Assembly: GCA_013153845.1 (NCBI GenBank)
Contig: JAADDS010000071.1
Location: 1 to 32,053 of the forward strand
Length of the DNA: 32,053 nt
Source: Methanococci archaeon
GTDB taxonomy: Archaea > AGJL01 > Methanococci > Methanococcales > Methanocaldococcaceae
Direction: 5' to 3'
In this document: piece after piece, positions 1 to 32,053 of the stretch
Layout: each line of letters opens with the position of its first letter
Position numbering within the stretch: position 1 is the first letter of the stretch
Made by a program: the position numbers and the translations under genes
Notes under the pieces: generated by a model
What the model saw: only the letters and a program-made list of their open reading frames with translations
What the model was told of the DNA's origin: nothing
The model's database searches: none

Positions 1-197
1 TTGAAAGGCAGTGGGTAGAGAGTAGTCCGATAGTTAAACTCAAAAAAACAAAGTTTACAAAGGAGTTGCTCTCTCTTGCGAATGAATTGGCAAGTATCTA
101 CTTAGAAAAAGATCTTGCCTCTCTAAGGGCTTTAAAATTAGCAAAGGCAATATCAGGAATAACTGAGGAAGAAAAAAGCGATCTTGATGAGTTTTAA
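1..197 (+). CDS. C-terminal end of an unidentified protein (5' truncated by window edge)
   Basis: An open frame enters from the left edge (first full codon at base 3) and ends at TAA 195-197, giving 64 residues ending in EEKSDLDEF. The visible part is rich in Leu, Lys, Glu and Ala and reads as two or three helices, with no motif I recognise. A T-rich stretch follows at about 242-275, as expected after a plus-strand gene. Codon use and composition match the neighbouring genes, so I take it as a real gene end. No function is proposed. Confidence 0.6.
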   Translation, partial: ERQWVESSPIVKLKKTKFTKELLSLANELASIYLEKDLASLRALKLAKAISGITEEEKSDLDEF

Positions 198-241
198 GCT
201 CTCACATCGATCTTTCTTCAATATTATTTTTCTCTATTTCT

Positions 242-283
242 CATTTATTTTTTAGTTTTTTAGTTTTTTGGTTTATTTAATTA
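242..283 (+). terminator. T-rich archaeal-type terminator
   Basis: Several T runs (TTTTTTAG repeated, then TTTTTTGG) lie between the end of the plus-strand gene and the convergent end of hisF. Oligo-T tracts without a hairpin are the usual archaeal termination signal. The assignment rests on composition and position only. Confidence 0.4.
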
Positions 284-1108
284 TTAAAGACGCATAGGAA
301 TACCTCTTTCAGCACAATATTCTTTTATTTCTTTTATTGTGTATTCCTTGTAATGTAAAATGCCTGCCATTAATGAAGCATCTGCCTTTCCTTCAACAAA
401 AGCTTCATAAACATGTTCTGGTTTTCCTGCTCCGCCAGAAGCGATAACTGGCAATTTAACGCTTTTTGATATTTCTCTTGTTAAAATTATATCATATCCA
501 CTTTTAGTTCCATCCTTGTCCATACTTGTCAGTAAGATCTCTCCTGCTCCTAATTCTTCAACCTTCTTAGCCCAGTTCACAGCATCAATCCCTGTCTCTT
601 TTCTCCCTCCGTAGATGTAAACTTCAAACCAGCAGTAGCCATCCTCAACTTTGAATATATTTTTCCCATCTTCTTTAATACTCTCAATTTCATCTTCTTT
701 TACATAATGCCTTTTTGCATCGATAGCAACAACAACACACTGAGAACCAAAGATCTCACTCGCTTCTTTTACTAACATGGGGTTCTTTACCGCAGATGTG
801 TTTATAGAGATCTTATCAGCCCCCGCTCTCAGGATCATCCTAAAATCCTCTATGGATTTTATCCCTCCTCCAACGGTTAGGGGTATAAAAACCTTTTCCG
901 CAGTTCTTTCTACAACATCTATTAATATGCTCCTTTTCTCTGCTGATGCAGTTATATCCAAAAATACAAGTTCATCTGCTCCTTCATTATCATAATACTG
1001 TGCTAATTCAACAGGATCTCCTGCATCTCTAAGATTTAAAAATTTTGTGCCTTTAACAACTCTTCCATCTTTAATATCCAAGCATGGGATAATTCTCTTC
1101 GTTAGCAT
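284..1108 (-). CDS. hisF: Imidazole glycerol phosphate synthase, cyclase subunit HisF
   Basis: HisF takes ammonia made by the glutaminase HisH and turns PRFAR into imidazole glycerol phosphate and AICAR, in cytosolic histidine synthesis. The 274-residue protein is a (beta-alpha)8 barrel. It opens with [15 protein letters not shown], which holds the first catalytic Asp, and has VVVAIDAKR near residue 130 with the second. Phosphate-binding glycine loops are present at VGGGI and IASGGAG. It is longer than the common bacterial form (about 250 residues) because of an insert around residues 140-165 ([13 protein letters not shown]), as I would expect for methanococcal forms. ATG 1108 follows AAGGGAT. 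No other his gene is nearby, so the pathway is scattered. Confidence 0.97.
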
Positions 1109-1140
1109 ACTAATCCCTTAATTTTTATTTTATTTAATTT

Positions 1141-1150
1141 TTATATTTTT
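1141..1150 (-). promoter_or_regulatory. Probable TATA box for hisF
   Basis: On the minus strand this reads AAAAATATAA, about 35-40 bases before the hisF ATG, which places a transcription start just before the ribosome binding site. The surroundings are very A+T-rich, so the exact box is uncertain. Confidence 0.35.
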
Positions 1151-1173
1151 ATCTCACTTTTTAAGGGGTTTTA

Positions 1174-1950
1174 TTACTCCCCTCTTTTTATTGTTTTTAA
1201 TACTTCTTCTTTTAATATTTCTAAAAGTAGTTTTCTGTATTCAAGGAACTCTATACTTGTTCTATCTCTTGGTCTTTCTAACTTTATTTCAACGATCTCT
1301 TTAATTCTTCCGGGCCTTGCAGTTAACACAACCACTCTATCTGAGAGGTATATTGCCTCATCTATACTGTGAGTAACAAAGAATACTGTTTTTCTATCTT
1401 TTTGCCATATTTTTAATAACTCATTTTGCAGTATATTTCTTGTTTGAGCATCCAACGCTGCAAATGGCTCGTCCATCAAGACAATTTCCGGATTATTTGC
1501 CAAAGTTCTTGCTATTGCTACTCTCTGTTGCATTCCTCCACTTAGTTGATAAGGATACGCATCCTCAAATCCTTCTAAACCAACCATTTTAATAAATTTT
1601 TTTGCTATTTTAATCCTCTCGTCTTTTGGAACTCCCCTCAGTTCTAATCCAAATGTAACGTTCTTTAAGACAGTTCTCCAGGGCATTAGAGTATATTGTT
1701 GAAAAACAACTCCTCTATCCGCTCCTGGCCCTTTAACTTCTCTTCCATCAAGTAAAACTCTCCCCTCAGTTGGGGTGTCTAAGCCAGCTATTATTCTTAA
1801 GAGAGTGGTCTTTCCACATCCGCTCGGTCCCATTACTGTTAAAAACTCATTTTCGTAAACTTCTAAGTTGATGTTTTCTAAGGCCTTAACTCTATTTCCA
1901 TTAAACTCAAAGATCTTTGATAGATTTTCAACTTTTAGTTTTACGTTCAT
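1174..1950 (-). CDS. ABC transporter ATP-binding protein (nitrate/sulfonate/taurine importer type)
   Basis: This is the ATPase of an SsuB/TauB/NrtD-type importer. It works on the inner membrane face and pairs with the permease encoded just upstream. All ABC motifs are present in order: Walker A GPSGCGKTT (41-49), Q-loop VFQQYTLMPW (82-91), signature LSGGMQQR (136-143), Walker B IVLMDEP (156-162), D-loop, and switch His in FVTHS (about 194). QQYTLMPW after the Q-loop is typical of this subfamily. At 258 residues the length is normal. It follows the permease after about 100 bases and is probably in the same operon. The substrate cannot be read from the ATPase. Confidence 0.93.
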   Translation of the reverse strand: MNVKLKVENLSKIFEFNGNRVKALENINLEVYENEFLTVMGPSGCGKTTLLRIIAGLDTPTEGRVLLDGREVKGPGADRGVVFQQYTLMPWRTVLKNVTFGLELRGVPKDERIKIAKKFIKMVGLEGFEDAYPYQLSGGMQQRVAIARTLANNPEIVLMDEPFAALDAQTRNILQNELLKIWQKDRKTVFFVTHSIDEAIYLSDRVVVLTARPGRIKEIVEIKLERPRDRTSIEFLEYRKLLLEILKEEVLKTIKRGE

Positions 1951-2053
1951 TTTATCCCTTTATGATTAATTGATTTTTGATCTATTATTTTGATTTATTA
2001 TGTGGGGAGTATTTTTTAATCCTATTTTATCATACTATTTTATCATAGTTTTA

Positions 2054-2830
2054 TTATTTCATCATCTTTCTCCATGCAAAGTATTTATCTTCAATATATC
2101 TCAGCCCCCTATCCAATATCAAACCAATTATTCCGATAATTATCATACACGCAATAACTACATCCATCCTACTGATAGAGTAGGCATACATGATCAGATA
2201 ACCTAAACCTGCATTACTTGAAGGTAGCATTTCAGCAGCTACAACACACATCCATGCAATACCTGCTCCAACCCTCAAACCTGTTAAAATACTTGGAGAT
2301 GATGCAGGAATAACTACTTTTAGAAGAATATCTCTTCCTTTAGCTCCCAATGTTAGTGCTGCCTCTATTAAAGGGGTTGGAACACTCTTAACTCCTGAGA
2401 TTGTATTTATCAATATTGGAAAAAACGCTCCAATAAATATTATAAAGATCATTGACATCTCTCCTAATCCGAACCATGCCAGAGACAGAGGAACCCAAGC
2501 TAAGGGAGGAATTGGCCTTAGCAGTTCAATTATTGTATCGAACAAGTTATTAACTGTTTTATAATGCCCCATTAATATTCCTAACGGAATAGCAACAGCA
2601 GAAGCTAAGAAAAAACCACTTAGAACTCTTTTTATACTGATCAAGGTATTGTCTATTAGATTTCCTGTTCCTAATATTCCTTGATTTGGATGAATTAAAA
2701 CATTAACAACTGCTTCAACCCTTGGAAGAATCACAGGATTGTTTACATATATTGCCAACAATTCCCATACTACAACAGCAATAACTGGCAGGGCAAGTTT
2801 TAAAGCCAAATCTTTTTCATTTATTTTCAC
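2054..2830 (-). CDS. ABC transporter permease (SsuC/TauC type)
   Basis: A 258-residue integral membrane protein of the binding-protein-dependent permease family. Hydrophobic segments lie near residues 10-27, 70-90, 105-122, 125-145, 190-205 and 225-245. The EAA loop that docks to the ATPase is clear (EAALTLGAKGRDILL, then VIPASSPSILTGL). The start is GTG at 2830, preceded by GGGGATAG; no ATG is available nearby. It is the first gene of the two-gene minus-strand unit. No periplasmic-type binding protein is encoded in the window, so the importer is either completed elsewhere or uses an unlinked receptor. Sulfonate, nitrate and taurine are family-level guesses only. Confidence 0.92.
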   Translation of the reverse strand: MKINEKDLALKLALPVIAVVVWELLAIYVNNPVILPRVEAVVNVLIHPNQGILGTGNLIDNTLISIKRVLSGFFLASAVAIPLGILMGHYKTVNNLFDTIIELLRPIPPLAWVPLSLAWFGLGEMSMIFIIFIGAFFPILINTISGVKSVPTPLIEAALTLGAKGRDILLKVVIPASSPSILTGLRVGAGIAWMCVVAAEMLPSSNAGLGYLIMYAYSISRMDVVIACMIIIGIIGLILDRGLRYIEDKYFAWRKMMK

Positions 2831-2865
2831 ACCTATCCCCTTTCTAAGATGTTATTTTGCAATCC

Positions 2866-2880
2866 CTATATAATTTTACA
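2866..2880 (-). promoter_or_regulatory. Probable TATA box for the ABC transporter unit
   Basis: The minus strand reads TGTAAAATTATATAGG about 40 bases before the GTG start of the permease, at the right distance for a short leader. The rest of the gap up to 3051 is A+T-rich with no gene. Confidence 0.4.
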
Positions 2881-3051
2881 CATATCTTTGGATACTATAA
2901 TTGCGTTTATTATTAATACCTTATTATTAACTGTTATTAATTTAGTTAACACTAACGTGTCAGTAAACAAAATCAATTAACTAAAAAATTGGTAGTTTAA
3001 TAATTCATAAAATAATAAAGTTTTAAAAGAGCATGGAGTATTTAAAATTTA

Positions 3052-4224
3052 TTATTCCCAGAGTGTTCCATTTAAATAGCTTATAACTTTGTCATTGGTT
3101 TTATTATAAATTTTTCCAATTAAAACCTTTATTTTAACTCCCTCATTGGTATCGATTTTTTTAATGTCCTTTATAACAACTAACATTTTCATCTTTCTCA
3201 TAAAATATATAAATTCATCAACATCATCTTCGCTATCAAATATCAATTCAAAATCTTCAGAAATCCTCTCTCCTTTTGAGATTCTTCGTATTGTTTCAAC
3301 CATTGGAATTAAAATTGCCTTTCCTAAATCTTCTGCTCTCTTTTTTAGATCTTCTTCGCTATCTTCAAATTCATAACTCATAAAGCCCTCTCTTACAACC
3401 CTACTAAATAAAAAATCCACACCCAAGTCAAAGAAAAAAGTAAACGCAGATCTTAGGTCTTCACATTGAGTATAGTGGGTGGTGTATTTTATTGGAGGGA
3501 CTATCATTTCAGGATCTTTCATAACAACTCCTTCTCTCTTTCTTCTGTTTAAATCATTTATTATCTCTTTTATATGAAGGTGGGCAGTATCTTTATCAAG
3601 AATGGCTAATGGCTTTACATATGGTAGGTTATACTTTTTACAAAGATTTATTCTTTCATTTATTGGAAGAGATCTATTGGATTTCCTCTCTTTTATATCA
3701 AATATGTAAAAACCTAAATTTTCATAGCCCCTTTCTACTTCTTCGTAGTAGTAAGGAGTGTAAGGATTGTTTTTTCCAATCATCTCTCCGCATAACATAT
3801 ATTTATCAAAATCATCTAAGATTTTTAAATTTAAAAATTTTTTAACTTTTTTTGTGGTAAATGGGCATATGTGCCCCCCTCTTGTTAACGCATATACTTC
3901 TCCCTCTATCTTTACAATCCTTATGTTATATCCATTCAACTTTTCTTCAACAACAACTTTATCAATAAAATGCTTTTTTATTGTAGGATAGAGGGTTATT
4001 GCTCGATAAGTTTTAGGATAACCTCTAACCACATCAAGATTTTTGTTTAAAAATATTACTGTTCCCTTCTCTATCCCCCTAAAATCTTTTTTAAATATGA
4101 GTGTTTTTACATTTTTGTATTCATCTTCTTTTAAGATTTTCTTTTTAAATGCTCTGTTCAAATCTCTTAATGAAATATTAAGCTTTTCAGCAATTTTATT
4201 TAAATCATAGGATAAAACATTCAT
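3052..4224 (-). CDS. ATP-dependent RNA ligase, archaeal Rnl3 family
   Basis: This is a nucleotidyltransferase-fold ligase that joins 5'-phosphate and 3'-hydroxyl RNA ends through a lysyl-AMP intermediate; archaeal relatives circularise RNA. Motif I is KLNG with nucleophile Lys95 in VVVEEKLNGYN. A Glu follows in CGEMIG (147), motif III is GFYIFDI (171-177), motif IV is EGVVMKD (231-237) and motif V is IKYT (245-248). The roughly 90-residue N-terminal domain and the helical C-terminal part after residue 260 fit the Rnl3 family, whose members dimerise through C-terminal elements. The length (390) is usual. ATG 4224 follows GGGGGAAAAG. It sits alone between a divergent small gene and the ABC unit. 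Confidence 0.9.
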   Translation of the reverse strand: MNVLSYDLNKIAEKLNISLRDLNRAFKKKILKEDEYKNVKTLIFKKDFRGIEKGTVIFLNKNLDVVRGYPKTYRAITLYPTIKKHFIDKVVVEEKLNGYNIRIVKIEGEVYALTRGGHICPFTTKKVKKFLNLKILDDFDKYMLCGEMIGKNNPYTPYYYEEVERGYENLGFYIFDIKERKSNRSLPINERINLCKKYNLPYVKPLAILDKDTAHLHIKEIINDLNRRKREGVVMKDPEMIVPPIKYTTHYTQCEDLRSAFTFFFDLGVDFLFSRVVREGFMSYEFEDSEEDLKKRAEDLGKAILIPMVETIRRISKGERISEDFELIFDSEDDVDEFIYFMRKMKMLVVIKDIKKIDTNEGVKIKVLIGKIYNKTNDKVISYLNGTLWE

Positions 4225-4325
4225 AACTTTTCCCCCGTGGTTTTTGACCTCGTTTAGTTGATCATTTTGGTTTTAGCACTTTGTGAATATTAGAAGATAA
4301 ACATATAAATAGAGAGTTAAAAGAA

Positions 4326-4338
4326 ATAATATTTATAT
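4326..4338 (+). promoter_or_regulatory. Probable TATA box for the small anchored-protein gene
   Basis: AATATTTATATAAATT lies about 75 bases before the ATG at 4408. A second candidate, ACATATAAATAG near 4301-4312, reads as a box on both strands and may serve the divergent RNA ligase gene. Confidence 0.35.
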
Positions 4339-4407
4339 AAATTCCGCAATAGTATATTAGGATAACTTTTTAATAGGTTGAAGAACGTTGTGTGGGGAGG
4401 AGGGGTT

Positions 4408-4887
4408 ATGGATAAATTTAAAACCATTGGGGGAATTATTGTTCTCGCAGTTGTAATACTATGCGGGTGTGTTGTAATATTTCCAAAAAAATATCCTGAC
4501 GTGTTGTATAAGGAACATGATGTAATAAAGATAGAGAATAGAACAATAAATGGTGTAAAAACTGCCATAGTTTACCAAGTAAAAACTAAGATCGGAGATA
4601 GAACTTCACCTTATGGGTTAGACGCAGAGAGTAGAAAAGATATTGGAATAATAACCTACTATGTATTTAAAAATACTGACGTGGATGAAGTCCAAATCAT
4701 CTGCTATTATGCTGGGAATGGGGGAATTCAGCCATATTATAAATTCAAAATAGATCGGAGGGATGCAGAACTTTCGGGGCTGTTAAATGCTTCGGAGAAT
4801 GAACTTCCTTCCGCCACGTTATACTGTATGGATAAGTTATTATCCTTAGGAGACCTTTGGGTTAATAAGCATCTGATTGTCAAGTAA
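4408..4887 (+). CDS. Small membrane-anchored or secreted protein, unknown function
   Basis: I do not recognise this 159-residue protein. It begins with a short charged stretch (MDKFK) and one hydrophobic segment (about residues 7-25, containing CGC). The rest is soluble-looking and probably lies outside the membrane: beta-rich with many Tyr, Lys and Asp and a YYAGNGG loop. ATG 4408 is chosen because the strong site GGGGAGGAGGGG ends two bases before it. An upstream TTG at 4378 would add ten residues and would place that site inside the gene. The Cys residues near the segment could make it lipid-linked, but there is no clear lipobox. Confidence 0.7.
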   Translation: MDKFKTIGGIIVLAVVILCGCVVIFPKKYPDVLYKEHDVIKIENRTINGVKTAIVYQVKTKIGDRTSPYGLDAESRKDIGIITYYVFKNTDVDEVQIICYYAGNGGIQPYYKFKIDRRDAELSGLLNASENELPSATLYCMDKLLSLGDLWVNKHLIVK

Positions 4888-4975
4888 TTGCTTTGAAAGT
4901 AAATTATTTGTAATATGCGTAATAATAATGATAAAAATAATCATAAATAAAAAATTAAAAGGGGAGGGGTAGATT

Positions 4976-5173
4976 ATGGTTAGAGTAGTTCCTTTAACTG
5001 ATGAGGAAAAGATGAGCATCGTTTCAGGACTGAGAAGCTCAGTTCCCGCTACAAAACTTGTAACTTTAAGAAAATTACAGGAGATTGCAGAAGTTAGGCC
5101 AGAGGCACTTATCTATTTAGACACGTATGATAAGGTAACGTTGAATGAAATCATTGCCATTAGTTATCGCTAA
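4976..5173 (+). CDS. N-terminal fragment of a HEAT-like/zinc-ribbon protein interrupted by an insertion
   Basis: The 65 residues start at ATG 4976 after AGGGGAGGGGTAG and read as amphipathic helix pairs (KLVTLRKLQEIAEVRPEALIYL) like one HEAT-type repeat. The frame stops at TAA 5171-5173, just where a palindrome-rich element begins. The frame at 5376-5804 resumes with LLNQTIEYDPDEILRREA, which continues the helical pattern naturally after VTLNEII. I read the two as halves of one ancestral gene of about 190 codons. The last residues (AISYR) may already be encoded by the element. Whether this stub makes a stable protein is unknown. Confidence 0.7.
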   Translation: MVRVVPLTDEEKMSIVSGLRSSVPATKLVTLRKLQEIAEVRPEALIYLDTYDKVTLNEIIAISYR

Positions 5174-5267
5174 GAAAGCATCGCCCTTTAGGGCGATGAT
5201 GAATTCAGATGAAAACCTAACGGTTTTCATTACTCTCCTCGCTACGCTCGGAGATAGGGGATAAGGT

Positions 5268-5277
5268 TTATATATTC
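5268..5277 (+). promoter_or_regulatory. TATA-like box inside the inserted element
   Basis: GGTTTATATATTC stands between the left hairpins and the G+C-rich right half. A start about 25 bases downstream would fall near 5298, just before the first G+C-rich hairpin, so the right half could be transcribed from within the element. Confidence 0.4.
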
Positions 5278-5297
5278 AAAAACGAATACATTCTTAT

Positions 5298-5412
5298 CGA
5301 TGGGTCGCCTGACCCGGCCCGATGACAGAACCGACCCGATGACCTCCTGGCGACAGGAGTGCAAGGGAGTTCCCTATGGAAACCTCCGCCCTTCAGGGCG
5401 GAGAGGAGGTCA
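5298..5412 (+). ncRNA. Candidate structured RNA from the right end of the element (omega/reRNA-like)
   Basis: The right half is strikingly G+C-rich for this genome. It folds into consecutive hairpins: GGGTC-GCCT-GACCC, CTCCTG with a GCGA tetraloop (GNRA type), a small GGGA/TCCC stem, and a 9-pair CTCCGCCCT/AGGGCGGAG stem next to the end. CCCGATGAC occurs twice (5318-5326 and 5335-5343), and CGACCC 5332-5337 can also pair with GGGTCG 5302-5307, giving a possible pseudoknot. TnpB-associated guide RNAs derive from this end of IS605 elements and read into the flank. Here the flank would be the disrupted gene, starting GTTTGCTAAATCAG. Being a guide RNA is inference; the folding is visible. Confidence 0.5.
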
Positions 5413-5804
5413 GTTTGCTAAATCAGACTATAGAATACGATCCTGATGAGATTCTTAGAAGGGAGGCAATGATAACTCTCGAAAAGGTTAAAAAAGCATT
5501 AGGAACGAAATTTTCTACCTTTGTTCCACTTTGCACGTCTTGCAACTCACCTATCGATTTGGGTTGGAATTTTTGCACAAATTGTGGTGCAGAGATCAAA
5601 AATATGAAATTTGAAGAAGAGATTGCAAAGTGTCCAAACTGCAACAATTACATCTCCGATTCTTGGAAACATTGTGCTCATTGCGGGGCTAAATTGAAAG
5701 AAGAGGAAGAGGCAGTGTTAAGATGTCCAAATTGTAAGCGTCCTATTCAACCAGAGTGGATAATTTGCCCTTATTGCGGTTATCGACTTAAAAGAAAACC
5801 ATGA
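5376..5804 (+). CDS. C-terminal part of the interrupted protein, with three zinc ribbons
   Basis: This frame encodes 142 residues. About 12 (METSALQGGEEV) come from the right end of the inserted element, whose GGGAG (5365-5369) and ATG 5376 look able to start translation. A helical stretch follows (13-45), then three CxxC...CxxC zinc ribbons at about 53-71, 86-104 and 117-135, each with the ending C-x2-C-G. Ribbons of this kind bind nucleic acid or protein partners; the specific role is unknown. The original gene probably began at 4976. Either the cell makes this shortened protein from the new start or the gene is dead. The ribbon Cys residues are all intact, which argues for a recent insertion or continued use. 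Confidence 0.75.
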   Translation: METSALQGGEEVSLLNQTIEYDPDEILRREAMITLEKVKKALGTKFSTFVPLCTSCNSPIDLGWNFCTNCGAEIKNMKFEEEIAKCPNCNNYISDSWKHCAHCGAKLKEEEEAVLRCPNCKRPIQPEWIICPYCGYRLKRKP

Positions 5805-5855
5805 AGGATTTATAAAAAAATAGATTTTGTTTTTAATTTAAAATGTTTTAACTAT

Positions 5856-6578
5856 CTAGATATTCAACTTTCTTCTAATCTTTTTTAAGATCTTGCTATA
5901 AAGTGTTATATTATATTTACTCCCCAAAGAGCCGTAGTGATACTTTGTCCTCCATGGATTTTGGAGTAAAGAGAATTTTAACTTTATCAATTCATCACTT
6001 TTTATTTTTAGAAATCTTAAAAACTCTTTTGGAGATAGATCAGTTGGTTTTTCAAAATCTAACTCATCAAATATAACATAGGCGTTTTCAACCTCCCAGA
6101 TAAAGTGAGCATCACTTCCGAATCCCATTGCGAAGCCATACTTCTCAGCATACTCAAGGGCCTTTAAGTTTGGAGTGATAGATCTACATCTACTATTAAA
6201 AACTTCAACAATATCTACCTGTTTTAAAAACTCCTTATCTTCCAAAATTCCAAATTTGGCTAAACTTCTTCTCCTATTTAGGTCGAAAGGGTGGGGCAAA
6301 TATATTAATCCACCCTGCTCACTAACTCTATCCAATGCCTCATAAATATCCAAGTTTGGAGGAATTTCCTCAGTCAAAAATAATCCAATAAATTCCCCTG
6401 TTTTTGTCGCTATCTCTTCTCCGGGGATTGCAAAGTCCAATTTTGTGAGTTTATTGTGATCACAAACGGCGGGGATTATGTTCTTCTTTTTACATACTTT
6501 TTTTAATAAATATATGGGGTTTAAAGAACACTTACTTACTATGGAGTGAACATGTAAATCTACTTTTGTTTCCTTCAT
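5856..6578 (-). CDS. PHP-domain metal-dependent phosphoesterase
   Basis: The polymerase-and-histidinol-phosphatase fold is recognisable from its metal ligands: DLHVHS (7-12), CDHN (39-42), Glu in PGEE (about 54), HPFD (96-99) and FGSDAH (about 165). Such proteins hydrolyse phosphoester bonds with two or three metal ions; the substrate of this branch is unknown to me. I start at ATG 6578 (240 residues) because it begins right before the first motif and follows TTTGGGGACAC. A TTG at 6590 would add only MGTQ. The C-terminus (LKKIRRKLNI) is basic. It is transcribed toward the zinc-ribbon gene, convergently. Confidence 0.88.
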   Translation of the reverse strand: MKETKVDLHVHSIVSKCSLNPIYLLKKVCKKKNIIPAVCDHNKLTKLDFAIPGEEIATKTGEFIGLFLTEEIPPNLDIYEALDRVSEQGGLIYLPHPFDLNRRRSLAKFGILEDKEFLKQVDIVEVFNSRCRSITPNLKALEYAEKYGFAMGFGSDAHFIWEVENAYVIFDELDFEKPTDLSPKEFLRFLKIKSDELIKLKFSLLQNPWRTKYHYGSLGSKYNITLYSKILKKIRRKLNI

Positions 6579-6652
6579 TTGTGTCCCCAAAGTTTATATT
6601 TTCGTTTTTAAACATTTAAGTTAAAGTTTATGTTTATTTTTCTGTTTTAATT

Positions 6653-8620
6653 TTATCTAACTTTGCTTCCTGCTTTTATATCTTTATCTACCGTTAACAA
6701 CACAACGTTTCCTTCATCATCCTCGGCTGCCAAGATCATTCCCTCGGATAAAACACCGCACAACTTAGCAGGTTTTAAATTACAAACGACTATAACTTTT
6801 TTACCAACCAACTCCTCTGGTTTATAGTAATCTTTAATTCCAGAGACGATCTGTCTCTTTTCATCTCCTAAATCAACTATAAGTTTTAATAACTTTTTGG
6901 ACTTTGGTATATCCTCTGCCTCTACAACTTCTCCAACTCTTAAATCGATCTTTTCTAAATATGTTATGTCTATCTGCTCCATTTTTTCTCCCTCTGCGGT
7001 TTTATTGTTGTTTTCATTTTTATCATTTTTATATAGTTTTTTCTTCATTTCCTCTATCTTCTTATCTTCTACCTTTTTAAATATTATCTTTGGTTTTTTT
7101 AACTCATTTCCTCTTAAATTCAGATCGAGTTCTTCGTTCATCAACTCCAACAGTGCAAGTGCCTTTTTGGGCATGTAAGGATGCAACAAATAGATGAGAG
7201 TTTTAACTGTCTTACAACAGGTATATAATATTTCCTTTAATCTTTCCTCATCTTTAACTGCCCATGGTTCCATCCTTTGGAAGTAAGCGTTTCCATCAAT
7301 AGCAAGATGTAATATATTAACTAACGCATCTCTAAACTTAAAACTTCTTATATTTTTATCTACTGCCTTAATCGTCTCTTCACACTTTTTTAATAACGCT
7401 TTATCTTCTTCTTTCAACCTGTTTTCATCAACGATTGGAACTTTCTTAAACTTTCTATGTGTGAACGTTAAAACCCTATGGGTAAAGTTTCCAATTATAT
7501 TGATTAACTCATTATTTATCTTATTTTTGAAATCGTCAAATGAGAAATCACAATCTTTAAAGAGAGGGGCTGACATTACTAAATAATATCTTAAATAGTC
7601 AGCATCAAAGTTTTTAACAAAGTCCTTAACCCAAACAACCCATCTTTTACTTGTGCTCATCTTTCGTCCTTCTAAGGTTAAATATCCCCCACTAATCACT
7701 GCTGTTGGTAAGTTAAAGCCCTTATGGGCAATTAACATCCCCGGCCAGAAGACGGCATGATGAACTGTTATATCTTTTCCAATGAAGTGATAGATCTTTG
7801 TATCTTTCTCTAACCAATACTTCTTCCAAATATCCCCCAACATCTTTGAAAATGAGATGTATCCAATAGGGGCTTCTAACCAAACATACATTACCTGATT
7901 AGTTCCTGGAATTGGAACTCCCCAACTTATGTCTCTTGAAATGTCCCAATCATGCAACTCTTTAATCCAATTTAATGCCATATTTTTAACATGCTCTGGC
8001 ATTTCTTTTGCATTTTTAACATATTCCTCTAACTCATTTTTTAAAGCACTCAACTTAAAGAAGTGATGTTTTGTTTTTCTAATTTCTGGTGTTCCTTTAC
8101 AAATTACACAGTATGGGTTTTTTAACTCAAACGGCTCTAAGTGTCTTCCACAAACCTCACAGTGGTCTCCTCTTGCCTCTCCTCCACAGTAGGGGCAGAT
8201 TCCTTCAACGTATCTATCTGGTAAGAATTTTTTACATTTTGGACAGTAAAATTGCTCTATCTCCTTCTCATAAATATAACCATTCTCTTTCAACTTTAAA
8301 TAAAACTCCTGAGCTGTTTCTATATGTATTTGGCTGTGTGTCTTTCCAAAGGCATCAAACTCTACTCCCAATAAATCTAAGTCCTCTTTAATCTCATTGT
8401 GATATTTTTCAACGATCTCCTCTGGGCTTTTTCCTTCTTTTTCAGCAGTTAATGTTATAGGAACTCCGTGGTTATCAGTCCCTCCAACGTGTATAACGTC
8501 CTCTCCTCTTAACTTTAAGTATTTATACATAATATCTGCTGGGATGTAGGTGCTTCTCGCATGACCTAAATGTAAGGGACCGTTTGTGTAAGCTAAGGCA
8601 GTGGTTATTAGGTATCGCAT
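6653..8620 (-). CDS. metG: Methionyl-tRNA synthetase with fused C-terminal tRNA-binding domain
   Basis: It charges tRNA(Met) with methionine in the cytosol. The class I signature HLGH is at 17-20 and the KMSTS loop is at about 320-324. Between them is a connective domain with several zinc knuckles (CPKC, CPYC, CEVC, CVIC; about residues 124-172), the four-cysteine-pair form usual in archaea. An anticodon-binding helical domain follows. After a charged linker ([10 protein letters not shown]) comes an EMAPII/Trbp111-type OB fold from about residue 547 ([19 protein letters not shown] ... [11 protein letters not shown]), which binds tRNA nonspecifically and often dimerises. In some archaea this last domain is a separate protein. 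At 655 residues it is full length; ATG 8620 follows GAGGGATAG. Confidence 0.97.
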
Positions 8621-8714
8621 ATCTATCCCTCAAGTTTTTATTTTATTTTTTATTTTTTCATTATTTTTAATCTTTTTTAGTTGGTTTATTGTGTTTATTA
8701 TTTTACTTTTATTT

Positions 8715-9800
8715 TTATTTTTTTCTTTTACCTAATATGTGCCTTGCAATTGGATCGTCTATATTAAGCATTTTTGCAATAGTTTCGAGCTTCTTTGTGG
8801 TTAATTCCACTGTATTATGTGCTTTTTTTAAAATATAGGGGTAGCCATTTATTGATATTTCTTTTATTGATGAGATTACTCCTTCATCAACTTTATTAAA
8901 GCTTGTTAAGCCCACAACTCCACAGTTGTCTTCTAATCGTATAAATTGAATATATGCTGTTCCAATTTTTGCATTAAATGGGTGTTTTTCTATAAAATGG
9001 ATCCCTTTCACTATACTGCTCAGTTGTTTATGTTTTTCTTTTTTTTCATCACCTATTTTCCCAAGAAAATCGATGGGTTTTGAATATCCTGCTTTATCAG
9101 TATATTTTGTAAATATTGCAATGTCTGGCATGTTTCTATCAAAATAGATATTTATTTTCGATGTTTTTGAGATTCCTATTAATTTATCCTTAAATTCATT
9201 AATCAATTTTGTTAAGGTTATGATATATTCTACATGTTCTATTAATATTTTTTCATTTAAATCATGTTCAAGATCTTTTGATATAACTCCAATCTCTCCA
9301 CTTTTCATTTCTTCATCAATTTTTTTACTAAATTCTTTTTTATATTCAAGAAATATATTTTTTAATTGTTCTTCATATGTTTCCATCCCTTTCTTTGTAG
9401 AGATCAATAGTGAAAATAGAGAGCCATCAAAGAGGTAGTAATCTACATCATAATTTTTCAAAACATACATTGCTGTTTTTAATTCAAGTATTTGCATAAA
9501 CCTTCTAATTCTATCTTCAATCTCTAAGGGATGTGCAATGTCAAAAATATATTCCTCACCAACTTGTTTTATTTTTTCTCCGTTTCTGTGCATAAAACTA
9601 ACTGCTCCAACACCATAGAATGAAAAAGAGATGTAATCTATTTTATTACAACTTCCATCTCCTCCTGCGAAGTTTAAGTCCAGAGAATTATTAAAATCGT
9701 TTAAAATCCAATGTTCTTCAACTTCTTTTTTATCAATGTCATTAATTTTTTCCATTTTTTTAATTATTTGATCTTTGTTTTTTAGAAGATATTCTATCAT
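8715..9800 (-). CDS. nurA: NurA-domain DNA nuclease
   Basis: NurA is the 5'-3' nuclease that works with the HerA translocase and Mre11-Rad50 in archaeal DNA end resection. The fold is RNase H-like with acidic metal ligands: FAGGDGS with Asp48, YLFDGSLFS with Asp125, and the late motif YILKKAHNTVELTTK, whose His is conserved in the family. The length (361) is normal. ATG 9800 follows GGGGATC. It lies downstream of the aIF2-gamma gene after about 260 A+T-rich bases and so probably has its own promoter. herA, mre11 and rad50 are not in the window, which is less common because NurA is often beside HerA. Confidence 0.85.
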   Translation of the reverse strand: MIEYLLKNKDQIIKKMEKINDIDKKEVEEHWILNDFNNSLDLNFAGGDGSCNKIDYISFSFYGVGAVSFMHRNGEKIKQVGEEYIFDIAHPLEIEDRIRRFMQILELKTAMYVLKNYDVDYYLFDGSLFSLLISTKKGMETYEEQLKNIFLEYKKEFSKKIDEEMKSGEIGVISKDLEHDLNEKILIEHVEYIITLTKLINEFKDKLIGISKTSKINIYFDRNMPDIAIFTKYTDKAGYSKPIDFLGKIGDEKKEKHKQLSSIVKGIHFIEKHPFNAKIGTAYIQFIRLEDNCGVVGLTSFNKVDEGVISSIKEISINGYPYILKKAHNTVELTTKKLETIAKMLNIDDPIARHILGKRKK

Positions 9801-10064
9801 AAATGATCCCCTTTGATTAAAAACATGAGTTTAATTTTTAATTTTAATTTAAATAGAGATCTTAATTATTTTAATAATTTTTATTTCTTTTTTATTTCTT
9901 ACGCTTTAACATTAACATTAAAAACTAAACAATAAAAATTTTAAAAAATCGATAAAAAAGGAAAAATATCCTAAATCATTAAACGTTTTAGTAATCCATA
10001 AACCATTTATAACTTTTAAATTAACTTTTAAATATTTTTGATACTCTTACTTAATGAAAGATTT

Positions 10065-11300
10065 TTAACCCTCAATCGTTCCATAACCGATTAATCTCCA
10101 TCTTGATCCAACTCTTCTGCTTATAGCTACCCTATCCCCAACATCTGCACATATTGGAAGTTTTAATTTTATATCTGCAACATCTCCTCTCGCTGATGTT
10201 ATAACTCCTGCTGTTGTTGCGGTTCCAATGTTAAGCATTAAAACCTCTCCAGTTCTCAGTGGCTCTATTTTTAACTCCTCCTTCGTTCCTACAACTCTAT
10301 CTAATAAATTAGCTCTTATTGTTATTTTTTCCCTTATTGGGGGTAGAGTTCCTGGTAATCCAACAACGCTTCCAGTTAAAGCATCTGATTTTGTTAGATA
10401 TGGATCTAATGTTGTTCCAACTCCGATTAAACCTCCAGGATGTGCTTTTCTAAGAGGGGTGTTTCCAGCGGCTAATGAAACGATCTTGGTTGTTAATGGT
10501 TTCCAGAATGTTTTATTTTCTTCCGTTACTTTTATTCCCGGCCTGATTTCGATCTCATCTCCTACTTTAAAGACACCCTGAACTATTGCTCCCCCTAATA
10601 CCCCTCCTTTAAGATCTTTAATTTCCGTTCCTGGCTTGTTTATATCAAAACTTCTTGCAACATACATTCTTGGCGTGGCATTAGGGTCTCTTTCAGGTGT
10701 TGGAATAAAGTCCTGTATTGCCTTTAACAAAACATCAATATTTGCCTCATGATGAGCTGAGATTGGAATTATTGGTGCATTTTCAGCTATGGTTCCTTTA
10801 ACAAATTCTTTTATCTGTTCATAGTTCTCTTCCGCCTGTTTCTCATCAACTAAGTCAATTTTATTCTGCACGATTATAATTTTATCAATCCCTAAAATCT
10901 CCAAAGCCATTAAGTGTTCTTTTGTTTGAGGTTGAGGGCAGGGTTCATTAGCGGCTATAACCAAAATTGCCCCATCCATCAAAGAAGCTCCGGAAAGCAT
11001 TGTAGCCATTAACGTCTCGTGTCCTGGAGAATCAACAAAAGAAACCCTTCTTAAGAATTTTGTTTCTGCTAAGCAGTTGGGACATCTTGATTTTGTTGTG
11101 TAAGTTCCACACTGTGGGCATTTTCTTATTTCACAGTCGGCATAACCCAATCTAATAGAGATTCCTCTCCTTAACTCTTCGCTATGCCTATCAGTCCAAA
11201 CTCCTGTTAAGGCCTTAGTTAAACTCGTTTTTCCATGATCAACGTGTCCAACCATCCCTATATTTACTTCTGCCTGTTTTGTTTGTTTTTTCTTCGTCAT
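10065..11300 (-). CDS. eif2g: Translation initiation factor aIF2 subunit gamma
   Basis: This is the GTPase core of the alpha-beta-gamma complex that brings Met-tRNAi to the small ribosomal subunit. G1 is GHVDHGKT (18-25), G3 is DSPGHE (90-95), G4 is NKID and G5 is ISAHH. The zinc knuckle characteristic of the gamma subunit is at CPQC (61-64) and CPNC (73-76). EF-Tu-like domains II and III follow. The length (411) is usual. ATG 11300 follows AGGGGATAGT. The next gene upstream on the same strand is eS6, a common archaeal neighbour, but here the two are parted by about 330 bases with promoter-like signals. Confidence 0.97.
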
Positions 11301-11628
11301 ACTATCCCCTTAATTATTTTTATAATTATTTTTAATTTCTTTCGATTTTAAGTTTCTGTTTTATTATTCTATTTTTATTTCTTTCTTTGATTTTATAGGT
11401 ATCTTTGTAATTATTAAATAATCTTTATTAATTGGGGTTATTACGAATTTATATTTATAATTTTTTATAATTTTTATAAAAATTTTTTAGTTTTTATTTT
11501 TATTTTCAATTTCTTTCTTGACTTAAAATTCTGTGTAAACAACTCGCATAAAATAGGTCAGATATTAAAATCGTTTGACAAAAATAAAAAAGATTTATCG
11601 TTATATATTACAAGAGTTCTTTAGGTAT
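11301..11628 (-). other. Long gap between eS6 and aIF2-gamma: leader and promoter signals, no gene seen
   Basis: No frame of useful length is present. On the minus strand a TATA-like TAATATATAA lies at 11601-11610 right after the eS6 stop, and AAATATAAATT lies at about 11447-11457. The stretch 11520-11580 is less A+T-rich than its surroundings and contains CTGACC and GCGAGTTGTTTACACAG on the minus strand; it could be part of a long leader or a small RNA. The rest is T-rich on the plus strand. Confidence 0.4.
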
Positions 11629-12021
11629 TTATTGTTCTTCACTTCCTCCCTCGAGACCCAATAGTTCTGGAATTGTTTTTTCTCCGTATTCAACAACTTT
11701 GACATTTATTTGAACAATATCTGGAGCTATTGTGTTTCCCCTTACTGTTTTTCTTCTTCTTTCTCCTTTTTTCTTTGGTTTAAATCCTGGGGGAGCACTT
11801 AATAACACTCTAACTTTCCTACTTCCATGTATGTCTGGTCTCATTGGAAAACCGCTTGAATCAGTTCCTCCTCTTATTTGTAGTTTGTATCCCTCTAATC
11901 CGATTACTTTACCATCGAATATTTCTCCTATCCTTTTTCCTACTAATGGTGTGTTATCTGCCTCAATTTGATAACATTTTCCGTTTTTTGGATCTGCAAC
12001 AACAAATTTAGCTGTTGGCAT
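11629..12021 (-). CDS. rps6e: Small ribosomal subunit protein eS6
   Basis: An archaeal S6e of 130 residues, equal to the conserved N-terminal domain of eukaryotic S6 and lacking the phosphorylated tail. Family-defining stretches are [37 protein letters not shown] and the basic [14 protein letters not shown]. It is part of the 30S body, at the rRNA surface. ATG 12021 follows AGGGATAGCC. A structured RNA candidate lies about 110 bases upstream on the same strand, so eS6 may share its transcript or have its own start. Confidence 0.97.
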
Positions 12022-12129
12022 GGCTATCCCTCTCTGTTTCTTTTTATTTTCTATTTTATTTATTTTTTAGTTTTTAGTTTTTTGATTTAAATTTTAATTT
12101 TTATTAGTTTTAATAAAACCGCAATTTTC

Positions 12130-12258
12130 TTATAGATCGCCCTCCGCCTCCCCAGTTTCATCGTTTTTTCGTTCCTTTGGGGAAAAGGAACGGAACTCAA
12201 CTGGATCATCAACGAGTCCCAACCCTTAGGTCAGGACAAGAGAGAAGATGTAGGGCAG
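12130..12258 (-). ncRNA. Unassigned G+C-rich structured RNA candidate
   Basis: This is a G+C-rich island in an otherwise A+T-rich gap. Read on the minus strand, it is closed by GCCCT (12252-12256) pairing with AGGGC (12139-12143). Inside are two hairpins. One runs from GTCCTGACC to GGGTTGGGAC (12216-12237), nine pairs with two G-U wobbles around loop TAAG. The other has outer stem CCAGTT/AACTGG (12199-12204 with 12152-12157) and inner stem CGTTCCTTT/AAAGGAACG (12184-12192 with 12170-12178). A TATA box sits about 25 bases before the 5' end. Structured RNAs in A+T-rich hyperthermophiles typically stand out this way. It does not match RNase P RNA, SRP RNA or tRNA as I know them. Candidates are an hgc-type or H/ACA-like RNA, or an eS6 leader element. 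Confidence 0.6.
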
Positions 12259-12272
12259 TATTTATTGAGGGG

Positions 12273-12286
12273 CATATATTTTAAAT
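12273..12286 (-). promoter_or_regulatory. TATA box for the structured RNA candidate
   Basis: The minus strand reads ATTTAAAATATATG, overlapping the gap after the zinc-ribbon membrane gene. A start about 25 bases downstream falls near 12255, exactly where the closing stem of the RNA begins. That agreement supports an independent transcript. Confidence 0.5.
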
Positions 12287-12295
12287 AGTTTTTGG

Positions 12296-12490
12296 TTAAA
12301 CTTTAAATGCGATTGTGATTATATAATAGAGGATTATAAGCCCTGCAATTGCTAAAAACATGTATTGTGTTCTTAACATTCTTTTTCTTCTTTGCATATA
12401 TTCTAATCTGCATTTTTCTGAGCAGAATACTTGATCAGGAGGAATAGAAATCCCGCAGTTTAAACAGTGTCTATGCTTAGGAATTTCCAT
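12296..12490 (-). CDS. Small zinc-ribbon membrane protein (DUF2116-like)
   Basis: A 64-residue protein with one zinc ribbon (CLNCG at 9-13, CSEKC at 23-27), a basic patch (QRRKRMLR) and one C-terminal membrane helix (about 45-62). The order ribbon-basic-helix is that of the DUF2116 family; its function is not known to me. The ribbon should face the cytosol. Its ATG lies two bases after the UMP kinase stop, so the two genes are co-transcribed and probably translationally coupled. Confidence 0.8.
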   Translation of the reverse strand: MEIPKHRHCLNCGISIPPDQVFCSEKCRLEYMQRRKRMLRTQYMFLAIAGLIILYYIITIAFKV

Positions 12491-12492
12491 AA

Positions 12493-13173
12493 TTATCCCT
12501 CTATTATTGTTCCGTTTATAATTCCTTTACTGACATTTAGAAGCTCTTCTGGAGTTCCTCTAACCACTGCTACCTTTAATTTAGCCCTTTCAATAATTTT
12601 TGCTGCAAGAGGATCAACGACTGAGGAAGATCCTGCTTTTAGTGATGAGGATAATGATAACTCTACAAGTTCTTTTACACTCATCTTTTTGTATTTTTCT
12701 GCATCTGAATATTTATTTGGATCTTTATTATAAACTCCATCAACATTCGTTCCTATAACTAAGAGATCGGCATTTATGAATTCTGCTAATGAAGCAGCTA
12801 CCGCGTCTGTTGTATGAGCAGGATGAGTTCCTCCCATTACAGGAATTTTTCCTAAATTTAAAATAAGTTCTGCCTCTTCAAATGATGTAGGGACTTTTTT
12901 TATGCTGTAATCTTCTAAGGCAGTTATTAGTATCATTGCATTCATTCTTGTAGCCATTATTCCAAGTTCATCACAAAAACTTTCATTAGCTCCGAGTTTT
13001 CTGCCTATTTCAATATAATCTCTTGCAGTTTTACCTCCTCCGACTACTATCGCAACTTCATGCCCATCATCTTTAATTTTTTTAAAAGTATTTGCATATT
13101 TTTTAATTTTTTCTGGATCTGCTCCTTCTTTTGGCATCACAACTGATCCGCCCAGGTCAAAAACGATCCTCAT
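12493..13173 (-). CDS. pyrH: UMP kinase (uridylate kinase), archaeal type
   Basis: It makes UDP from UMP with ATP in pyrimidine nucleotide synthesis. The fold is the amino-acid-kinase family: VFDLGGSVV at the start, VVGGGKTAR for phosphate binding, GGTHPAHTTDAVAA for UMP contact, and the ATP-binding GTNVDGVYNKDP and VDPLAAKI segments. At 226 residues it matches the short archaeal form rather than bacterial PyrH of about 240. ATG 13173 follows AAAAGGTGAAAA. It is the first gene of a unit with the zinc-ribbon membrane protein. Confidence 0.95.
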   Translation of the reverse strand: MRIVFDLGGSVVMPKEGADPEKIKKYANTFKKIKDDGHEVAIVVGGGKTARDYIEIGRKLGANESFCDELGIMATRMNAMILITALEDYSIKKVPTSFEEAELILNLGKIPVMGGTHPAHTTDAVAASLAEFINADLLVIGTNVDGVYNKDPNKYSDAEKYKKMSVKELVELSLSSSLKAGSSSVVDPLAAKIIERAKLKVAVVRGTPEELLNVSKGIINGTIIEG

Positions 13174-13284
13174 TCTTTTTCACCTTTTATCATGATCCGT
13201 CTAAAAGAGTCATTCAAAGTATCAAAAAGGGAGTATTTAATTTTAATTCAATATTAATTTAAATATTAAAGTATAAAGATTAAT

Positions 13285-13310
13285 ATCCACAAAAAATAAA
13301 AAGGTGTTGT
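13285..13310 (-). terminator. T-rich terminator after the histone gene
   Basis: On the minus strand CCTTTTTATTTTTTGTGG follows the histone stop by about 30-50 bases and precedes the UMP kinase promoter region. It is an oligo-T stop of archaeal type, judged by composition only. Confidence 0.4.
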
Positions 13311-13339
13311 GTATTAATAATTATTATGTAAGGGTGGCT

Positions 13340-13543
13340 CTATCCATTCAAAGCCATCTTTACATCTTCAACTTTAACGGTCTTTCTCTTTGCATGTTTT
13401 GCTAATTCAACAGATTTCTTAGCGATCTCTAATGCGATTTCTTCTAAGACCTCAGCAAAGTATTTTCCTGCGTCTTCGCTAACTCTCTCTGCTCCTGCCT
13501 TTTTCAATATCCTTACGCATGGTGCAACTGGAAGCTCAGCCAT
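13340..13543 (-). CDS. Archaeal histone (HMf-like)
   Basis: This 67-residue single histone fold forms dimers that wrap DNA into archaeal chromatin. Helix 1 is [12 protein letters not shown], helix 2 is the long [21 protein letters not shown] segment and helix 3 is [10 protein letters not shown]. The two paired turns carry RVS and RKTVK, the usual DNA contacts. There is no tail beyond the fold. A Cys at residue 9 stands in the first helix, which normally has a small residue there. ATG 13543 follows GAGGTGATATT. The gene stands alone between promoter and terminator signals. Confidence 0.97.
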
Positions 13544-13586
13544 AATATCACCTCAAAAATTTACATTTTCAATTTTCTATTTTGCA

Positions 13587-13600
13587 GTATATATATTTTT
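13587..13600 (-). promoter_or_regulatory. Strong TATA box for the histone gene
   Basis: The minus strand reads AAAAATATATATACTGC about 45-55 bases before the ATG. This is one of the clearest boxes in the window, consistent with an abundant chromatin protein. The predicted start, about 25 bases on, leaves a leader of roughly 30 bases containing GAGGTGAT. Confidence 0.55.
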
Positions 13601-13624
13601 CGGAAATATTCCTTAATATTTTTG

Positions 13625-14674
13625 CTACACTTTTTTGAGTATCAATGTGAGTTCATTTTTAGTATTTGCCTTTAAATTAATTATCTTGCATATGTGAATA
13701 TCAGATCTACGATCCAATATCTCTAAAATTTCATTTAGAGAGGATTTCTTTTTAGAATAGTCCTCAGCTTTCACTGTGTGGATAATATAACCTCCTGATT
13801 TCAAATAGTTTACAAACTTTAAAGTCAATAAAATCGATTCTACAGGATATAGATTAGTATCATTGGTTATTAGGTCAATATCTTCGTTAATATCTTCTTT
13901 AAAATTTATTAATTCTGCTCTCTTTTTTATATGGATAATATTGTCCTTTCTGACTTTTAACTCCCCCGTATCTATCGCATAAACCTTTTTTGCCAAGTTG
14001 GATAAAAGTTTAGTCCATCCTCCCGGAGATGCTCCTATATCTACTACACAATTAAGATCGCTAAACAACTCTGGAAATTTTTCTATTAACTCCTGCATTT
14101 TTCTCTCCGATCGGTTTAATGGCCTCTCCCTATACTTTTTTAAATTTTTTAAGTTTTGAATATTTTTATCAACTGAAATATCCCTAAAATCATCAATAAA
14201 CACTGAAACGTAAGATTCATCTTGCAAAATTTCAATATTCACTTTAAAATCCCATTTTTTTAAATTTACTTTCAAATTTAAATCATTAAATTTATCTAAG
14301 ATATATTCTCCAATTTCTCTTTCTACGTCTTCACTTTTAAAGGAATGCGATCCTCTTCTATTGCATCTTACAACAAACGATTTATTTTCTATTTTACCTT
14401 TTTTCTCATTAATTAATGAAGAAACTGCTTTTTTTATATCAGTCAGATCGGTTTTACATCCTCTCTCAAGTGGGATTATTCTAAACAAAAATTTAAGTTC
14501 TTCTTTATTATCCTCTATTTCCCTTAAAAATTCACTGAGATCGTAAGATAAAACCTTTAATAACCCTCTAAACGGTGTCCATAGGACTTTTTTCTTTATT
14601 TTAAGGGATTCAATTTCTTTTTTTAGTTCTGGCTCGAATCCGGGTTTTGTGGTAATAAGTGCTACTGGCCTCAT
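13625..14674 (-). CDS. THUMP-FtsJ type RNA 2'-O-methyltransferase (RlmM-like architecture)
   Basis: The N-terminal 170 residues look like a THUMP RNA-binding domain (GFEPELKKEIE, then FVVRCNRRGSHSF). The C-terminal half is a FtsJ/RrmJ-type SAM methyltransferase: VVDIGASPGGWTKLL is motif I, VYAIDTGEL supplies the acidic ribose ligand, and DLITNDTN is motif IV. This order of domains is known from bacterial RlmM, which methylates a 23S rRNA ribose; the target here is inference. ATG 14674 is chosen because it overlaps the cofD stop as ATGA. A TTG at 14686 is less likely. The predicted length is 349 residues. The upstream cofD overlap implies one transcript. Confidence 0.8.
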   Translation of the reverse strand: MRPVALITTKPGFEPELKKEIESLKIKKKVLWTPFRGLLKVLSYDLSEFLREIEDNKEELKFLFRIIPLERGCKTDLTDIKKAVSSLINEKKGKIENKSFVVRCNRRGSHSFKSEDVEREIGEYILDKFNDLNLKVNLKKWDFKVNIEILQDESYVSVFIDDFRDISVDKNIQNLKNLKKYRERPLNRSERKMQELIEKFPELFSDLNCVVDIGASPGGWTKLLSNLAKKVYAIDTGELKVRKDNIIHIKKRAELINFKEDINEDIDLITNDTNLYPVESILLTLKFVNYLKSGGYIIHTVKAEDYSKKKSSLNEILEILDRRSDIHICKIINLKANTKNELTLILKKV

Positions 14675-15597
14675 AAAGAACCACAAAATTCTATTATATT
14701 TTTTGCTAATCTTATTTTATCGTCTATCGTTTTCATAATGGTGTTTGTTATTAAAATCTCACAAGGAATTTCTCCAGCAATATCCTTATCTTTGGAGTCA
14801 ATAACTAAAACATCTATTATGTCCTTGTAATATTCATATATTCCCTTAACTGAAACGTCATAACCTTTAACTTTCATCAATTTTCCTGCAGGTCCAGAAA
14901 CAGCTGAGTTTCCTACTATCGGAGATACTACAATAACTTTTTTGTCTTTTAATTCCTCTTTTATTCCTTCTAAACTTAAAATTGGCCCTATTGACGTTAT
15001 TGGATTCGAGGGACCAATTATAACAAATTCACTATTTTTTATTGCGTTTATCGCTTCACTGCAAGGTTTTGCATATATTGAGTTCTCATATATAACATCC
15101 AAAACTTCGACTTCCCCTTTTCTTTTTACCCAAAAGTCATGGAATTTTAATAGATCAACTTTCCCTTCAATTTTTGAAAGTATTTTTGTCTCGACTTTAT
15201 CGTCCGTCATTGGAATTACTTTTGCATCGATATTTAATGCCTTTCTTTCCATTTCTATGACTTCTGAAAGTTTATGTCCTCTTTTTAAATAGTATGTTTT
15301 ATGCATTTTCAATGCCCTATCTCTATCCCCTATCTTCAAAACCTCATCAAATCCAAGCATTTTTAATTGATTGTGGGTATAGAATGTATCTCCTTTTACT
15401 CCATACCACGTTTCTTCATTTATTAAATCTGAAAGTGTGTATAAAACAGTATCTACATCAGGAGAAAGATACAGATCTCCTATCCAAGTATCTTCACCAG
15501 TATTAACTATTATAGAAAGATTTTTACTATCTACTACTCTTTTTAATCCCTGCAAGAGTTTTGGCGTTCCTGTTCCTCCAGATAAAACTGTAATCAC
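14671..15597 (-). CDS. cofD: 2-phospho-L-lactate transferase CofD (coenzyme F420 synthesis)
   Basis: CofD moves the phospholactyl (or related) group from the guanylyl-activated donor to the deazaflavin Fo, giving F420-0, the electron carrier of methanogenesis. Typical motifs are LSGGTGTPKLLQGL at the start, NTGEDTWIGDLYLSPDVDT, the Fo-contact region DRALKMHKTYYL and GPSNPITSIGPIL. The length (308) is usual. The start is GTG 15597, preceded by CGGTGAGATC at good spacing. It is followed without a gap by the methyltransferase (ATGA overlap), a pairing with no obvious functional link. Confidence 0.97.
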   Translation of the reverse strand: MITVLSGGTGTPKLLQGLKRVVDSKNLSIIVNTGEDTWIGDLYLSPDVDTVLYTLSDLINEETWYGVKGDTFYTHNQLKMLGFDEVLKIGDRDRALKMHKTYYLKRGHKLSEVIEMERKALNIDAKVIPMTDDKVETKILSKIEGKVDLLKFHDFWVKRKGEVEVLDVIYENSIYAKPCSEAINAIKNSEFVIIGPSNPITSIGPILSLEGIKEELKDKKVIVVSPIVGNSAVSGPAGKLMKVKGYDVSVKGIYEYYKDIIDVLVIDSKDKDIAGEIPCEILITNTIMKTIDDKIRLAKNIIEFCGSL

Positions 15598-15611
15598 GAT
15601 CTCACCGTAGA

Positions 15612-15657
15612 GATATTAAATAATATTAATTAAATAATATAAACGATATTAAATAAT
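15612..15657 (-). repeat. Direct repeat upstream of cofD
   Basis: GATATTAAATAAT occurs at 15612-15624 and again at 15645-15657, with a similar ATTAAATAATAT between. The copies flank the likely cofD promoter and could be an operator. The sequence is simple A+T, so chance is a real alternative. Confidence 0.35.
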
Positions 15658-15674
15658 TTTTAATTTTTTGAAGT

Positions 15675-16880
15675 TTATATGTTGGATCTAAATTTGTTGA
15701 TGAGTTTGTTAGTTAGGTAGTATTTTCTTAAATTTTTTCTTGTTTCGAAGAATTCATCTACGATCTTTTTTATATTTTCCTTTCCGTTATGTTTTTGTGC
15801 AAGTTCTTTCATTTTTAGTGCATTCCTCTTATAAAGTTTTAAGTTTCTTATATCAAATATTGCCTCCTCTAATTTTTCAAGATTTTTGTAGGAGAGATGT
15901 ATTCCACATCCTAAATCGTTTACTTTCTTTGCGTTGTTTCCTTGTTCTGGATGATCTAAATCAGGAATCACAATTAACGGTTTTCCAAAAGATAAAGATT
16001 CCATTATTGTAGAATGTCCTCCGTGGGATACCACAAATTCAGCATTTTTAATGAGTTCCTTCATATCTGTTGTTATTGGAATTATCTCAACATTTTCATT
16101 TTTATATGTAGTTAAATGCAGGTCTCTTTTTAATCGCTTAGCCACATCATAACTTCCACAGACAAGTTTAACTTTCAAATCATTTTTTAGAGCAATATTT
16201 CCGAGTTTTTCTAATATCTTATACCTATATTCAAAACCACCGATAACACTGAGTATATAATCGTTATCAACGTTGCAATCTTCTTTATTATTTAGATTAT
16301 TATTACTTATACTATCATCAACGTCATATCGGATTAGTGGACCTATAAACTCCATATTTCTTATAATTTTTAAGTTATATTCACATATTGTATATGGAAG
16401 TGGAAAATCAGGAACGATAAATTTTTCACATCTTTCATTTATCATATTTAGGGCTTTCATCGTTGGATAAACAATTAAATCAGTTTTTAATTTGTATCGA
16501 GTATAGTTTTGATTGCTTATACACATAACTGGTTTTTTTAAAAGTTTTGCTGCAACAACAGTGCTATACTTACAATCAGAAATCACTAAATCGGGGTTGT
16601 ATTCTTTTATAATTTTTAACTCTTTTTTAACCGCTTTTTTAGGGCTATACTCTTTATTAAATATACTCGATTTTATATCAAACTTACCATCCTTTCCTTT
16701 AAGTTTAATCTCGGGAAATGTTTCAAAAACAGGATAGTTATATTTTGCAATAAAATCTTTACTTTTTCCGTATGCAATGTAAGCTATTTCATAATCATCT
16801 TTTAATGCCTCTCCAACCGCAATACATCGGGTTGTATGTCCAAAACCCTCCCCACATACAGAGATAAGTATCTTCTTCAT
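15675..16880 (-). CDS. Glycosyltransferase, MurG/UGT-like (GT-B fold)
   Basis: A two-domain GT-B enzyme of about 401 residues. The N-terminal glycine loop is [10 protein letters not shown]; the C-terminal donor-binding segment is [21 protein letters not shown] followed by [12 protein letters not shown], the pattern of enzymes that use nucleotide sugars. The acceptor is unknown; cell-surface or lipid glycosylation is possible. The start is uncertain. GGTGAG stands just before a double ATG (16883 and 16880), and I choose 16880, four bases past it. ATG 16901 would add seven residues but has no ribosome site. It lies between cofD and the coiled-coil membrane protein, all on one strand. Confidence 0.85.
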
Positions 16881-16937
16881 CATCTCACCCGAGATCTCCA
16901 TTGTTATACTTGTTTTTTGTTTTTAATTTTTATTTTT

Positions 16938-18296
16938 TTATAATAACTTCTTACTTTCATCCGTAAGTGCTAATTTGTTTATTCTTCCTATCTTTTCTTT
17001 CCTTATAATTTTTCTATCCTCTAATTCTGAAACTATCCTTGATACCTTAGGTTTGCTCATCCCAGTCATCTCAACTATCTCTTTCTGTGTTATATGTCCA
17101 TACTTTTTTATCAGATCTATTATTATCTTTTCATCGTCCGTTAAAAAGTCCCACAAAACACCTTTTTTTTCTTCTACATATTTTTTAGCAATATTACTTA
17201 GATTGTTGATTTTTTCTTTAAGAGATAGGTTCTCTCTTGTTATATCCTCAATTTGTTTAGTTAGAGAGTTCATTTTTTCCTTATATGTTGAGTTTTCTTC
17301 TAATAATTTTTGGATTTTACTTTCATAGTCAACGATCTTTTCATTCAATATATTTATTATCTCATCCTTACTGAGTAGATTTTTATTTGCATTTGCAAGT
17401 TTTTCTTCAAGATCTTTTATCTTATCGTTTAATTTTTTAATCTCTTCTATTTTTTCATTTAATATCATTTCTTTTTCTTTAAGTTGATTTTCTTTTTCAT
17501 TTAAAGTATTTTTTAACACCGTTATTTCATCATTTAAATCGTCCAAGGTCTTTATTGTATTTTTCCGAAGCTTTCTTTCCCTTATAAACAATCCCGCAAA
17601 TATAACCGCCCCTATAACAACTGCTATTAGTAGATATTTCAAATTTTCATTAACAAGTGGGTGTTCTATAATGTTATGTGTAGGATAGGATATGAAGGTG
17701 TATTTCACTGTTACTGTAAAGGTTATCTCTTTATTTAAGGATAGATCCCATATGATTATCTGATGTTTTCCGTCTGTTGTTATTTTATATCCTGAAGGGG
17801 TGACGAGTAGATTTCCCTCTGGAGAAAGAATAACCGCCCCAGGTGGAAGAACGATCTTTATCTCTGCCTTGTTTGATGATATTGGAAAGCTCATTATCAG
17901 TTGTTTAATTCCGTTTTTAGTCCATATTGCATCTCTAACTATACAATTTATTGTTATATTTGTTGATTCCCCTTTTGATAATGGTTTATTAAACTCTATA
18001 TCAAGTTCTGTAACCCCTTCGTTGTATAGTGCACTGTATCCCTTAACACCGTTAGATGATGTTATTGTAAAATTTTTTATTGATTGAGGGATTGTATACG
18101 ATATTTCAGTAAGATTTCTGTCCTCGTTGTTGTATACTACAAAGTTTATTGTCTCATTTATCGTGTCATCAGGATTAACAATACACTCAATATTTAGATT
18201 CTTAATTACATAGGAGGAAGATGCGTTGATCGCTACAAACAATAACAATAAAAAAATAACCGCATCTTTTGGTTTGATGAATATCACCTTGACCAT
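16938..18296 (-). CDS. Membrane-anchored protein with outer domain, coiled coil and winged-helix DNA-binding end
   Basis: A 452-residue protein of unusual layout. A signal or anchor segment (about 12-27) leads to a beta-rich outside domain (30-205) with many N-x-S/T sites. A membrane helix follows (221-238), then about 120 residues of Leu/Lys/Glu heptads (250-375), and a winged helix-turn-helix (about 385-452; ITQKEIVEMTGMSKPKVSRIVSELEDRKII). The order suggests a one-protein signal path from outside to DNA, or tethering of DNA to the membrane. ATG 18296 is chosen over TTG 18320 because a TATA box at 18324-18337 predicts a start of transcription near 18305, downstream of the TTG. No ligand is known. 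Confidence 0.85.
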   Translation of the reverse strand: MVKVIFIKPKDAVIFLLLLFVAINASSSYVIKNLNIECIVNPDDTINETINFVVYNNEDRNLTEISYTIPQSIKNFTITSSNGVKGYSALYNEGVTELDIEFNKPLSKGESTNITINCIVRDAIWTKNGIKQLIMSFPISSNKAEIKIVLPPGAVILSPEGNLLVTPSGYKITTDGKHQIIIWDLSLNKEITFTVTVKYTFISYPTHNIIEHPLVNENLKYLLIAVVIGAVIFAGLFIRERKLRKNTIKTLDDLNDEITVLKNTLNEKENQLKEKEMILNEKIEEIKKLNDKIKDLEEKLANANKNLLSKDEIINILNEKIVDYESKIQKLLEENSTYKEKMNSLTKQIEDITRENLSLKEKINNLSNIAKKYVEEKKGVLWDFLTDDEKIIIDLIKKYGHITQKEIVEMTGMSKPKVSRIVSELEDRKIIRKEKIGRINKLALTDESKKLL

Positions 18297-18323
18297 AAAG
18301 TATTTGTATCTATATAACAACTG

Positions 18324-18337
18324 TTTTTATATAAAAA
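18324..18337 (-). promoter_or_regulatory. TATA box for the membrane winged-helix protein
   Basis: TTTTTATATAAAAA, nearly self-complementary. A start about 25 bases downstream on the minus strand would leave a leader of roughly ten bases before ATG 18296. The gap to secF (to 18545) is divergent and otherwise holds only A+T-rich sequence. Confidence 0.5.
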
Positions 18338-18545
18338 TTTATCTTAAAAGTTTTTCAAAAACATAACGTTAAAAATTTTAAAACATTAAAAACCATAAAA
18401 ACATTTAGTTGAGTAATTAAGAAATTAATGTCAAGTTGTGATTAACCAAATTTTAAAATTTAGAATCTCAAATTAAATAAAAATTAATAAATAAAAATTA
18501 AAATTAAATACCATTATAGCATGGAAAGAGTAAGAGGTCGGAACG

Positions 18546-19391
18546 ATGATAAAGGACTACCGAATATCAATAGCTATCCCCCTATGTCTTCTAATCCTTT
18601 CCATCGTATTGATTGGAGTTAATGGAATCCCCAAAAGTATAGACATAACAGGGGGAACGGAAATAACTATAAAAGTGAATAAAGACATTGATATTACTCC
18701 ACTAAAAGAAATGCTCGATGGAAAAGCAACAGTAAAAAAACTTAAATCAGCAGATGGTTATTACATTGTAGTTAGATGCAAAAACGAATATGTCGATTTT
18801 GTAAAACAGAAGATTATGGAGTTCTTCCATGTGGATAGTTTAAGTAAGTTAGATTACTCAGAAAAAACTATTGGAGCAACTTTAAGTAGGAAGTTTTTTG
18901 AGGAAGGATTTAAAGCCGTTGGGTTTGCATTTTTATTTATGGCTATTGTTGTCTACTTATATTTCAGAAGTCCAGTGCCAAGTGGAGCTATAATCCTCTC
19001 CGCTCTCTCAGATATAATAATGGCATTGGGAGGAATGAGTTTACTTAAAATAGAGCTCTCATCTGCGACTATTGCAGCACTTTTAATGGTTATCGGATAC
19101 AGCGTAGATTCAGACATTTTATTAACCACAAGAGTTTTAAAACGATTAACAAAGAGTTTTGATGAAACAGTAAAAGAGGCAATGAAGACAGGATTAACTA
19201 TGACTTTAACAACAATAACTGCAATGCTTATCTTACTGATTGTTGTGAAGTTATTCATCCCAGTAGCAGAGATACTGGCAAACATTGCTACGGTTTTAAT
19301 TTTAGCATTAGTTGCGGATATTCTAAATACTTGGCTATTAAACGCCGGAATATTGAAATATTATATAACAGAATATAAAAAGTCAAAATAA
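18546..19391 (+). CDS. secF: Protein-export membrane protein SecF
   Basis: SecF with SecD assists Sec-dependent export after translocation. The 281-residue protein has the first membrane segment (about 7-26), an external domain with the family motif DITGGTE, and five further membrane segments (125-275) including SALSDIIMALGG and the conserved VIGYSVDSDILL. The length fits archaeal SecF. ATG 18546 follows AGAGGTCGGAACG. In archaea secD normally follows secF directly. Here the next gene is a convergent regulator after 25 bases and no secD is in the window, so the pair is separated. Confidence 0.95.
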   Translation: MIKDYRISIAIPLCLLILSIVLIGVNGIPKSIDITGGTEITIKVNKDIDITPLKEMLDGKATVKKLKSADGYYIVVRCKNEYVDFVKQKIMEFFHVDSLSKLDYSEKTIGATLSRKFFEEGFKAVGFAFLFMAIVVYLYFRSPVPSGAIILSALSDIIMALGGMSLLKIELSSATIAALLMVIGYSVDSDILLTTRVLKRLTKSFDETVKEAMKTGLTMTLTTITAMLILLIVVKLFIPVAEILANIATVLILALVADILNTWLLNAGILKYYITEYKKSK

Positions 19392-19416
19392 GAGCAGTAA
19401 AAAACTGAATCAAATT

Positions 19417-20361
19417 TTAAAATGATTTTAACATGGACTTTATATGCTCTATCAATTCAAGAGCATCATCCATCTTTTTTAATTCATTTAAACTAATAAC
19501 TGGTAAATTTTTGTATTCTTTTTCTTTTTCTTCTAATATTAGGAGAGAATATCCATCCAACATTTTAGAAAGTTCTCTAACAAAAAGTGCCTTTCTCTTT
19601 ACTTCCTCACTACTTTTTTCCTCTATGTTGGTTAGCAAAATATTCATATCTTTTTCAGTATCTTTTTCTGCCACAGCATCAAACGGTGCTTTCTCAACAA
19701 CAAACGATTTAAAACCCAGATCATTTAAAAAATTTATTGCCTCTTTTTTAAAATCCTCTAAATTTTCTAATTTGTTCTCAACATCCTCGTCTTCAACGGG
19801 CTCAAACAGATCTATGCCCCTAACCAGTGGGACATCTAAAAATTCCTCTATTTTAATAGCTACATCTACTGATGGATTAGCCATCTGCGTTTCATATTTG
19901 TATATTGCCTTTCTTGAAACACCTGCAACCTCTGCAAGTTTTCCAACAGAAATACCCATCGATTCTCTAACCTCTTTTAATACGTTTCCATCTATCTTTA
20001 CAAAAAATCCTCCTCTATTTGCATAAACCATGGGCGGACTTCCCTCTAAATAATCCCTAAATGTCTCAAAGGTAACTGCCTTTATATTATATCGATCATA
20101 AACAACTCCGTGCTCCATTGGAGCATTTCTTGTTCTTATTCCTATTATTAGGGGAGTTCCATGAAGTATTTTGCTGATCTTTTTTAATTCTTTTGACTGA
20201 TCTTTACTTAAACTGTCTATATTTTTTAATATTTTTAAAATAAGTCGAATATCTTCCTTACTTGCAACCATATCAAAACAACTTCTTCCCAATGGTTTTG
20301 AAACGATGAACTTATGAGCCCTCAATAATTCTATACATTCAGATATTAATATTTCTCTCAT
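19417..20361 (-). CDS. Putative HTH-type transcriptional regulator (Cro/CI-type helix-turn-helix)
   Basis: A 314-residue archaeal regulator. An N-terminal domain (1-115) starts ISECIELLRAHKF and contains IGIRTRNAPMEHG. A lambda-repressor-like HTH follows at about 125-180 (KLAEVAGVSRKAIYKYE), and a C-terminal domain repeats features of the first (NFLNDLGFKSFVVEKAPFDAVA). This arrangement is a conserved archaeal family with unknown ligand. ATG 20361 is chosen because GGTGAT precedes it by five bases; GTG 20370 would put that site inside the gene. It is divergent from the HTH-ferredoxin gene and the fwd cluster, so it may control them; that is inference from position. Confidence 0.9.
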   Translation of the reverse strand: MREILISECIELLRAHKFIVSKPLGRSCFDMVASKEDIRLILKILKNIDSLSKDQSKELKKISKILHGTPLIIGIRTRNAPMEHGVVYDRYNIKAVTFETFRDYLEGSPPMVYANRGGFFVKIDGNVLKEVRESMGISVGKLAEVAGVSRKAIYKYETQMANPSVDVAIKIEEFLDVPLVRGIDLFEPVEDEDVENKLENLEDFKKEAINFLNDLGFKSFVVEKAPFDAVAEKDTEKDMNILLTNIEEKSSEEVKRKALFVRELSKMLDGYSLLILEEKEKEYKNLPVISLNELKKMDDALELIEHIKSMLKSF

Positions 20362-20558
20362 AACTATCACCGTGAATTCTTCTAATCTAAATCATCGTGA
20401 TATTTATTTTTTATGGTCAATGATATATTAATATAATTTACCAATATAAAGGTTATCTTCCAAAATAGGAACTTTTATTCCTACTTTCTGAACGTCATTA
20501 AAAAGTGAGCAATACTCACAACAATATATATTAGTTTCTACTTGGACTCTATGTATAC

Positions 20559-20570
20559 CATATATATAAC
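20559..20570 (+). promoter_or_regulatory. TATA box heading the HTH-ferredoxin/fwdF unit
   Basis: CATATATATAACAA, preceded by GTATACC, lies about 40 bases before ATG 20607. The divergent gap 20371-20606 also holds TATA-like boxes for the opposite gene near 20420-20440, so a regulator bound here could act on both sides. Confidence 0.5.
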
Positions 20571-20606
20571 AATTGAATAATAACATCAATAGTGTCATGT
20601 GAGACA

Positions 20607-21047
20607 ATGCCAGAGCATATTCTTTCAGGAATAAAGGCAATAGTTGCAATGAAACTAAGAAGAAAAGGAATGATTCAAAGAGAAATAGCAGAGATTATTA
20701 AAAGCGATAGGTCTATCGTTTCTCATTATCTTTCTGGAAGGTATCCAAAAAGAAAAATCCTAAATGTTGCAAAAACAATAGAAGATCTTCCCCCAAATTA
20801 CGGATCGAAGTTGATCCATTCGTTAACAGACGATAAAACTCTTGCCAAAAACTTAATAAAAGAACTTTATGAAGTAAAATTAACGTGGAATGACACATCT
20901 TGCATCGCTTGCGGTTCATGTCTTGTGTGTGTAGCACTCACACTGGATAATTTTAAGATAAAAATAGATGAAAATGCCTGCTATCTCTGCGGTTCATGCA
21001 CTCTTCAATGTCCAACTAACTCGCTAAAATTTGTTAAGGAGGAATAA
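20607..21047 (+). CDS. HTH-ferredoxin fusion, probable redox-responsive regulator of the fwd genes
   Basis: 146 residues joining a DNA-binding helix-turn-helix (about 10-55: GMIQREIAEIIKSDRSIVSHYLSGR) to an iron-sulfur part. The latter has CIACGSCLVC (a C-x2-C-x2-C-x2-C spacing, unlike a standard ferredoxin) and CYLCGSCTLQCP (standard 4Fe-4S). ATG 20607 is preferred to GTG 20592, which lies at the predicted transcription start. It ends three bases before fwdF, so the two are co-transcribed. A cluster-bearing DNA binder at the head of an oxygen-sensitive, ferredoxin-dependent enzyme operon suggests redox or iron sensing. That role is inference. Confidence 0.85.
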   Translation: MPEHILSGIKAIVAMKLRRKGMIQREIAEIIKSDRSIVSHYLSGRYPKRKILNVAKTIEDLPPNYGSKLIHSLTDDKTLAKNLIKELYEVKLTWNDTSCIACGSCLVCVALTLDNFKIKIDENACYLCGSCTLQCPTNSLKFVKEE

Positions 21048-21049
21048 CC

Positions 21050-22120
21050 ATGATCGAGCAAGTAAAAGAAACATTCGAAAACGGATTTAGAATATATAGA
21101 GATGGAAAGATAGAAACAAGAGAACTTTTATGGAATGATGAACCATGTGTTGGTTGTGGAATATGTGCAGATATATGTCCTGTTGAAGCAATAGCAATGG
21201 GTCCTCTTGGAGCTATTGCAAAAGGGGATATTATTGCCCCAAAATTAGATATTGATGAAGAAAAGTGTGTTTTGTGTGGAATGTGTGCATCAGCATGTCC
21301 TTTTAATGCAATGGATTTAAAAATAAATGGAAAATCAATAAAAGAAGATGAAAGATACCCAAAAATAAAAAGAGATATTAAAATTTCACAGGATAAGTGT
21401 GTCCTATGTGAGCAGTGTGAAATGGTTTGTCCACAATCAGCAATAGAAGTTGAAAGAACACTGGCTGAGAGAAGTAAGTTTGTTATTGGGGAAGTAAATA
21501 TAAACAAGGAGAAATGTGTTTTGTGTGGTATCTGTGCTGATTACTGTCCTGCTGATGCCATAGACCTAAAATACTGCTATCCAACACCATCAAACCCAAA
21601 ACCAATAACAGATATAGAGGTTAACTCAGATAAGTGTGTATACTGTAAAGTTTGTGAATTCGTCTGTCCGCACAATGCAATAGAGGTTATCTGCTACAAA
21701 TGTCCAATGATGAAAAGAATACCAAAAGCAGAGTTATATAAAGACATTAACGGAAAAACAGTTGTTGATAAGGATGCTTGCGTAACCTGCGGATGGTGTG
21801 CCTTTATCTGTCCAGCAGAAGCTATAGAAGTTGAAAAACCATTCAAAGGAGAAGTTATAATTGATGTTGATGCCTGCAACGCCTGTGGAGCTTGTGTAGC
21901 TATCTGCCCATGTGGTGCATTAGAATTCCCAATGCCAAAAGACAAGGCAGAAAAAGTGCCACGACTCATAATAAATCAAAATCTATGTGTTTTGTGTGGA
22001 GCTTGTAGCAAGGCATGTCCAATTAATGCAATAAAAGTTAAAAGAACTGAAATAAACTTTGAAAGAGAACCGGTAGCAATTGCATGGAAGGAAGCATTTA
22101 AAAAACTTATGAATCAATAA
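21050..22120 (+). CDS. fwdF: Formylmethanofuran dehydrogenase polyferredoxin subunit FwdF
   Basis: An electron-wire subunit of the complex that reduces CO2 to formylmethanofuran. I count eight C-x2-C-x2-C-x3-C-P motifs, spaced through residues 33-330, so eight 4Fe-4S clusters as known for FwdF. Motif seven is CNACGACVAICPCGA, with an extra Cys. An additional Cys pair, CYKCP, lies between motifs five and six. The length (356) is usual. ATG 21050 follows AAGGAGGAATAACC and is translationally close to the HTH-ferredoxin gene. It passes electrons between the tungsten/molybdenum site and partners such as heterodisulfide reductase. Confidence 0.97.
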   Translation: MIEQVKETFENGFRIYRDGKIETRELLWNDEPCVGCGICADICPVEAIAMGPLGAIAKGDIIAPKLDIDEEKCVLCGMCASACPFNAMDLKINGKSIKEDERYPKIKRDIKISQDKCVLCEQCEMVCPQSAIEVERTLAERSKFVIGEVNINKEKCVLCGICADYCPADAIDLKYCYPTPSNPKPITDIEVNSDKCVYCKVCEFVCPHNAIEVICYKCPMMKRIPKAELYKDINGKTVVDKDACVTCGWCAFICPAEAIEVEKPFKGEVIIDVDACNACGACVAICPCGALEFPMPKDKAEKVPRLIINQNLCVLCGACSKACPINAIKVKRTEINFEREPVAIAWKEAFKKLMNQ

Positions 22121-22192
22121 AAACTCAAATAATATAACCATTTAGACAAAAATTCAACAATACAAAAACACAATATCGACCATAATAATATG

Positions 22193-22203
22193 TGATATAT
22201 AAT
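22193..22203 (+). promoter_or_regulatory. TATA-like box before fwdG
   Basis: TGATATATAATC sits 33-43 bases before the fwdG ATG in a 115-base gap, which suggests an internal promoter so that fwdG onward can be expressed apart from fwdF. Another similar box, AAAATATAAAAA, stands at 22551-22562 before fwdD. Confidence 0.4.
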
Positions 22204-22235
22204 CAACACTACAATCAACATTAGAAGGTGAGGAA

Positions 22236-22484
22236 ATGAAAGCTTATGAATTGGTTGTTTATCGAGAAAAGTGCCACGGATGCGGTAATTGCGTAATAGC
22301 TTGCCCAGTGAACGCTAAAAATCCAGAAACATGGGGAGGTAAGGGTCCTTACAGTGATAATGTCGTTATTAGAGTAGAAAACGGAGCTGTTGCAATAGTT
22401 AACAAAGATCTTTGTGGTGGTTGTGGAGCGTGTATAGAAGCATGTCCAGTAGGGGCAATAGAACTCGTTTTTAAAAGAAAATAA
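22236..22484 (+). CDS. fwdG: Formylmethanofuran dehydrogenase ferredoxin subunit FwdG
   Basis: A small 82-residue subunit with two 4Fe-4S motifs: CHGCGNCVIACP (14-25) and CGGCGACIEACP (63-74). It links the catalytic subunit to the FwdF wire. The rest is the compact ferredoxin fold with an insert between the motifs (ETWGGKGPYSDNVVIR), as in other FwdG proteins. ATG 22236 follows GAAGGTGAGGAA. A second promoter-like box precedes it. Confidence 0.95.
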   Translation: MKAYELVVYREKCHGCGNCVIACPVNAKNPETWGGKGPYSDNVVIRVENGAVAIVNKDLCGGCGACIEACPVGAIELVFKRK

Positions 22485-22599
22485 TTAGCAAATAATAAAA
22501 ACTTAAAAAATTAATAAAAAACTAATAAAAAACATTGACAAAAAGGGATGAAAATATAAAAAGGGGTCATTTAACAATAAATCATAGTTCGGTGATAAG

Positions 22600-23001
22600 A
22601 TGAAGTTCTTTTTAAACACTGGAAGGACAATATGGCAAGGAGAAGCAATGGAGGCAGGAAAAAACTTGGATATGTATGTAAAGGCAGCAGGTGTTGTTTA
22701 TATCAATGAGGAAGATATGGAAAAATTAGGAGTTGAAGAAGGAGATAAAGTTAAAGTTAAGTCCGAATACGGAGAGGTTGTGGTTCATGTGAAAAAAGCA
22801 ACAGAAAGAATGCCTGAAGGGATGATATATATCCCGATGGGACCTTGGGCAAACTGTGTCGTTAAACCAGATACACACAGCACTGGAATGCCAACGTTTA
22901 AAGGTTATCCTGGATTTTATGTTGAAGTAGAGAAAACAGATGAAGAATTTTTAGATATGAAGACGTTAATGAGAAAGAAGTATATTGAAATAGAAGAATA
23001 A
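22600..23001 (+). CDS. fwdD: Formylmethanofuran dehydrogenase subunit FwdD (molybdopterin dinucleotide-binding)
   Basis: The 133-residue beta-barrel domain equals the C-terminal MPT-dinucleotide-binding domain of larger molybdo-enzymes, encoded separately from FwdB. Typical segments are LNTGRTIWQGEAMEAG, the barrel LGVEEGDKVKVKSEYGEVVVHV, and GPWANCVV with TGMPTFKG. It helps hold the tungsto- or molybdopterin cofactor with FwdB. ATG 22600 follows CGGTGATAAG. fwdB, its partner, is not in this window. Confidence 0.96.
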   Translation: MKFFLNTGRTIWQGEAMEAGKNLDMYVKAAGVVYINEEDMEKLGVEEGDKVKVKSEYGEVVVHVKKATERMPEGMIYIPMGPWANCVVKPDTHSTGMPTFKGYPGFYVEVEKTDEEFLDMKTLMRKKYIEIEE

Positions 23002-23054
23002 TTAAACAATTTCTATTAACAATAGTTTAAATTAAAAATTAAATTATTGTTTAA
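23002..23054. repeat. Nested inverted repeats between fwdD and fwdA
   Basis: TTAAACAAT at 23002-23010 is matched exactly in reverse by ATTGTTTAA at 23046-23054, and CTATT/AATAG (23013-23025) forms a small hairpin within. The gap is 71 bases. It could pause or process the transcript between the two genes. The sequence is A+T-rich, so the signal is weak. Confidence 0.35.
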
Positions 23055-23072
23055 AATTAAAACGGTGATAGG

Positions 23073-24776
23073 ATGGAATACATTATTAAAAATGGAATCG
23101 TCTACGATCCTTTAAATGGTGTTAATGGAGAAAAAATGGACATATGTGTTAAAGATGGAAAGATCGTTGAGAGCGTTTCTGACAACGCAAAGATTATTGA
23201 TGCTTCCAACTGTGTAGTAATGCCTGGAGGAGTTGATTCACACAGCCACCTTGCAGGAGCAAAAGTTAACGTAGGAAGGATATTTAGACCAGAAGATAGT
23301 GTAAAAGACATCTATGCCAAAAAGGGATTAAGAACTGGAACTGGATTTTCAGTTCCATCTACATACAAAACAGGTTATCAATATTCAGAAATGGGGTATA
23401 CGATGGTTGTTGAGGCAGCAATGCCTCCACTAATTGCAAGACACACACACGAAGAGTTTATAGAAACACCGCAGATAGATAAAGCAGCAATGCCATTATT
23501 TGGAAATAACTGGATGGTTATGGAGTATTTAAAAGAGGGAGATATTAAGGCATGTGCTGCATATGTTGCATGGCTGTTAAAAGCAACAAGAGGTTTTGCA
23601 ATAAAGATCGTTAACCCCGGAGGAACAGAGGCATGGGGTTGGGGTAAAAACGTTCACAGCTTAGATGATCCAGTCCCATACTTCGATATAACACCAAGAG
23701 AGATCGTTAGAGGTTTAGCAGAAGTTAACGAAATGCTTGGTTTACCTCACTCAATCCACGTCCATCCAAACAACTTGGGACATCCAGGAAACTGGGAGAC
23801 AACATTGGAAACAATGAAGTGTGTTGAGGGAATAGAGGCAAAACCAAGATATGGAGAGAGAGAAACATCTTACTACAACACCCACTGCCAATTCCACTCC
23901 TATGGAGGAACTTCATGGAAGGACTTTGAAAGTAAGGCAATAGAGATTGCTGAGTATGTAAATAAATCAAAACACGTGGTTATTGATGTAGGGCAGATCA
24001 CATTAGATGAAACCACTACAATGACTGCTGACGGTCCAATGGAATACGATCTGCATATGACTAATGGATTAAAATGGGCAAACTGTGATGTTGAACTTGA
24101 AACAGGTTCTGGAGTTGTTCCTTTCATTTACAGTCCAAAAGGACCTGTCTATGCAGTTCAGTGGGCAATTGGTTTGGAACTCTTCCTACATACAAATACT
24201 GATAAGGTTTTATTAACCACAGATCACCCAAATGCTGGGCCATTTATTAGATACCCGAGAGTTATTGCATGGTTAATGAGTAAAAAGTATAGGGATGAGT
24301 GGCTATACAACAAAGTTCACAAGTGGGCACAGCAGAGAAGTCATGTAGCAGACAGCGATAAAGAATATGATCTATATGAAATCGCAAAAATAACAAGGGC
24401 TAATCAAGCCAAGGTTTTAGGATTGAGTGAGACAAAAGGACACTTGGGAGTTGGAGCTGAGGCAGATATAGCAATATATGCAATAGATCCAGAAGAGAAA
24501 GATGGTAAGAAGATTGAAAAAGCATTTAGGTATGCAAAATATGTCTTGAAAGGAGGAGATGTTGTAGTTAAAGATGGAAACATAGTTAAACAGATCTTTG
24601 GAGACACAATATATGTTGATGTCCAAGTTGGAGAGGACTTGATGAATGAAGTGTTAAAGGATGTGGAAGAGAAGTTTAGAAGATACTACTCCGTCAACAT
24701 TGATAACTATCCTGTCTCTGATAAATATGCAAATAGTTGGAGAGTTATAAAGATAGATGCAACAGATATAAACTAA
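23073..24776 (+). CDS. fwdA: Formylmethanofuran dehydrogenase subunit FwdA (amidohydrolase)
   Basis: FwdA condenses formate, made from CO2 by FwdB, with methanofuran at a dinuclear zinc site. Ligands are visible: HSH at residues 57-59, the carboxylated lysine at Lys178 in FAIKIVNPGG, histidines in HSIHVHPNN and HCQFHS, and Asp384 in LTTDHPN. Lys178 agrees with the published enzyme numbering as I recall it. The length (567) is normal. ATG 23073 follows ACGGTGATAGG. It is followed by a small YbjQ-like gene and then fwdC. Confidence 0.97.
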   Translation: MEYIIKNGIVYDPLNGVNGEKMDICVKDGKIVESVSDNAKIIDASNCVVMPGGVDSHSHLAGAKVNVGRIFRPEDSVKDIYAKKGLRTGTGFSVPSTYKTGYQYSEMGYTMVVEAAMPPLIARHTHEEFIETPQIDKAAMPLFGNNWMVMEYLKEGDIKACAAYVAWLLKATRGFAIKIVNPGGTEAWGWGKNVHSLDDPVPYFDITPREIVRGLAEVNEMLGLPHSIHVHPNNLGHPGNWETTLETMKCVEGIEAKPRYGERETSYYNTHCQFHSYGGTSWKDFESKAIEIAEYVNKSKHVVIDVGQITLDETTTMTADGPMEYDLHMTNGLKWANCDVELETGSGVVPFIYSPKGPVYAVQWAIGLELFLHTNTDKVLLTTDHPNAGPFIRYPRVIAWLMSKKYRDEWLYNKVHKWAQQRSHVADSDKEYDLYEIAKITRANQAKVLGLSETKGHLGVGAEADIAIYAIDPEEKDGKKIEKAFRYAKYVLKGGDVVVKDGNIVKQIFGDTIYVDVQVGEDLMNEVLKDVEEKFRRYYSVNIDNYPVSDKYANSWRVIKIDATDIN

Positions 24777-24904
24777 AAAACTTAATATTAAGACAATTAA
24801 AACTGAAAAACTAACGTTATTAACTTTTTGGATTATCCCCTTAAACTACCTTTAAATCTTCCTTAGACCTTAAATATCTTTCAAAATTATTGTTGTGATT
24901 GAGA

Positions 24905-25159
24905 ATGATAACATCTACAACAGATACATTAGATGGGTTTAAAATAGTCGAGTATTTAGGGGTTATTATTGGCTATGGAGACGATCCAGAGGATGCATTA
25001 GAAGATTTAATTGATATTGCTAAAAATATGGGTGCAAACGCTGTTATTGGAATAAGAATATCGAATGAATTAACTGCTGAGATCTCAAATGAAAATTATT
25101 CCGTTCCAGAATTAACGTATTATGCATATGGAACAGCAGTTATCGTTAAAAAATATTAA
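24905..25159 (+). CDS. YbjQ/UPF0145-like small protein within the fwd cluster
   Basis: An 84-residue protein of the YbjQ family: ITSTTDTLDGFKIVEYLGVIIG, then AKNMGANAVIGIRI and a C-terminal YAYGTAVIVKK strand. Members form ring-shaped oligomers; a role in heavy-metal handling has been proposed but not shown. ATG 24905 follows TTGTGATTGAG; a TTG six bases earlier is unlikely. It lies between fwdA and fwdC on the same strand, so it may help assembly of the metal-rich complex. That is a guess from location. Confidence 0.85.
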   Translation: MITSTTDTLDGFKIVEYLGVIIGYGDDPEDALEDLIDIAKNMGANAVIGIRISNELTAEISNENYSVPELTYYAYGTAVIVKKY

Positions 25160-25230
25160 TAAAAGCCAAATATGGAATGAAAAATCTTATCATAAAAAAT
25201 ATAAAATATTAAAAAAATAATGGTGATGGC

Positions 25231-26052
25231 ATGAAAGAGTTGATATTGACTCTCCAAAAAGATATAATCGTTCCTGTAGAAATGGATAAAGTTATACCAA
25301 ATGTTATAGAAAATTTAAGTTTGGAGGAAATAAAAAACTTAGAGTTAGTTCAAGGAAGAAAGAGAGTTAAAGTTGGAGATCTTTTTGATGTGGAGTTAAA
25401 TGAGATAGAGGGAGAGCCAAGAGTTGTGATTAAAAACTCCAACAATAAATTAAAGTATGTAGGTTCAAAGATGACAAAAGGGGAAGTTATAGTTGAAGGA
25501 GATGTAGGAATGTATGTTGGGGCTGAAATGAAGGGAGGTAAAATAATCGTCAATGGAAATGCAGATAGTTGGGCTGGACAAAATATGAAAGGAGGAGAAC
25601 TCTTAATAAAAGGAAGTGCCAGAGATTACGTCGGATCTGCATACAGAGGGGACTGGAGAGGAATGAGTGGTGGAAAGATCATAGTTGAAGGAAATGCTGG
25701 AAACGAGATTGGAGAGTTTATGAGAAAAGGACTCATTCATATAAAGGGGAATGTTGGAATAATGGCTGGAATTCATCAAAATGGCGGAATAATTATCATT
25801 GATGGAGATGTTGACGTAAGGGTTGGAGGAGAAATGAAAGCAGGAGCGATCGTTGTTTATGGAAAAGTTGATGAGGTCTTACCATCATTTAAATATGAGG
25901 GAATAGTTGAAAATCCAGTTATAAAGTTGAGTAAAAAAGATGAAGGAACCCCAATTGAGGGAACGTTCTATAAATTTATTGGAGATTACGTCCATAACAA
26001 GCCAAAAGGGCAACTCTACATCTCCGTAGAGAACAATCCTCACTTGATCTAA
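25231..26052 (+). CDS. fwdC: Formylmethanofuran dehydrogenase subunit FwdC
   Basis: A structural subunit with a right-handed beta-helix like the C-terminal domain of glutamate synthase. The 273-residue chain shows repeated G-x-x-G turns: VGMYVGAEMKGGKIIVNG, WAGQNMKGGELLIKG, MSGGKIIVEGNAGNEIG, MAGIHQNGGIIII and VGGEMKAGAIVVYG. It bridges the FwdA and FwdB parts. ATG 25231 follows ATGGTGATGGC. It ends the fwd unit, and T-rich sequence follows. Confidence 0.96.
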   Translation: MKELILTLQKDIIVPVEMDKVIPNVIENLSLEEIKNLELVQGRKRVKVGDLFDVELNEIEGEPRVVIKNSNNKLKYVGSKMTKGEVIVEGDVGMYVGAEMKGGKIIVNGNADSWAGQNMKGGELLIKGSARDYVGSAYRGDWRGMSGGKIIVEGNAGNEIGEFMRKGLIHIKGNVGIMAGIHQNGGIIIIDGDVDVRVGGEMKAGAIVVYGKVDEVLPSFKYEGIVENPVIKLSKKDEGTPIEGTFYKFIGDYVHNKPKGQLYISVENNPHLI

Positions 26053-26059
26053 TTGATGA

Positions 26060-26230
26060 TACCATTAATTAACAAACTTTTAAGTTTTGTTAAATTTTCT
26101 TATCTCTTTTTGGGTTTATTTAGCATATTTAATTTTAAATTTAAAATCCGTTAGAAAATTTATAAAAAAATTAAGAAAATCAAAAAAGAAATCTAAATTA
26201 AAAAATATATAAAAAATATATACTTGAGAC
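26060..26230. terminator. Back-to-back terminators between fwdC and infB
   Basis: The two genes converge. On the plus strand T runs at about 26084-26125 (CTTTTTGGGTTTATTT) can end the fwd transcript. On the minus strand T runs (complement of 26160-26225, TATTTTTTATATATTTTTT) can end infB. No gene lies between them. Confidence 0.45.
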
Positions 26231-26237
26231 CTTTTCA

Positions 26238-28610
26238 TTATCGTCCCCAGAAGATATTATTTGTTAATTTTTGCATTAACTCCATATATGATAACAACGC
26301 CTCTTTTTCATCAGGCCTCAACTTGTCCATGTATTTGTGATAGAGTTCTCTAACATGACTCTCTGGAACTGCCACATACATATAGTCGCCTTCGTCAACA
26401 TGTCTCTTTAACACAACCTTTCCATCTATGGAAATAGAAACTGCCTTTCCTGCTTTTGCTTCCTTTACATTCTCTCCTTTATCTTTTATTTCCTTCACAT
26501 ACCCGAGTAGCATTCCATCCTCCCTCATTAGGGGGTAGCCAACTTTTAAAGTCCCATATTGAACTTCAACTCCACAGATTGCAGGATCTTTCTGCCTAAA
26601 TATACATTCTGGGAGGATTTTCACAATCGCTGGTTTAATTAATTTTTCAAATTCCTCATATTTCATCTTCTCCTCTTCTTTCTTAATCCACTCTGTAAAG
26701 TCCTCAACTAACTTATATAATATATTGTTTGAAAATACCTTTATTCCATATTTTTCTATCTCTTTCTGTGCCTCTGGAAGAATTTTCACGTTAAACGCAA
26801 CTATTGCACCATTCAAAGGATTTGTTTGCTTGTATGACGCAACTTCAATCACATCTTTTTTTGTTATATCCCCAACCTCTGCCTTCTTAATTTTAACTCC
26901 TGCTTTTCTCAACTCATTAGCCAATGCTTCCAAAGATCCGAGAGTATCTGCCTTTATTAAGATTCCTTCATCATCAACCTCTATCTTTGCCTCTTCAACT
27001 TCTTTTACAACTTCTTCTTTTGCTTCCTCTATCTTTTCTTTTGGCACGATCCTTATTGGACAGCCCGCAATAACTTTATCTAAGTCAGGAGCGGCTATCT
27101 TAACTCCAGCAGCTGCAACAATTTCATTCACTGGTTTAAATTTATCTCTTGGATCTCTCATTTCGTCTAACGGTTTCGGTTTTAGTAGAGCTTTTACCTT
27201 TGTGATAAGAACATCGTTTGGTAGCCCTACAACTAAATAGTCCCCTCTTCTTGCAATACCATCATATATTATCGCATCAATTGTCGTTCCAAGACCTTTT
27301 TCTTCTTTAACTTCTAATATTGTTCCTTTTGCATAACCATCAACATTAAGTTTTAACCTCTCTTCTAAAAACTTCTGAGCCAAACCCGCAACCATCATAA
27401 GTAAATCAGGAATACCCTCTCCAGTGATTGCTGAAACAGGGATTATACAAACAGTTTTTGTTACGTCTTGAACTCTTGAATAGAGATCCGCTTCAAATCC
27501 AAGCTCATTTAATGGTTTTATTATATTTTCATACAATCTTATTTCAAATTCTGTTAATGCATTTGGATGCTGGCTTTTTTCATTAAAGTTTAGGATAAAT
27601 GGAACATTTTTAGAGTTCCATCCGGGAATTAAGTCGATTTTATTTGCCGCAACGACAAACGGTGTTTTACATTGTTTTAATATATTAACTGCCTCAACTG
27701 TTTGCGGTTTAAAGCCCTCGTTAATATCTACAACCAATATCGCAATATCTGCCAGTGATCCTCCTCTTTTTCTTAATGAAGTGAATGCTTCATGCCCGGG
27801 AGTATCTATAACCAAAAGTCCTGGGATTTTTAAATCTGCCTTTAACGTTTTTAGCAGATCTCCACAAAGTTGGTTTATAACTTCTATTGGAATCTCACTC
27901 GCTCCAATATGTTGGGTTATCCCTCCTGCTTCTCTTTTTGCAACTCTTGTCTGTCTTATTTTATCAAGTAATGTGGTGTTATGGACTAAAATGCCATTTG
28001 CGATAAAATTATGAGTAGTTGTAGTTAGATCGTATACATAACCGTCATAATTTATCTTTTCAATATTCTTAATCTCCACAAATTTCAGATTTTTAAGATC
28101 TGGAATTTCATCCTCATCTATTCCAAGTAATAACTTCCCAACTATTAAATCTTTATTCTCTTCTATTTTTATTTCTTTATTATTGACATCAGGTATTGCA
28201 ACTTTTAATCCGATTCTTAATTCCTCAGCAGGCAACCATCCTAAGTTTGTCAGGAAAGGATGTTCAGGAGTTGTTGTTATCTCAAGATTGTTATTTAATA
28301 ACACTTTTATCATTTTTCCGCAATGTTTCAATCTCCACACATGGGTTGCGGTTATTTGAGATAATCCCTCTTTTCCTACTCCAAAAACTTTAATATTTAG
28401 TTCTTTTATTTCTGTTTTGTCATCTTTTTTAACTATTGTTGTTCCTTTATTAAAGAGATCTTTTATTGCTATTTTTCCAAATTCAGTTAACACACTCTCG
28501 TTTGGTGTTAAACACTTTCCGTGATCTACATGTCCCAGCACACAAACAATTGGACATCTAAGATTTTGAGATTTTTTATCTTTTTTTGTCTTATCTTTCT
28601 TTTTAGCCAT
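26238..28610 (-). CDS. infB: Translation initiation factor aIF5B/IF2 carrying an intein in its P-loop
   Basis: The 790-residue product is a 611-residue IF2/eIF5B GTPase interrupted by a 179-residue intein (residues 33-211). The GTP-binding motif GHVDHGKTT is split after the Lys: GHVDHGK, intein, TTLLDKIR. After splicing the enzyme promotes ribosomal subunit joining. Other GTPase motifs are DTPGHEAF (G3) and ANKIDLIPG (G4); domains II, III and IV follow, with a helical C-terminus (YHKYMDKLRP). ATG 28610 follows GAGGGATATT; the N-terminus is Lys-rich (AKKKDKTKKDKK). Without splicing the factor cannot bind GTP, so activity depends on the intein. Confidence 0.97.
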   Translation of the reverse strand: MAKKKDKTKKDKKSQNLRCPIVCVLGHVDHGKCLTPNESVLTEFGKIAIKDLFNKGTTIVKKDDKTEIKELNIKVFGVGKEGLSQITATHVWRLKHCGKMIKVLLNNNLEITTTPEHPFLTNLGWLPAEELRIGLKVAIPDVNNKEIKIEENKDLIVGKLLLGIDEDEIPDLKNLKFVEIKNIEKINYDGYVYDLTTTTHNFIANGILVHNTTLLDKIRQTRVAKREAGGITQHIGASEIPIEVINQLCGDLLKTLKADLKIPGLLVIDTPGHEAFTSLRKRGGSLADIAILVVDINEGFKPQTVEAVNILKQCKTPFVVAANKIDLIPGWNSKNVPFILNFNEKSQHPNALTEFEIRLYENIIKPLNELGFEADLYSRVQDVTKTVCIIPVSAITGEGIPDLLMMVAGLAQKFLEERLKLNVDGYAKGTILEVKEEKGLGTTIDAIIYDGIARRGDYLVVGLPNDVLITKVKALLKPKPLDEMRDPRDKFKPVNEIVAAAGVKIAAPDLDKVIAGCPIRIVPKEKIEEAKEEVVKEVEEAKIEVDDEGILIKADTLGSLEALANELRKAGVKIKKAEVGDITKKDVIEVASYKQTNPLNGAIVAFNVKILPEAQKEIEKYGIKVFSNNILYKLVEDFTEWIKKEEEKMKYEEFEKLIKPAIVKILPECIFRQKDPAICGVEVQYGTLKVGYPLMREDGMLLGYVKEIKDKGENVKEAKAGKAVSISIDGKVVLKRHVDEGDYMYVAVPESHVRELYHKYMDKLRPDEKEALLSYMELMQKLTNNIFWGR
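27978..28514 (-). mobile_element. Mini-intein in infB, 179 residues, no homing endonuclease
   Basis: Splicing blocks are complete. It starts at Cys1 in CLTPNESVLT (block A). TPEH near 82-85 of the intein gives the block B His, block F is GYVYDLTTTTHNF, and block G ends ILVHN. The next residue is the acceptor Thr of TTLLDK. Between about residues 105 and 150 only a short Glu/Lys-rich linker (VNNKEIKIEENKD) remains. There is no LAGLIDADG motif and no room for one. The IF2 intein I recall at this same site in M. jannaschii is far longer and carries the endonuclease, so this copy has probably lost it. Splicing should be functional, but mobility is lost. Confidence 0.93.
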
Positions 28611-28967
28611 AATATCCCTCTATTCAACATAAATTTCCCTGTTTTTATTATTTGATTGCAACATCAAAATAAAAAACATTAAAATCTGCTTCAATTTAAT
28701 TCTAAACCATTTTAAAGATTAAGGATTGTATAAACCGTTAAATAGTTAAAGAAGGGTTAGACCACAATAAATATTACAATTTTTATATATTATTATATTA
28801 TTTTATATATTTGGGATTTATACTAAATGTTTCTCTAAATTTTTGACGGGGTTTATTTTTGTGAGAGTTTATTTGATGCTTAACTTATATATACTTTATT
28901 TAATACAAACTAAATGAAAATACTTAACTTTCAGATCCGATAAAAGAATAATTTTTTAAGGGATATT
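28611..28967. other. Divergent gap between infB and the ITPase gene: promoter signals only
   Basis: About 360 A+T-rich bases with no usable frame. Candidate boxes are CTTATATATACTTT near 28882-28893 on the plus strand, about 80 bases before the next gene, and several TTATATA runs around 28780-28815 that read on both strands. I see no RNA-like G+C island or strong repeat here. Confidence 0.4.
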
Positions 28968-29621
28968 ATGGATTTAAATGGAAAAAAATGCGAGATTTGT
29001 GGCAAAAATGCCAAAATTTTTTTATTCGGAAAATTTCTATGTGATGATGAGGATTGTTTTAAAAAAGCAAAAAGTTTAAGCATGGCTCGTCATAAATTGA
29101 GAGTTGTAGGTGTTGGTTCCAAAAATCCCGTTAAATTAGAGGCAGTTCGAGAGGGGTTTGAAAGGGTTTTGGGGACTGTTGAAGTCGTAGGAGTGGATGT
29201 GGATAGTGGTGTCTCATCTCATCCCATCGGTTTGGAGGAGACGTATTTGGGGGCATACAATAGAGCCAAAAATGCTTTTGAAACTATTCAATGCACGTAT
29301 TCTGTTGGCATAGAAGCAGGAATGGTAAAAATAGGCGATCATTGGGTTGATGTTCACGTTTGTGTAGTTTATGATGGAGTTAGAGATACAGTTGGGATCT
29401 CCCAAGGTTTTGAATATCCAAAGATCGTATATGAAAATGTGCTAAAAGGAGTAGAAGGAGGAATAATTGCTGAGAAAATATCTAAAATCAAAGATATTGG
29501 AAAAAATATTGGTTTGATTGGATATTTAACAGATGCAAACATAACAAGAAAAGATCTATGTAGAGAAAGTGTAATTATGGCTTTAATTCCACGAATGAAG
29601 AAAAACCTACCATTATATTAA
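28968..29621 (+). CDS. Inosine/xanthosine triphosphatase (DUF84/YjjX) with an N-terminal zinc-finger-like extension
   Basis: The main part (from about residue 45) is a DUF84-type house-cleaning NTPase that removes non-canonical ITP and XTP: VGVGSKNPVKLEAVREGFE, DVDSGVSSHPIGLEET, GAYNRAKNA and VGIEAGMV. The first 40 residues are extra, with four Cys (8, 11, 25, 30) placed like a treble-clef zinc site (CEICGK ... FLCDDEDC). With 217 residues it is some 40 longer than the usual family member. ATG 28968 follows TAAGGGATATT. The extension has no known job; it may bind nucleic acid or a partner. Confidence 0.85.
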   Translation: MDLNGKKCEICGKNAKIFLFGKFLCDDEDCFKKAKSLSMARHKLRVVGVGSKNPVKLEAVREGFERVLGTVEVVGVDVDSGVSSHPIGLEETYLGAYNRAKNAFETIQCTYSVGIEAGMVKIGDHWVDVHVCVVYDGVRDTVGISQGFEYPKIVYENVLKGVEGGIIAEKISKIKDIGKNIGLIGYLTDANITRKDLCRESVIMALIPRMKKNLPLY

Positions 29622-29754
29622 AATCAAATAAAATAATGAATTAAAAATTAAAAATTAGAAGCAAGATGGAACCTTTGAATTAAAGATAAAAATAAAAATT
29701 AAGATAAAAATACTAAATTACAAAAACTATAATACAAAACTGCTCCACTATAAA

Positions 29755-29769
29755 ACCATTAAATGGTTA
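29755..29769. repeat. Palindrome upstream of the signal peptidase gene
   Basis: AACCATTAAATGGTT is a near-perfect palindrome about 65-80 bases before the gene, next to CTATAAAACC, which may be a TATA box. It has the size of a regulator site; there is no direct evidence of binding. Confidence 0.3.
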
Positions 29770-29834
29770 ATAAATAGCTAAATTAGTAGTTAAATTTAGA
29801 TAATCAATAAACTCATTCTTTTTGGGGTGGAATC

Positions 29835-30503
29835 ATCGAACTAAATCTTAATAAAATCAAAAAAAGAGATATAGTTGAGTGGACAATCTTCTTAGTGGTT
29901 TTGTTTTTAATATGGAGCCACGTTAATGTTGTAGTATCTAATAGCATGTATCCTCTAATGGAAAGAGGAGATCTTGTTGTAGTTGAGAATGCAGGTTTTG
30001 AGTTTAACCCAAATGACGTTAAAGTTGGAGATATTGTTGTGTATAAAGCTCACTGGCCAAGTTATCAATATCTTTTAAATGACATATATTATCGATTTAA
30101 TCTAAATCCTTACAAAACACTATGCATATTCAACGAAGGTAGTGTTAAAGACATCTCGGTAAAGTTTTTAGGGGATCTAAAAGCAAAAACAGGGACATAC
30201 AAACTCTTGGAAATATCCGCTCCTAAAAGTCCGACAACTCCTGTAATTCATAGAGTTATTGATGAAGTAAACTATAATAACGAAAAATACTTCATAATAA
30301 AAGGAGATAATAACCCAATACATGATCCAGAACTTGTTTCTGTAAATCAGATAAAACAGAGAGTTGTGGTGATCGATGGACATCCATTAGTTATTCCATA
30401 TATTGGTTATATATCCCTATGGCTAAAAGAGTATTGGTATTTTGTAGTTTTAATATTTGTGATCTACTATCTATATCAATATTTAAAAGGAGGGAAAGAA
30501 TGA
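29835..30503 (+). CDS. Archaeal signal peptidase I (Sec11-type)
   Basis: It cuts signal peptides from exported proteins at the outer face of the membrane. The catalytic Ser is in SNSMYP, His139 in VIHRV replaces the bacterial Lys, and Asp158 is in KGDNN: the Ser-His-Asp form of archaea and the ER. One N-terminal membrane helix (about 15-33) and a C-terminal one (near 195-215) frame the domain. The start is a problem: the frame is open from 29811 but has no ATG, GTG or TTG until GTG 29895, which would remove half of the first helix. GGGGTGG at 29824-29830 points to ATC 29835. An ATC start or a base change is inferred. The stop overlaps the next ATG. Confidence 0.82.
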   Translation: MELNLNKIKKRDIVEWTIFLVVLFLIWSHVNVVVSNSMYPLMERGDLVVVENAGFEFNPNDVKVGDIVVYKAHWPSYQYLLNDIYYRFNLNPYKTLCIFNEGSVKDISVKFLGDLKAKTGTYKLLEISAPKSPTTPVIHRVIDEVNYNNEKYFIIKGDNNPIHDPELVSVNQIKQRVVVIDGHPLVIPYIGYISLWLKEYWYFVVLIFVIYYLYQYLKGGKE

Positions 30504-31099
30504 AGAGACCATTTCTTATATTATTTGGGATTATCTCACTCATAATTTCTTCTACAATGTGTTTAAATACTAACCCTAATGATTTAAACGTAAAAAAAAG
30601 TATATTGGTAGAAGTTAATAATACCCCAATTGAGGTTCCCCTAAGAGCAACCCTCGGAGAAGCAGAGAGCGTGAAGTTGATAAATACAACAGATCAGGAG
30701 ATATACAACTACTATCACTCTAAAATTTTAATATATGTTTGTGGAGACATGAATTTAACGCCAGAAGAGGGGGGTATATCAATAATCGATTTTATAACTA
30801 AATTGGAATGGTTTAATCAGTTCTACCCTCACAATATTGTTGTAGAGTTAAACAGATCAGGAGATAATATTACCGTTAAAAGTATCTTCTCCAACGGAAA
30901 AAAGGCAATAACTATATTAAAACTAAATGAAAGCGAATATCTAAAACACAATAATAAAACCATGGTCATTGAGTTTATAAAAACCAATACTCCTGCAATG
31001 ATTAAGAAAGTAAACAACACATTCATAATTGAAGGAAATTCATTAAAAGAACTTGATAAGGCAGAGACAAGATTTGTTATTGCAATGCTTAAAGGGTAG
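30500..31099 (+). CDS. Secreted or membrane-anchored protein, unknown function
   Basis: A 199-residue protein starting with a signal-like segment (MKRPFLILFGIISLIISSTM, then Cys21). The rest is predicted outside the membrane with several N-x-S/T sites (NNT, NRS, NIT, NES, NKT), which archaea may glycosylate. ATG 30500 overlaps the signal peptidase stop as ATGA and follows AAGGAGGGAAAG, so the two genes are coupled. I do not recognise the family. Its neighbour processes signal peptides, but coupling does not prove that this is a special substrate. Confidence 0.8.
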   Translation: MKRPFLILFGIISLIISSTMCLNTNPNDLNVKKSILVEVNNTPIEVPLRATLGEAESVKLINTTDQEIYNYYHSKILIYVCGDMNLTPEEGGISIIDFITKLEWFNQFYPHNIVVELNRSGDNITVKSIFSNGKKAITILKLNESEYLKHNNKTMVIEFIKTNTPAMIKKVNNTFIIEGNSLKELDKAETRFVIAMLKG

Positions 31100-31154
31100 T
31101 TCTTTAATAACTCTCAATCAGATACAACTTTATCCACACCTTTTCACTAAGCCA

Positions 31155-31190
31155 GATGATTAATTTTTTTAGTTTTTTATCCTTTTGAGA
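31155..31190 (+). terminator. T-rich terminator after the signal peptidase unit
   Basis: AATTTTTTTAGTTTTTTATCC lies about 60 bases past the stop of the secreted-protein gene and before the CRISPR remnants, as an oligo-T terminator would. Confidence 0.4.
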
Positions 31191-31253
31191 GAACTTAACA
31201 TTTAAATATTCATTTTAATTGATATAATTTAATATTTAAAAATTATGGTTTTT

Positions 31254-31352
31254 TCTCTCTATCACGACTCGTGCTTATTTTAATGAAGTAGAGTTTGTTC
31301 ATGACCACTTTGAAAGAGTCCTATTTCCATCACAACCTGTGCTGATTTTAAC
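31254..31352 (-). repeat. Two degenerate CRISPR repeats at the array's distal end
   Basis: 31324-31352 has TTTCCATCACAACCTGTG followed by CTGATTTTAAC; it keeps both ends of the repeat but has a different centre and is one base shorter. About 39 bases left of it, 31254-31284 has CTATCACGACTCGTGC followed by TTATTTTAAT, a further decayed copy of the same variant. Spacing fits one spacer each. Decay at this side marks the end far from the leader. Confidence 0.7.
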
Positions 31353-31980
31353 TGATTATTTTATTGAAAATACAAATTCTGGTTTTAACTTATTTCCATC
31401 CTCCAAGAGGTCTGATTTTAACTAGTGATGTTATTTGTGATAGGTGCGGGGCAATATATGATAATTTCCATCCTCCAAGAGGTCTGATTTTAACAAGAGA
31501 GCAATTTTAGAAAAAATTTGTGAATATTCGTTTCCATCCTCCAAGAGGTCTGATTTTAACGAACAATTCTCTAAATTACTTAAATCCCTCGCATGGGATT
31601 GTTTCCATCCTCCAAGAGGTCTGATTTTAACATACATAACTACCACCTGAGCTTTCTGACTAAAAAGTTTCCATCCTCCAAGAGGTCTGATTTTAACTGT
31701 ATAAACATTAAAGAATTAGAAAATATAGAAAATGAAAAGTTTCCATCCTCCAAGAGGTCTGATTTTAACTTATCGTTCAATTAGGAGATTAAGAAAGCAA
31801 TTATAAGGGGTTTCCATCCTCCAAGAGGTCTGATTTTAACTCAAATATATTTAAAACTAACATTTCAGATATATTAAAAAAGTTTCCATCCTCCAAGAGG
31901 TCTGATTTTAACAAAATATTACTTGATCTCCTAATTTATTTCTAATGTCGTTTCCATCCTCCAAGAGGTCTGATTTTAAC
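31323..31980 (-). CRISPR. CRISPR array, nine full repeats, read on the minus strand
   Basis: On the plus strand the unit starts GTTTCCATCCTCC and ends GGTCTGATTTTAAC (31 bases, 30 of them identical in all nine). Cores begin at 31393, 31465, 31531, 31602, 31668, 31740, 31811, 31883 and 31951, with the degenerate copy at 31324 before them. Spacers measure 36-42 bases between cores. On the minus strand the repeat starts GTTAAAATCAGACC and ends GGATGGAAAC, as in methanococcal arrays, with a short CCTC/GAGG stem; ATGGAAAC would be the 5' tag. The seven right-hand repeats carry G at the junction and the older left ones carry A. No cas genes are in the window, so the type cannot be assigned directly. 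Confidence 0.97.
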
Positions 31981-32053
31981 AAGTGGCATTTTTTAAACAT
32001 AATCAATATTTATTCTCTTCATATATATGCTTTTCTATCAATAATTTTTCTAC
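31981..32053 (-). promoter_or_regulatory. CRISPR leader (partial) with TATA box
   Basis: The A+T-rich sequence next to the most regular repeats is the leader side. On the minus strand GCATATATATGAAG (TATA at 32021-32029) stands about 45 bases before the first repeat, placing the start of the pre-crRNA near 32000. The leader continues past the window edge. Confidence 0.6.

Follow-up and report, generated by a model that had tools for sequence, protein, structure and literature searches.

Results

The window analysed here, a 32,053-nt stretch of DNA from a heat-loving, methanogenic Methanococci archaeon (genome G000), contains a gene that is split in two by a short insertion element (Table 1). 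In the alignment of all copies of this element, the left junction reads T[C/T]AC followed by CATTAGTTGTCGCTAAGGAA-hairpin-GGAGAGGAATTCAG, while the right junction reads hairpin-GGAGAGGAGGTCAG followed by any sequence. The same site is contiguous in three related genomes, reading AATTATTAC directly followed by TTTGCTAAATC in the sister genome G011 and AATTAC directly followed by ACTACTAAATC in G004 and G008, and the joined flanks of the window keep the host-gene reading frame. From these empty sites, it is evident that the insertion was precise and duplication-free, entered a TTAC site, and split a gene encoding a zinc-ribbon protein of ~190 aa. The change to the TTGC found in the window could have occurred either before or after the insertion. 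Precise, duplication-free insertion at a short target is a hallmark of IS200/IS605-type ends, and both ends of the element carry subterminal hairpins in the same sense. A search for the Y1 (HUH) transposase (PF01797) found none in the same genome, the assembly of which is 87% complete; the element itself is non-autonomous. Elsewhere in the window, a CRISPR array (Rfam CRISPR-DR39, nine repeats listed) occupies positions 31392-31980 at the window end, and an IF2-like translation factor frame at 26238-28610 (- strand) contains, as judged by eye, an apparent short intein (CLTPNESV...LVHN).

Table 1. Features of the split locus (window positions) and of the smallest related elements.
Feature	Position	Strand	Description or basis
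Interrupted host gene, 5' part	4976..5157	+	60 codons + 2 nt of ~190-aa zinc-ribbon protein
Target/TAM position	5154..5157	+	TTGC here; TTAC at empty sites of G011, G004, G008
Whole element	5158..5413	+	256 bp, tnpB-less IS200/IS605-type, MITE-like; junctions from aligned copies and empty sites
Left end (LE)	5158..5260	+	common to HgcC elements and ordinary LE-tnpB-RE elements of the same genomes
LE subterminal hairpin, IPL-like	5179..5198	.	copy alignment
TATA box TTTATATA	5267..5274	+	32 nt before RNA start
HgcC RNA, proposed omegaRNA scaffold; right end (RE)	about 5299..5413	+	RF00062 match, covariation
P1 hairpin loop CUGACC	5309..5314	+	possible pseudoknot partner of 3' end
Hairpin with GNRA loop GCGA	5344..5359	+	stem 5344-5349/5354-5359; 4/5 modelled pairs covary
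RE terminal hairpin, IPR-like, CUCCGCCC-UUCA-GGGCGGAG	5385..5405	+	copy alignment, consensus structure
3' terminal GGUCAG	5408..5413	+	element end and possible pseudoknot partner
Would-be guide	5414..5433	+	host sequence after RE; 12 bases after TTAC identical at G011 empty site
Interrupted host gene, 3' part (zinc ribbons)	5414..5804	+	Pfam Zn_ribbon_3/DZR; empty site
~52-bp mini-elements	L104 1150-1205 (-); L070 1532-1580; L115 1221-1270		approximate coordinates

The right half of the element encodes HgcC, an RNA of Rfam family RF00062, which matches the + strand at 5300-5424 with 97.3 bits (E 5e-23; gathering score 50). The G+C content reaches 64% at 5300-5399 vs about 35-40% around it, and the fold energy is -50.3 kcal/mol vs -41.8 +/- 3.6 for shuffles (z -2.4). 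In the consensus structure, hairpin P1 is followed by P2, which has two parts and bears the GNRA loop, and then by P3 and the terminal P4; the stems covary: among 15 copies, 12 pairs are changed on both sides, a score reached by 0/500 shuffles. The loop of P1 may form a pseudoknot with the 3' end, as 98.9% of the cells are paired and the two segments are almost invariant; the evidence for this possible pairing is complementarity, with backing from conservation and from distant homologues but not from covariation within the family. An alternative pairing, UGACCUCC with GGAGGUCA, dominates the minimum-energy fold of the window, and was rejected as it is possible only in the copies of this species. 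A TATA-like box precedes the RNA start by 30-34 nt in 18/21 copies, one of them a full copy whose upstream sequence differs. The original prediction, which likened 5298-5430 to a TnpB guide RNA on account of its G+C-rich hairpins, GNRA loop, possible pseudoknot, and TATA-like box, is supported in each of these particulars; its span needs trimming at one side, since the scaffold covers about 5299-5413 and the element ends at 5413, leaving 5414 onward as flank and would-be guide. The fact that the RNA belongs to a named Rfam family had been missed.

HgcC has been known since 2002 as a small RNA lacking a function, and its Rfam family derives from early archaeal non-coding RNA screens. For Pyrococcus furiosus, an antisense position of HgcC relative to a transposase gene has been reported. 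HgcC transcripts have been shown by RNA-seq (PMC4247193), and the same paper cites northern blots. In T. kodakarensis, each of HgcC1-3 begins within a transposase gene and has its orientation (PMC4247193). Other papers call the function of HgcC unresolved (PMC5732400) or unknown (PMC5496347). No mention of HgcC together with TnpB was found in the open-licence literature, although the identification could have been made elsewhere.

Genome G000 contains two further strong HgcC copies, one of which lies inside a full-length element on contig C67 with an intact tnpB and an almost identical HgcC right end. The matching tnpB element predicted for this genome is therefore present, as is the predicted conservation of the fold among copies. 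Copies combining LE and HgcC, with or without tnpB, occur in G000 and in 8 other genomes of the Methanocaldococcales; many are devoid of tnpB, and in every copy HgcC makes up the right end, directed outward. Most insertion sites are species-specific, with empty counterparts in congeners, the flanks being variable and the LE common. On the left flank, the target motif is sharply defined; the right flank shows no motif beyond a weak C at +1. An adjacent motif had been anticipated at the left junction, and T[C/T]AC is indeed found there in 17/18 intact copies (the decayed L024, with left flank ATTC, was left out, and L049 was realigned by one base to agree with the register of the others), although the window itself has TTGC where the same flank in the sister empty site has TTAC. 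Within one mismatch, the only match to the would-be guide of the window in its own genome is the right junction of the element.

Several related elements were also encountered. Mini-elements of ~52 bp, in which the LE hairpin is joined directly to GAGGAGGTCAG at a TCAC target, are the smallest mobile-looking units. One orthologous site is occupied by a 259-bp tnpB-less element in L018 (G013) and by a full tnpB element in L108 (G004); because their promoter regions differ, this would suggest replacement between copies rather than a simple deletion. The LE is likewise present on ordinary-orientation elements with a different right end (G016:C19, C24). Three ordinary LE-tnpB-RE elements of the same genomes (L063, L080, L116) end in TGTCAT, and by eye their upstream hairpin loop UUGGCA could pair with UGUCA, i.e. 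a like pseudoknot in other letters.

The copy in G007, which we take to be M. jannaschii, offers a second well-defined example. The best HgcC of this genome (150.9 bits) lies in a 225-bp element with left flank TTCAC, and its joined flanks are contiguous in eight congeners (TCAC followed by C[CT]T...). In G008 and G009, 20/20 bases after TCAC equal the would-be guide of this HgcC; thus, if functional as a guide, it would target its own empty site.

The tnpB genes that adjoin strong HgcC copies share a single element layout, which the original prediction had not foreseen: tnpB is inverted, starting near HgcC and reading toward the LE. This is the case in G000, G004, G012, G016, and G024, as well as for a tnpB remnant in G000:C66. 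The gene is intact in G000, G004, and G012, and broken in G016 and G024. The inverted-orientation TnpBs form one clade (100/100) in a tree whose label table mistakenly also took in L013, an unrelated neighbouring TnpB; the tree gives no firm placement of the clade among other archaeal TnpBs. RuvC residues D174/E259/D338 and the zinc cysteines are invariant in the intact proteins. In an AlphaFold model, the predicted N-terminal RNA-binding lobe resembles that of ISDra2 TnpB (8ex9; rmsd 4.1, 179 columns); the RuvC half is poorly modelled (mean pLDDT 60), so the lobe match alone was used. The inverted clade was not found in the HgcC-bearing genomes G001, G007, G011, and G013. Other TnpB types are present in these genomes.

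Because tnpB is inverted in the full element, HgcC is not a tnpB 3' UTR here. The guide RNA thus cannot arise by processing of tnpB mRNA, the route known for TnpB, which counts against the guide reading. HgcC consequently needs its own promoter, and the upstream TATA-like box suggests that it has one. Such a divergent arrangement of HgcC and tnpB with separate promoters was unexpected in the Methanocaldococcales. Between the divergent starts, two full elements (L008, about 1305-1335; L108, about 2650) contain the palindrome TGTCGTAAT-N6-ATTACGACA, a candidate operator that could possibly control both HgcC and tnpB. The full HgcC element of G000 is directly adjoined by another TnpB, a 442-aa frame from a different clade (L008 2605-3501, - strand).

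As the pseudoknot partners are nearly invariant within the family, the pairing was sought outside it with an RE pattern, which returned 119 loci, almost all archaeal. As the pattern preselects the last hairpin and GAGGAGGTCAG, similarity in that part is partly circular; the loop pairing and the position of tnpB are not. At 17 of these loci, the RNA is immediately preceded by the end of a same-strand TnpB frame, which is the ordinary omegaRNA position. A hairpin loop GACC/GATC complementary to the terminal GGUC is present in 13/17 of these tnpB elements (shuffles: mean 2.8, max 7), as opposed to a loop-to-3'-end complementarity in 1/49 LE-like controls, and GACC and AGAC are the commonest of all 256 loop tetramers. 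Furthermore, the 3' ends of same-strand tnpB genes give sub-threshold RF00062 matches in Thermococcus (L191, 46.4 bits, E 1e-7; also L182, L132), the Desulfurococcales, and others, with further such matches in L134, L218, and L225. Some of these RF00062 matches overlap the known omegaRNA family sot0042, and in several loci the match overlaps one to RF02656, the haloarchaeal tnpB omegaRNA family (PMC12558985). RF00062 members are also found on Archaeoglobaceae contigs, with no tnpB found nearby. The 96 genomes searched in the phylum of G037 gave no match. A covariance search of the distant loci with our own model R1 was rejected: nearly all loci score, bare left ends included, because their last 27 bases are set by the fetch pattern, and the search was not used as evidence.

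Discussion

The sequence singled out in the original prediction makes up the right end of an IS200/IS605-type element that is non-autonomous, and it is an HgcC gene. HgcC, in turn, is probably a TnpB guide RNA (omegaRNA/reRNA), a reading in which we have considerable confidence. The anatomy of the element, its family membership, the covariation, the target motif, the empty sites, and the cognate tnpB are direct observations. Based upon the RE position, the covariation, the loop pairing, the matches at tnpB 3' ends, and the literature, we conclude that HgcC most likely serves a number of archaeal TnpBs as their omegaRNA.

Several steps can be envisaged from here, with binding by TnpB, its use in trans, cleavage, and retention of the insertion all being matters that we infer. 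HgcC would be transcribed from its own promoter across the transposon end into the flank, such that the ~115-nt scaffold, with its 5' hairpin loop paired to its own 3' end, is followed by host sequence acting as the guide. A TnpB supplied in trans, presumably by the intact cognate gene elsewhere in the genome, would bind HgcC and cut T[C/T]AC plus flank, which is the empty allele of the very same locus, and repair from a filled copy would then restore the element. The filled locus would be spared, because the TCAG of the RE is one base off the TAM TCAC. More tentatively, HgcC and its TnpBs may constitute a split system, in which a monophyletic TnpB clade with a flipped gene works in trans with own-promoter HgcC RNAs freed as mobile elements of ~210-340 bp, each guarding its own site; we regard this as a fairly open proposition, leaning slightly against it. 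As there are genomes with HgcC that lack the cognate TnpB, many HgcC copies may be idle, and some of those in M. jannaschii, G001, G011, and G013 may be inert relics or have acquired another role.

It is conceivable, though unlikely, that the right end is purely a DNA feature, its terminal hairpin serving an IS605 transposase and the remainder of HgcC hitch-hiking without an RNA function. The terminal hairpin and the TCAG end resemble the IPR and the cleavage site found at IS605 termini, there are copies of 52 bp with a single hairpin, and many copies have no tnpB; however, stems far from the end covary, the TATA-like box keeps a fixed distance even where the intervening sequence differs, HgcC transcripts have been reported (PMC4247193), and the complementarity of loop and 3' end recurs in distant tnpB elements. 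A slightly less probable scenario still is that the host or the element has taken over HgcC for a different RNA role, e.g. as a regulator, and that it no longer guides TnpB. This would fit its good preservation in M. jannaschii and three other genomes without the inverted clade, as well as the Archaeoglobaceae members found without a neighbouring tnpB, but the copies remain the ends of mobile elements with variable flanks and a common LE, they mostly occupy species-specific sites that are empty in congeners, and other TnpB types are present in the genomes concerned.

We consider it very improbable that the true guide RNA is instead encoded on the left side, on the minus strand and past the end of the inverted tnpB, where it would take its guide from the left flank. 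Since the tnpB of the full copy reads toward the LE, the usual downstream position would correspond to the left half, which also folds well (z -3.9). Against this, the target motif occupies the left flank and the sequence of the right flank is arbitrary, as expected for a guide at the RE; several HgcC elements (e.g. L039, L025) do not have the extra hairpins on the left; and there is no Rfam match on the minus strand there. The left half was accordingly excluded as a guide RNA, given the left-flank target motif and the missing conservation.

If HgcC is an omegaRNA, its parallels to known systems are instructive. By covariance model, the RNA of the window is a member of the HgcC family, and it differs by its placement as an IS605-type right end. 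It is similar to the omegaRNAs of IS200/IS605 TnpBs (ISDra2; haloarchaeal sotRNAs, RF02656) in lying at the RE, pointing toward the flank, having the TAM at the LE, and possibly forming a pseudoknot, and RF02656 and RF00062 matches overlap on archaeal RNAs. It is distinct in apparently having its own promoter, and in that tnpB, rather than overlapping the RNA with its 3' end, is absent in the window and inverted and divergent in the full copies. The usual same-strand upstream tnpB, arguably non-essential for an omegaRNA, accompanies the HgcC-like RNAs outside the order and not those within it. Stand-alone IscB omegaRNA loci without an adjacent nuclease gene were reportedly described by Altae-Tran in 2021; these resemble the nuclease-less HgcC loci, unlike which they belong to the IscB/HNH family and have the guide at the RNA 5' end. 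The 3' end of the solved ISDra2 omegaRNA is pseudoknotted to a distant upstream site (PMC10097598), much like the putative pairing of the HgcC loop with its 3' end. A comparable history is that of the RAGATH-18-derived reRNAs of IS607 TnpB, an orphan conserved motif that was later recognised as a TnpB guide RNA (PMC11061315), except that these belong to IS607 elements and have tnpB upstream of the RNA.

The reading of HgcC as a guide RNA would provide a testable function for an Rfam family that is still described as function-unresolved. The divergent arrangement of TnpB and guide, with separate promoters and mobile stand-alone guides, would break with the rule of a guide RNA overlapping the 3' end of tnpB. 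Furthermore, the retention of nuclease-less elements by a nuclease acting in trans would become directly testable.
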